A stretch of 64,000 nt of DNA from Leucosporidium creatinivorum. Lineage: Eukaryota > Basidiomycota > Microbotryomycetes > Leucosporidiales > Leucosporidiaceae. The notes under the pieces are model-generated. The model had not been told where the DNA came from. It saw only the letters and a list, made by a program, of their open reading frames with translations, and did not search any database. The stretch lies in assembly GCA_001600635.1 (NCBI GenBank), contig BCKL01000010.1, forward strand, positions 336,747-400,746, given 5' to 3'. A program made the position numbers and the translations under genes. Positions 1 to 64,000 of the stretch are shown in pieces. Position 1 is the first letter of the stretch, and each line of letters begins with the position of its first letter.

Positions 1-41
1 CCACACCCGGCTCGGAGCTCGCGCTCAGCGTTCCCAACCCA

Positions 42-1797
42 CTACGTCGGCTCCACCTTTCCCAAATCCCAACTCCTCACCTCGCCCTTCTTCCCATACT
101 TGACATCCATCATCCCAGTCCCCGTCCCCTTCGGTCCATGCACCTTTACCTCCATCTCCTCAATCGCCCTCACTGCCTCGGGGGTGTCCTCCCCCCTCCT
201 CCTCGCCCTCCTCGCCTCTCTTTCAGAGCGCACCCTCTCCCTCTCCCTCTTCCTCTCCACCTTCTCCCTCCACTCCCTCTCCTCCTTGGCCTCTTTCTTC
301 TCTTTCATCACACGCAACATGGATTCCCACTCATCGAATCCTCCGTCCGCGATTAAGCCGTTGGAGTGCGTCAAGGCCGAGAGGGAAACGTCCAAGCGGG
401 GATCGTAGGAGGTGTCGAAATATTTGTCCATTTTGGAGGGTGGCGCCGTCGAGGGTAGAGGCGGGGGAGGGAGGGAGGGGAGGGGGGCGGAGGGGGAACG
501 GGAGGGCCGGGAGCTGTGAGATTGGATTGGAAGACAGGAAGTCAGTCTGAGCTTCCTACCTAGTGAGAAGAGGGAGATGAAGCAAGGAAGAAAGGGAGAC
601 GACGTACCGCTTTCTATCCCTCTCCTTGTCATTCTCCCTCCTCTCCTCGCTCGGTTCGGCCTCGTCCTGTCCCATCTCCTTCCCCTTGCCCTTCTCCTCC
701 CTCCTCTTCTCACTCCTCCCGCTCCCACTCTCGCTCTCATCCCTCTCCCTCCTTCTCTTCCATTCCCTCTCCCTCCCCTCCTCATCGTCCCCCCCGCGCG
801 TCGACGACCGATGCCGCCGCTCGCCATCTTCCTCCCTCTCCCTCTCCCTCTCCCTATCGCTCCTCCTCCTGCTACTCCTATACGAGCGCTCATCATCCTC
901 CCTATCGTCGTCGCGGTGACGGTGGCTGCGGGAGGAGCGATGCCTGCTCCCTCGGTCTCGGTCGTCCTCTCGGTCTCGGTCGGCGCGAGAGGATTCGGCG
1001 CGGGAGGACGAGTGGCGGGAGGAAGAGGCGGGGTCGTCGTGTCGTTGGGAGCGGTCATCATAGGAAGCGTGTTCGTAGCGAGAGGAGGAGCGATCCTGTC
1101 TCGAGGAAGTCGGCGCCGATGGTCGGTCGTCCTCCTTTCGGTGCCGACTTCGGTATTCGCTGCCCTCCCTCGTCTCCCTCCCGCTCCCGCTCCCACTCTC
1201 GACCCCAACACCATTCTCCCTCCTCCACCTCTCGACGTCCCCTCTCTCCTCTTGCTCCCTCCTCCTCAGGGCCTCCTGCTCCTGCTTCCTGAGTAACGAG
1301 TTGTGCGAATCGACGGATTGGATGATGGAAGTGAGGAAGCGCTTGTTGGGGCGGCGGAGGGGGGCGTTCCTTTTGTTGTTGGTGTGGTACAGATTGGTGA
1401 GGAGGAGGATGCAAGGTGGGAGGGAGAGCGTGAGCAGGGGGGGCAGAGGGGCGGAGGTCAGCGAGCAGCTCGAGCTCTCGGGCCAGCAGTCAACAGCCAG
1501 CAGTCAGCAGCACATATTCGAGTGATCTGTAACTCACTTGTCCTCCCCCCCGCTACTCAGATACCCTCCCCCTCCCCCTCCAGCCCTCTCACCCCAAGCC
1601 TTCTCCTTCTGCCTCGCCTCCTTCAACAACATCTCGGCCACATGTTTATCGAGATCATCGTCGTTGACCTCTGCTGTTGTCGAGCCGTACTGCGAGCGGA
1701 CGAGTTGGGAGACGATCGAAGAGAGGGAGCCGTGGTTGGTCGTTGGGCGTGGTTTGGAGATGACTTTGGAGGTGGAGGCGGCTGGAGATGGCGCCAT
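42..1797 (-). CDS. Arg/Ser-rich splicing-factor-like protein (fungal '38B-like' family)
   Basis: Three exons are read: 1797-1538, 1468-608 and 513-42, giving about 530 residues with all phases closing. Exon 1 is moderately acidic. Exon 2 contains a conserved-looking block (PNKRFLTSIIQSVDSHN) followed by a long Arg/Ser/Asp/Glu-rich stretch of the kind found in splicing proteins. Exon 3 holds the C-terminal block MDKYFDTSYDPRLDV and ends near KYGKKGEVRSWDLGK. I know these blocks from fungal proteins often annotated as pre-mRNA-splicing factor 38B-like; nuclear location is inferred from that and from the RS composition. The function is not established. The intron at 514-607 has a GTACGT donor and a CTGAC branch site, which supports the last junction. 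The start is the ATG nearest the conserved N-terminal region; longer frames upstream are low-complexity. Confidence 0.7.
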
Positions 1798-2314
1798 GGA
1801 GGGCAGGGACGTGTAGTACGATAGCCCTAGGCGGGAGAGACGAGAGACGAAGAGACGAGGTGATAAGCAAGAGGGAGAGCAGCAGAGAGGACGCAGGAGC
1901 GGAGGAAGTGTCGACATTCGGGAAGAGCTGTAGCGAGCTCGATTCGCTTCCAAAGTAGCTCAAGAGCCGCTGTTACCTTTAGCCAGAATTTCTGCCAGCC
2001 TACAGCGCCGAGAGACGTTACGCCCCAAGTCACGCTTCGCAGCTTGTTCGCCGAGCTGCTCCCTCGGCTCCTCTGGGGAGCCCTACAGCTCTCCAGCTTG
2101 TCCGACCGAGATGGCACCCAACTCCCTCTGCTTCCGCTGTAGCCCTCCTCGGCTCCCCAGCAGCCCTCGTCGAACCCGCGCCGTCTCCTCCCTCCCAAGT
2201 CCGGGTCCAGCAAGTCGAAGATGTTACACGGTGGTTGGATTTTGTTGCACGTCCTTCGTCACACATACTGTATCGTCTTCCTGCTCCCCACTGTCGCCCT
2301 ACATCCCCCCAAGC
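1798..2314. other. Intergenic region between splicing-like gene and SmE gene
   Basis: No exon with convincing coding character was found on either strand. It holds the promoter of the minus-strand gene at 42-1797 and the 3' flank of the SmE gene. Several CTACAG/CTGTAG hexamers are present. Confidence 0.4.
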
Positions 2315-2904
2315 TCATGCAGTAGCAGGCTGAATCAGAGTGATGTTCTCTCCCTTCAACAGCAGCCGGCCTGTGTGTCCCATTCCACCGGGGTCAGCTC
2401 TCAGCAGGGCGGGAGGGAGAAGAAGGTGTAGGACAGTAAGGGAGAGAGAGAGAGAGAGAAAACGCACCCAGTGTAGCCTTGTCGCCGACCTTCTTCGTCT
2501 TTGTCTCCTTGAGCCACACCTCCTCCGCTTCGTCCAGTACTACGTTCATGAACTCGTCAAAGCCCTGTTGGAGTAGTAGTGTTCAAAGTGCTAGTCAGCT
2601 ACTTGCTCTATGACCCCCCTACAGCCAGCAAGAGAGCAGAGACGATAGACCCAAGGACTAACAATGATCTTGCCCTCGATACGCTGCTCCGTGTTGTCGT
2701 ACAGCCAGACTGAGACGCGCGCGCCCGCTTGTAGGTGCTTGAAAATGACGTTCTGTAGGCGCAATTGAGCAGAGCGGGAGGGGGGGGGGGTGAGAGGGGC
2801 CGGCAAGGGGAGGTGAGGAGGAGAGCGAGTCAGCGTCTCTGTAGGACAGCAGAGCAGAGAGAGCAGCAACGTACGATAGGCTGTACCATTACACGCTTGG
2901 ACAT
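2315..2904 (-). CDS. SME1: Small nuclear ribonucleoprotein SmE
   Basis: Four exons (2904-2875, 2752-2663, 2564-2468, 2370-2315) join in phase to a 90-residue protein, the normal size for SmE. The start reads MSKRVMVQPI. Exon 2 gives the Sm1 motif (VIFKHLQAGARVSVWLY, then RIEGKI). Exon 3 continues with GFDEFMNVVLDEAEE, and exon 4 ends the Sm2 motif as LLLKGENITLIQPATA. SmE is part of the heptameric Sm ring on U1, U2, U4 and U5 snRNAs and acts in pre-mRNA splicing. The 30-nt first exon and the 56-nt last exon are too short to stand out as ORFs; they were found by splice sites and homology. Confidence 0.93.
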
Positions 2905-3499
2905 GATGAACGAACGAGCCGACGGGCGAGTGGAACGAGGGGGTGAAGGAGAGAAGGAGTGAGGAGCGCGCTGGCTTGCCCTAGTCCAACTCGGCTGAAG
3001 ATTGAGAGTGAGATGTAGCGTTGTAGGAGGTGTGAAAAGTAACAGAATCGATTTGGACGGTACATCCGAGGCCACCCGCGCTCCATTCGACCTACTCCAC
3101 TGCAGAACCCCTCTTCCTCCTTTCTCGGCGCTCGCCTCTCTCTCTTTCTGCTCGGCGCTGGCTAACTAGTCTCATCACTCTCGGCATGCTGCTCTTCCTC
3201 CAATCTAGCCCGTCTGTACAACTTCCAGAACCTTCAAACTGACCCATCTCGGCCGTGTCCAAGCTGGGCAGCCTGCAGCCTCCGATCCAACTTGAAACTC
3301 GGCCCCACCTCCGTCATCCTGGTCTCTGCTCTCTGGGCTGAGGGAACCTCGCTGTACGAAAATTGGGTCGTCTGACGCTGTGTTTCGATCTGCACGAGTG
3401 AGTCGGCCCCACCTACCCTCTCTGGGGCTCATCAAGAATCGCTCTCTCCTTCTCTCCTTCATCCCCCTTGCTCACCTCAACACAAACTCCAGAAACAGC
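2905..3499. other. Divergent promoter region
   Basis: This stretch separates the divergently transcribed SmE gene (minus) and the secreted-protein gene (plus). It is pyrimidine-rich close to 3500. I see no gene in it. Confidence 0.4.
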
Positions 3500-4055
3500 A
3501 TGCGATTCACCCTCCTCCTCGCCCTCTCTGCTCCCCTCTTGGCTCTCACCTCCCCCGCTCCAATGCGTCAGGCGGGCGATGTAGCCCGCCAGCTGTCGTT
3601 CGACGCCCAACTCGCCGCCGAGCGTGTGCAGGCCTACCTCACCTCCACCGACGAGGACGACGACAAGTGTCCCGACTTGGTGGTCAGGTGTGTCAAGGAT
3701 GGGGATATCACAAAAGTGATTGGTGATGTGAGTTCCTGTCACAGGCCGAACGGGTGGCGCTGGTCGCCCGGCCCCGAGCGACGGATGGAAGCTGACAGGT
3801 TGCTGTGGGACAGATCGGGGAGCAGGGCTTCTGCAAGGAGGGCTTGAAGTGCGTGCAATGCCATAGTAAGAAGAACTCGTGCGTTTTCTCTCCTTCCTTC
3901 CTTTCGCTTCACCTACCATCGCCGAGCTCCGCTGACCCCCTCTCTTTCTCCCTCACTTCCCTCATCCACCGATGTCATACAACAGCCTCGAGTGCAACGC
4001 CAAGTACCTCAAGAAGTGCGCGGGCAAGTGCGAGGGATGGGGCAGCCCTATCTAA
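3500..4055 (+). CDS. Small secreted cysteine-rich protein, unknown function
   Basis: Three exons (3500-3727, 3814-3878, 3986-4055) join in phase to 120 residues. The N-terminus is a clear signal peptide (MRFTLLLALSAPLLALTSPAP). It is followed by an acidic spacer with TDEDDDK and a C-terminal half with eight cysteines: KCP, RC, FC, KC, QC, EC, KC and KC. An even number of Cys in a short exported protein suggests four disulfides. The branch site GCTGAC precedes the first acceptor. I recognise no family. Size, export signal and Cys density fit the loose class of fungal small secreted proteins (effector-like or cell-wall associated); that is inference only. Confidence 0.72.
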
Positions 4056-4794
4056 GCGGGCCCGAATCGAGCGCCGAACCTTGAAATCCGAGTGAACTGT
4101 TGATACTATACACCGTCTGCGATCTCGGGTGAGCAGAGGCCAAGAGACTTGACCTGCTGGCGAGCGCCCCCACGAAAAACCGAACAGATTCGAGGTCTTG
4201 TGAGAGCGTGGAGAGTTTGGCGAAGAGCTTCGCAGCCAAGCCTTGCAAGGAGGCGAATGCGTTCGGTAATCTCGTACAGCTTCCCGGTCGCCATGCTGCT
4301 GCCCAGGCTACTCTACCAAGCTCATGTACACCCCCACTGCTGGCCCGACCCCGCTCCACGCCCATTTTCGAACCAGCTCAACCCCTCCGCCAGACGAATC
4401 GCGCTTCTCTCTCGAGCTGTCCTCAAACTCTCCTCGTCGCACTCGCATCTCAATACACAACCCACTCAGCAATCTCCAACTTTACTTCTGCTCCAATGTA
4501 AGCCCCTTACCTCGTTTCCCTACCTTCGCTGCGGTGGAACAGCGCGAGGAATGACGTCGAGCCAGTGGCGGGTTTGGGAGCTGTAGGCGCTGGAGGAGGG
4601 TGGCAGGGGGAGAGCAGGAGGTGAAGAGAGGGAGAGGGAAGTGCTGCGTTGCAGCCCCATTTGCTGCTGGCTGGGACAGGCTGAGGAGAAAGGGAGAGCA
4701 TGCGTGCGCAGATTCTGGATGGCCTGCACAGAGGAAGGGCTGGGGTGCAGCGCCCTCACAGGGAAGGCGATCGAGGTGTATCAAGCTGGCGGTC
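4056..4794. other. Intergenic region, no gene seen
   Basis: About 0.74 kb between two plus-strand genes. Only short overlapping frames with no recognisable domain occur. It presumably carries the terminator of the secreted-protein gene and the promoter of the PMP3-like gene. Confidence 0.35.
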
Positions 4795-5439
4795 ATGTCG
4801 AATGCTGTACCACGTCCGCTACAGCTCAGCTCGGGGTACTAAAGCGGCTCGCTGACCTCGTTCGCATCCTCTTCTGCTCGCTGTTGACCTCACTCCTCGC
4901 CGGCACTCGCGACAAACAGGGCTCGCACTTCCGACATCGTCCTCGTCCTCGTGGCCATCCTCTGCCCTCCCGTCGCCGCCGCTTTCCTCACCGGTTCGTG
5001 CTGGCCTCCCGCGCTCTCTTCTTCCTCCAGCGCTGATCAGAGTGGGGTGAAATGAACAGGATGCTCCTGCGACCTGATGATCAACATCCTGCTCACCATC
5101 CTGGGATACATCCCTGGTACGTTGCTGCCTCTCTCTCCTCTTCTGCTTCTCGGCGAGTGAAAGTGGCTGACGGGGATTGCTTGATTGATATAAACAGGCC
5201 ACATCCACGCCTTCTACCTCATCTACAAGAATGCCCAAGCGGAGGAGAGGTACGGTGCCAACAACTACCGGTACTGCGGTAACGGGGAGTACGGTCAGTC
5301 TTGCTCCGCCCCTCCCTTCTCATGCTCGGCGATGCTGACCGAGTTGGAAATCGCAAAAGCCCCCGTCGGACATGCGGACCACACCCACATCCCTGCGCCT
5401 TACCAGCAGAATGCGGCTACGCACTACGGTACGGCTTGA
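4795..5439 (+). CDS. PMP3: PMP3/SNA-family plasma membrane proteolipid
   Basis: Five exons (4795-4835, 4920-4993, 5060-5116, 5198-5293, 5360-5439) close in phase to 115 residues. Two hydrophobic helices are visible: DIVLVLVAILCPPVAAAFLTG, then after the CSCD turn INILLTILGYIPGHIHAFYL. This is the hallmark of the Pmp3/Sna family, small membrane proteolipids that affect membrane potential and salt tolerance in yeast. The C-terminal extension, with AEERYGANNYRYCGNGEY and a His/Tyr-rich tail, is typical of longer basidiomycete members. The weakest call is the first exon (MSNAVPRPLQ...), chosen because its GTACT donor closes phase with the next acceptor; its short N-terminus is otherwise unconfirmed. 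Confidence 0.85.
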
Positions 5440-5754
5440 AAGGATTGGAAGGTCACATACACGCGCTATCCCCCTCCCCTTCTCCTTTCACGGCTCGGCT
5501 TTCGAGTCGAGTTGACCGTCCGTCTGTAACTAGTCTTTGCATCAGTAATCTTGGCTGACCAAGCGAGAGAGAAGCCAGCGAAACGAGAAGTTGCACCTCA
5601 GTGGAACTCACCGCCGTCCGCTCGACTTCGGCGCTCGACCCTCGCTCGCTCTTCTTGCTCCTCCCTCTCGCATCTCGCCCTCCTCCTCCGCCAGCGGGGG
5701 CGTCTCCCATCATCTAACGACCTACAACGACCCTGCACGCCTCTCTGAACGACC
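5440..5754. other. Short intergenic region
   Basis: About 315 bases, with no coding signal seen on either strand. It holds the 3' flank of the PMP3-like gene and the pyrimidine-rich leader of the next gene. Confidence 0.35.
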
Positions 5755-6772
5755 ATGACGACTCCTCTCCCTCTCCCCGCTCCCTCCTCAGCATCAGCGA
5801 CGCACGCTCGAGCAGACGACAGCGACAGCAGCATCGATTGGGACTCGTCCTCCTTCTGCTCATCCTCTAGCGGGAGTGGTTCGTCGTGCTCTACTGGATC
5901 CTCTTCGCCCGAGTCCTGTAGGACTACTGGGCTCAACCTCGCGGGTCTGAGCCTCAGCGCGAACAACACGGACGGCGACGCGCTCGCTCGCAGGCAGAGC
6001 AGGAAGTCTAAGGGAGAGGGCAGGACGAGCAAGAAGGAGAAGAGGAAGAGTCATAATACGGTGGCTACGTCGCTCTTTGCTGTTACGAGGTCCAACTCGG
6101 CGGCGAACGACTGGGAGGGGGAGGGGGACGCCGAGCAGCAGCGGCATGGGCAGGAAGGAGGCGGGAAGGGAAGGATGGGAGTCTCGGCGCCGAATACGCC
6201 TAGGAGGGGATTGTGCCCTCCCCGAGTTAGTGGTGAGAAGCAAGGCGAGGGGAGGAAGAGGAGCTTGACGGATGTGCTCGGCGCGGGGGCGGGAGAGGTG
6301 GAGGAGGGCTTGAGTAGCTGGGTACGTCTTGCTCTCCCCTCTCTTCTTCTCTGGTGCTTGCTGCCGTGAAGACCGAGGTGACGAGCATGTATGGCGACAG
6401 ATCAACGCCTCCCCCTCCCCCTTCGAAGCGACCCAACCTCCCTCCCCCAGCACTCGCTCGGCGCCTAACTCTCCCTTTTCTCGCCTGCCCCTCGGTCTGC
6501 CCTCCTCCTCGACGACAACGACGACGACGACGACGACGAAGCAGCCCTCCAACCTCGCCCAATCCCTCGCGCTGAACCAGCTCGGCCTGCCCTCTGCCAC
6601 CTCTCTCGGTGAAGTTGAGGAGGGAGAGATGGGTGGAAAGGGAGGAGGAGGGAAGAGGAGCTGGGGATTCATCCCTGGTCCAGGTGTTGAGATGCAGAGT
6701 GAAAGGAGGGAGACGAGCGAGACGACGATCAGGCCTTCCGCCGAGGGTGAGGGCAAGGAGGAGGAGACGTAG
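5755..6772 (+). CDS. Ser-rich low-complexity protein, unknown function
   Basis: Two exons (5755-6321 and 6401-6772) join in phase 0 to 312 residues. The donor is GTACGT and the acceptor GACAG. The N-terminal half is Ser-rich with an acidic patch (DDSDSSIDWDSSSFCSSSSG), followed by a basic Lys/Arg cluster near residues 80-100. The block KRSLTDVLGAGAGEVEEGLSSW is the most complex part and may be a short conserved motif. Exon 2 carries a run of nine Thr encoded by an ACG repeat (about 6513-6540), then NLAQSLALNQLGLPSATSLGE. No enzyme domain, signal peptide or membrane segment is seen. Much of the protein is probably disordered. Identity unknown. Confidence 0.6.
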
Positions 6773-8647
6773 GCAGGATGGTGAGTGATTTGTCTACCTT
6801 TCAAAGGCTCCTTGTGCGACCTGTGCGCGCACCACATCGAAGGGAGACTAGAGCTGATCGTTTTTCGGCCTTCTCTCGAACAGCCCGGCGCTCGTTCTCC
6901 GCCTGACCGCCCTCCTCACCACATCCACTATCTCGTCCCTTCATCTTCAAACTCACAGCTGACACCAGCACCAGCAACCACACCCGCACCCGCACTCGCA
7001 CCAGCACCTGTCATCTCCTCCTCGCTTGTTCCCCTTCGCTTTGTCGCCCTCTCCTCGAGCTCGTTCCCTAGCAGTTCCTCTACCTCAGTAGTGCTTTGAT
7101 TTATCGCTTTCCTTCACGACCATCATAACGACCCGCCTATAATGAACCCCCTCGCAACCAATCTGCAATCCTTTCTGCTTCTGATCAACCAAGTTTCACT
7201 CCGTCACGACTTTACGGGAGAGGCAAGCCCGAGAGCGCAGCTTCGAAGGTGATGTCGAGCGCGCCTCGAGGGGTACAGCGGAGGGCGATGAAGGATTGTA
7301 GATTTGTCGAAGTGCTGGCTGAGAGCGGACGAGGAGAGCGAAGGAGATCAGCTCGGCGAACTTGGCCTAATCAGAGCACCGAGGTCAGGCGGCTTGTAGG
7401 TAGGTCAGCGGAGCTCGGAGGAGGGGAGAGCAGGTGATCCCAGGAGTTTTGGGACGGAGTAGGAGACTCCGGTGAAGCAGGTGAAACGAGCAAGGAGCTA
7501 CGAGGGAGGGAGCAACGCCGAAGTCCGAGCTAGCCGTGCTCCTCTGTTCGCTGTTCGTTCGCAGAGGTGGCCCAGCTCGGCAGGGTGCAGCTTCACGAGC
7601 CTCCCAGGCGATTTTGTAGTCCTTGCAGCAAGATCCGAAAGAGCTGCAAAGGCATCGACAAGCTTCTCCTCAGCGCCCGGCCGAGCCGGCGACCATAGCC
7701 AGTCGTCACAGAGCTGTGCAAAGGAAGGTTCGGCGCGCGTAGCAGACGGCAGAGGGGTCACGGGCTCAAAGTACAGCCAAAGAGGAGGGGAATTGCCTTC
7801 GCAAGGGATTCCCGAGGTGAAGAAGCTACAGAAGTCGGAGGGGCGGGAATAGGGAATTGCTTTGCTAGGCAACCCCGATTTTTACTAGCAATCGAAATTC
7901 CTGGCTTGCAAAGGCGAATAAATGCGGCTCGCGCGCTGAGTCCGAGTTCGAGAAGGCCTTTCGGGTCTTTCTCTCCCACCACAATACCGACGTACATTTG
8001 CCGATAAGAGCGTTCGTCTACCACAGTACAGCACACGCGCTCCTTACAGGTTAGGCCCTCTGCCTTTCCTCGTCTCTCTCCTCCCTCGCCACCTCGTCGC
8101 CCATTGGTCGTCTCGAGTCTCCTCAGCGGTCCAATCTCACCTCGGTCCCATCGTGTGCAACAGGAGTGATTCGTTAGGTGAGTTGTCTAGCTACAAGGCT
8201 ACAGCTTCGCACTCTCCAAGGATGCTGTAGGACGACAGTAACAGCGGGCTGACTCTCGCCCTCTTGTTTGCTTTTCCTCGCGCGGGTAGAGTCGCCTCTC
8301 GTTTCGTCGTAGTCTCTTACAGGGCCAGCTCGTTAGCTGCTCTCGTACACCAAAAACTACCGACCTACACACTTCCCACACCTCCCCCGGACCATCCTCT
8401 TCGCCATGCCCGGCCTCGAAGCTTAGACCCCCCAGAGCCTACACGGTTCCCTCCCCAAGCAGTCGACCAATTCCTTGTTAACGCTCGGAGCTACTCGACT
8501 ACACATTTCACTCACCACTCAGTATCTCAAAAACACTTCTACAACTTCCCCTTCTTTCACGACACCTTCCCCACCACCTTCCCGCACCCCAAATCCGGCT
8601 CTCCCTCGCTCATCATCACCAGTGATCGCCCGAGCTGCCCGCCCGCC
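6773..8647. other. Long intergenic region (1.9 kb)
   Basis: No gene can be supported. At about 6955-7015 there is a minisatellite-like stretch of CACCAGCACC/CACCCGCACC units. Near 7853-7902 there is an imperfect inverted repeat with GGAATT ends. A frame continuing upstream of the next gene to 8264 exists, but it has no coding character. CTCGACTACA occurs at 8494-8503, about 145 bases before the start at 8648. Confidence 0.35.
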
Positions 8648-9841
8648 ATGTCGTCCTTCATCACCTTCTCCGCCTACCTCGCCTCATTAGGCCCTCAAGT
8701 CCCTACCCAGCCCATCTCCCCCGACTCTTCCTCCAACTCGTCCGCCGAGGGGTGCTCCCCCTCCAAGCGCGCCCGAGAGCATTCGCCCGACACTTCCATC
8801 TCCTCGACTTCCCCTCCTCTCGACAACACCTACTTCAAGCAGCACGATAATGTCGCCCCTACCCCCGACTCTGCTTCCGACGCGACCATCACCCTCGCCG
8901 CACCGACGCCGACGATCCCCGCCTCTTCCTGCGTCGTTCGGTCCATCCTCTGCGCCACGTTCTCCGACATCTACTCGCCCTTCTCCTCCTCTTATTCCTC
9001 GCACGACCCATCAGCCCTCTCCTCCCCCGGCACCTCCTCCCCTCCCATCTCGCGCCCTCTCTCCCGCCGCTCCTCAACCGGCTGCTCGACCAAATCGGTC
9101 CGCTTCGCCCGCTGCACCAACGCCTCGGTCTTCCCCGCCCTCTCGGTAGAGGAGTACGACCGTTCGCCCATCATCCCTACCACCGAATCCGAGTCGCTCG
9201 AGCTACCGAAACGCAAGCGCGGCGAGGCCGAGGGCGGGTGGATCAAGTGCGTCGAGCGGGAGAGAGCGGCGGCCGCTAAGAGGGGGTTGGATAAAGTCAA
9301 GGGTGCAGGCTCGACGGCGTGTGGACCGAGGCCGAGCCTCACCATTTCGTCGTTGGAGAATCCGGTGGAGGGAGTGCATGGATTGATCGAGGGGGGGTAT
9401 TTCGTCGGAGAGGAGAGGGATGTGGATGAGTCTTTCGATGAGACGGAGGAGTTGGACGAGGATGTGATGGTGGTGGATGATGAGGAGACGGGAGGGCATG
9501 GTGGAGGAGCGTCGGAGCCGATTCAGGACGACTCGAGCGGCGACGAGGACCACCACTCGGATATGGTCGACGCGCCTCGTATTCCTTCCCCTACCGCCGA
9601 CATCACCATCACCGCCGTCGCGACTCAACTACCGTCACGCGGTCTCGGGATCGAGCGGATCGACGTCGAGGAGGACAGCGATGAGGAGGAGGAGGACGAG
9701 GAGACGAGGATCCGGAGGGAGAAGGAGGAGGAAAGGGCGAGGTCTCGAGCAAAGTGCCGCGAGCGGTACGGGCTTTGCGCTCTCGGCAAGTACACTCGTC
9801 AAGAGGTCTTCCAGAGTTATGATAGTCTCGGTGGATTTTGA
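8648..9841 (+). CDS. Acidic protein with RVxF-like (PP1-docking) motif, unknown function
   Basis: Single exon of 397 residues from the ATG that opens MSSFITFSAYLAS. Upstream in-frame sequence is low-complexity and not used. The N-terminal third is Ser/Pro-rich. The best-conserved-looking block, near residues 155-185, reads TKSVRFARCTNASVFPAL and then VEEYDRSPI. KSVRF fits the RVxF docking consensus for type 1 protein phosphatase, [RK]-x-[VI]-x-[FW]. The C-terminal half has several acidic stretches (DESFDETEELDEDVMVVDDEE, EEDSDEEEEDEE) and ends in an Arg/Lys/Glu-rich helix and CALGKYTRQEVFQSYDSLGGF. A regulatory role with PP1 is an inference from this one motif. No catalytic domain is seen. 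Confidence 0.68.
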   Translation: MSSFITFSAYLASLGPQVPTQPISPDSSSNSSAEGCSPSKRAREHSPDTSISSTSPPLDNTYFKQHDNVAPTPDSASDATITLAAPTPTIPASSCVVRSILCATFSDIYSPFSSSYSSHDPSALSSPGTSSPPISRPLSRRSSTGCSTKSVRFARCTNASVFPALSVEEYDRSPIIPTTESESLELPKRKRGEAEGGWIKCVERERAAAAKRGLDKVKGAGSTACGPRPSLTISSLENPVEGVHGLIEGGYFVGEERDVDESFDETEELDEDVMVVDDEETGGHGGGASEPIQDDSSGDEDHHSDMVDAPRIPSPTADITITAVATQLPSRGLGIERIDVEEDSDEEEEDEETRIRREKEEERARSRAKCRERYGLCALGKYTRQEVFQSYDSLGGF

Positions 9842-10309
9842 GCGGAGCGAGTTTGGCGAGGTGGGAGGTCGGAGAGGACGGGTTTGGAGGTTCGGCAGGT
9901 ACTTCTCTCCCCCCTACTCTCGTTCGTTTTCGACGTTGTTTCTAGTTTTGATACCCCACCTCGCTTTGTTTCCAATTATAACCTAACGATACAAAAACTT
10001 TGTGGTCTGCGAGAAAGTGAGCGCAAGAAGCTGAGGTTCGGCGAAGATGCTTGAGCCGAGCTTGGCGACTCTCTGCGCTGGACGAAGGGGGATTCGCTCG
10101 CTCGGCGCAGGTCACTCCAACCCCAAGACGCCTACAGGGAGCAGCTGTACCTCAACAATTCTCACCCTCGCATCAGAACTTGAGCCCGGCGTAGTCGAGA
10201 ACGTGCCCCGTTCGCGACGGCCTCGAAAGTCGACTCTTGCGCTTCAACCACTCGCTCGCATCGCTTCGTTGACTCGGTCGGACTCGCCCAACTACAGCTA
10301 CAACGTATC
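9842..10309. other. Intergenic region
   Basis: About 470 bases between two plus-strand genes. Short frames only. It ends in the sequence ACTACAGCTACAA just before the next start, a leader type that recurs in this window. Confidence 0.35.
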
Positions 10310-11929
10310 ATGCTACCCTCCTCACCAGTCGACGTACTGGTCCGCCTCTCCCTCTTCCCAACTCATTTCTCCGCTACCGCATACCTCGTGTCGCTCCTGG
10401 CGCTGTCTGTGCACTATTTAGTAGTCGTCCAGCTATGTGGATTTGCTACTCGACCGGCCAGCCACCTCAGCAAAGACGAAGCCAGGCTACAGCAGCTCAA
10501 GCAAGGTGATTTCGAGGACGCGCCGCTGCCCGCGCCGAACGTGACCTTCTGAAGACGGAGGAGCTGACCGGAGCGTCTGAAATTGCAGGGAAAATGCGAT
10601 CATGGATTCTAACGGGCACTGCTGCTCTCATCATGACCCTCGGCTCACTCCCTTTCACCTGGGACTTGTTGAGGTCGGGGCTGGACGTCGCGCAAGTGCA
10701 GCAGCGGAGCTACCTCTCGCAAGGGCTCGTAGGGTTCTTCATGGCTTACTTGAACCTTGTGAGTAGCTGCTGCTGACGCGTTCGAGTGTTCGGAATCGCT
10801 CGGCCTGTAGCTGACCGACTGTTTTCGGCTCTCAGGACCTCATCATCGGCTGCCTGCATTATCGCTCACAAGTGTCGGTTCTGACGGGCTGGATCCATCA
10901 TTCGGGATACACGTTACTACTTTGGGTCCTCCTTCGGTGCGTTAAGTCTCACTGTCAGCGAGCAGCGCTGAGCCGAGGCTGACCCGACCCGTCCTTCTCG
11001 TTTCGCAGCCGAGGGCTCTCGCATGTGTTTGCTGGAGCTGCTATCATGGAGCTACCGACCTTCGTGCTCGCTCTGTCCATGCTCGTTCCCGCAACAAGGT
11101 GAGTCGGAGGCTCACATTGCCTGCGCCGAGAAATCGGCGGCTGACCCTCGACTGGCTCGCTCGCAGGAACGACATGGTCTTCACGGTGCTCTTCTTCATC
11201 ACTCGCATCCTGTATCACTCGGTTCTTCGTGAGTGTCGACAAGGATCAGTGATGCGAGCGGCAAGCTGACCCGCCTTCTCCGAGCAGTGGTCGTCTACTT
11301 CTCGGCTTACGGTCGAGCGAACGGGAGCGGACTGGTCGAGCTTGCTGGCGAGCCTATTTCTACATGGATCCCAGTGAGCTGCAAACGAGCACTCTCGTGG
11401 GTCTCGACCAACACTGACCGCTACCCTTCAGGCAATTGGCCTCACCCTCGCCGCTCCTCTCCACGTCTCCTGGTTCACCACCTCCACCAAAGGCATGCTC
11501 CGTCGTCGCCGAGCTGCCCGGCTCGCTATCTCACCTCTCGACGCTCTACCAGCTAAGGCTCCCACCCCTCGCTCCCCTCTTCTCCTCCCCCAACGACCTC
11601 GCCTCGTCTCTCTTGCTTCCTCCTACCTCGCCTCCCCCCGTCCCTCCCTTCTCCGTCTTCGCACTTCGTCAACAACTGGAGCTTCGCCTCGTCGCTACAA
11701 CTTCGAGAAAGAGGTCACAGACTACTTCTCTCGCCTCCGGACGACCTTGCCCATGCCCACAGCGGCGCAGGACTGGCTCGCGAGGGATGAGAACGACGTA
11801 CTGAAGGCGCAGGCCGTGTTCCCCATTACGCAGTTGAGGATGAGGGCGGGGAAGGGTGGTGATGATTTGAGGAGGTTGGGTGGGAGGGTGAGGAGAGGCA
11901 TGGGAGCGATTGCTGGCTCGCTCGCTTAG
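10310..11929 (+). CDS. TLC-domain multispanning membrane protein
   Basis: Seven exons (10310-10505, 10589-10758, 10836-10936, 11009-11098, 11167-11228, 11288-11373, 11432-11929) join in phase to 400 residues. Hydrophobic segments occur near residues 15-45, 70-85, 105-125, 135-155, 160-180 and 185-205. The core has the TLC-type signature (TRAM/LAG1/CLN8): DLIIGCLHYR, GWIHHSGYTLLL, ELPTFVLALSML and FFITRILYHSV. TLC proteins act in the ER or Golgi and include ceramide synthases. This one looks like the TMEM56/TLCD type rather than a LAG1 ceramide synthase, because no Lag1 HH-x6-D motif was noticed. The C-terminal 160 residues are basic and probably cytosolic. The substrate is unknown. Confidence 0.82.
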
Positions 11930-13035
11930 AGCTGGAGACGGACTGTAGGGGTGTGTAGGAGTAGAGCTTCATTCTTACTATTTGACTAGATCATCTGTGG
12001 TATCGTGCGTCGGCTTATGGGGTTGTAGTCCATTCATGTCGCTGTCGTCCACGCTGGGAGAGCTTCGGCGTCGAGCTTTCGTTCCCGCTGTCTTAGGGCT
12101 GACCCAAGGCTACGGGCGAGCGGGAAGGAGAGCAAGGAGTGCTCTACACCAAACGCGGCAGCGACCCTCACACACCCTCCCTTCCGCCTCGCTCTTGCCT
12201 GTTCCCTCTTCGCCTGGGGCAGCTCGCTCGAATCGTCGAAGTTCGAGAGCAGGGCCATCACCAGAGCTCCAAAGTCAAATCCGGCGAAGAGGGAGAGATG
12301 CACCTGAGAGCGGATCAGGGGGTATTGCAGATCAATAGAGACTGAATCGAGCTGTAGTGCAATATGCGATCAACGGATGTACCTCACGGGAAGCCCGCCT
12401 TGACCCCTGAAGGAGCGAGCCGACTTTCCAACGCCGAGATGGCCTTCCTGTCGTCCACCACTCGCCCTTCCGGCTTCTCGGCGGCTCAGGAAGCTTCATC
12501 GAGCTCGACTGGATGCTTTGCACTTCGCTAGAGCTCCCGCAGTTGCCTACGAGCAGCTCTCGGGCGACGGGCCACCTTGAACCGCTGCCCAGCTCGGCGA
12601 GGAGGTTGCGACCACGCTTGTCGGCCAGTTCTCCACCGATCGAGTGTTCCTTCACCATTGTGGCAGTGAAGCAAGCTCCCAGACTGGTTGTAGGGCGAGG
12701 AGGAGAGAGCACCTTGCCTTGCTCGGTCCAGGCACATCATGAGCCTCTGGCGACGAGCTTGATGCGGTCGAGTAGGAGGAAACGAGAGTCAATTGAGAGG
12801 CAAGTTCATATCGTAAGACTCGACCGAGAACCTACACGGTCCTGGTCATGAAGGACGACCTCTCGCCGGTGCTCTCCCATCTCTCTCTTTCTCTTCTTCT
12901 TCCTCGTCTGTCCTCTTTTCGTTTCGGCCACCTTTCTCCTTTCTCTCAGTTCTTCCCTCTTTTTACCAGTCGGCTAGTCCGCTGCACCACATTCCTTCAC
13001 CTTTCACCTACTCTTTCGACGCCTTTTGCTGAGCA
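11930..13035. other. Intergenic region, no gene seen (1.1 kb)
   Basis: Both strands were read. Overlapping short frames occur with no recognisable motif. The last 120 bases are a pyrimidine-rich leader typical of the highly expressed genes here. Confidence 0.35.
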
Positions 13036-15219
13036 ATGGCTTCTCTCATCAACCTCGCCCTCGTGATGGCTTCTGTGACCCCGGCGGTCATGGGCCATAT
13101 GTCAATGTTCCTTCCCTCGATGTATGGCGTTGGGCAGAACTTCGCCTATGAGTGTGAGTGCGCCTTTGGTCGGCGGCGCCCGACATCGCGCTCGGCGGGG
13201 CTGGCGTCCTGCTCGGAAGCGACTAGCATCGTGAGGCTGACTCGGCCTTATCATCATAGACTGGGACCCGGTTGTGCCCCTTGGACCTGGATGGATGCAG
13301 CAGGACGAGTGGTGGTTCCGGTGAGTCGATTTCGGCGTTGAGCAGGCAGGGTCGAGCGGACGTTGACTTTCTCTCTGCAGCGGACCCGAGTCCCGCAAGC
13401 TCAAGGCTGACGCGGGAGCAGTCACTGAGCTCCAAGCTGGTGGATCCATCATGATCGAGCACGCCTGCCACGTCGGTGAGCCCTCGTGCCGTTTCCCTCG
13501 CCGTCTCCTCGCCGAACTGACCATTTTGTCGTCCCACAGCTTGGACAGAGTATGGTAGCTCTACCACTACTCCTGGATCTCATCTTGGTGAGTGGAGGCT
13601 CGGACGAGGATCTTCCGCGTCGACTTTTTCGCGGGGGGTTGCCTCCCTCGGCGATGCTCGCCGCTCGTTAGGCCTCTTCACCTGCCTGCCTGTGGTCGCT
13701 GACTCCGTGTCGCGTTTTCTTTTCCTGAAGACGCATGTCCCGGAAATCCTGGTGCGTGTTCCGTCTTCTCCCCCCCTTACGACGTGCGATTCAGCTGTTG
13801 CACAAGTCGACGCTTCGAACTGCGCTGACTTTTTGCCCTCCCACAGGCGCCTACCACTCTGGAGACCCCAATGCCGATGACGTGGACCAGAATCTACTTT
13901 CTGGATGCGCCCTCGCTATCGCTGATGTCGACGACATCGAGAAGGGTGAGTCGGCAGGCTTTCGCCGAAGTCGAGTTCGGCGCTGACTCTCTCGTCCTCC
14001 GCAGTCACCATGGACAACCTCGCCATCTTCAGTGTTCAGCAAAAGTGTGTCGGACAGAAGCAGATCAACTACGACATCCCCGCCGCCATGCCTGCTTGCA
14101 CCGGCGAGAAGTGCATCTGCGGATGGTGTGAGTCGCTGCTCGGCTGTCCCTCTCTCCCGATCAAGACTGACCCTCACCCACTCGTGTACTAGTCTGGCTC
14201 GCCAACAACGGAACGGCGAACTTTTACATGACCGCCTTTGACTGCAAGATCACTGGCGCCACCTCGACCGCCAAGATTGCTGCTCCGGTCGACCCTACCT
14301 GGTGCGATCCCGCCGAGCTCGCTGCTGGAACGTGCACGACAGTTGCTGGAGCTAAACGCCCTCTCTACGCCTATAACTACCCTTCCAACATCGTCTGGAA
14401 GGGCAACTGGGACAGGCCTGGATACGTAAGTTCGGCTTTCGCTTTCTCTCCCTCTGTCTCCTTGCCTCTCCTTCTCTGTACTCTTGTACTCGTGCTGATG
14501 GATCGGATCCATCGATGGTTGCAGCACAACAACTGGAGCTTCAAAGACGGTGCACAAAACGAGTAAGTCGCGCTGTAGATCTTCTCGGCGTTCCCCTGCT
14601 CGGGTTTGGGCGGTCTGAGCGCCGCTGAGGCTCTGCTGCCCCCGCTGGGAGTGATCTGGGACTGTTTGCTGACTTGCCCTCCGCTCACAGCATCTTCGAG
14701 GTCGACACTCAAGCCGCCGCCAGTTCTTCGAGCGCTGCCGCTGCTTCACAGTCCGCCGCTTCGGCGTCGTCTGCTTCCGTCGCCTCGGCTCTCCAGGCTT
14801 CCATGGCTGCCCAGCTCGCTTCACGCTCGGCTCAAGGTCATGTTCCTAAGGCTACTACGTGAGCTAACTATGCGTGGTAGTCCAATTTTGCCGCGAGAAG
14901 CTGACTTTCCTCCCCTTTCCTTAGCACCGCCGCCCCATCCTCTGCCACTCCTACAGTCGCTGCCGCCAGCACTGACGCCCTCGGACAAGTGTGGCACATT
15001 GTTACTCAAGCTGCCGCCAAGGCCAAGGCCACCGCCAAGTCGCGCAAGAGCTGGAAGGCCAAGAACTCGAAGCGCCACCCTCGCGATTTCGTCGAGGGCG
15101 AGGAGCAGAAGGAGGACACCGACGACAGCTACCCCGACGCCAATGCTGAGGAGCTCTCCAAGAGGTGTTCGGGATTGGATCACAGCTGCGAGTTGGCCGC
15201 CGATGTTCTCTTTGATTAG
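13036..15219 (+). CDS. Secreted AA14-like copper monooxygenase (LPMO-like)
   Basis: About a dozen exons encode roughly 420 residues. A 20-residue signal peptide ends in AVMG, directly before His (HMSMFLPSMYG). Cleavage there would expose the N-terminal His needed for the copper brace of lytic polysaccharide monooxygenases. The order of blocks matches AA14-type sequences as I remember them: DEWWFRG, an AHAC-like IEHACHV, CPGNPGAYHSGDP with the second His near mature residue 98, LLSGCALAIA, FSVQQKC, CICGWFWLANNG, NFYMTAFDC, and SFKDGAQNDIF. The C-terminus is an Ala/Ser-rich linker and a basic/acidic tail ending in a CSGLDHSCEL pair of Cys. Members are exported and bind or oxidise wall polysaccharides; activity here is inferred. 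A truncated second copy lies at 27636-28876. Confidence 0.72.
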
Positions 15220-15612
15220 ACGAACTCGGTCGGAGGGTTGCGCGAGGCTTTTTGATTGAGGAGTCTGTACTCTAACTTATTTTTTTGCGTCGAATCTACC
15301 CGAGAGTCGCTGAGAGTGACCATACATTATCTTGGTGCGAGCGGCGGGAAGCTACAGACGCGTTCGAGGAGACCTCGGCTCGGCGCTGGGTGAAAGTTGG
15401 GCGCGAGCAGCGGACGTCAATCTTATTCGTTCGCCGGCTCACGAGATGCATGTCAGCTTTAAGATTTGCTCTTGGCCCTCGAGTGGAAGTCTACGTCCTT
15501 GCAAGCCTCTCCGTCGGGCTGTCGGCGACACGGCACCGCTACTTTCCCTTGGCTCGCAGCTTCGCTGGCGTCTCGGAGATAGTCAAAATACCGTTACACA
15601 AAACAAGACTGT
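15220..15612. other. Intergenic region between convergent genes
   Basis: The 3' flanks of the AA14-like gene (plus) and the coiled-coil ORF (minus). No coding signal. Confidence 0.35.
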
Positions 15613-16426
15613 TCAAGACCTCATCCACCGCTGCAACGCCGCCTTGGCCCGCTCCAACCTCCCAATCACCTCGCCGGACTCCTTCTGCGCCTCCTCAGTT
15701 GCTCGGCGTAGGAAGGTAAGCCTTCCCGCCCCAAGCTCCTGCTCTTCCCTCATCTCCCTCTCAAGTGCTTCTAGCGCCTCGTCTGTCGTGCGCCTCCTCA
15801 ATTCCCGTCTTTCCTCTTCAATCTCCCGCTCCAGTCGGGCTATCGTCTCCGAGTCCCTCCTCTTCTCTTTCCTGATCTCCTCGCTCAAGCGGCGGATCTC
15901 CTCAGAGTCACGCCTCTTCTGTGCTTCTATCTCCCTAGTCAACTGCTCAATGAGCCGGTCGTCCGCTTCCTTCTCTGCCTGCACCTCGGCGGGGGTTCGG
16001 TTGCGGCGCCGCTGGATCCGTTGTTCGGTGGCTTCGGCTTGCTCTCGAAGCTCCTACGCTTCTGCTTGCCATCCTTAATGAAGTAGAGTCTGACAGGGAT
16101 CTGCAGATGTATCCACGAGGGAGGTCAGCTTTCTCAAGTTCGAAACTCGGAGCTCACTCAGCTCAGCCCCGACAGAGTGCACTCACGTCACCGGGATCTC
16201 CTTCCCTGAACCAGCGCACCCTAGGGCCAGGACTCCGACTCCGGGAACGAAGACGCTGTATTGAGCCTGGGACGCTCAGGGTGAAAAGTTGGCGGGAGAC
16301 GACCGAGTGCTGCAAGTTCAAGTGTCAGCGGGAGTAGGCTTTGGCGCATCGAGTGAGGTCGCGTACCATGTGGCGGCGAGCAGCAGGATGGTACACTGCT
16401 TCAGCCGAATGGGTGTGGTGGGCCAT
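15613..16426 (-). CDS. Coiled-coil ORF; 5' exons uncertain
   Basis: The 3' exon, from about 16030 to the stop at 15613, is strongly coding. It is a long charged coiled coil with repeats such as RRDSEEIRRLSEEIRKEK and RRDSETIARLEREIEEE, ending in RAKAALQRWMRS. Upstream, 16426-16367 (MAHHTHSAEAVYHPAARRHM) and an exon after a 57-nt intron (HSVVSRQLFTLSVPG...) join in phase. That exon then reaches a GTGAGT donor and the acceptor before IPVRLYFIKDGKQK. This last reading frame does not run into the coil: the coil frame opens only after a CGTAG acceptor at about 16037. Either two transcripts overlap or a splice site was misread. No family recognised. Confidence 0.4.
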
Positions 16427-16682
16427 GTTGCACAAGAAGAAGAACGGCAAGAGCCTGAGATGAGGACGAGGGCGCCTCGGGCTGCAGTGCTCGGAGGTAC
16501 GTGCACGTCTGTTCGAGAATAGCTTTACACCTCCCTGACAGACGACGTCCGCGCCAAGCCAAGCAAGCACAGCACGAGTCTACAGAGGCGAGGCAAGAAG
16601 TCTGACAAGCGCGGACGGGGGCTCTCGGTGCTCGGCGGTTCTCGAGGTCGGCGATGTCGAGAGTTGCGTAGTCGTGAGATTA

Positions 16683-19600
16683 CTACAGCTCCCCCAGCAC
16701 CTCACCGGCCTGGTGCCGTACCAATCCATCCTCATCCGTCTCACCAACGTACCTCAGCACCACCTTGGCCCGCTCTCTCGCCTCCCTTCCCACCAACACG
16801 GCTCCTCCCGTCCTGCCAACATCCGCCTTCGTGCTAAAGCTTCCACTCCCTGGCATCCTCAGTGTTCCGAGCGGGTTGAGCTCATCATAGCCAGCCGCCT
16901 CCTCCACCGCCTCGGCCGAGAGATGCGAGGCCGTCCTGAAGAGCATGCCGAGGAAGAGGATCGCCGCTCGGCGAAGGGAAGGGTGCTTCGAGTAGATGTG
17001 AGAGATGGGGTCGGGGGTCTCCTCTGGTCTACGAGGCTTGCCATCTCGACCGAGTTGGACTGGCGGCTCCTCGCCCTCCGAGTCGCTCTCCTCATCCGAG
17101 GTCGAGCTGTCGCGACGAGCTTTGGGAGTAGGTGCTGGCTCTTCGCGTCGACGAGGCTGGAGGGGACGAGACTCGACGGTCAGGAGAGTGAGGCAGGCTT
17201 CGGTGAGGAGGTCGGATTGGGGCATGAGGGCGAGAGGGGAGGTTTCGATGGCGGTGGCGAGGATGGTGAGGGCTGAGGAGCGTAGAGGAGTAGGCAGGGT
17301 AGGCGTGCGAAGGACGAAAAGAAGGGAAGGGACGAGGTCGTCGACTGTGGAAGGGAAGGAGGGTGAGCGAACGCCGAGCAAAGCGAGACCGAGAAGCAAG
17401 CTCACCGAACACAGCCAACGCCTCTCCAGCCCGTTGCACCACCTGCACCAACGCCTCACCCATCCTCAACCGCTTATCCAACTCCCTCCTTCCCTTCTCT
17501 CCCAATCCAACCTCCCTCCTGCTCTTATCCCCTTGCCCGCCCATATACACCTCGACCAACCTCGCAACGATCTGCTTGCCATACACATCCGCCATGCTAC
17601 TCAGTCCTTGGATCGCGTTGAGGTAGAGGAACGAGTCCTCGTCCTGGAGCGCCTGGACCATAATGTCGAGCACAGCGGGGAGGAGAGCTGGGTCGGTAGA
17701 GAGAAAGGCCGAGCGCGAGGAGATGAGGGAGCGGAGAAGCGCGAGGCCTTGGGCGCGAACGGGGAGGAGAGGGTCCTGCAAGAGCTTGAGAGCTTCTTGG
17801 TAGGTCGAGCGAGAAGCGGCGAGGGGATCGACCGAGGCCGAGTCCTTCGAGTCGGTGGGGTGCGAGACGGAGGCGAAGGAGGATGCGCGGCGGAGGTAGA
17901 GGACCATCTTTGCTTCCTTGGCGAGGGGAGGGACGACGGTGGAGGATGAGGCGGCGAAAGAGTCGAGCTTGGCGAAGATGAGCGCGAGTAGGGGCGTGTT
18001 GGACATGTCCAGATCGTCGTTGGCTGTTGACCGAGGGAGGTCAGCTTACGAAGGCGAGGAGAGACGATTGCGGCGCAGACACACCTTCGAGAACCGCAAG
18101 CAGCAACGTCAACGCCGTCATGACCATCTCATCCTTGCCGAATCCCGGCACCAGCGTCTCCTCGTCTTCTTCCTCCTGCTCAGGCTCAGCCGGCGCTCCA
18201 TCGTCCAGCTCCTCATCATCCACAATCTTGAGGTCGGCGAGACCGAAGCGACCGCTTGAGGCGTTGACAGGCTTGGAGGGTTTCGGCGCCGAGGGGGGTT
18301 CTTCGTCCGCTGTCGAGGGCTCGTCGGCATCGAGAGCGTGCGCGACGAAGGCGATGACTTGCGGCGGTTCGTTGAGAATCTCGGAGCCGAGCTCGTCGAC
18401 CATCTTGAGGACGAGTTGGAGGCGAACGACGGACCTGCGGGGCGGAGCGAGTACGAAAGTCAGTTTCGCTCGTCCATCGCTCATCAACCGATAGCCTCCA
18501 GGCAAGATCGAGAACTCACCGCTTAGCCGCTTCGAACCCCTGCTGACCCCTAAGCGCCTGCACCTCATCCAACCACCGCAAGAAGAGAGCGCCCGACAAT
18601 TCCTTCCTCCCGACGTCCTTCAACCACTTGACTACACCCTCAGGATCCACCTTGATGATCAATTGACCTCCATTCCCACCCTCCGCACTCTCAGCCTCCG
18701 CCCGTCGGACACACACTCCTCCCTCATCATCCCAACTCCACTCGAGCTCTCCCTCCATCTCGGTCTCCCCATCCTCACCTCCAACCCTCGTCCCAAACTC
18801 CTTTCCCTTCTCCCACCTCTCTACCGCCCTCCCCACCTCCCTCACCCCGTCCCTAACCTCCACACTCCTCCCCCAAACCTCCAACACCGCCCTCACCTCA
18901 TCCCCGAATCGCTGGTCGGGCTCAAAGATCCGGACTCGGCTCTTCTGCTTTTGCTTTGAGGAAGTTTCGGGGTCGTCCGAGTCGGAGTCGGGGGCGGTGA
19001 AAGAGGAGAGGGAGAGGAGGGAGGGGAGGATGGGGATGAGGAGGGTAGATTGCAGAGTTGGGAGGGGAGGGGAGTAGAGGAGGAGCGCTGAGAGGGTCGT
19101 TAGTGTGTGCAGGAGGTGGGAGGAGGTGACGAGCGGTGGTGGGAGGGAGAGGCTGTCGTCCTTGTCGTCGGCCTCTGACTTCGGCGCCGGAGGAAGGTAG
19201 AGAGCGGGCAGAAATGGAGCGTGAAGAGAGGGGAGGAGGATGGAGCTAATGATGGGTGAGGTGTTGGAAGAGACGAGGAGATGGGCAAGCACGAAGGCTG
19301 CAGCTCGGAGGATGGGGACGGGCGGGGAGGGGAGAGCGGTAGCTTGGCTCCCTGGACTCGGCTTGGGAGCGAGAGAAGCGGCCGAAGCAGCTTGGAGAAT
19401 GGCCAAGAGCTGGGTCGTGATGTTGGTGAAGTAGGCCTGAAATGGAGGAACGGGTCAATGATGCTGCGTTCGGCGAAGAAGAATACGAGGAAAGCTCACC
19501 TGCTCGATCACTCCGGGCGCCTTTGCTCCCAGCAACCTGTTGATCATGTCGAGCTTCTTGACGCCGACTTCATCCTCTCCTCCCGCAACAGCCCCTGGGC

Positions 19601-20519
19601 CGACAACGACGAGAAGTAGCGATCTGACTCCGCCATTGCGCAGGAGCTGGGACGAGAGGAGGGAGGAGACGGCGGGTCTGAGCCAGGCGGCGGTGGAAGG
19701 GATGCTGGATGGGGAGGAGAGGAGGGCGAGGAAGTTGGAGATGACGATGGTGGGCGAGGTGCTGCGAAGAGAGACGAGATTAGCGAAGGCCGAGGCAGGA
19801 GAAGGGGAGAGAACGAACGAAGTGCAGAGCCGCTGCAGCGCTGTACGAGCCCAGTCGCCCGGCGATCCCGCATCTGGTCCGTAACCCAACTGCAGCAAGC
19901 CTCCGAGCAACGGCAGCAGCACCTGAGGCGCTACAATCTGCGCCAGCTGCTTGCTCCCCTCGCTGGCCTCCTTGCCGAGCCTCGTAATCGCCAACAGCCC
20001 CTTGACCACCTCCTCCAAGCTCTCCTGTCCCATCTCTTCATCGTCTTCCGTAATCTCGGCAATCTTGCCCTTCTGTCCTGCAGGCTTGTCGACCAACGCG
20101 CTCGGCAGCACTCCTTCCGCGACCTTGAGGCCGACTCCCCAGCGCGCTACGATGCCTGCGAGCATGCCGAGAATCTTGATGTCCTTGACTCCAAAGGTCG
20201 GTGGCGGTGCAGCATTGGGAGCGGTCGAAGTCGAGGCGGTAGGAGGCGAGGGAGCGCTGACTGAAGATGCGATGAGCTGTAGGGCGAGGGAAGCTGCGTG
20301 GGAGGTTGCAAGCTTGAGGAAGCGTTCTGTAGGTGTTTCTCCGAGCGCTGGCAGACCGTCCAAGCTGATTTGAGCGCAGAAAGCCGAGAGACGACGAGCG
20401 AGGATGGAGGAGAGGGTCTCCTTGACGGCGGTGAGGCGAGGGGGAGGATCTGCCACTCCTACGAGTACAGAACAGGCTTGTAAGACTGTACTGAGCCTCG
20501 GTTGAGATGCTGCCGCCAT
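16683..20519 (-). CDS. RTP1: HEAT-repeat protein RTP1/TANGO6 (RNA polymerase II assembly and import)
   Basis: Five exons (20519-19500, 19436-18520, 18434-18085, 18023-17406, 17344-16683) close in phase to 1188 residues, the expected size. The protein is made of helical repeats. The C-terminal region carries the family signature: QDEDSFLYLNAIQGLSSMADVYG, then a basic linker, KRLRMGEALVQVVQRAGEAL, and after the last intron VDDLVPSLLFVLRTP... and SLRRAAILFLGMLF. In yeast, Rtp1 binds RNA polymerase II subunits and nucleoporins and helps assembly and nuclear import. TANGO6 is the animal homologue. Acidic low-complexity inserts (EEEDEETLVPGFGKDEMV; SDEESDSEGEE) interrupt the repeats. The N-terminal 350 residues are Ala/Leu-rich and diverged, as usual for this family. 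Confidence 0.85.
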
Positions 20520-21760
20520 GCTGAGCGAGTGGTAGGAAAGCAAGCGGTGGCTTAGGGGCTTCGTCTCGAATCGCTGAAAAGCGTCGAAGTCCTCCGCTCC
20601 AAGCTTGCCTTCCTTCCCTTCACTACTCCTCGTCCTCTTCTCTTCTCTTCGACCGCGTTCGCTACAGTACACAGCTACAGCTGCACCTTACACTCCTTCT
20701 GCGCTACACCGACCTGCTCGCCCTCGCCTGCAGCTTCCTCACCACTTCGCCCAACTTTTTCTTTTCTTTCGCTTCTTCTGGTGAGTCTTGCTCGAGCTGC
20801 AGTGGGACGGAAGTAGCGCAGAGAACAGCCAGCTAACCTGTCGCACCCTCCACAGCTTGCTCTGCTCTGCTTCATGCTCTTGTCGCCGTTTTCCGGACCC
20901 AGTCCTGCGCTCGCTCGACTCGTAAGCCTCTCTTCCCTTCCCTGCATCCCCAGCATCCTCCATCCACACACACCGTCGAAGAGGGATACCAAACAACAAG
21001 CATGATGCTTCAAATTGTTTTCCTTCCCCATCTTATCGACCATGGCGAGTACTTGAAGGAACCCTGGATCTCTTTACCGAGTCCGGCGGTATCATATTAT
21101 TACAACTTTAGCCAGTTACCTATGTCTGATCCTTGTTGATCCCTCGACGATGGTGTTACGTGTGATGGAGACGCTGCCACGAGCAAGACCGAATCTCGTC
21201 CGAGCAAAGAGCTGACCTTCCTCCACTCTTTCCTCGACGAACAGATCTCATCTCGACTACCACAAGGCCCGTCAAGCTTCGCCATGTACTCGTAAGAAGC
21301 CTCGTCGGCGTCGGCGCCTGGCCTACATATATTCTTCGACGGCCTTTCGGGCTCGCATGCAATCATTGTGCTTCTCTCTCCCGTCAAATCCCTCGTCCCC
21401 GTCCGCGCGAACCGAGAGAGCGTCAGAGCAGCGAATCGAGAGGACATGAGAGCAGAGAATCAGCCACTCCGAAGCTCCGAAAAAGATGAACCCAAGCCCT
21501 CGGCGAACGATTCATCGCTCTTCTCCCCCGAGGATGTGGACGAGATCTGGCTTCGGCGTAACGAGCATAAGGAGGTGTGATGTCAGATGGGAACCGAGGT
21601 GGTCAACAAGCTGGTGAAAGATAGCAGAGCCGTGGCTGCGAGGAAGCGATCCGCCGCCGAGGTTCAACGCTCGCACCTCAGCGCAGGCTGGCTCGCAAAG
21701 GCTGCTCTCCTATCTGCACTCCTTGCGCTGCGCGATAAATACATGTCAAACATCTGCTTA
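20520..21760. other. Intergenic region (1.2 kb) with unclear ORF remnants
   Basis: It contains the RTP1 promoter. A frame on the plus strand (about 21443-21750) is open except for one TGA near 21578. A minus-strand frame (21447-21211, starting MSSRFAALTLSRF and followed by a GTCAGC) is also open. They overlap, so at most one can be real. Neither shows a known domain and no gene is called. Confidence 0.3.
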
Positions 21761-22540
21761 CTACCCTGGACTCATCGCGCTCACACTCTCCAACTCAACT
21801 ACACCCCGTTTGCCGACCTTCGACCTCTGCCAACCGACAGCTGAGATGACCGACATGTCCTCGCCACCCCTCGTCTGCTCCATAGCGTCCATGAACGTCG
21901 CATCATTTCCTTCTTCCCCTCTCCCTCTCCGTCTCCGATTCTCATCCAGCATACCGACAGCGCACGGCGTGTTCCAAAAGTCGGCGATAGCCTGGAGGAC
22001 GTCCACCACAGTGATGCCGCGAGGATTTGCGAGCCTGAACGGCTTGCGTTGGAAGTATGCGAGATTGGTGAGCGCCATCTGAGTGCACGCCGGCGAGGTG
22101 GCGAACTCGTGGGCGCACTTGAGCTCGGCGAGGGGGAAACCTTCGTCCTCTTCCTCGTCCTCATCATCGTCGTCGTACTCGGGTAGAGGCATTTGGAAGT
22201 CCACAAGGCAATCAGAGTACTGATCTACGAGTTGAAGAGCGGGGTGGACTCGGATCTGCTGGCCCGGGGTGAGGGAAGTCGAGGAAGGCGGAGCGAGGAA
22301 GAGCTTGGCGGCGAGGGAGGGGTGCTGTAGGGTAACGAGAGGGTCAGCACTCGAGTCAAAATGGAAAGGATGCAGTAGATTCACCTGCAATAGACGACGA
22401 AACGCCTTGACCCTCTCCAGCAGCTTGAGGTCGTAGCAATCCAGCTCATCGTCGCCGAGTATCGTAAGCCAGAGCTCGGTCGTGCGTCCTAGCTCTCGGT
22501 CGGCGGGCTGAGGGATTGTTGAGGTAGATTCGGGTGCCAT
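21761..22540 (-). CDS. F-box-like protein (basidiomycete family)
   Basis: Two exons (22540-22385 and 22324-21761) with a 60-nt intron that happens to be stop-free. The spliced protein has 239 residues. The N-terminal part, ELWLTILGDDELDCYDLKLLERVKAFRRLLQ, fits an F-box helix pattern, and it is followed by HPSLAAKLFL. The C-terminal part (CAHEFATSPACTQM..., NPRGITVVDVLQAIADFW) matches a domain common in basidiomycete F-box proteins. Such proteins usually recruit targets to SCF ubiquitin ligases through Skp1; the target is unknown. A diverged relative with the same layout lies at 23256-24792. An acidic loop (EYDDDDEDEEEDEG) separates the two halves. Confidence 0.65.
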   Translation of the reverse strand: MAPESTSTIPQPADRELGRTTELWLTILGDDELDCYDLKLLERVKAFRRLLQVNLLHPFHFDSSADPLVTLQHPSLAAKLFLAPPSSTSLTPGQQIRVHPALQLVDQYSDCLVDFQMPLPEYDDDDEDEEEDEGFPLAELKCAHEFATSPACTQMALTNLAYFQRKPFRLANPRGITVVDVLQAIADFWNTPCAVGMLDENRRRRGRGEEGNDATFMDAMEQTRGGEDMSVISAVGWQRSKVGKRGVVELESVSAMSPG

Positions 22541-23255
22541 CAAGAGCTCGGGGAGGCTGCTTCGGGGTGGAGGAGAGGCGGAGGTGGTTTGGCGGATCGG
22601 GAAGGAGAGTGAAGATGGTGTGGTCAGGCAGGGAAGCTACTCCGAGGGGCAGGAGGGGGTAATGATAGAGCTTGTAGTCCGTGGCTCGTGTCTTGTATCT
22701 ATACAATGCGCCGTTGCAGAGGGATCAGCTCGACTTCTCCTGCGTGGGTCCTCCCGCTGTGCTCCACATTCTGCTCTCTGTAGCCGGTGAAGGAGCAGGT
22801 AGGGATAGTGAGAATATCTAGGATGTGTAGGCCACCAGCTCACCAGTCCCTTGTGAGCTCTAGCGCTCGTTTGAGTCCCTTCTCGTGTCGAGCAAGCGTT
22901 TCTGAGCTCTTAACAGCGGCGAGCTCGGCCGTGCAGTGTAGCAGAGTAGTCTAGAGTCAAGTGAAGGACTCCTCGCGAAGTGACGAGTCGAGAGCGGCAG
23001 GACGAGATGAGCGAAGGAAAAGGAAGTAGAGCTCGCTCAGCCCGAGTTCGTGGGGATCTCGAGGTGGAGAGGGGACTGGATGTGATGCAGGGTTAGTGCG
23101 TCAGCTCATAGCGTAGCAGTGCTACAGCACTATACAGGGCTCGCTTGGTCGTAAGAAGCCCTGCGCTCCCTTCCCCTTTCTCGGCGCTCGGCGAAAGCTC
23201 GCTCGCGAAGGCTGCTACGATGCGAGGCAATTGCAAAGCTACATAGACAGAAGGG
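22541..23255. other. Intergenic region in the F-box cluster
   Basis: No gene seen. It is rich in CTGTAG/CTACAG and TCGGCG short elements, including several between 23090 and 23200. Confidence 0.35.
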
Positions 23256-24792
23256 CTAAATCTCCTTGTAATCTGATCTATCCCAAAGGCTCACCGTCCC
23301 ATTTCCCTTTCTCACCGCCTGCCAGCCAACGTCCGACTGCATGATTCGCCCGAACTCGCTGCACGCCTCTACAGAATTCTCCCTTAAACTCGTGTAGGAT
23401 CGATCTGCTGGTTTCCGTTCGCGGATGTCCGGCTCTTGGTAGGCCTTGCTGTCCTCGGTTAGCTTCTTCTCCTCGCCGAGCTTCCCATCGCCGGTTTCGT
23501 CCTCCTCATCATCCATCATGTTCTCATCGTCTTCCTCTTCAGACCGGTCCCACCCCTCATCCTCATCATCCTCTTCTTGTCCAGCAGAGATCATGGCTTC
23601 CTCGGAGCATGATTGCTTCCAAAACGCCGAGATGCCCTCCAGCACATGGCGCACCGTAACCCCTCCTGGCTCCCTGATAGTTGCCGTGGCATCCTCCCAG
23701 TGATAGACCATGTGCTCAAGCACCAGCTCAGTGCAAGCTGGAGATGTAGCGAAGTCGTCGGCGCAGCGGAGTGTGGCGAGAGCGGAGGCCGGAGGGTAAG
23801 GACAATCACGAGGCGGCTCGAGGATATCGTAGTGGCCGCCGCAGTCCCGTTCCTCCTCCTCCTCCTCTGTGAGTTCACGATGATCGATGTAGAAGTTGTT
23901 CTCGAGGGAGGGATAGTGGTGAACTGCGTCTAGCGCGGGGTGCACGAGCACTCGGCGACTGACGGCTTCGGCGGGGAGTTGAGAGACGGAGGGCGGCGAA
24001 AGAGGAGAGCGTCGAGAGAGGGATGCTACAGTAGGAACGATATCGCTGAAGTCAGTGAAGGAAGGGGTAAGGTTAAGGAGCACAGCGGCTCACTTGGAGA
24101 ACGTCTCGGCAACCTCGGCTCACTCGCTCGAGTCGCTTCAAGTCGAAGTAGGAGAGCGTTTCCTGGGTGAGTACCATGCACCAGATGTCTTGCGACAATA
24201 TTGGCGCGAAGCCTGACGCTTGACGGGATGAGTTGAGGCTGACGGGCCCCTCAGCGGCGCTCGCCGATGCTCGGGGAACGTCTCCTCCTCCAGCGGCGCG
24301 AGTAGCGGACTTCTCCTTGGCGTAGCGCTCGTTGGCTATGACTTGTAGAAGCTGGATCTTGGCCGTCAGCTCTGTGTCGAAGGCCTTGGACTTGGTCTGA
24401 TCGGGCTGCGACGAGGACGAGGGTTCAGCCAGTTCTAGAGAACAGAAACGCGCTCAAAGTCACCTCGATAGTACCCAAGAAACGCTGAACCCAGTGAGTC
24501 GTCACACGCGTAGCTTTACTGATCTCCCTGTGAGTCGAAGGGGAGCTGGACGTCAGCCTCTCGTCGTCCTCGATCCTGCTCGCTTCCTCGAGCTGTAGCA
24601 AGCTGCTGCAGCACCGACAGACGCCAGAACGGAGCTCAACTTACAAAACTCTCTCCCCCCGGGCAGCGAGCGAAGCTGGATGTCGACAATCCCCTCGTCC
24701 GGGCCAAGTTTCATTAGAGTGCGAGATTCGGGAAGCAGAGAGGGACGCTCTGCCTTCGTAGCTTTCGAGCTTGTCTTCCGAGCTTTGGGCAT
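23256..24792 (-). pseudogene. Fusion of helix-turn-helix-like gene with F-box-like gene, frame broken
   Basis: The 5' part (from 24792: MPKARKTSSKATKAE..., GIVDIQLRSLPGG, then EISKATRVTTHWVQRFLGTIE and PDQTKSKAFDTELTAKIQ) parallels exon by exon the stand-alone gene at 25198-25705. Where that relative stops (FAKEEN), this one reads on without a stop through about 50 residues into an F-box-like segment (DIWCMVLTQETLSYFDLKRLERVSRGCRDVLQ) and the C-terminal domain shared with 21761-22540. Two junctions do not close. At the first intron (near 24645) the good GTAAGT donor gives the wrong phase. After the F-box intron, HPSLDALLFRRPP runs in a different frame from SQLPAEAVSRRVLVHPAL, a one-base shift near 24000. 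It is either a recent pseudogene or spliced in a way I cannot see. The 3' 690 bases remain a clean ORF. Confidence 0.5.
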
Positions 24793-25197
24793 CCTGTGCA
24801 GACCGATGAGTCGAGAGCGAAGAGACGAGCAGAGATGCGGAGGAGGGCAAGTTGCGACCGATGATTGTGGGGCTTTGAGAGCCGAGTTCAGCGAGAACTC
24901 GACCAGCGTAGTACAGCGTTCAAGGGAGCAGCCGAGCCTTGTTGTAGTAGAATACGGTCGACATAGCTTCACGGCGGACCCCCGTACTCCTATCTCGGCG
25001 CGCAAGCAAGCTCGGCGGAGGCGAAGCGGGCCAGGTCGCACTTCGCTCGCCTCCACAAGCTCGTCTCAGCAGCCCTAGTTCAATCAACATTGATGGCATA
25101 CGCTGCCCCTGCTCCTAGCGTCCCAATCGGGCTGTTTCCAGCGTTCCCCTCCAGCTTTCAACATCCCCAAGCCCAGCTTCGGCGAACGGCTCCTCCC
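24793..25197. other. Intergenic region
   Basis: About 400 bases between the fusion gene and its stand-alone relative. A minus-strand frame enters it from 24792 but has no coding character. No gene called. Confidence 0.35.
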
Positions 25198-25705
25198 TCA
25201 GTTCTCCTCCTTGGCGAATCGCTCCTCGGCCGTCTTCTGCAGCGCATCCATCTTCTCCTTGAGCGCATCTTGAGCGGCCTTCTTCTGACGCGGGTCAGGC
25301 TTGAGGGAGAGAGGTTCGGAGGTCAATGCGAGAGCTCGGCGCTGGGACAGGTATAGGCAGCAGGAGCTCACCTTGGCGTGGCCCAAGAACCGCCTGATGG
25401 ATGCTGACGAGATGCTCGTAGCCTCGCTGATCTCACTAGGAGCAGGAAGGGAAAGGAATCAGCTCTCCGCTTGTATTCAGCTCTCCCACGCGCTCTCTGT
25501 ACGTCTACAAGCGAGCGGCAGCAGTCCAGCTAAACTCACGAGGTACTCTCCCCCCTCAGTGCACGCAGCTTGATGTCAATGATGGTATCATCGGTGTGTT
25601 ATCGGTGTGTTTGGGAGTTTGGGTGCGAGAGACGGAAGCGGCGCGGGGCTTAGGTGCAGTCCTTCCCTTAGCAGGGCTAGCGCGAGTTGACCGTGCTTTG
25701 GCCAT
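25198..25705 (-). pseudogene. Stand-alone helix-turn-helix-like gene, interrupted by an 11-bp duplication
   Basis: Three exons are readable from ATG 25705. Exon 1 starts MAKARSTRASPAKGRTA and is Lys/Arg/Ser/Thr-rich. After the tandem duplication at 25590-25611 it should continue as DDTIIDIKLRALRGESTS. Exon 2 is EISEATSISSASIRRFLGHAK, which has the spacing of a helix-turn-helix. Exon 3 is PDPRQKKAAQDALKEKMDALQ...FAKEEN, a charged helix. Phases at both introns close (CTC|GTGAGT to TAG|TGAGAT; AAG|GTGAGC to AAG|CCTGAC). The ATCGGTGTGTT unit is present twice in tandem, and with both copies the frame ends early at a TGA near 25556. With one copy, exon 1 would be continuous. A basic DNA-binding protein is a plausible ancestor. 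No known family recognised. Confidence 0.5.
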
Positions 25706-26019
25706 AGTTATGTATGATACGAGTGAGCGAGTGAGATTGAGATGGAGACGAGGGAAGGAGGAGGAAGCCAAGCCAAGCGTCAAGGGGCTGGTTCGAGTTG
25801 AGGGAAAGGGGTGGGGTTGATTCGAGTTGAAGAGAGCTCGCGAGACGCTGAAGAGATACAGAGTAGACTGAAAAGTATCAGAGAACGCTTGGGAGCCGGA
25901 TTCTGCTTCGCGAATGTACACCGAAGCCATCTCGGCGCTGAACCTCGGCTCGAATTCGGCACTGTTGCTGCTAGCTGCAGCTCTCCGGCTCGACTCTGCC
26001 CGAGCAAGTACTCCCCCTT
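25706..26019. other. Short intergenic region
   Basis: Contains the leader of the helix-turn-helix-like gene and the 3' flank of the membrane-protein gene; no gene seen. Confidence 0.35.
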
Positions 26020-27252
26020 CTATCTCCTCCTCTCCCTCCTTCCTCCGCTTCTCTCACTCCTCCTACTCCCCTTCCTCTTCAAACTCGCCTCTTTCTTCAC
26101 ACTCGGCGCCCTTCTCCCCACCATCGTCTCTTCATCACTAAACTCATGTACCATACTTCCTCTCTTCGCACTCCCCGCGCCAGCAGAGCCCATCAGCCCC
26201 ATCCCTTCTCCCTCGCTGTCCGAGCTCGCCGAAACTCCTCCGCCTCCGCTGGGCTTGGGTGCAGGAGGAGGGTTGAGGACGGGGTTGTGGTAGAGGAGGA
26301 GGGAGAGCCAGAGCTGAGCGATCGAGAAGAGGAGGAGGAGGGCGGCGGCCTGATTGTATGGTGGGCAGAGGTCAGCGAGGGCGGCGAGCGACGGGCGGCG
26401 AGCGACGGGCGGCGCAAGGGAGACGGACGATGAAAGGCGAGATGCGCATCCACTTGAGCTTCTTGGAGCATGAAGATGTACTGTGAAATTGGCATGAGGA
26501 TGCGGAAGAAGCGCGAAGGGGAAAGAAAGAGGCAAAGGGAACGACCGTCAGCAAGCGAATACTTCGGCGAAAGCAAGACGACCACTCACCAGCCGAGATC
26601 TAAGGTCGTCGAGTCCGCCACCGTTCTGAGCTTGATGAAAACGTAGAGGAAGAGAGCCACTTGAACGGCAGACGTGATCTGCAGTAGCCAGAGAGCGCGA
26701 GGTCAGCACCGCCGAACCTACCATCCTGCTCGCTAGGCCTCCACAGCCACCTCATCCACGCACCATGATCCGTCCAATATCAATCTGGAACTGACTCGGA
26801 TCCTCAAGATTCCTGCAAGACCAGAGGCGGTCAGCTCCTTCGCTTGGGCAGCTCGGCGAAGCCTACTCACTCGATGTCGACCCTAAACCTCCAACAGAAC
26901 GCCGCATGACTCAAAGCCAGCGCTCCGATACACACATAATGAAAGATTAACCACTTGTGCGCTTTCACCACCTCCAATCCTGCTCTTGCACCGCACAGAA
27001 GGGAACCGTCAGCTCCCTTCCCTTCCCGTGGACGTCTGGCTCGTAGCGGCACTCACCCCAACTGCAGCTCGTACCAATCACCACCGCCGTGAACAGCGTC
27101 CCCACTCCTCCGAGCACGAGAATGGGAACATAAAGCGCGACGACCTTCTTGTGCTTGGGCGAACGGTTGATGAAGGCTTGGAGCTCTTCGGGGGTCATGG
27201 GAGGGGGCTGTTTGGGTCCGGGTGGACCCTTAGAGGGTAGTGGTGAATTCAT
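26020..27252 (-). CDS. Four-helix membrane protein, unknown function
   Basis: Six exons (27252-27075, 26979-26871, 26812-26764, 26678-26590, 26480-26429, 26349-26020) join in phase to 268 residues. A Pro-rich cytosolic start (MNSPLPSKGPPGPKQPPP) leads into four hydrophobic helices: VVALYVPILVLGGVGTLF, LIFHYVCIGALALSHAAFCW, IMITSAVQVALFLYVFIKL and FIAAALLLLFSIAQLWLSLLL. The loop between helices 2 and 3 reads FRVDIENLEDPSQFQIDIG. The C-terminal tail is Ser/Gly-rich and then strongly basic (RRSERSGGRRERRR), consistent with the positive-inside rule. The layout resembles tetraspan proteins but the CCG motif of true tetraspanins is missing. No family assigned. Confidence 0.68.
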
Positions 27253-27635
27253 GAGCAGGTTGGTCGGGGAAGAGCGTCGGACGCGGAGGAGGGAGGGAAA
27301 GATGCGAAAGCTAGCAGCGTCCTGTCCGCGAGGGGCTCGGCTGGGGAAGTGCATACACTTGTCCGTCGAGATTGACGACCTACAGAGATACCCGGTCAGA
27401 GCCCAGTACCGTAAATGCTCAGCTTCCGCTCGAGTCCAGCTTGAGCCTTAGCAGCAGCTTCAAGCCTCGAGGGCTGGCGAGGAGCGACTCGCTATCGCCG
27501 AAATCCTTCCAGCGCCGAAGTCCTTCCCCACCGAGTCGGGGCTAGGCGAGGACACATCGAAAAGCGATCAAAGCGGCGAGTACTGATTAAAACGCCGAAG
27601 CTGGCTCTCAGCTCGTGCTTCAGCGAAGGGAGAGT
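27253..27635. other. Intergenic region
   Basis: Promoter side of the membrane-protein gene up to the edge of the truncated AA14-like copy. No gene seen. Confidence 0.35.
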
Positions 27636-28876
27636 GAAGCAGACGACGCCGAATCGGCGGATTGCGAAGCGGCGGCAGCGCTCGAGGAACTGGCGGCGGC
27701 TTGAGTGTCGACGTCGAAGATGCTGTGAGCGGAGAACAAGTCAGCAAACAGTCTCCCAGCTGGAGTAGCAGAGCCTCAGCGGCGCTCCGACCGCCCAAAC
27801 CGAGCCGGTGAACGCCGAGAAGCTCTGGAGAGCGGCTTACTCATCTTGTGCACCATCCTTGAAACTCCAGTGGCTGTGCTGGAATTGTTAATGAATCCGA
27901 TCCATCAGCACGAGTACAAGAGTACAGAGAAATAGAGCGAGAAAGGACAGAGAGGGGGAGAAAGCGAAAGCCGAACTCACGTATCCAGGCCTGTCCCAGT
28001 TGCCCTTCCAGACGATGTTGGAAGGGTAGTTGTAGGCGTAGAGAGGGCGCTTGGCGCCAGCAACTGTCGTGCACGTTCCAGCAGCGAGCTCGGCGGGATC
28101 ACACCAGGTAGGGTCGACCGGAGCAGCAATCTTGGCGGTCGAGGTGGCGCCAGTGATCTTGCAGTCGAAGGCGGTCATGTAAAAGTTGGCTGTTCCGTTG
28201 TTGGCGAGCCAGACTAGTACACGAGTGGGTGAGGGTCAGTCTTGATCGGGAGAGAGGGAAAGCCGAGCAGCGACTCACACCATCCGCAGATGCACTTCTC
28301 GCCGGTGCAGGCAGGCATGGCGGCGGGGATCTCGTAGTTGATCTGCTTCTGTCCGACACATTTTTGCTGAACACTGAAGATGGCGAGGTTGTCCATCGTG
28401 ACTGCGGAGGACGAGAGTCAGCGCCGAACTCGACTTCGGCGAAAGCCTGCCGACTCACCCTTCTCGATGTCGTCGACATCAGCGATAGCGGGCGCGCATC
28501 CAGAAAGTAGATTCTGGTCCACGTCATCGGCATTGGGGTCTCCAGAGTGGTAGACGCCTGTGAGAGCGGAGAGTCAGCGCGGCTCGGCGGCGAGGACTTC
28601 GGCGAGCGCGATGGTCGTGGGAGCATGATGGTCATGTACCTGGGTTGGCAAGGTACGCGGTAAGTTTCGAGTTTGGGTCGTAGTAGAGCTGTTGTAATGC
28701 GTCCAAGCTGAGGTGAGCGGAAGAGGTCAGTTCGGCGAAGAGACGTTGGCGGAAACGGCAGCAAGGCTCACCGACTTGGCAAGCGTGCTCAATCATGGTG
28801 GATCCACCAGCAGGAAGCTCGGTGATTGCGTCCCAGTCTGTCTTGAGCTTGCGGCCCTCGGGCCCGCTGCAGAAGC
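27636..28876 (-). pseudogene. Truncated second copy of the AA14-like monooxygenase gene
   Basis: On the minus strand, 28876 to 27636 matches the gene at 13036-15219 from its third exon (GPEGRKLKTDWDAITELPAGGS, then IEHACQV) to the Ser/Ala linker (IFDVDTQAAASSSSAA). It lacks the first two exons, so it has no signal peptide, no N-terminal His and no DEWWFR block, and it lacks the whole C-terminal tail. Homology stops abruptly at both ends. The middle (about 27990-28510) is nearly identical to the other copy, introns included: the intron after CICGW differs by a single base over about 60. The region near 28640-28720 is much more diverged and reads AWTHYNSSTTT against AWTEYGSSTTT. No start codon fits, so it is called a pseudogene. 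Confidence 0.8.
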
Positions 28877-29231
28877 GAGCCGTGAGTTCGGCGCTGGCTT
28901 GAGGCGGGCCTTCGCGCTTGTAAGTCGATGACTGTCGCCCGAGAGCAAAGGAGAAGGCGAACCGGACGCAAGACGTCGTACGGAGCTCATCGGCTGAGCT
29001 ATGGGGTCGAGAAGGAGCCGCAAGTCTGTAGCGAGAGCTGACCGAGAGTCGACCTCCCTCGTCGCTTCTCACACGACCGAGTCGACCTCGACGATCTGTG
29101 GTATACAACAGCGCTTGCACGCAGATTAATGAAGTAAAGCTACTAGTGATCGATACTCGCCTGCACCTCCCGTCCATTCGGCTCGGCCCCCTCCAACGCC
29201 CAACTCGCCCTTTCCTGCTCCATAATACCCC
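28877..29231. other. Intergenic region
   Basis: Sequence upstream of the truncated AA14-like copy and downstream of the palmitoyltransferase subunit gene. I searched here for the missing first exons of the copy and did not find them. Confidence 0.4.
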
Positions 29232-29757
29232 TCAAATAGCCACTTTGCTGCCCGCCTCCTCTCCTCCGTAGATGTACCACTGTATCCGCTTGCTGGCCAA
29301 TGAGATGCGGGCGGGAAGATACGTCGACACGGCGATGTAGAAGAGGAGGAGCAGGGCGAACATGAAGGTGTCTGTAGGAGGACAAGCGGGTCAGCTCAGC
29401 CTATAGCAAACTACAGAAGAAATGGCTAGACGTACGAAGGAGGATCTTCTCCCACTGTAGGCGAGTAAGAGCGGGCGGCCAGAGCACAACAAAGGAATCA
29501 GCTCTCTGCGCCGTCTGTAGCTTGTCCAGAGCCCTACAGAGCAGCAGGGACGCGCAGCTCACAGTCTCCAACATACTCCCCGCAAAGCTACCCTCATAGA
29601 ATAACCACCACCGCTTCAGCAGCCCGATCTTCTTGGGTGGGCGAGCAATCGACTTTGGCTGCATGAGAGCGGGCTGCTGGGATGGCAGAGGTCTAATGGT
29701 GCTGTTAGGAGATGTAGTGGAAGCGTTGGAGGTGATGGAGCGCGACTTCTTGGCCAT
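29232..29757 (-). CDS. Small subunit of serine palmitoyltransferase (ssSPT-like)
   Basis: Three exons (29757-29563, 29454-29436, 29371-29232) join in phase to 117 residues; the middle exon is only 19 nt. After a Ser/Pro-rich cytosolic start, the core reads RWWLFYEGSFAGSMLETWEKILL followed by a single strong membrane helix (FMFALLLLFYIAVSTYLPARI). The pattern WxxYE...SMLEPWE followed by a helix is the signature of the small activating subunits of serine palmitoyltransferase (SPTSSA/B in animals). These sit in the ER membrane and stimulate the first step of sphingolipid synthesis, condensing serine and palmitoyl-CoA. The Pro of LEPWE is Thr here. A sphingolipid desaturase lies 12 kb away at 41647. 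Confidence 0.78.
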
Positions 29758-30058
29758 GGTGCGGAGGGAAGTGAGGAGAGCCGTGAGGAGATGGAGCGCT
29801 CGGGCTTCTGAGGGCCGAGTCGTAAGGTGAGGGAGTGTTGTAGGGTGGTAGATGGGAAAGGAGCTTGTTCTACGCGGTTGTCGAAGTGCTGTAGTAGAGT
29901 CGAGTTGATGGAGGAGGAAGCACAGCAGCGCGACCCTTCTGGCGCGCGACGACCAATTCGTCGTTCTCGCTCCTGCTTTGTCGTCGGGTTCGCCACAAGT
30001 GCGTGAGCCGTGTCTACACTACACTTGAAAAGTACCACATACCCCTCCGTCCCACAGC
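29758..30058. other. Divergent promoter
   Basis: About 300 bases shared by the palmitoyltransferase-subunit gene (minus) and the unknown gene at 30059 (plus). CTACACTACACTTG lies about 45 bases before the plus-strand start. Confidence 0.4.
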
Positions 30059-30754
30059 ATGGCCAGCAACAAGCGCAACAACGGCCAAGGCGGCGCTCGC
30101 TCCCTCCAGCAGCCCTCGCCTAACTTCCAGCCCCGAGTCGTGAGGTCGGGCGTTGCCCAAGTCTCGGCCCCTACACTCATACCACCACCAGTCTATCGCC
30201 TTCCCGCCATCGACATGAGTCTCGTCCCGTTCACCGACGTCCGTTTCGGCCTCAACCCCTCCTGCCTCAAAGGCAAGCACCTCGCCCGACTCCACCGTAG
30301 TGAGACGCACCCCTTCTACCACCTCGCCTTTACCGACGGCACTCAGTACAAGATCCACCTTGAGGACTACGTCCCGGGGAAGGAGCTTCGGCTCACCTCG
30401 ACGCCCGGGTTCGCCGAGGATATGGGTCCACTCCTCGAGGCCGACGACGACAGAACAAGGGCACAGCCGGTCCTCCTTGAGGATTGCTCCTTCTGCCTGC
30501 TGAAGGACAAGGAGCTTCGGAAACGAGGGCTGGTCCGAGTCACCGAGCACCACGGCTTCGCTTTCAAGGTCGACGGGAAGTACTCGGCTGTCTGGGGTAC
30601 ATACAAGATGCCCAATGAGCAGCCGGACAGGTGGCCCGGCAGGACTTTACACACGCCATTCCTGGTGCAGCTCGATTGGAGGGGCAAGGAGGTCCCTAGG
30701 GCCGAGGACGAAGGGGAGGACGTCTACTACCCCGAGCGCTGGAGGTCTGACTAG
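30059..30754 (+). CDS. Unknown 231-residue protein
   Basis: Intronless ORF of 231 residues, unusual in this intron-dense window. The sequence is well mixed and looks globular: FTDVRFGLNPSCLKGKH, ETHPFYHLAFTDGTQYKIHL, EDCSFCLLKDKELRKRGL, FAFKVDGKYSAVWGTYKM, LHTPFLVQLDWRGKEVP. The alternation of strands, with Gly and Trp at turns, suggests an all-beta fold. No signal peptide or membrane helix. The N-terminal 50 residues are Gln/Pro/Val-rich and probably disordered. I recognise no family. The start is the first ATG, with no in-frame extension. Confidence 0.62.
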   Translation: MASNKRNNGQGGARSLQQPSPNFQPRVVRSGVAQVSAPTLIPPPVYRLPAIDMSLVPFTDVRFGLNPSCLKGKHLARLHRSETHPFYHLAFTDGTQYKIHLEDYVPGKELRLTSTPGFAEDMGPLLEADDDRTRAQPVLLEDCSFCLLKDKELRKRGLVRVTEHHGFAFKVDGKYSAVWGTYKMPNEQPDRWPGRTLHTPFLVQLDWRGKEVPRAEDEGEDVYYPERWRSD

Positions 30755-31000
30755 GCTGTAGCTCTCGCATAGCAGCACCAGTCGTCCATTCGTATCACAA
30801 GACCTTGCAGACAGAGTGGCGAGCCGGTTGTCGAACATGCAAGCGAATGTCGACCTTCAAGCCTTCGCCGAGCTGCTCTCGAGATTCGACAAGGTCGACG
30901 AGGACGATGCGAACAGTAGCAAGATGCAGCTAAGCCTAAGAGCTAAACAAAGAATGACGAATGTACCCCAACACCCAAGAAATGCGAAAAACGACCATCA

Positions 31001-33355
31001 CTAAGCCCTGCTCCCCGCTCCCTCGCTCTTCCTCCCCTTCCTCCACTTCTTCAACTGCCCCTCGCTCTTCCGAGTCCTAACCACTTGCTCGAGGTCCCAA
31101 TCCACCTGTATCCCGACACGCAACAAACGAAGTGGAAAGCACCGGTCTCAGGGCCGCGCTCTTCTTTTTGACCAGAGCGAGATGGGCAGGAGGAGGAGGG
31201 GGGCGACGCACCGAGTCGTCCGCTGCTTGTAGCTGCGAGGGCATCGAGCTGCTGCCGAGGAGTGCCTCACTTGCTCGAGTACGGAGGGCGCCCCAGAATG
31301 ATGGAGTGGAGGAAGGAGGGATGCCGAATGAGTTGGGATCGAAGCCCGGCGGCGGGGGTGCTTGAATGGGACGACGCTGCTGCTGACGACTACGTTGACG
31401 CTGGTGGTGGGGTCCTCCTTCATCTTCCGAAGACGAAGAGACGTCATCGTACTCCCTTCTAGACGACTCCTCCTCACCCCCAGCGCCAGGAAAACCCGCC
31501 AGTCCGCCGAGCGCGAGACCACCGAGGGCAAAGCTTTGATAGCCCGAGGCTGTCATAGAGGGATGCTCTGGAGTGCTGGAGGCGAGGTCCGAGTCCGAGA
31601 CGACGTGCCGAAGGGTCCTGAGCGCTTGTTTGCTCCTTCGGCGGTCGGTCGATTCGCGGAGGGCGGATTGCTCGTTGACGGTAGCGGGAGAGGGTGCTGA
31701 GGATTTGCGAGGAGTGTCGGGGCGTGGTGGATAAGCAGCACTCGAGGGGTTGGCGGATTGATGTAAGAGAGTAGCGGGGGAGGCGGAGAGGGTCGCTACC
31801 TCGCGAGAGACCTGGTCGACCCATTGCTGAGTATGCGCGACGAAGCGCCGTTTCCGCTCGAGGGTGATGGTGTCGTCGCTACCCGCTTCGCTGCCGTCCT
31901 CGTCCAGCAGCTCCTCGACGTCATCGCCTTGCGGCGCGACGGCTACATCGCCGACGACAGCGGCGTCGGCCTTCCAGAGGGAGAAGAGGCCTCGAAGGGA
32001 GAGCATGCTCGTCTTGTGCGCGAGGGAGAGAGGTGGGGCGAGTGAGGAGGGTGATCCGAAGGCATTCGAGTCGGAGAAGGCAACGGAGGAGGTGACCGAG
32101 GTGGAGTGCTCGGCGAGGGGGTGAGGTTGAGGCGCGGTGGGAAGGGCGAGGCCGGGGATGGGAATGGCGGTGGAGGTAGGAGGGGCGACTCGGAGGGTGG
32201 ACGTAGGGGTGATGACTCGCACGTCGGCGAAGCCAGAGTGCTCGAGCATCTGCAAAGCGAGAAGATCGTCAGCGCGAGGAGGGCTAGGCGAGACCAGCGA
32301 AAGCTCACCTCTTGCATCGAGCTGTAAGCTTGATCGCCTCTTGCAGTAGTGCTTGGTCGTTCCGCTGACTTGGACCTCGACAGCGCAGCATAGCGATCCT
32401 TCCTCAGCCGTTCTGTCGAGCCGCCCGGCGCGCGAAGAGGGGAAGCCGAGGTTTGTCGCGGTGGGGTCCTAAGGTCGTTGACGGAGCGACGCTTCGTAGG
32501 TGCGCGGAGGGAGTGGCCGTGAGGCATGATGGTAGCGGAGGAGGCGCTACTCGAGTAGAGGTCGTCGCTAGGCGAGGAGGATTCGATGGCGGGCGGGGAA
32601 GGGATGGCTCGGCGGCCGTTGGTCATGTCGCCCAAGCTAGCCTTCCTCCTAGCCTGCTGTAGCGCAGCAGCGGGACTCCTGCCCTCCTTGTCGGTCGATC
32701 CTGCTCCAGCGAGATTGGCGAGCCATCGTTTGCCCTTCTCGACGCTGCTCGGCGTTCCTCCTCCTCCTTCCGCTTGTCGACGCGCCAGCACGCTCGCCCG
32801 CTTCATCTCGGTCTTCCGTTGCTCGACCGTCTGTAGCTTGGTCTGGGGAGCGAGAATGATGGACGACCGACGAGCGCGTTGAGGATCCTCCGCCGTGCTC
32901 CAACGCGACGGTTTGTTGTTGGCTCGACCGCTCGGCTTGAGGGAGGAGGTCGGAATGTCGCTTGGGATGAACGTGGGGCGATCTGAGCGACGTATTTTGG
33001 TCGACTTGGAGGGAAGAGGCGGTACGGCAGCTCCAGCGGCCGGCTTGGGTTTCGAGTTGAAGGCGGGGACGCTGGCCGCTCGGGAAAGCCCTGGACCAGC
33101 AGGCGGCGACTGGGCGCGCTCTCGCGAGTTGATGGGACTGGTAGTTGATCGTAGAATGAATGGTTTGATCTTGGCCGATTGACCCGCCGGCGCTGGGGCG
33201 AGCGAATGGGAGGGCGAGACTGCCAGAGCGCCTTCTGAGCTGGAAGTTGGGAGTTGAGCCGTACCGCCGAGGACTCGATGAGGGGCATGAGCGCGTCGCC
33301 GTGGTGGTGAAGCTTGTGCAAAAGGCGCGAGCGAGGCTGCAGCGGGTGAAGCCAT
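31001..33355 (-). CDS. Ser/Pro-rich basic protein, unknown function
   Basis: Three exons (33355-32309, 32249-31143, 31105-31001) close in phase to 752 residues. The last intron is only 37 nt, and removing it gives a clean Lys/Arg-rich C-terminus (VDWDLEQVVRTRKSEGQLKKWRKGRKSE). Without splicing the frame ends soon after in unrelated residues. The N-terminal half is Ser/Pro/Arg-rich with many potential phosphosites. A conserved-looking block is TVEQRKTEMKRASVLARRQ, followed by EKGKRWLANLAGAG. In the second half, ERKRRFVAHTQQWVDQVSREVATL and PSFWGALRTRASEALL look helical. LALGGLAGFPGAG is hydrophobic but short. Probably a disordered scaffold or adaptor; function not assigned. Confidence 0.65.
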
Positions 33356-33876
33356 CGTGTTGCCTCCCAAGCTGGGACCCGGTTGAGTGACCTCGCGACT
33401 TGGTTGTTTGCAGGTGAGGTGGAGGGCGATTGGAGGTGTATGTAGTGAGGTGTACGCGCGTAACGGGTCGTCAATCGTAAGGTGAAGTCGTGAAAAAGTT
33501 GGACGAGAGGTGCACAAGTGAGTGGAAGGAGAGCAAGCAAGCTCCAGGCAATTCGCTCGAGGCTCGGGCTTTGAGGAGATCGCAGGTCAGCTGATCGGCT
33601 ACATGCCTCTCGCCAGGAGCGAGCATATCACCATTCCTATCGACTGCATCCGAGCGAACTGCATCTCTTTACCTCGAGCACTTTGACTGCCCCCCACACC
33701 CTTCACACCCTTCGCCGAGCTGGCCTGCTCGCTAAACTCGAGCGAAGGCGGGTCTCTCGGGGTCCACCTCTCTCGAGTGAAGGGAGAGTACTACTGAACG
33801 ACAGGTATTGCAGGGTGGGAGCGGTCACTATGTACTAAGATCAAGAAGCTAAGCCGGCGCCGAAGCTCGGCGCTCC

Positions 33877-35342
33877 TCACTTCTGCTCGTCCTTGAGCTG
33901 GGACTCGAGGGCAAAGAGACTCTTGGCCGTGTCCACGATAGACTGCTCAAACTGGATCCACTTGATACCCAGCTGCTTCTCCACCTTGCTCGAGTCGGTG
34001 CCAAAGTGCTCGGGCATCTCGACCTTGTCGACCTTGGGCAAGCGGTGCTTCTGCTCGGGGAAGTGACGAGCGATGATCTCGACAACCTGGGAGTTGTCGA
34101 AATGTCCAGCAATGCTGAGATAGCGCTGACCCTTGGCGACCTCCTCGGTGGTGGCGAGGACATGGATTTGAGCGATATCGCGCACGTCGGTGAAAACGGG
34201 GAAGGAGGTCGCGGGCAGCTCCTTGGCGTCGATGACGGACCAGACGGCTCCGGCAGAAGTGTTGAGCGAGGCCATCGACTCGATGACTTGAGAGGGAGGG
34301 CCGAGGATGAGGGGAGGTTGGACGGTCGAGAGGGCGAAGGAGGGCTGTTCGGCGAAGGGGGGCAGAGGTCAGCTGAGGCTCTCTAGCAGGTGAGTACCGC
34401 GGCAAGAGAATGTCGAGGGGAAGCCAGAGATGGAGAGTTTGAGGCAAAGAGACAGCAGCTCACCTTCTCATTCTTGACGAAATCCCAGGCGGCGTGCTCG
34501 GCGAGGGTCTTGCTGGCGCAGTAGACGAAGGCAGCGCTGTCCGACTTCTTGGCCTCGTCGTAGGTGGCAGGGTTCCAGTCGTCGTCGCTGAGAAGCCCAG
34601 CGAGTCAGCGTCCAGCGTCGTGAGCAGCAGCAAGCGAGCGAGACTCCATCGCCGAAGCTGCGATCGCCGAGCGTGTGACGTTGAGAGAGCAGACTCACGA
34701 GTAGGTAGTGCCGATAGCGGGCAGCTTGCTCATGTCGAGCACAGCGGCAAAGGAGGAAGTAACGACCACCCTCTTGACCGACGACTCCTTCTTGCACGCC
34801 TGCAGCATCTGCCGAGTGCCCTCGATCGCCGGCTGGAGCATGTCCCGCTCGTTATCCTTGACGTCTGTAGTAGCAGCAAAGTGAGCTCTTGTGTCGTATA
34901 GCAGGCTTAAGCCGAGTATACCTACCGTAGTGGAAGGGCGAAGCGGTGTGAGCGACGATAGTCACTCCCTTGACGGCCTCGTCGAAGGCGTTGGCCGCGA
35001 CGATATCCTTGACGATCTGTGGGGATGTAGTAGAGGATCAGTTGATAGTCCTGCGGCACTTTGCTAAACTTCCCGCCCATCACCGAGCTGGACTCACGAC
35101 AAACTCGATCTGGTCCTTGAACTGAGGGTGCTTCTGCACCCAAGCATCTCCCTTCTCCTGCGAACGGACAGTTCCACGGACGCTATAGATAAATAGCTGT
35201 TCAGCCTGCGTAACATAGCTCAATCTTATGCAGCCAAAGCTCACCGGAAGCCCTTCTCGAGATAGGCGAGGCAGACAGCAGTGCCGAGGAAACCAGAGGC
35301 GCCAGAGACGAGGACGAGGTCGTTGGTGGTAGAAGCAGACAT
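33877..35342 (-). CDS. NAD(P)-dependent SDR reductase, left copy
   Basis: Six exons mirror those of the right copy (39433-40898) base for base, so the encoded 343-residue protein is identical. The N-terminal nucleotide-binding motif is VSGASGFLGTA, and the active site has TSSFAAV for Ser and YCASK for the Tyr-x3-Lys pair. TVQPPLILGPP and the C-terminal substrate region are typical of extended short-chain dehydrogenases of the dihydroflavonol-reductase/methylglyoxal-reductase (Gre2-like) type. These reduce carbonyl compounds with NADPH in the cytosol; the substrate here is unknown. The whole 887-base promoter region up to the RPL24 fragment is also duplicated, so this copy should be expressed like the other. 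The two copies point away from each other. Confidence 0.85.
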
Positions 35343-36229
35343 TGTTGGTGAGGAGAGACGAGACGAGAGAGACGAGTGAAGTGAAGGAAGGAGAGAGAGA
35401 GAGGCTGCCTCGAAGTTCTTCTTTCAGCCTCGGTTCTCGGACTCGGCTTCGTCATGCAACGAAGAAAGTGCGGGGGTGGAGCGCGGTGGAGGTGGCTTGG
35501 AAATGGGTGGAAGGAGCGCTCGTTACAGTCAGCGCGAGGGTTTCGAGCTTCTCCTCGCCGAACAGAATGTCCGAGGTTGGTCGAGGGTCGGCGACCCCTC
35601 TCGGCTGGCTAACCTTCGCCGAGGGATAGCAGAGTTCGCTATATAGGTGCAAAAGCAGGCTGCAGGAAACCTGGCGACGCTGTCGACGAGTAGGAAAAGG
35701 TTGAATGTATCAGACTGCCTCTCGGCGCATCGAAGGGCTGCTCGGCGGTCGTCTCTCTTCCTGCCTGCCGGCTGCGAGCTGAGCTGTGGACAAGCCGAAG
35801 GTCGAAGTAGGTTGGGCGCCTGGCTAGCTGCTAGCTGCTTCCGATTTTCCTGGGAGTAGCGAAGGACATACCATCGCACACGAGCTGCAGCTGAGCTCCC
35901 AAAGCCAGCCTCGGCGCTCGTCTTGTGCAGCAGCTGGCTCTCGTATGGCCTTCCCAGCAGCTCAGAACCGGAGCGAGACTGCCCCCAACATGTGCATCTG
36001 GCGTTTCGTATAGACGCTGAGAGAGACCCGGAGCGGAAGCAAGAGAGCAGACCAGTCTGACCTCGACAGCGACCCTTCGCCGAGCGGCCCGAGCCGGTCG
36101 ACCAGTCACCGCCGCCAGCTCCAGCCGCCAGCTCCCTACTCTCATTCCTCGCGTGGAAAACTCCCAGAGCAATACACCGCATCGGCAATTGCACCACAGC
36201 TCGAAAACAAAAGCTCCCCCTCTGAGCCT

Positions 36230-36442
36230 TTAGCTTCCACTGGTTCCTCCAACCTTGCCCTTGGGTCCACGAGCCTGCTTGGCGGCGGTGGGCTTGGGGA
36301 CACCGGAAGGAGACTGTTGTGAGGGAACGAGATCAACTTCAAGTTCGGCGATGGTCTCTCGACAACGCCGAAGCTCACCTTGATGGCCTTCTTCGACTCG
36401 GCAGCCTTCTTCTTCTCCTTGCCAGCGGCGAGGGCAGCGGCC
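36230..36442 (-). pseudogene. RPL24 3' fragment (last two exons only)
   Basis: Exons 36442-36379 and 36313-36230, with their intron, match the last two exons of RPL24 at 38333-38545. Everything upstream is missing: the arm ends within the preceding RPL24 intron, just beyond the acceptor. Three of the four exon differences change residues (Thr to Ile, Ala to Ser and Arg to Ser, the last just before the stop) and one is silent. Without promoter, start codon or the rRNA-binding N-terminal domain it cannot make a functional L24. Confidence 0.9.
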
Positions 36443-36454
36443 CTGTACGGTAGC

Positions 36455-37749
36455 CCAGCGCAGCAGCAGTGAAAGAAGCGCGTTGGATACGTGTGAGCCG
36501 GCGCGCCAAGACGAAGCTAGGCCAGCGCGGTGCGCAAGAGTAAGAGTAAAGATTGCTCTCATGCTGCGCCGAGCAGCTCTTCTCGTCTCAAGCACTCTGC
36601 AGCAACAGTACCTTACTGCTCGTCGCCGCAGAGGATCGGAGACTGGTACTTAAGTAGGTTTGAGGAGACTGAACAGACTCACAGCAAAAGCGCAGACAGC
36701 AGCGACACGCTGTCGGTGCTGCTCGGCGACAGTTGAGCCTCCGCATGTGCGCTTGCTTCGGTGACGACGTAGCGCCACCCGCGCAGGTGATACATCTGAA
36801 TTGTCAGCCATGATTGCCTAGCAACCCATCTGTCGCTTCTCTGGCCCTTTCCGCCCCTCGAATGAGCTCAGGAAGGGCTCGGCGAACGGCAACGTCCACC
36901 TTACGAGGGTTGCAGCCGAGCTTGGCTCTCCCAGAGCTCACCAGGATGCAGCATCATCTACATAGCTGATCAAACGAGTACATCAGTCATCGTCGTTCGC
37001 GCTGTTCTCGTGCAGGAGGGGCGACCGGCTCGGCGCTCGGTCGAGCTGGAAATGTAGTCTTATGGAGCGGCGGAGGAGGAATGAGCTAGCCGAGTGCCCA
37101 CAAAACTCTTTGTGGGATCAGAAGACCAAGAAACTGGCTGCAGGGAGATGTGACTCCTTTTCGGATTTGGAGGAGGGCGAGACGACTTGGCCCAGCGAGA
37201 GCAGCTTGCTTGCTTTCGACGTTTCTCTAAGCCCCCTTTCAGGCAAGCTACTGTTCCGCTACAGCACCGTACGACTGCACACATACCCCTCTACTCGACT
37301 ACACTACCCTCCAACCAACCATCCAAAGGGAGCAGGAGCAGCGGGAGGCGGAGATGATGAACACTTCGTCGCTACCCAGCTCACAGTGATGGGCCTTCGG
37401 GCCCAGCTGCACTCAACCTTTCGAATCAACTACGACTCAACTCGGGTCCTGATCTGCTACTGTTGCGCCTGCTACCAAAGGATGGGAGGGGGAAACCAGG
37501 CTCGTGTGAAGAGTTTGCTGGAGGAGCGAGAATGAGACGCTGGAGGGCTGTAAGAGCACAGCGGGAGTGTAGAGGGAATGTAGGAGGGATGTGCGGATCG
37601 ATCGCGGAGGCTGTCGGGCTACAGGGAGGGACACAGCGTTATGCCCTGGGGAACCGCTGTCCGGACGCGGCAAGCTAACCTCTCGCCCTCTTTCCTCCCT
37701 CTCCCTTCGCGTCTCGCTGCACCGCAACACCTACAATAGACTCGCTAAA
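36455..37749. other. Spacer of the inverted repeat: RPL24 upstream region
   Basis: Single-copy DNA between the arms. No gene was recognised in its first 1.3 kb. It contains CTCGACTACA at 37294-37303 and a pyrimidine-rich stretch at about 37680-37740, which look like the leader of RPL24. Some frames are open for up to 150 codons but are low in coding character. Confidence 0.4.
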
Positions 37750-38545
37750 ATGAAGGTGGAAACTTGCAGCTTCTCTGGGTACAAGATCTACCCCGGAAAG
37801 GTGCGTCGAATAGGCTCGGAGCTCTCGGGCTTCTGTACGGGAGGGGCAACTACTGACTCTACACCATCACACTACAGGGAAAGCTCTACGTCCGCTCGGA
37901 CTCGAAGCTCTACCGGTCCGCCCACTCCCCTTGATCCTCCACCATCGCTCCCCCGACTGACCTCCCCTTGCCTCTCCCTTTCCCTCCACTCGCCTCTCTA
38001 CTACGACGATCCTACCAACAACAGCTTCGTGACCTCGAAGGAGGAGTCCCTCTTCCTCCAGCGCAAGAACCCCCGCAAGATCGCCTGGACCGTTGTCTAC
38101 CGCCGTGTCAACAAGAAGGGAGTCACTGAGGAGGTCGCCAAGAAGCGCTCGAGGAAGACGGTCAAGTCCCAGCGTGGAATCGTTGGTGCCGATCTCTCGT
38201 CCATCTTGGCCAAGAGGAACCAGAAGCCCGAGGTCCGTGACGCCCAGAGGTGCGTCGCGTTACTCGTCGCCGAGGAGGTGGAGCTGCTGGAGGGGAACCG
38301 GAGCTGACCGATCGCGTTCTGCTATCGTACAGGGCCGCTGCCCTCGCCGCTGGCAAGGAGAAGAAGAAGGCTGCCGAGTCGAAGAAGGCCACCAAGGTGA
38401 GCTTCGGCGTTGTCGAGAGACCATCGCCGAACTTGAAGTTGATCTCGTTCCCTCACAACAGGCTCCTTCCGGCGTCCCCAAGCCCACCGCCGCCAAGCAG
38501 GCTCGTGGACCCAAGGGCAAGGTTGGAGGAACCAGTGGACGCTAA
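37750..38545 (+). CDS. RPL24: 60S ribosomal protein L24 (eL24)
   Basis: Five exons (37750-37800, 37878-37915, 38025-38249, 38333-38396, 38462-38545) close in phase to 153 residues, normal for eL24. The N-terminus [27 protein letters not shown] is the diagnostic zinc-ribbon-like start, followed by [23 protein letters not shown] and [11 protein letters not shown]. The tail is Lys/Ala-rich. The protein belongs to the large ribosomal subunit and helps subunit bridging. The gene straddles the inner end of the inverted repeat: exons 4 and 5 are inside the right arm, exons 1-3 in the single-copy spacer. This intact copy is presumably the original, and the left fragment the derived one. Confidence 0.95.
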
Positions 38546-41080
38546 AGGCTCAGAGGGGGAGCTTTTGTTTTCGAGCTGTGGTGCAATTGCCGATGCGGTG
38601 TATTGCTCTGGGAGTTTTCCACGCGAGGAATGAGAGTAGGGAGCTGGCGGCTGGAGCTGGCGGCGGTGACTGGTCGACCGGCTCGGGCCGCTCGGCGAAG
38701 GGTCGCTGTCGAGGTCAGACTGGTCTGCTCTCTTGCTTCCGCTCCGGGTCTCTCTCAGCGTCTATACGAAACGCCAGATGCACATGTTGGGGGCAGTCTC
38801 GCTCCGGTTCTGAGCTGCTGGGAAGGCCATACGAGAGCCAGCTGCTGCACAAGACGAGCGCCGAGGCTGGCTTTGGGAGCTCAGCTGCAGCTCGTGTGCG
38901 ATGGTATGTCCTTCGCTACTCCCAGGAAAATCGGAAGCAGCTAGCAGCTAGCCAGGCGCCCAACCTACTTCGACCTTCGGCTTGTCCACAGCTCAGCTCG
39001 CAGCCGGCAGGCAGGAAGAGAGACGACCGCCGAGCAGCCCTTCGATGCGCCGAGAGGCAGTCTGATACATTCAACCTTTTCCTACTCGTCGACAGCGTCG
39101 CCAGGTTTCCTGCAGCCTGCTTTTGCACCTATATAGCGAACTCTGCTATCCCTCGGCGAAGGTTAGCCAGCCGAGAGGGGTCGCCGACCCTCGACCAACC
39201 TCGGACATTCTGTTCGGCGAGGAGAAGCTCGAAACCCTCGCGCTGACTGTAACGAGCGCTCCTTCCACCCATTTCCAAGCCACCTCCACCGCGCTCCACC
39301 CCCGCACTTTCTTCGTTGCATGACGAAGCCGAGTCCGAGAACCGAGGCTGAAAGAAGAACTTCGAGGCAGCCTCTCTCTCTCTCCTTCCTTCACTTCACT
39401 CGTCTCTCTCGTCTCGTCTCTCCTCACCAACAATGTCTGCTTCTACCACCAACGACCTCGTCCTCGTCTCTGGCGCCTCTGGTTTCCTCGGCACTGCTGT
39501 CTGCCTCGCCTATCTCGAGAAGGGCTTCCGGTGAGCTTTGGCTGCATAAGATTGAGCTATGTTACGCAGGCTGAACAGCTATTTATCTATAGCGTCCGTG
39601 GAACTGTCCGTTCGCAGGAGAAGGGAGATGCTTGGGTGCAGAAGCACCCTCAGTTCAAGGACCAGATCGAGTTTGTCGTGAGTCCAGCTCGGTGATGGGC
39701 GGGAAGTTTAGCAAAGTGCCGCAGGACTATCAACTGATCCTCTACTACATCCCCACAGATCGTCAAGGATATCGTCGCGGCCAACGCCTTCGACGAGGCC
39801 GTCAAGGGAGTGACTATCGTCGCTCACACCGCTTCGCCCTTCCACTACGGTAGGTATACTCGGCTTAAGCCTGCTATACGACACAAGAGCTCACTTTGCT
39901 GCTACTACAGACGTCAAGGATAACGAGCGGGACATGCTCCAGCCGGCGATCGAGGGCACTCGGCAGATGCTGCAGGCGTGCAAGAAGGAGTCGTCGGTCA
40001 AGAGGGTGGTCGTTACTTCCTCCTTTGCCGCTGTGCTCGACATGAGCAAGCTGCCCGCTATCGGCACTACCTACTCGTGAGTCTGCTCTCTCAACGTCAC
40101 ACGCTCGGCGATCGCAGCTTCGGCGATGGAGTCTCGCTCGCTTGCTGCTGCTCACGACGCTGGACGCTGACTCGCTGGGCTTCTCAGCGACGACGACTGG
40201 AACCCTGCCACCTACGACGAGGCCAAGAAGTCGGACAGCGCTGCCTTCGTCTACTGCGCCAGCAAGACCCTCGCCGAGCACGCCGCCTGGGATTTCGTCA
40301 AGAATGAGAAGGTGAGCTGCTGTCTCTTTGCCTCAAACTCTCCATCTCTGGCTTCCCCTCGACATTCTCTTGCCGCGGTACTCACCTGCTAGAGAGCCTC
40401 AGCTGACCTCTGCCCCCCTTCGCCGAACAGCCCTCCTTCGCCCTCTCGACCGTCCAACCTCCCCTCATCCTCGGCCCTCCCTCTCAAGTCATCGAGTCGA
40501 TGGCCTCGCTCAACACTTCTGCCGGAGCCGTCTGGTCCGTCATCGACGCCAAGGAGCTGCCCGCGACCTCCTTCCCCGTTTTCACCGACGTGCGCGATAT
40601 CGCTCAAATCCATGTCCTCGCCACCACCGAGGAGGTCGCCAAGGGTCAGCGCTATCTCAGCATTGCTGGACATTTCGACAACTCCCAGGTTGTCGAGATC
40701 ATCGCTCGTCACTTCCCCGAGCAGAAGCACCGCTTGCCCAAGGTCGACAAGGTCGAGATGCCCGAGCACTTTGGCACCGACTCGAGCAAGGTGGAGAAGC
40801 AGCTGGGTATCAAGTGGATCCAGTTTGAGCAGTCTATCGTGGACACGGCCAAGAGTCTCTTTGCCCTCGAGTCCCAGCTCAAGGACGAGCAGAAGTGAGG
40901 AGCGCCGAGCTTCGGCGCCGGCTTAGCTTCTTGATCTTAGTACATAGTGACCGCTCCCACCCTGCAATACCTGTCGTTCAGTAGTACTCTCCCTTCACTC
41001 GAGAGAGGTGGACCCCGAGAGACCCGCCTTCGCTCGAGTTTAGCGAGCAGGCCAGCTCGGCGAAGGGTGTGAAGGGTGTG
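38321..41080. repeat. Right arm of a 2.76-kb inverted repeat
   Basis: Reverse complement of 33695-36454, with five mismatches in the first 220 bases and none noticed beyond. It begins inside the third RPL24 intron and ends at GGGTGTG (41074-41080), just before unrelated sequence starting ACGCGG. Contents: last two exons of RPL24, an 887-base intergenic region, the complete SDR gene and about 180 bases of its 3' flank. Confidence 0.95.
39433..40898 (+). CDS. NAD(P)-dependent SDR reductase, right copy
   Basis: Six exons (39433-39530, 39593-39677, 39759-39849, 39911-40076, 40188-40311, 40431-40898) join in phase to 343 residues. Residues 8-20 carry the Rossmann glycine motif (LVSGASGFLGTAV) with Ser where many relatives have Thr. 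KRVVVTSSFAAV and YCASKTLAEHAAW supply the catalytic Ser, Tyr and Lys of extended short-chain dehydrogenases. The best match in memory is the dihydroflavonol-4-reductase-like group that includes fungal methylglyoxal/isovaleraldehyde reductase Gre2. Cytosolic, NADPH-linked carbonyl reduction is the likely activity. No targeting signal. The gene lies downstream of RPL24 in the same orientation, and its copy at 33877-35342 is identical. Confidence 0.87.
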
Positions 41081-41646
41081 ACGCGGCTCACGGACAAGCG
41101 AAGCGAGTTTGCGAGGCTCCCAGAGCCCGCTGGAGAGTGCCACTGCATTGTGCAAGGCTCGAAATGCTCGGCTACAGCACCGGCTCCCACCGATCCTTCG
41201 CGGCGAAAGGCCTCGACTCCAAGTCGCCGCGGGCGCGCCTTCCTCTTCCTCCAACTCTTACCTCGTCTGCTCTTTTCTCGCTTTCCGCCTCGGGTCGCTC
41301 GTTTCCGGACTCTCTGGGCTCGCCCGCCTCATTAAATGTAAGTAGAACTCGCTCTGCCTCGCTTGCTGGTGCTCGAGGATTGGGCGGGTCTCGAGCGCGG
41401 GCTCGGGCTTCTCGCAGACGTGCAGGGGAATTTAGCGGTGCGGGGAGGGGAAAGTCGAGATCAGTGAGATCTACATTATTGCTCCACAGCTCTTCGGAAG
41501 CTGCAGCGAGGCGCATCGAGCTTTGAGCCGCACACGTTCCGCGCGGGCTCGCAGCAGCGCGAGAGTGTGCAGGCAGAGGACAGGGAGCAGCTGTAGACTT
41601 ACAACGTCACAAGCAGCGCGCTGACCGCTCGCCCTTACTCGTACAG
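41081..41646. other. Intergenic region
   Basis: Between the end of the right repeat arm and the desaturase gene. No gene seen; short frames only. Confidence 0.35.
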
Positions 41647-43641
41647 ATGGCCTCCACCGCTGCCGACGTTTCCTTCTCGCGCTACTCCTCGCTCCTCCCT
41701 TGCCCCGGCGTCCCTCTACCAGCCAAGTTCGACTCACTCCCAGTCCTCACTCGACCTCAAATTGCCGCCAAGATTGCTGCAGGGCAACTGCTGGTCGTCC
41801 ACACTCCGCTCGTCTACCGCATCCCTCCCGCCTGGCTCAATATCCACCCCGGCGGAAACCTCGCTATCCTACATTACGTCGGCCGTGATGCTTCCAACGA
41901 GATCGAGACGTACCATACGGGTCGGACAGTAGCGGAGCGGATGGCGCGTTGGGTAGTTGGAAAGGTCGAGGTCGGCGAGGATGGATGGAGGGATATGGTG
42001 CCGCCGGTGCAGCTCGGCATGTGGCCGATACCAGTGCCCAAGATCACCTTGACGCATCATGGCGATGAGAAGGAGGGCGCGACCGAGGCGGCTAAGGAGG
42101 AGGAGGTCAAGCAGAAGGGGCCGCTGTTGAGGAAGGGCGACGCCGAGGGCAGCTGGCTGCTCAACCCGGGCATGGTCGATCCGCCATGCGCACCCTACGA
42201 AGATCTCCCTCTCACCCCTTCTTACCAAAACCATCTCCGGCAATCCCTTCGCGGCCTCCACACTCGCATCCAAACCCTCGGCCTCGACACCCCTCCGCCA
42301 TACCTCTCCGGCTACGCTCCTTCCCTCGTCATCTACGTCAGCCTGGCCCTCCTCTCCGGTTGCCTCTACTATCGAGCACACACCACACTCGACTACGTCC
42401 TCGCCGCCGTCGCCCTCGGCGGATTCTGGCATCAAGTCACCTTCGTCGCGCACGATGCTGGACACACGGGCTTGACGGGTGATTGGTACGGCGATAGGGT
42501 ACGAGGGTTGCTCATTGCCAACTGCATGGGGGGCATGAGCATTGGTTGGTGGGCCGATAATCACAACGTCCATCATCGTACGTACTTTCGTCGCCTTACT
42601 CCTCCGCCGAGGCTGACTCCCTCCCGCTTCGCAGTGGTGACCAACTCGCCGGAACACGACCCCGACATCCAGCATCTTCCATTCTTTGCCATCAGCAATA
42701 AGTTCTTCGACTCGTTGCGAAGCTCTTACCACAAGCGGGTCTTGCACTTCGACGCCTTCGCACGCACCGTCCTTCCTTACCAGTGCGTTTTGCTGCTGCC
42801 CGATGGAAGTTCATCGCTGACTCGCGCTTGTACGCAGACACAAGCTTTACTACATCATCATGTGCTTCGCCCGCGCCAACCTCTTCGTCCTCTCCTACAC
42901 CTTTATGCTCAAGAGCTTCCCTGCACGCGAGTCGCAGCTCTTCAAGCTGCGGATGATGGAGATCGCCGGGATCGCTTTCTTCTGGACGTGGTTCGGCGCT
43001 GTCCTCCGCAACATTGATGGCACAGGCAACGCCATCCTCTACCTCCTCGTCAGCTTCGCCGTCACGAGCCCTCTGCACGTTCAGGTGAGCTCCGAGCGCT
43101 CTCCCTGCTTCTCTCGCTCATGGCTAACTCCTCCTACCTCCAGATTGTCCTCTCTCACTTCTCGCAACCCGTCTCTGTCACCTCCGACATGATCCCGCAC
43201 ACCGAGCTCCTCGAATCGCACGCCCACCGCCAACTCCGAACCACAATGGACGTCTCCTGCCCACCCTACCTCGACTTCCTCCACGGCGGTCTCAACTTCC
43301 AAACTCCCCATCATCTCTTCCCTCGCATCCCTCGGTTCAGGTTCCGTGCCGTGGCGAAGGAGGTGGCCAAGTGGGTCCAGGAGGAGCAGGAGTTGGTCAA
43401 GGATGGGATGTGGAAGGGCGAGAAGCTTCAGAAGAATGAGGGGCTCGTGTACAAGCACATGACGTTTGTGGAGGGCAATAAGGATGTGTTGGGAGTGCTG
43501 AAGGATGTGGCGGATCAGGTGCATTCGCTTCGCTCCCTCTCCTCGAGATCGGCGCTGACCTTTCGCAATTGCTCGCAGGTCAAGCTACTCGCAGCGGTAG
43601 CTGAAGCCGACGCCAAGGGCGAGTTGAGTCATGAGCATTGA
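41647..43641 (+). CDS. Cytochrome-b5-fused sphingolipid delta-8 desaturase
   Basis: Five exons (41647-42577, 42635-42782, 42838-43084, 43144-43518, 43579-43641) join in phase to 587 residues. The N-terminal cytochrome b5 domain has the haem motif HPGG (NIHPGGNLAIL near residue 67). The membrane desaturase domain has the three His boxes HDAGH, HNVHH and QTPHH; Gln replacing the first His of the third box is the hallmark of front-end desaturases. The order b5-H1-H2-QxxHH is that of fungal delta-8 sphingolipid desaturases, which act on the ceramide long-chain base in the ER on the way to glucosylceramides. A first intron splits the codon right after HNVHH. A delta-6-type fatty acid desaturase cannot be excluded by motif alone. 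Confidence 0.88.
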
Positions 43642-43744
43642 GGGTTGAGGTAGTTGAGCTATCTCGCTGTAGATTGCCAAGGACATTCGGGTGCATTCTT
43701 GCATGAAGTCGACCGAGCCGGGGTCTCCTGCTCCCTACTCGGCT

Positions 43745-44859
43745 CTAAAGATACACTCGGCCGTTCACGATCTTCACCACATCGCCCACGAGCCGCACGC
43801 GCCCCGCCTCGCGATTCCACGTCGCTTCCATCTGCCCTCCTCTTTCGCTGGCGTGAACGATGTGAAGGGTCGTCTCCCCTTCATCCGCGAGGCGAGGCTG
43901 GGTCGCAGAGAGTCGAGCGCGGGCTGCGGGGTTCCCCAGGAAGTAGGGAGTGACTGAACAGTGAGCGGCACCGCACTGAGAGGGAGTGAGGTCAGCTTCA
44001 AGGTAGCCGAGAAGAGCAAGAGCAGAGGCGAACCACGGGATCCTCGGCTGAGCCTAGAGCCGGGGCGAAAACGCGGGATCGGATGTTGGAGGGTGCAGAA
44101 GAGGGTGCAACTTGGGTGAAGATGACCATTCTCGGCGAGAGAGCGGGCTGAGTGAGGAGAATTCAGCTCGGCGTTTCGAGTCGCGAGTGCGAAGGAGACG
44201 ACTCACGAAGTCCGAGGCATCAACCTTGAGCTGCTTCAGATCCACTGAAGTCTTGAGCTCGACGATGGGTCCCAGTGGAACCCATACAATGTTCACAATG
44301 TCTTCCTTCGTCAAGCTCGGCGCAGCCTCCAAGACCGCCTTCCTCGTCTGCTCCCACCTCGCATCCTCCTTGCTGAGGTCCGTGAAGCCATCATGATTTG
44401 CTGGAAAGTCGATAGCGATCCTTCCATCGTCCTCCTTCTCGGCGAATACGACCCCGGAGAGAGCCGTCTCGAACCGGACTTTGCGAGCCGAAGGGTGGGT
44501 GTCGAAGATGGTGGAGGCAGCGCAGAGGGTGGCGTGACCGCAGAGGGGGATGCGCGAGATGCGCGAGTAGTAGTCGGCCGAGTAGGAGGGGACTTGGTCG
44601 GCTTCTGAGGGAGGAAGCAGGTCAGCGCCGGCGAGAGAACGCCGAGAGGTGAACGCGGCTTACCTCCTTCACTGGCGGGCAAAGGCTTGATCACAGCAGT
44701 GTTCGGTAGATCTGCTTCCGTCGAGAGCTGTTGCAGAACCTCCAGCGAGGGCGAGGGGACGGCAGGTTCGAGCACAAAGACGGCAGCGGGGTTGCCTCCG
44801 TAACCGCCAAAGCGACTAGAGGTGAAGGCGTGCAGTCGGTGGTATTCGATGGAGGCCAT
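43745..44859 (-). CDS. PhzF-family protein, catalytic Glu apparently replaced
   Basis: Four exons (44859-44664, 44604-44207, 44147-44034, 43975-43745) join in phase to 312 residues. Signature blocks: FGGYGGNPAAVFVL at the N-terminus, RIPLCGHATLCAA, VFAPALGSAEDPV and CGAAHCSVTPYF, ending ASERGGQMEATW and GRVRLVGDVVKIVNG. This is the two-lobed diaminopimelate-epimerase-like fold of PhzF. In the neighbour at 45242 the active-site segment is LSETAFV, with the family's catalytic Glu. Here the aligned segment reads DLPNTAVI, with Asn in its place. The reaction of fungal PhzF-like proteins is mostly unknown; this copy may be inactive as an isomerase or altered. The third exon has the same length (114 nt) as that of the neighbour. 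Confidence 0.85.
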
Positions 44860-45241
44860 TGTAAAAGTAAGCCGCTTGAGGAACGAAGAGGCAAGAGGAG
44901 AAGAGGGAAGTCGGACGCTGAGCTCGGGCCAAAGGTGGGGGCTGAGTCAACCAACGAGCCGACGGGGAGTCTTGGACGAGCCCGCTTGACTCTGTAGGGC
45001 GATAGGCGATCGAGCAGATCAAGTAAGCAGCTGTAGAGTCAACGCCGGATCACCGCCGAGAGGAGAGAAGTGGAGGGGAGGAAGCGTTCACTCCTTGCTC
45101 TCCCGCTTCTACTTGCTCTTTCGCACTTTGCACCTCACTACAGCAGGACAGTCCTCTCAGTACACCAATACACGCCTGCAGCCTCTACACGACCTCGCTA
45201 CAGCTCCACAGCTCTCTCCCAACCTTCAACTTCGAGCCAGC
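44860..45241. promoter_or_regulatory. Divergent promoter of the two PhzF-family genes
   Basis: These 382 bases separate the start codons of the two oppositely oriented PhzF genes. They are rich in CTACAG/CTGTAG: at least four copies, several within 90 bases of the plus-strand start. No gene fits here. Confidence 0.45.
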
Positions 45242-46393
45242 ATGACCACCCTCGCTTTCCACACCGTCGACGCCTTCACCGACAAGCCCTTCTCAGGAAA
45301 CCCGGCAGCTGTAATTGTCCTGACCGAGTCTCTGGAAGACGACGTGCTCCTCAACATCGCCATCGAGTTCAACCTCTCGGAAACAGCTTTCGTGCTTCCG
45401 CTGGAGGATCATACGCCTGAGAAGCCTCATCTGTTGATCAGGTGGTTTACTCCTGCTGCCGAAGTACCGCTGGTGAGTCTTGGGGCAATCCGCAGCGGAG
45501 AGTCGCTGGCCTAAGCGCTCGCCGAATTGTCGCTGACCTCTCTCTCCTTGATCAGTGCGGCCATGCTACCCTCGCCTCTGCCGCCGTGCTCTTCTCCTCA
45601 TCTCCCCCCACTCCCATCTCTCCCTCGGCCTCCCTGATCCGCTTTGAGACGCTCAAATCCGGTCCCCTTACCGCCGAGCGACGAGGCGAGAAGATTGTGC
45701 TCGACTTCCCCGCTGCCAGTGGAGTTCTCGAGGCTGAGAGTCTGTGTACAGAGGGAGAGTACTTTGAGGTTGTCAAGACAGCTATCGAGAAGGCTGCACC
45801 GAGCCTCGAGGGCCAGGTCGTCGCGGTGACCAAGACTGGCTTTGGCCCTCTAGTCGAGATCAGCAATGCTGAGAGCATCGAGGGAGTTCAAGTCGATACG
45901 ACGTTCATTGTGAGCTGCTTTGCTTTCCTATCGCGCTTCCAGTCTTCTTGATGGAGTGCGCAAGCTGACCTCCGAACCGCAGGCCGATGGCATCCCCGAG
46001 TTCCTGGTCGCCATCACCCAGCCATCACCCTCACCCTCTTTCGACGTATACAGCCGAGTCTTTGCGCCGAAAGTTGGTATCGCTGAGGACCCTGTGGTGA
46101 GGACTTGCTCTCGCGCCAGCTCGGCGCCGAACTCGCCTCGGGCTCGCTGACCTCTCTCCCCCTTCTCGCAGACTGGAGCTGCCCACACCATGATCGGACC
46201 CTACTGGCTGTCCACCTCCGCTCGGTCACGCCTCACAAACCCCCAATTCGCCACCTCGCCGCAGAAGGGAGAGGTGCTCGCCTGCTCGCAAGTCAGCGCT
46301 CGTGGAGGAGAGATTGACGTGACCTACTCGAATGGGAGGGTCGAGCTAATTGGGAGCTCGAGGATGATGATGGCGGGGAGTATCAGCTTCTGA
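45242..46393 (+). CDS. PhzF-family isomerase-like protein
   Basis: Four exons (45242-45472, 45556-45909, 45983-46096, 46172-46393) join in phase to 306 residues. The sequence has all family landmarks: DKPFSGNPAAVIVL, FNLSETAFVLP with the catalytic Glu, PLCGHATLASAAVL, VFAPKVGIAEDPVTGAAHTM, and GGEIDVTYSNGRVELIG at the end. PhzF-type enzymes isomerise or dehydrate small amino-acid-derived substrates. Fungal members are not tied to phenazine synthesis and no biosynthetic cluster is seen around the gene. It is paired head to head with a paralogue at 43745-44859, whose intron positions are comparable, so the pair probably arose by an inverted local duplication long ago. Confidence 0.88.
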
Positions 46394-46849
46394 TTAGAAC
46401 GCAAGTGTAGTGCAAGACTTCAGAGCTCAACAGGGAGATCGCCGAGCAGAGTCGTCGAACGAGATCTCGGGATCGCAGCGTCGACCTGCTTAGTGTGCAA
46501 GCTAGCTGAGAGATTCAAAGATCTTTTATGAAGAGCCTGACACGCTACAGAAAGCGGGCGAAGCCTCCAAGCGAGCTCGACAGAGCCCGGGCTTCAGCGC
46601 CGAGCTTCCTCTTTCCCTCGTCTCTGAGCTCTGCCTTTTCGCCTCTGCTCGATTCTCGCTGTCTCGTTAGACTCGACTGTCCCATCGCTCGCTACTCGAC
46701 CTCCTTACTCGACTACATCCTCGACACCCCCTCTCGCGCAGCTGCTCGACGCCCTAGCCCCTTCGAAGAGACGAGCTGGGTCCGCCTCCTTCGACATTTG
46801 CGTCGCTCTCTCTCCTCCCACATCTTTCGCTCGCTCGTCTCAGCTCGCC
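46394..46849. other. Intergenic region
   Basis: Promoter region of the F-box gene. CTCGACTACA is found at 46708-46717, about 130 bases before the start, within a long pyrimidine-rich leader. No gene seen. Confidence 0.4.
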
Positions 46850-47994
46850 ATGGATCCAGCAGAGCACCTACCAGTGGAGCTACTTCGTCGTATCATCGAG
46901 CTGGCCGCTGCTACAACCACCGACAGCAAGAGATGGCGCCGAGAGATCAAACTCAGCACGCTCTTCCGCTCGCTCGCTCTGGTCAGCCACGGGTGGGAGG
47001 AGATTTCACGCCCTTTCCTCTACGCCAACATCACCCTCAAGGAGGAAGATAGCGCCGGGTCCCTCGTCGACACCCTCAACCTTCACCCCGACTGGGCGGC
47101 GCTGGTCAAGAAGCTAGAGCTGCGCTACCACATCACAGACGAGCTTTGGAGGGAGAATATGGCCATCTACATGTTGACCAGATGTCTCCAGCTGGGAGAG
47201 ATGAGCTTGTGCGGACCGGAAGAGGACTGGTCGACTGCTTGGGGTTCGGCGCTCGGTGAGTTCAGCCCCTTCTTCGCGCTCGAGTGCACTCGCTGATGCT
47301 CCGAAATAAAGTCCTTTCTTCGGTCCACACTCTGAAGCTCGAGTGGATCAACTTCGCGGCGCCACCTGCCACCTTTCCTTTCCTTCGAACCCTTGCCCTC
47401 ACCGCCGTCACTCTTCCCAAGGACGTCTTCACCTTCATCAAGTCCTTCCCCAACGTCTCGGACCTGTCCATTTGCACCGGTGCAGACGTCTTGCTCGAAG
47501 GCAAAGCCAGGAACCCCTCCAATCTTCGCTTCGTCGTCGCCATGGCGCCTCAACTGCTCACGCTTCGACTTCGCAACGGCCGGCGTTTCGGCATCCCTCT
47601 CTCCCTCGTCCAGAAACTCATCACTATCGGCACTCGACTACAGCGATTCGAGTCATCCGTCATCTTCGACTACGAGATCCCTTCCCCTTTCCTCTCCCCT
47701 CGCTTCAACGCCGAACTTCCTCCCCTCCAGTTGGGCCTCATCATTGACTCCGAGAGGATGGAGTACATGTTACTCACGGATCCAGTACCACCACAGTATC
47801 GACTATGGGCTCTCTTTGAGTCCCGAGACGCCGGCGCCCTCAAAGCGATATCGGCCTTGCGCCGAGTCGAACGAGTCGTCTTGGAGCCGTGGCTGGTAGA
47901 GCGCTTCCCGGGGGGAGTAGAGTACGCGGTGGAGAAGATGAGAGAGAAGGGTTTGAGCTTGGGGTTTGGAAGGCCAGACGTATTTTTCGAGTAG
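46850..47994 (+). CDS. F-box/leucine-rich-repeat-like protein
   Basis: Two exons (46850-47255 and 47312-47994) join in phase to 362 residues. The N-terminus is an F-box-like domain (LPVELLRRIIELAAA, then STLFRSLALVSHGWEEISRPFLYANITL). The rest alternates Leu-rich strands and helices in the way of LRR proteins: VHTLKLEWINFAAP, LRTLALTAVTLP, VSDLSICTGADVLL, LLTLRLRNGRRFG. Such proteins are variable adaptors of SCF ubiquitin ligases in basidiomycetes. The target cannot be guessed. The acceptor AAATAAAG is unusual (not CAG) but is the only one that keeps VLSSVHTLKL in frame. Confidence 0.75.
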
Positions 47995-48209
47995 GCTCGG
48001 CGTGGATGACGGATCAAGCGTAATTTTGTTCCGCGCAAGTCGTCATTCGAAAGACGCGAGCGGCACCTGAAAAGCCTTGTAATACATTAAAAGTTGACTT
48101 TCGTCGCACAACGGACTCCGGAGCTATATGCCCCACCGTAGCTCCTCGGCGCTCCCCTTCTCCAGACGCTCGTCGTTTCTGTCTCTTTTCCTCCTTCTCC
48201 TCGCCCAAC

Positions 48210-49348
48210 ATGCCACCTGGACCACACGCCACCAACCGAGATTGGAATCAAATCGCCCACGAGCGCGTTCTGTGCGCTGCTGTCCACTTCTCGTCCGTCA
48301 AACCGGAGGGCCTCAAGTCGTTCGGGGGTGTCGGAGGTCTGGGAGTTGCAGCGATATTGGGGCGGTACAAGTACGAGCCGAGACCCGCTTTCATTCCAGT
48401 AATTCGCTCCGGTGGTCTTGACATCAACGAGCTGATCTGGGTGCGATTGACCAAGATGAGTTTTCGCCGAGCCGACCGCCGAAGCTTGTGCTGGCAACTA
48501 ATCTTTCCCCGTCTGCACGACTTCGACGTCGACGTCGATGTGATGGAAAACTACACCCTCGATGTAATCGTGGACTCCCTGCAAGAGATGAGGGAGGGCC
48601 CAAGCTTCAGCGCCTCCGGCAACACGCTCGACCACGTGAGCTCTCCTCCTCATGTTTTGCCAACCGAGGAGCTAACCGACCCCGGCCAGCGAGAAATCAA
48701 ACGCCTTCGCGGACGCTTCTACCGCGATGGCAAAAAGAAGACCAACGTCGGGAAGGACCTCAAAACCACCCTCTGGTGGGGCCCGCGAGATCTCAAGCAA
48801 GGGTGAGTAGGGCAAAGCGAAGAAGAAGTCTTCCGCTAATCCTCCTCCTTCGAAGTACTCGAGGAGACGTCAAGATTGACCTGTGGAGGGATACGAAGAT
48901 GAAGCACTTCTTGCCGGCAAAATCCAACTCCTTCAAGCTTACCGAGGACCACCGGGTGTTCATCGACTCCGTCAAGCCTATTGGACTGGTCAAAGTCTTC
49001 CGGCCGCCTCTGATCTTCCTCAGCAAGCTTGCCTTGGACCGTTTGGACGGAAGGAGCGATAAGGCGTTTCGAGACTTCCTCGACGTCGAACGCTTGCTCA
49101 CCGCCGAGCACGGCGGTCAACCCATGGGGCTGGACGAGCACAGCATGACGGGATGGTTCAACAGAATGCCACTGGAAAAGTATCAAGAGCTGGAGCAGAA
49201 GGTGGATGCCTGGCGTCTAGGAGACTCGAAGGCGCGAGAAATGAACGATTGGGAGTTCAAGAAGCTCAAGTTCAAAGCCTCGGTCAGCGTGAAGGAGCGC
49301 GAGGCAATCAAGTTGCTCAACCTCAACCACTGGAGACGACTACTCTGA
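48210..49348 (+). CDS. Unknown protein, 3' structure uncertain
   Basis: Three exons (48210-48635, 48690-48802, 48856-49348) join in phase to 343 residues. The N-terminal half reads like a small globular domain (VKPEGLKSFGGVGGLGVAAIL, VIRSGGLDINELIWVRLTKM, WQLIFPRLHDFDVDVDV). The rest is basic: REIKRLRGRFYRDGKKKTN, KVFRPPLIFLSKLALDRLDG, RLLTAEHGGQPMGLDEHSM. The stop TGA at 49348 is followed by a segment to 49605 that looks coding in the +1 frame: TTLTRIKDMMQ, GTAAGT intron, RSTKSKAHSLAKSPFHIYSRHDQAERLARLAEEDD and KRVRVFKSSF. A one-base shift near 49330 would make this the true C-terminus. No family recognised. Confidence 0.5.
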
Positions 49349-49605
49349 CCAGGATCAAGGACATGATGCAGGTAAGTTCTGCGACAGACGGCGCTGCTCT
49401 TCGAGTCGTCATGGCTGATCTACGTTCGCTTTACTCGCCGCAGAGAAGCACAAAGTCTAAAGCCCACTCCCTCGCCAAATCCCCCTTCCACATCTACTCC
49501 CGCCACGACCAAGCCGAACGCCTCGCCCGTCTCGCCGAAGAGGACGACTCGGTGCCGACGTTGAGGAGGAGCAAGAGGGTCAGGGTGTTCAAGAGTAGCT
49601 TCTGA
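49349..49605 (+). other. Probable displaced C-terminal exons of the gene at 48210
   Basis: Two short coding-like stretches joined by an intron (GTAAGT donor near 49372, acceptor CGCAG near 49442). They are in the +1 frame relative to the preceding exon. They end in a basic tail and a TGA at 49603-49605. Confidence 0.4.
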
Positions 49606-49797
49606 AAGGTTATGGGCAGCGTAGGCGAGTGGTCAGCAAATTCGAGATCGTATTGTAGGGCACCTCGAAAGCGACGAGTTGACTTTGGCTAAGTTCGGCG
49701 ATGGCTCGGCTCCCGACTCCCTCTCTCAAGCGAACGAGAGAGGGATGGGGATGCGGCTCAGACCTGTTATAGAGGGACGACGACTGGGGGTATCCTA

Positions 49798-50380
49798 CTA
49801 CTCATGCTCCTCCTCCTCTGCTCCTCGCCCGAAGCGAATCAAGCGGCGACCAACCCTCGTGCTCGACTTGATGCCATTGAGGAGCATCGTGCCCTCAACA
49901 GAGGCGTGTTCGTCTGTCAAGACCTTGATGAGTTCTTGAGCGACGGTACTGGCCTTGAAGGCGGCGACTGAGGGCAGGTCGGAGGCGCCGCCGGGGCAGC
50001 TGCTCGGCAGCGACGAGGGGAGAAGAAGACGGAGGGCGTGGGAGCGACGGAGGAAGCGAGTGAGGGAGGGAGAGAGACGCCGTTGTAGAAGAGGAGCCGA
50101 GCATGGAGAGGGAAGGAGAAGAAGGAGAGGGGAGCGAAGGAGGAAGGGAGCGAGAGGTCAGCGAGTGTTCGGCCGGCTTTCGTCTTGGTGGAAGCATAAA
50201 CTCACTTGCTCTTCAGCACCAACTCCGACTCTTCATTGACCTTCTCCCACTCCCAAGCCGTTCGCAACCTACAGCGCGACACTCCTCCACTCCTCGACTT
50301 CGTTCGGCTGCCCTCGACGTCCTGCTCGCCGAAATGCCCGATCTCGAAGAAGAAGAAGAGCCCGGCCAGTACGACTGAAG
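49798..50380 (-). CDS. Possible small two-exon protein, unknown
   Basis: The 3' exon (about 49999-49798) reads CPGGASDLPSVAAFKASTVA, QELIKVLTDEHASVEGTMLL and NGIKSSTRVGRRLIRFGRGA before a TAG, a well-mixed amphipathic helix. The upstream exon ends VNEESELVLKS and a GTGAGT donor at about 50203. The two close in phase with the acceptor GAGCAG. The intron would be about 205 nt, long for this genome, and the true start is unclear: a hydrophobic stretch (VVLAGLFFFFE) near 50370 could be a membrane helix or non-coding. Low confidence; no family assigned. Confidence 0.3.
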
Positions 50381-50661
50381 TGAAGAGCGATAGCCGAACC
50401 ACAATACAGCGCCCAGTCTCCCGGCTCGCCTCTCGACCAGCCCTCACCGTCTCCTCGCCTTGGCCGAGCTCCCCTCGTTCGTTTCGATTTGATCATCAGA
50501 CGTGCGTTGCACCGGGTCACTGAAGTATAGAGAAGAGAAAGAAAGAGAAGTCGAGAGAAAGGCCCTGGCCTTTACTACGAATTGAGGTGAGGTGGGAGGT
50601 GGAATCGAGGGGTACGAAAAGAGAGATCCGAGAAAGAGGGAGTGATGGAGGGCAAAGACGC

Positions 50662-51814
<1,153 letters not shown>

Positions 51815-52412
51815 TTGTATTGAGGTAAAAGTGGAAGAATAGTGTAAAAGTAAGAAGCAGAAGAAGCAGCGAGTCTCAGCCCGTACCCTCCTTGTCCTCC
51901 CTCCCTATCCTGAGTTCAACTCACTACAACAGCTCGAGGCTCGACTACAAGGCTACAGCTTACACACCCCGACTAGGCTACAACTCGCCTACACTTCCCA
52001 CCTTCCCGCTCACCTCGCTCCTCCAAACCGTCGTCACCAGCCCGAGCGCCTCGCCTCACATCTCGCAGTAAACGCTCTCGAAGGCTACAGAGGTACATCA
52101 GGTTCATTCAGGTAAGTGTACAAGTGCTATCCTGCTCCCTTCTCGACAACAGAGGACACCTGGGCGATAGATCTAGCGGGAACGAGGCGGTGCTTGCGCT
52201 CGACGCAGGTCAGACGAACAACGGCCAGCTGCTGTACCTCGGCGTTGCAGTAGGGGGAGCAGGAGCAGATCATAGCCCAGTGCAGTCGAGCAGCACCATC
52301 CCAGCAGAGCTGACTCCTGCCCTATTCTCCCGCCCTCTCAGCCCGACCCACACCTCTCTCTCTCTCTCTCCTTCTTCTTCTCCCTCCAAAACACCTCCAA
52401 ACCCACCCAGAC
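51815..52412. promoter_or_regulatory. Divergent promoter between calmodulin and WASP genes
   Basis: About 600 bases. It contains CTCGACTACA at 51940-51949 and a dense cluster of CTACAA/CTACAG elements between 51920 and 52000, then a pyrimidine tract with a CT repeat just before the WASP start. No gene seen. Confidence 0.45.
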
Positions 52413-54351
52413 ATGCCCTCCACCTCCACCCTCACCTCCTCCGAGAAATCTCTAATCAAGAAGCACGCCCCCACCTCCTCGGGGGACAAGATCCACACGG
52501 CCGCCATCGGGCGGATCTACTATGCCTATCCTGATCCTGGGAAATGGAGCTACAGTGGGATTAGTGGAGCTGTGGTGTTTGGGTGGGGAGGGGGAGGCGG
52601 GTGGTTGAAGGTTGTGGATTTGGCGGTGAGTTCTGAGGGCGCCGAGCGAGGGATGGGGGAGAGCTAACGAGGTGTGGTGACTGGACAGGGCACGCGAGGA
52701 GTGATTTGGACCCACGAAATTACGGAGGAGATGGCCTATTTTCAGGATCGGACCTTCTTTCATACGTTCCCCAGCGACGTGAGTTTCGGCTCTCGGTCTC
52801 CCTCTCCCTCGGCTCTCGCTGACCATGCTCAAACAGGACTGCATGATCGGCATCGCCTTCTCCTCCGAATCCGAAGCAGCCGAATTGTTCAAGAAAGTCT
52901 CCCTCCGGCACAAATACGCCGCGAAAGCAAGCGGTCACTCGGCCTCTTCGGCGAAGCAGTCCTCCTCGGCCTCTGCTGGTGGATCGTCCAGCAAGAAGAA
53001 GAAGGGAGGGATGAACAAGAGTATGATTGGCGCGCCCACTGGGTTCAACCATGTGGCGCATATGGGGTTCGATAGTGAGAAGGGCTTCAGTTCCAATAAT
53101 GTCGATCCGAGTTGGGAGAGGTTGTTGGGGCAGTTGGAGAGTCAAGGGGTTAGTAGGGTCAGTCTTATCTTCACTGTTCGCTTGTTCGTCCCACTAACCC
53201 TCGATCCACAGACCCAAATCCTCAAGAACGAGACCTTCATCCGCAATTTCGTCGAAGGCTCCGGAGGACCTCCTCCCGCTGCTCCTCCTCCCGCTCCTGC
53301 ACCAACGGGCAAACGAGTCCCACCTCCCGCTCCCCCCTCCCGCGGCGCTACTACACACCAGATCAAGCGCAAGCCCCCCGCCCCACCTGCGCCGAGACGA
53401 GCGGCGGGAGGCATGGCTAGTCTGCAGGAACAGGCTCCGGCGCCTCCTACGACTGCGCCACCACCTCCTCCTCCCCCGCCCGCGAGAGGAATGGTACCTC
53501 CACCGCCTCCGCCGCCGCCTGTTCGGGGTGGTCAGTCGTCTTTCTTTGTCGAGCAACAGACCGCCGAGCTGACCTTCTCGGTCCACACAGCTCCTTCGGC
53601 TGCTCCTCCACCGCCTCCTCCTCCGCCACCACCACCACCACCACCACCTGCTCGCGGCGGCGGCGGCGGAGGAGGTAAGCATCGTTCTGTTCTCTCTCGC
53701 TGCTCGGCTCTCGCTGACCTCCTCCTTCCTTCGTCTCGGCGCAGCTCCTCCCCCTCCTCCGCCCCCTCCCCCTCCTCCAGCTCGCGGTGGTCGTACGTCT
53801 TCCTCCCCCTCTTTCCCGCTTCTTCCTGTCCCTCTTCTCCCTCTCCCCAGGGTGCTCTCGCTGACCCTCTGTTCCCCCGATCTAACAGCGCCCGCCCCGC
53901 CTCCCCCACCTCCTCCCCGAGCGCCCGGCGGCCCTCCTCCTCCTCCTCCACCATCGGGAGGACCACCTGCGCCAGCGCAGGATGGACGAGCGGGCCTGCT
54001 CGCCTCGATTCAAGGGAAAGGCGTCAGCAATCTGCGCAAGGTGGGTTTTTCCCTTCTCTACGGTCTCGCGTCTCATTCTCTTTCCGGCGGAACTCGCGCT
54101 AATCCTCTCCCCTCGTGATGTTTAAACAGACGGACCCTTCCGCCGCGCCTCTCGCCGCCGGCGCTGGCATCGCAGGGGGAGCAGCTCTCGGCCTCGGCGC
54201 CGCTGCCATCGCTGAGGATGAGCCTGCCCCCTCGAGCGGAGGTGGAGGAGGGGATTTGGCGAGTGCTCTGGCAGCGGCATTGAGTCAGAGGAAGGGCAAT
54301 ATGGGCGATTCGGACGATGAGGATGAGGAGAGTGATGCGGAGTGGGATTAG
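52413..54351 (+). CDS. LAS17: WASP homologue, actin nucleation promoter
   Basis: About eight exons encode roughly 490 residues. Order of domains: WH1 (residues 1-140; HTAAIGRIYYAY, WSYSGISGAVVFG, FHTFPSDDCMIGIAFSSESEA), a basic patch KKKKGG, a CRIB-like motif (IGAPTGFNHVAHMGFD) with a short GBD, a long Pro-rich region with runs of up to 15 Pro and PPPPARG repeats, a WH2 motif (GRAGLLASIQGKGVSNLRK) and a C-terminal acidic segment ending DEESDAEWD with the essential Trp. WASP proteins bind Arp2/3 and start branched actin at endocytic sites. The CRIB motif suggests control by Cdc42 or Rac, which S. cerevisiae Las17 has lost. Splice sites within the Pro-rich part are hard to place exactly. Confidence 0.9.
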
Positions 54352-54755
54352 AGGGGGAATGAGGGGAGACAGAGGGAGGGAGGAGAGGGCGCTGTAGGAG
54401 AAGGAGATGGTCGATTGAATGAAACATGGAACGCTCACTCATTTGCCGTGGCAGGCCGCTCGCGAGATGCACCGTCGAGGCTGCTTCCAACTGCTCGGCG
54501 CTCGCTCTTCCGTTCGGCGAGTTCGAACTCGGCCGCTCTCACTGCTCCGCTTCCGCTTCCCACAGCAAGCCGAGTACCGAGTGGAAGCATCGATGCCGGG
54601 TGTACTAATCATCCTACGAGACGATCTGACTAGTACTAGCGCTGTTTCGCCCACCGCACTCGTCCCCGCCCGAGTGGACCTCTTCACTTCACCTCGCGGA
54701 GTGCTTCTCTTGCTCTCTCTCTTCTCTTCTCTTCGTCGCTCTATCAGCTTGAAGG
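54352..54755. other. Intergenic region
   Basis: Promoter of the esterase gene. It ends in a CT-rich leader (CTCTCTCTTCTCTTCTCTTCG near 54711-54731). No gene seen. Confidence 0.35.
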
Positions 54756-57221
54756 ATGAAGCTCAACAGTACTACCAACGCTTTACTCGTCTTCGCTCTC
54801 GTCTCTACCGCTCATGGTGCAGCGATCGTCCCCCGAGCCTCGGCGCCAGAGGTGACGATCAAGAACGGAACGCTGCAGGGCATCTCCATCGCCTCGTTCA
54901 AGCAGGAGGGTTCGTCCCCCTTTCTCTTCTCAGTCTCCATTCCTCGCTGAGCATCATCCAACATCCAACAGCCTTCCTCTCCATCCCCTTCGCCCGACCC
55001 CCGCTCGGCGACCTCCGCCTTCGTCGGCCCCAAAGGCTCAACACTACCTACGACGGCGTCTATGAAGCGAAGGCGTACCCGCCGTTCTGTCCCGGGTTCG
55101 GGAGCGATAATTGGGCGTATGAGGCTAGCGAGGTGAGCTTGCCTTGAGGGGCTCGGCGATCGACTCGATTCGGAGAGCTGACGAGAGTGAAATGATAGGA
55201 CTGCCTTTACCTCAATGTTGTGAGGCCTGAGGGGACGAACAAGGAGTCGAAACTTCCTGTTGGTTTTTGGATCTACGGCGGTGGCTACCAGCAAGGTGGA
55301 TCAGGTAAGTAAAGAAGCGTGCATCGCCGAGCATGGCTGGAGGTCGCCTCGGCGTCGGCGCTCGTTTCCCTGCGTTCCAGGGAAGCTCCCCGCTGACTCT
55401 AATCCCTTTGCTACTTCTTTTGCCCTGCTCTTGCACCTCTCCCAACGCACAGGCGACCACCGCTACAACGGCACCTGGATCGTCGAGCGCTCGGTCGAGA
55501 TGGGCAAGCCGATCATCTACGTTAACATCAACTATCGTACGGCTGCTGGAGGGTTCCTCGACTCGGAGGAGCTCAGGAAGGAGGGAAACACCAACATCGG
55601 CCTGTATGATCAGCGGATGGCGCTCGAGTTCATTCACGAGAATATCGAGGCTTTCGGAGGGGACAAGGAGAAAGTGACTATTTGGGGAGAGAGGTGAGCT
55701 TCTTCGTACCTTCGAGGATGTACCTCGCTGACCTCTCGATCGAACTCCAGTGCCGGCGCCATGTCCGTCTCCTCCCATCTTCTCGCTTACGGCCTTACCT
55801 CCACCCCTCTCTTCCGCGCTGGGATCCTCCAATCCGGCTCTCCCACCACCGAGAACTACAAGAGCGTCAACGAGTCCAAGGCCGCCTACGACTCGATCCT
55901 CAAGGGCGCTGGTTGCTCCAACTCGACTGGCTCCGCCTCGGCGCTCGCTTGCCTGAGGGCCTTGTCGGCCGACGTTTTCAACTCCTCGGTCGCTGGGACC
56001 TCTTGGATGCCGACTATTGATGGTGGCTTCGTACCCGACTACCCGACTAAGCAGCTGGAGGAGGGCAAGTTCGTACAAGTCCCGCTTTTGCTCGGAGGTG
56101 AGAGCTAGCCGAGTCGTTTCATTCTCGCCGACGACCAACTGATTTGATCCTCTCCTCTCTCTCGCCTGCTTTCCACAGCCAACTCGGACGAAGGCACGGC
56201 TTTTGGAGCTCGTGGCATCAACACCACTGAGCAGCTCAAGGGCGCTCTCATTGGCCGATACCCTCATCTTTCCAACTCGAGCATCGAGAAGATCCTCGAG
56301 CTGTACCCCGATGATCCCTCAGTCGGATCGCCTTACAACACTGGAGATGGATACCTCTCGACGGGATTGCAGGACAAGGTGAGCCTGCTCGCCTCTCGGC
56401 GGATTGCTCGGCGCTGATTTTCGCTCTTCGGTTCCGCAGAGGGTACGGCATAACCTTTGCTGCCAAAAACAAATTGATTAAAGCTGACCTTCTGATCGAC
56501 CACAGAGTTGCTCCATCTTCGGCGACATCAGCATGGTCGCCCCTCGCCGTCTTCTCGCCGAGCGTGCCGGCTCGCAGAACCCCGTCTTCTCGTACCGCTT
56601 CAACCAGGTCACGCAGAACATGTCGATGGAGACTGGCGTAAGCTCTCTGGCTTCTTCTCCATAGCTGATCGGAACTGACTCGTCTATACTTTTGATTCGC
56701 CTGTCCGGACCTTCGCACTCCCAGGTCACTCACTTCCAGGTCAGTCGTATTGTACTCTCCCCAGCTTGATGCAGGCAATTCCACTGACTCGTTCCTCCTA
56801 CACAACTCGCAGGAAGTCGCCTACGTCTTCTCCAACCCCCTCCCGACCCAGAACCCTCTCGGCACTCGCCCTACGGACCTCTCTCTCGCCAAGCTCATGA
56901 CGTCGTACTGGATCTCCTTCATCCACGACTTGGATCCTAACGGTAGCAAATGCGAGTATCATCTGTCAGCCCTTTGAGCTCTCGTTTTGTTCTGACACCT
57001 CGCTCGGCGATCGTTTTGCAGACCCCGAAGCGCCCACCTGGCCCGACTACGCCTCTTCCTCTTCAAACATGGTGTTTGAGAGGCAGGCTTCGTACTGTGA
57101 GTCGCTTCCGTTCTCCAGTTAGAGCTCCTTGCTGACCTCGCGACGTTCAGTGGAGGAGGACGACTGGCGCGCCGAGGGCATGGCTTTCATCAACCAGCTG
57201 GGAGAGGAGCTCAGCCACTAA
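54756..57221 (+). CDS. Secreted type-B carboxylesterase/lipase
   Basis: About twelve exons encode a protein of roughly 550-580 residues. A signal peptide ([19 protein letters not shown]) opens it. Family blocks follow in order: [31 protein letters not shown], the oxyanion-hole motif [54 protein letters not shown], and the nucleophile elbow GESAGA, whose Ser codon is split by an intron at about 55693-55750. The acidic residue lies in NSDEGTAFG and the catalytic His in VTHFQEVAYVF. Several NxS/T sites suggest glycosylation. It belongs to the alpha/beta-hydrolases that cut carboxylic esters or lipids outside the cell; the substrate is unknown. Confidence 0.88.
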
Positions 57222-57427
57222 GAACTCACAAGATGTACAACTATAGCTCTCGAAAGCTCAATGCACTCCATCGCAAGGTGAGTAGCGACCGAAAAAGAGT
57301 GGCGAGCTCTGCGCCGAGCCTTGCTCCCGAACCTCGCTTTTTCTCGGAAAACTCTCGGCGATCAAAGACTGCTCGAGAACAGATTCGAGCTGCGTTAAGC
57401 CTTGTACAAACAAACGAACTTCACTGA

Positions 57428-59713
57428 CTACAACTTCGCCTGCACCTGTCCTCCGCCCTGCTGCTTCTCCTGCCCCTGCTGGCCCACCCAAATCTTGCTC
57501 AACGCCTCCTTCAAAATCCTCTTATCCGTCTTGCCGACTCCATTCCTCGGCAGCGCATCTTGGAAAACGACCAACACGGGTACGCAATGCTTCGGAAGAG
57601 CACTGGCGACGAGCTCGATGATCTCTTGCGTCGAGAGCTTGCCGATGAACTCGGGGCGGACGACGACGGCGGCGCTGCGAGAGGATGACGTTAGCAGGGC
57701 ATCCAAAGAGGGGAGGACGGGGGACAAAGCGTACGAGACGAGCTCGCCGAGCTTAGGGTCGGGGACGGGGACTACAGCAGCGTCGAGGACGGCAGGGTGG
57801 CGGTAGATCTCGGTCTCGACCGCGACGGAGGAGACTGCAGCGCGATGGGTCAGCTACAGCGCTTTGGGAGAAGGGCAAGCGTCTAGAACGACTCACTGTT
57901 CTCTCCGCCGCGAATGATAATATCCTTCGCCCTGTCCGAGATGTAAAGGAACCCTTCCTCGTCGACGTAGCCGAGGTCTCCGCTGCTCGTACAAAACATC
58001 AGCTTCAACTCGGCTCTCGGAAGTACAGACGAACACACGTTCGGTAGTGCCCATCAGCAGTGAAGGCCTCTTTCGTAGCCTTCTCGTTCCTCCAGTATCC
58101 GTACGTTCGGCTCACGCCGTGCACGAGGATCTCGCCGACCGAGCCGGTGGGGACCTCAACATCGTGCTCGTCGACAATCTTGAGGGTCGTGACGAAGGTG
58201 GGGAGTCCGGCGGTGGTGGGACCTGTGTCGAAAAGGGGAGGAGGGGGTGAGCCGAGAGCTCCGCGCCGCGGCCGGAGAGAGAGAGCGAAGAACTCACGCA
58301 TGATGTAATCCTCTCCACAAATGCCGGTAGCCATACTACTCGTCTCCGTCGCTCCATAACCCTGACTCGGCACCACCTCCTTGCCCAACTTGCCTTGAAT
58401 CTCCTCCGGCAGGTTCGCCGAGGAAGGCGCTCCTCCCCACGCGATGCTCTCCAGGACATGCTTGCCGCCAGAAGCAAGCTTGACCGCTTCCACGAGCTCC
58501 ATCGCCATGAAGGGGATCCCGCCGCCGTGGGAAATCTTCTCGGCGATGACGATTTGGGCGACCTTGACAATCTCCCAGCGGTGGATGAGGACAATCTGTT
58601 CAAAAGGAGGTCGATGATTAGTGCTGTACAGAACCGAGTGAGCTGAAGGAGACGTAGCTACTCACCCTCATGCCGAGCATCGAGCACAAGCCGAGCGAGG
58701 AGTGGTTGCCGACGGCGTGGAAGAGCGGGACGGCGAGGAGCATGGCCTTCTGAGGGATGTTGGGGTCGGGAGTAGGCATGTCCTCGCCTCGACGGAGGTA
58801 GGCTCGGTTGCCGTCTGCAAAAGGGCGAGGTCAGTGCCGAGGGTCGAGCAGCTCGGCGGAGACGGACTGACTGATGAGCGAGTTGAAGAGGTTGGTCGTG
58901 TAGTTGCGGTGACTACCGACAACTCCCTTGGGTAGACCAGTCGTTCCCGAGGTGAAGAAGATGGTAGCGACGTCCTCCGGGTGGATCTCGACGTCCGGAA
59001 CCGTCTGCTCGGCTCCCTTCCAGCTCGCTACCTCCTTCTCCAAGCTGCTCATGCCCTTCGGCAGATCTCCTCCAGCCCTCATCACCAGCACGTTCCTCGT
59101 CCCTCCCGCCTGATCCATCTCCTCCACCGCTCCTCCTAGGATCTGAGCCCGCTCGGCGTCGAGGATGACGAGCCTCGGGGTCGTAGAAGTGAGGCAGTGG
59201 ATCATGGCGGCGGGAGGCAGCCAAGCGTTGACTGCTACGGAGACGGCGCCAATGACTTGGGATGCCCAGAAGGCGAAGATCCACTCAGGAAGGTTGCGAG
59301 CGCAGATCGCGATGCGGTCGCCTCGGCGGACGCCGTATTTGTGGTAGAAGAGGGCGGCGAGGGCGTCGACGCGGGCATGAGCGTCGGAAGAGGTGTAGCG
59401 CTCGTCTGAGAAGCGGGAGTCAGCGAATAAGTCCGACAAAGGAGGGAGGCGCAAGGACTCACTTTCATAGACGAGGTACTCGCGTGCGCCGAATTCCTGT
59501 AGAGCAGCAGCAAGGTCAGTTTGAGTCGTGTCGCTGGTCTGAGGTAGGACTTCCCTTTGTAGCCTTCCACACTGCCCGAATGGAAGGCGGCGCGTGCTTG
59601 TAAGTCTTGAGCTTGAGTCCCCGAATCTCAGTCTCCTCGAGCTCCCAAGCAGCGCCGGGAGCAGTCATAATGCTGTGGCACTCGGCGAAAGTGCGAGATG
59701 GGAAGTTGGCCAT
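57428..59713 (-). CDS. AMP-binding acyl-CoA synthetase with PTS1
   Basis: About ten exons encode roughly 580 residues. Adenylation motifs are all present: [17 protein letters not shown] (phosphate loop), [64 protein letters not shown] (hinge) and [12 protein letters not shown] with the catalytic Lys. The domain order is that of fatty-acyl-CoA synthetases and 4-coumarate-CoA-ligase-like enzymes, which activate carboxylic acids through acyl-AMP. The protein ends in AKL, a type 1 peroxisomal targeting signal, so fatty acid activation for beta-oxidation in peroxisomes is the favoured role. It is convergent with the esterase gene, 206 bases apart. Confidence 0.9.
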
Positions 59714-60294
59714 GTTGCTGAGTGGTAGAGACGAGTGAAAGTGCAGGAGCAAGAAGAGCGAATGCCGACGCTTGAGTTGATAGGCGAGGTGGGGCTGCAA
59801 GCTCGGCACGGCCGTGATTGGCGACCGGGGGTTCTCAAATGGCTGGGAGAGCAGCTGACTCTTGGGCTCAGCGCTGCACAGCGCGTGGTAACGTACGCAA
59901 GTCATGCTTTTGCTGTAGCCAAGTCCGCCGCTCCGCCTCCTCGGTCTGCAAAGTGCCGAGTTTGCACTGCAAAGACGTCCAGGTCTGATACAGATGGCAG
60001 AGCGATACAGTGCTGCACAGCTGCCTCGCTCTACTGTCTCCGCTGCTCCTTCGCCGCACCAGCGCCGAGAGAGGCGTGGCGAATGCGCCGAAGAAGGGCA
60101 GCGGCGGCGAGGGGAGGGCGAAGGCTGCCTGATGAGCTGCAGAACCTGGTGCGAGTGAAGTCGGATAATAGACCAGCTGCGATACTGAGTAGTGATAGAA
60201 AGCAGACCTCAGAGGTTCGCTGCTCGCTCTTGCTCCTTCGCTTCCCCTGCTCCCGGCGCTCACTTGTCCCTCGACGCGTCTCTCGGCTGTTACG
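59714..60294. promoter_or_regulatory. Divergent promoter of acyl-CoA synthetase and GCP2 genes
   Basis: About 580 bases with no gene seen. Frames open on both strands are short and composition-driven. Confidence 0.4.
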
Positions 60295-63200
60295 ATGGAC
60301 TCGCGCAGGTCAGAATCGCGGCAATCGCGCTCTCGGCCACCTTCTTCCCTCAGCATGCGCCCTCCCTCTTCCCTCTCGTTCGCCGCTTCGAGCTCCGTCG
60401 CTGGCTCCTCTTATGGCGGCGCGCTCCCTCCCAAAACACCCAAGGCTTCAGCTGCACGCTTTGGAGGACTGGCTGAGAAGGATTTACAGAAGGTAAGCTC
60501 GCGATCAGACTCTGTTGGGCAGCAGAGAGCTTACCAGAGCCTTGTTTGGGCGCTCCTCGTCGCTAGATCACCAGCAGCATTCGCACAGCGGTCAAGACGA
60601 CTGGCCACCGCAGTAGAGCTGTACCAGAACCAGAAGATCTCGAGCTCTCAGGCGGCAACGAATCAGTTCGAGGTACGTAGCAAGCTACAGGCAGCTGGAG
60701 CCACGAACTGACCCCTTCGTTCAACCAGAGCCAGCACCAGCAGGCGCCTTCGTAGCAGAGACGTCCTTCTCCCGCGCACCTCTCAACTCTCGACTCCCTC
60801 CCATCTCGCCTCACCGCGTAGCCATCGCTTCGACTTCCCAGCGCCCGAGGAAAGAGACGCGACAGCAGCGCGACGAGTACGACGAGGAGGACCCGCTCGC
60901 TTCGGACGAGGAGGGCAGTTTCGAGGAGGAGGACGATGACGATGTGCTGGCTAGCGAGCGGACCAAGCGGAAACGGGAGGGCTTGGACAAGGAATCGCTA
61001 GCGGGGTTGAGCCCCGAGCTGCAGGAGGCGCTCATCGTCGAGGATCTGCTCTTTGTGCTGATGGTGAGCAGTTAGATGCACCATTTTGAGAGAGCCTGCT
61101 GACTCCCAGCTTCCCCATAGGGCATCGAGGGCCAGTATATCGAGTACGATCCTTCGTACACGCCCGAGGACGACTTTGACCGGCTGCAAGGTGCTCAGTT
61201 CGTTCTGGACCCAACAATAGGTGCACTACAGCCCCACGTCTGGTGTAGGTAACCTCGCTGACCCCTCACTTCGCGCAGAGCCATGGATCGCCTCGGTCGT
61301 CGCTCGCTTCCTGCCCCTCGCAACCTACTACACCTCCATCCACGCCTTTGTCGAGCAATACTCGGTCCTCGAGCACGGTGTCATCAACCATGCTCTCTGC
61401 GCTGCCATCCGCGAGATGCTCAGGGTGCGTTACTCCAACCTCGCGCTTCGGCGTTCATCAGCTGACCCTCGCTCGCTTCGCAGGAGTACCTCATCCTGAT
61501 CGCTCAGCTCGAGCACATGTTCCTCACCTCGCCGACCTTCACTCTCCAACGCTTCTGGTTCTACCTTCACCCAACTCTCCACACCCTCTCCCTCATCCAC
61601 TCGCTCACCTCCGACCTCGTCTCGCTCAACCTTCCCTCCGAGGACGACGACGCCTCTTCCGACGACTCGACAGAGGATGGCTTTGGCGGGGAAGCGATGC
61701 GCGGTATCCTCGACGAGATGAAGGGTGCAGCAGCGGGCATCAAGTCCTCGAGCGAGGGCTGGCAAGGCGGCGTCGCCAAAGGAGGCGAGGTGCTCTACGT
61801 CCTCGCCGATAAGCTCGAGCGTACATCCGGCGACCCAGCAGCACGAGAGCTGTACGGCACTCTCCTCCTCCGCGCCAGTCAGCCGTATGTCGTCATCCTC
61901 CTCGGCTGGATCTCGACGGGCCACCTCTCGGATCCATGGGACGAGTTCATCGTCAAGGAGGGCAAGGGGATCAACCGAGGGAGTCTCGAGATGGACTACA
62001 CGGACGAGTATTGGGAACGGCGGTACACCCTGCGCGATAAGGGTGCGAAGAAGGCGACGACGGGACCAGGAGGAGTCGGCAGGGAACCACCGCGCGAACG
62101 AGGCCTCGCAGGAGGGGCCATCGTTCCGAGCTTCCTCGAGCCGTGGAAGAACAAGATCCTGTTAGCCGGAAAGTACCTCAACGTTATTCGTGAGTGCGGG
62201 ATCGAGATTGAGCCGCCGGAGGGGGCGACTTCCCAGGCCGACGAGCTCGTCGCGATGAACAAGGAGAGGTGCGTTCCATCTTCCAGCTCCCTTCTGAGCA
62301 GCCGCTGATCCCGTTTCCATACCGCAGCTTTTTCAAGCGCATCGACGAGGCCTACACTTACGCCAACAAGAAGCTCTTGCGACTCCTGCTCGAGGAGCAA
62401 CACCTCGTCTCTCGGCTCAAGTACGTTCTCCCTCGCACCCGACAGGCCCATCGGCCCTAACCTCCTACATCGCAGGTCCATCAAGCAGTACTTCTTCATC
62501 GACCACGGCGACGCCTTCACCCACTTCCTCGACCTCGCCAAGCACGAACTCAGCAAGAAGCGCAAGCACGCCTCGGAGAGCAAGCTGCAATCGCTTCTCG
62601 AGCTCGCTCTGCGGCATCCCTCGTCGGCATCGGCCAGCGACCCCTTCAAGGACGACCTCAAGGTCGGTCTCGGCGGCTCGACCCTCACCGAGTGGCTCGT
62701 CAAGATTGTCAATGTCAGCGGCGCTTTTTCGGGCGAGGATGGTGTCGATGCGCTGGGGACGGGGATGATGGAGGAGGGCAAAAAGGAGGAGCAGCAGGGT
62801 GTGGATAAGACGAGTTTGCATGGTGAGCTTGCTTTATCTGTCTTGTCGCCGTTCGGAGCTGATCCGAATCACCATCCCCAGCCTGGGAAGCCTTCACCCT
62901 CGACTACACCGTCAAATTCCCTCTCTCACTCGTCATCTCCCGCAAGACCATCCTCCGCTACCAACTCCTCTTCCGCCACCTTCTCCAGCTCAAGCACGCC
63001 GAACGAGTCCTCGCCGAAACCTGGACCGAGCACACCAAGTCCCCTCTCTGGCGCAAGCGGTCCATCTACCCCGAGCTCGAAAAGTGGAAGCTCCGCGTCT
63101 TTGGACTGCGAGCGAGGATGTTTGCGTTCGTGCAGCAGATGTACAGCTTTGCTGTCAGTGGGGTGCTCGAGGTCAACTGGACGACGTTGGAGAAGAAGTT

Positions 63201-63713
63201 GGAGAAGGTCGAGACGGTCGATCAGCTGCTGAGGGATCATGTCGATTTCCTCGATACGTGCTTGAAGGAGTGTCTTCTTACGAACGAGAAGCTGTTGACG
63301 GTGAGTTGGCCTTTGCGCTCGTTTCGCGCTCGGTGCTGAAGCTAACCTTTTCGCTTGCCTCTTCGTAGCTGCACAGCAAGCTCCTCACCGTCTGCACCCT
63401 CTTCTGCTCGTACACCGCCCACTTCACCGGCGTCGTCGCCAAGGTGCAAGCCGAAGCTGAGGCAGCCGGAGGCGATTGGAGCAAAGTAGCCTTCTCTAAG
63501 CAGTGGGACTTCCTCGACAAGTGAGCTCGCTCTTCCCCTTGGCTCTCTAGCCTTCTCGCTGACCCGCTGCACTCGTACAGGTTCGAAGCCAACTTCAATC
63601 ACCACAACAAGACGAACCTGGATCGCCTCACCTACCACGCTTCGCGCGAGAATGCCCAGCTCCTTCCCCTCGTCGTTCGCCTTACCAACCTCAAGATCAA
63701 CTCGCAGCCCTAG
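60295..63713 (+). CDS. SPC97: Gamma-tubulin complex component 2 (GCP2/Spc97)
   Basis: About twelve exons encode roughly 900 residues. The N-terminal 180 residues are Ser/Pro-rich, then acidic (DEYDEEDPLASDEEGSFEEEDDDD). The first GCP domain starts at SPELQEALIVEDLLFVLMGIEGQYIEY and includes WIASVVARFLPLATYYTSIHAFVEQYS and LYGTLLLRASQPYVVILLGWISTG, with DPWDEFIV. The second domain has YFFIDHGDAFTHFLDLAKHEL, LDYTVKFPLSLVISRKTILRYQLLFRHLL and MFAFVQQMYSFAVSGVLEVNW. These are signature blocks of GCP2. The protein joins GCP3/Spc98 and gamma-tubulin in the complex that nucleates microtubules at the spindle pole body. The gene ends with LKINSQP and TAG. Confidence 0.93.
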
Positions 63714-64000
63714 TCCTGCGCTCGTCGACCCCTTCGGCGTCCTTTCCAGCCTCTCGGCGCTCGGCGGCTCTTCCTTCGATATTCTCCTTACCTTGTTTTT
63801 GCCCTCTTTATCTCGCTCGCCGTTTAGTCTTAGCACTCGAGCAATGTACTGTTAGTTTACCAGACTCATCACAGACGCGCCTGGACGTTGAGTTGGGATC
63901 GCCCTTCGCGAGACGTGGGGCTCTGCGAACCGTCTCCAAGTCGCGTACGCTCGAGAAAACCCGCTCTTCTCTCTCTCCTCTTATCTGAACCAGCAACCAT
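63714..64000. other. 3' flank of GCP2 gene to window end
   Basis: Terminator region of the GCP2 gene; no further gene is recognised in these 287 bases. Confidence 0.35.

Follow-up and report, generated by a model that had tools for sequence, protein, structure and literature searches.

A probable inverted duplication of a Gre2-like reductase gene around RPL24 in the basidiomycete Leucosporidium creatinivorum

In Leucosporidium creatinivorum two identical copies of a reductase gene lie in long inverted arms on either side of a unique spacer, and one of the arms completes the gene for ribosomal protein eL24 (RPL24). The reading we favour, with a probability of about 0.6, is that this is a real inverted duplication, that its arms have been homogenised by ectopic gene conversion, are very young, or both, that inversion of the spacer is tolerated, and that the genome carries two copies of the reductase. 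On this reading the palindrome would be of a known kind, the conversion-homogenised inverted repeat, found here in a fungus and with a twist of its own in that one arm completes a gene. The window referred to below is the whole stretch of DNA analysed, 64,000 nucleotides of contig C10. The survey of other duplicates covered the window plus 200 kb of flanking contig, 264 kb on C10, and the genome searched comprised 27.7 Mb in 63 contigs.

Anatomy of the arms

The earlier note had described two arms, 33695-36454 and 38321-41080, that pair as x and 74775-x. A check of every position confirmed this pairing, with no insertions or deletions and with five mismatches, at 36235, 36302, 36313, 36383 and 36450. 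A repeat finder returned the same pair, longer by 7 bases (to 36461/38314) with the addition of 3 mismatches. The match is too long to be due to chance. Identity ends abruptly at both ends, and the DNA just beyond 33695 and 41080 is unrelated. The RPL24/SDR locus is composed of two long inverted arms, a unique spacer and unique flanks, with the following features.

33695..36454, no strand: left arm, the probable copy, pairing with 38321-41080
38321..41080, no strand: right arm, the probable source, contiguous with the intact RPL24 and pairing with 33695-36454
36235..36454, no strand: inner 220 bp, with all five arm differences
36455..38320, no strand: unique spacer of 1866 bp, holding the first three RPL24 exons and some 1.3 kb ahead of them
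33877..35342, minus strand: left SDR gene, an extended SDR, Gre2-like reductase (predicted), 6 exons, 343 aa
39433..40898, plus strand: right SDR gene, 6 exons, 343 aa
37750..38545, plus strand: RPL24 (ribosomal protein eL24), 5 exons, the last two in the right arm
36230..36442, minus strand: truncated RPL24 copy with an open frame, made up of the last intron and the two final exons
31943..33586, minus strand: left unique flank, a long open frame
41647..43017, plus strand: right unique flank, a gene with cytochrome b5 and fatty-acid desaturase domains (Pfam; the desaturase match is below the cut-off in the piece tested)

The spacer, 36455-38320, has no match elsewhere in the window except at the arm ends. 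When the genome was searched with an arm, the two arms were recovered together with one 49-bp, 88% match on contig C8; the search sets a lower bound, and elsewhere it was able to miss a partner of 93% identity. A transposable element or mobile inverted repeat was rejected as a candidate because no dispersed copies appeared in this search, within the same bound.

Each arm holds a complete, outward-pointing SDR gene with an identical promoter, as had been claimed. The exons of the right-hand gene are at 39433-39530, 39593-39677, 39759-39849, 39911-40076, 40188-40311 and 40431 to the stop, and the coding exons of the two genes are identical. The domains recognised are Pfam 3Beta_HSD/Epimerase, and the protein is related over its whole length to solved GRE2 and fungal ketoreductases. 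By relationship the reductase is a Gre2-like extended SDR, with its activity predicted from sequence. The five best matches, 60-63% identical, are from Microbotryomycetes sp. NB124-2, JL201 and JL221, Rhodotorula taiwanensis and R. pacifica; among the matches listed, the closest full-length reductases have about 62% protein identity, and these are best hits of unproven orthology. The distance from the RPL24 stop to the reductase ATG is 887 bp. Since identity of the arms spans the introns and this 887-bp promoter, and the closest relatives stand at about 62%, constraint does not explain the arm identity. An ancestral adjacency of RPL24 and the reductase was considered and rejected, the locus tags of the two genes not being adjacent in the 10 species tagged in both protein listings. 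Linkage of the two is possible in Microbotryomycetes sp. JL201, in which both are on a contig of 506,918 bp.

The ribosomal protein gene had been placed between the arms. It does lie inside the palindrome, but it straddles the border of the spacer and the right arm rather than occupying the spacer alone. Its exons (37750-37800, 37878-37915, 38025-38249, 38333-38396 and 38462-38545) encode a protein that matches solved eL24 chains, and its best matches are in Phenoliferia, Sporobolomyces and Microbotryum; together with the reductase matches these place the host in the Microbotryomycetes. The inner breakpoint of the duplication is in RPL24 intron 3, 12 nt ahead of exon 4, after which the left arm gives way to unrelated sequence. 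Searching the organism's own genome found a single complete RPL24 and RPL24 exons at the arm locus only. The truncated left copy is distinguished by T125I, A127S, R153S, one silent and one intronic change. At the final residue, where the left copy has S, 24 of 25 aligned relatives have R, so at least R153S is derived on the left side; at sites 125 and 127 the alignment was too poor to call the derived state. Because the whole of RPL24 is on the right, and the left has only its last two exons with three amino-acid changes, we take the left arm as the probable copy and the right arm as the source.

Two other arrangements of RPL24 were considered and rejected. A tblastn search for an older second RPL24, once complete within the spacer, yielded only the truncated 3' end. 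As to a fusion gene that would be read out of the spacer into the RPL24 end of the left arm, the upstream part of that strand offers no more than three ATG frames, of 52-74 aa.

Clustered differences, origin and possible spacer inversion

The distribution of the differences between the arms is highly uneven. The outer 2540 bp contain 0 mismatches, and 5 of 5 fall within the inner 220 bp (36235-36454). Under a uniform spread the probability of this clustering is about 3e-6, a figure that applies to a region picked post hoc. At the rate seen in the inner 220 bp, 58 differences would be expected in the outer 2540 bp and none was observed. Identity along the arms is non-uniform, with tracts more alike than under shuffling, again for a region chosen post hoc.

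In the history we propose, the DNA between RPL24 intron 3 and a point just past the reductase would have been copied, reversed, into a position some 1.3 kb ahead of RPL24, in the direction suggested by the retention of the whole RPL24 on the right side. The outer 2540 bp would be alike through ectopic gene conversion, recent copying, or both, and the inner 220 bp with the RPL24 exons would have escaped homogenisation and retained the five differences. The net result would be two identical copies of the Gre2-like reductase, with its dosage presumably doubled. The suggestion that one breakpoint lay in an intron has stood, the intron being RPL24 intron 3; the fold-back or template-switch origin proposed with it found no support at the junctions, which share no more than a base or two. 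The instability attributed to near-perfect inverted repeats applies to palindromes whose arms are hardly or not at all separated; the spacer of this one measures 1866 bp.

A recent replication template switch could by itself have produced the arms, error-prone synthesis near the inner junction having made the five changes at birth, without conversion. Break-induced synthesis is mutagenic near junctions, and junction mutations account equally well for a cluster of changes at one junction only; the unbroken identity of the outer arms is also as expected of a young duplication. This account has to contend with junctions at which no microhomology was seen, and with neighbouring inverted pairs that are old repeats with homogenised blocks, which means that conversion operates nearby. 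We consider it unlikely.

In our preferred history a crossover between the arms would flip the spacer and leave RPL24 complete. Each arm offers RPL24 a usable and correctly oriented 3' end, so a crossover would leave the gene complete and recombination would cost the cell little. Two example crossover points were followed, and either orientation of the spacer left RPL24 complete: a crossover in the outer arms would turn the whole gene round intact, and one inside the shared 3' end would produce an entire gene that carries the residues of the left side.

Selection might also be held responsible for the palindrome, either because two identical reductases help or because inversion of the spacer alters expression of RPL24 or a neighbouring gene. 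Both reductases are intact, their promoters are identical, and RPL24 is complete in either spacer orientation, all of which is consistent with a selected function. The other inverted pairs, in contrast, carry unrelated genes (WD40, FAD monooxygenase, MYND and AA14-like), so no special function of the reductase is needed, and such an explanation appears highly improbable.

Inverted duplicates and probable gene conversion in the surrounding 264 kb

That the palindrome is a singular oddity is not borne out, as further inverted duplicates are found around it. Among self-matches in the 264 kb at E 1e-10 and of at least 100 bp, 13 of 15 were inverted, and at E 1e-6 the count was 19 of 27, the matches in both cases not being independent. 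When copy pairs with matches of at least 240 bp were grouped by hand, 11 of 12 were inverted and 1 direct; one three-copy family supplies two of the 11 inverted pairs and the single direct pair. Clustering at the protein level gave 17 inverted and 6 direct among 23 clusters, with families shared among clusters. Outside the 264 kb, family searches scored part of the candidates (9 of 189 for sugar transporters, 9 of 187 for MFS), and local pairs were judged by eye. Two were inverted (sugar transporters on C13 and reductases on C8) and three direct (reductases on C7, P450s on C13 and short-chain dehydrogenases on C31). A genome-wide excess of inverted pairs was not established by these 2 inverted versus 3 direct local pairs. 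Since direct local pairs occur elsewhere in the genome, the inverted excess may belong to this region or to close copies only.

According to a report cited in PMC4546093, the youngest gene duplicates of Caenorhabditis elegans are mostly inverted; for humans PMC4546093 reports equal proportions, with 66 direct and 77 inverse duplicates in a total of 143. The likeness to C. elegans is that recent local copies are mostly inverted; the differences are that this organism is a fungus, that conversion blocks are seen, and that 264 kb were surveyed (PMC4546093). It can be suggested, though only tentatively, that this lineage makes and keeps its young duplicates chiefly in inverted orientation, that conversion homogenises them on ordinary chromosomes and direct copies are deleted, and that RPL24 is freely invertible with two alternative 3' ends.

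A second inverted pair (H) is present in the window itself.

13816..14777, plus strand: arm 1, a gene with an AA14-LPMO-like domain
27636..28586, minus strand: arm 2

Over the first part, three exons and two introns, the copies are 96-100% identical, and over the later introns 84-89%. A faint extension of the pair was seen at 13374-13570 / 28677-28873.

Base-by-base profiles were made for seven of the 11 inverted pairs, and the longest identical run in each was compared with 2000 shuffles. It exceeded all 2000 in four pairs, namely the RPL24/SDR arms, F, L and M (both halves). For pair B, P was 0.01, and pairs H and J were not significant. Pair F consists of inverted MYND-finger genes (C10 window coordinates -40312..-37218 / -32457..-29350), and a third copy of the family at about -56356..-53719, in the same coordinates, served as an outgroup. 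Between copies 2 and 3, 187 of 993 sites differ, then 2 of 1398, then 33 of 695, which defines a 1.4-kb near-identical block with sharp edges between flanks of 81% and 95%. Copy 1 is different from copies 2 and 3 throughout, by 13-43% per 200-bp bin in the block; because it differs from both there, constraint does not explain the block. An assembler would not merge reads of 80%-identical repeats, so the block must be near-identical in the cell.

Near-100% blocks inside diverged repeats in several pairs point to gene conversion; exchange of sequence between inverted duplicates is thereby shown for this genome. The choice between very young and homogenised arms, as originally framed, is still the main one, and homogenisation has become weightier through the identity blocks of the neighbouring pairs. 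From these blocks we infer that arm-to-arm conversion is likely to be the reason for the identity of the RPL24/SDR arms. Conversion is expected to fade toward the outer edge of an arm. Pairs F and M are diverged at both ends, whereas identity of the RPL24/SDR arms reaches the very outer edge, and for that reason conversion in these arms is not proven.

The identity could, in whole or in part, be the work of the assembler. The short diverged RPL24 3' repeat would then be real, and the left 2540 bp would have been filled in from the right, or less similar arms merged. Four Ns occur singly in the 264 kb, along with two long gaps (865 and 1660 bp), and several of these are inside inverted pairs. 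In pair F the single Ns of the two arms occupy mirrored positions, a picture that merging into a consensus might produce, and such merging may also underlie bases that are distant from unique sequence. A giant palindrome on C13, with an arm of about 57 kb, was found via the sugar-transporter search (C13:1-57050 / 59123-116172, spacer 2072 bp) and extends all the way to base 1 of the contig. Of its approximately 57,050 arm positions 11,380 were sampled, giving 2 mismatches and 1 N, all at most 124 bp from the inner end: these came from 7878 contiguous arm bases, near the spacer, and in three more samples up to the contig's first base 3502 of 3502 positions match. Since the C13 arm stops exactly at the contig end, it may be a fold-back artefact, or it may be an unfinished real palindrome; its mismatch pattern at the inner end is that of the RPL24/SDR arms, which keeps the artefact under consideration. 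However, the RPL24/SDR arms are free of Ns, both outer junctions run without Ns into different unique flanks, and the left RPL24 end has variants of its own, which an assembler would not invent. Diverged inverted pairs nearby (67-97%) cannot be assembly copies, and the 80%-identical flanks of pair F exclude wholesale merging of reads. We judge an artefact unlikely; if it were the cause, gene counts from this genome would include false duplicates. Against the misassembly of a heterozygous inversion, which had also been raised, there is weak evidence in the finding of only one STE3 and one homeodomain gene, as in a haploid assembly.

Known palindromes and further inverted pairs

The STE3 region is on C25 and the homeodomain match on C24. 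As neither is on C10, where the window lies, a mating-type palindrome was rejected. Arm-to-arm gene conversion is well known in the palindromes of mammalian sex chromosomes (PMC8981503). These resemble the fungal locus in having arms more than 99% identical and a unique spacer, and conversion is thought to keep the arms alike, as described in PMC8981503; they differ in that their arms are tens of kb and more, whereas the fungal arms are 2.8 kb and off the mating-type contigs. In humans, recurrent inversion between inverted repeats is described (PMC3961182). The emerin/filamin and other human inverted repeats also flank unique sequence, and their spacer is expected to flip repeatedly (PMC3961182). 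In the fungus, by contrast, the arm itself carries the end of the spacer gene, and the locus is known from one assembly. If the RPL24/SDR palindrome is real, conversion-matched inverted duplicates, best known from mammalian sex chromosomes, occur outside the mating-type contigs in a compact, yeast-like basidiomycete. With several pairs of different age in 264 kb, one of them with a third copy as outgroup, conversion, tract ends and spacer inversion should be measurable in a small genome.

Three further inverted pairs were observed on C10, all given in window coordinates. One consists of a 5' portion of a WD40 gene that recurs in inverted form 1.4 kb away, about 97% identical (-84210..-83885 / -82443..-82121). 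A pair containing an FAD-monooxygenase fragment (105995-108211 / 114191-117330) has diverged ends and an identical middle, and 1660 Ns interrupt one of its arms. The third, a 3.5-kb pair 58 kb apart (98987-102432 / 160490-163932), gave no Pfam match in the frame tested, and contains a 373-bp identical block within strongly diverged repeats.
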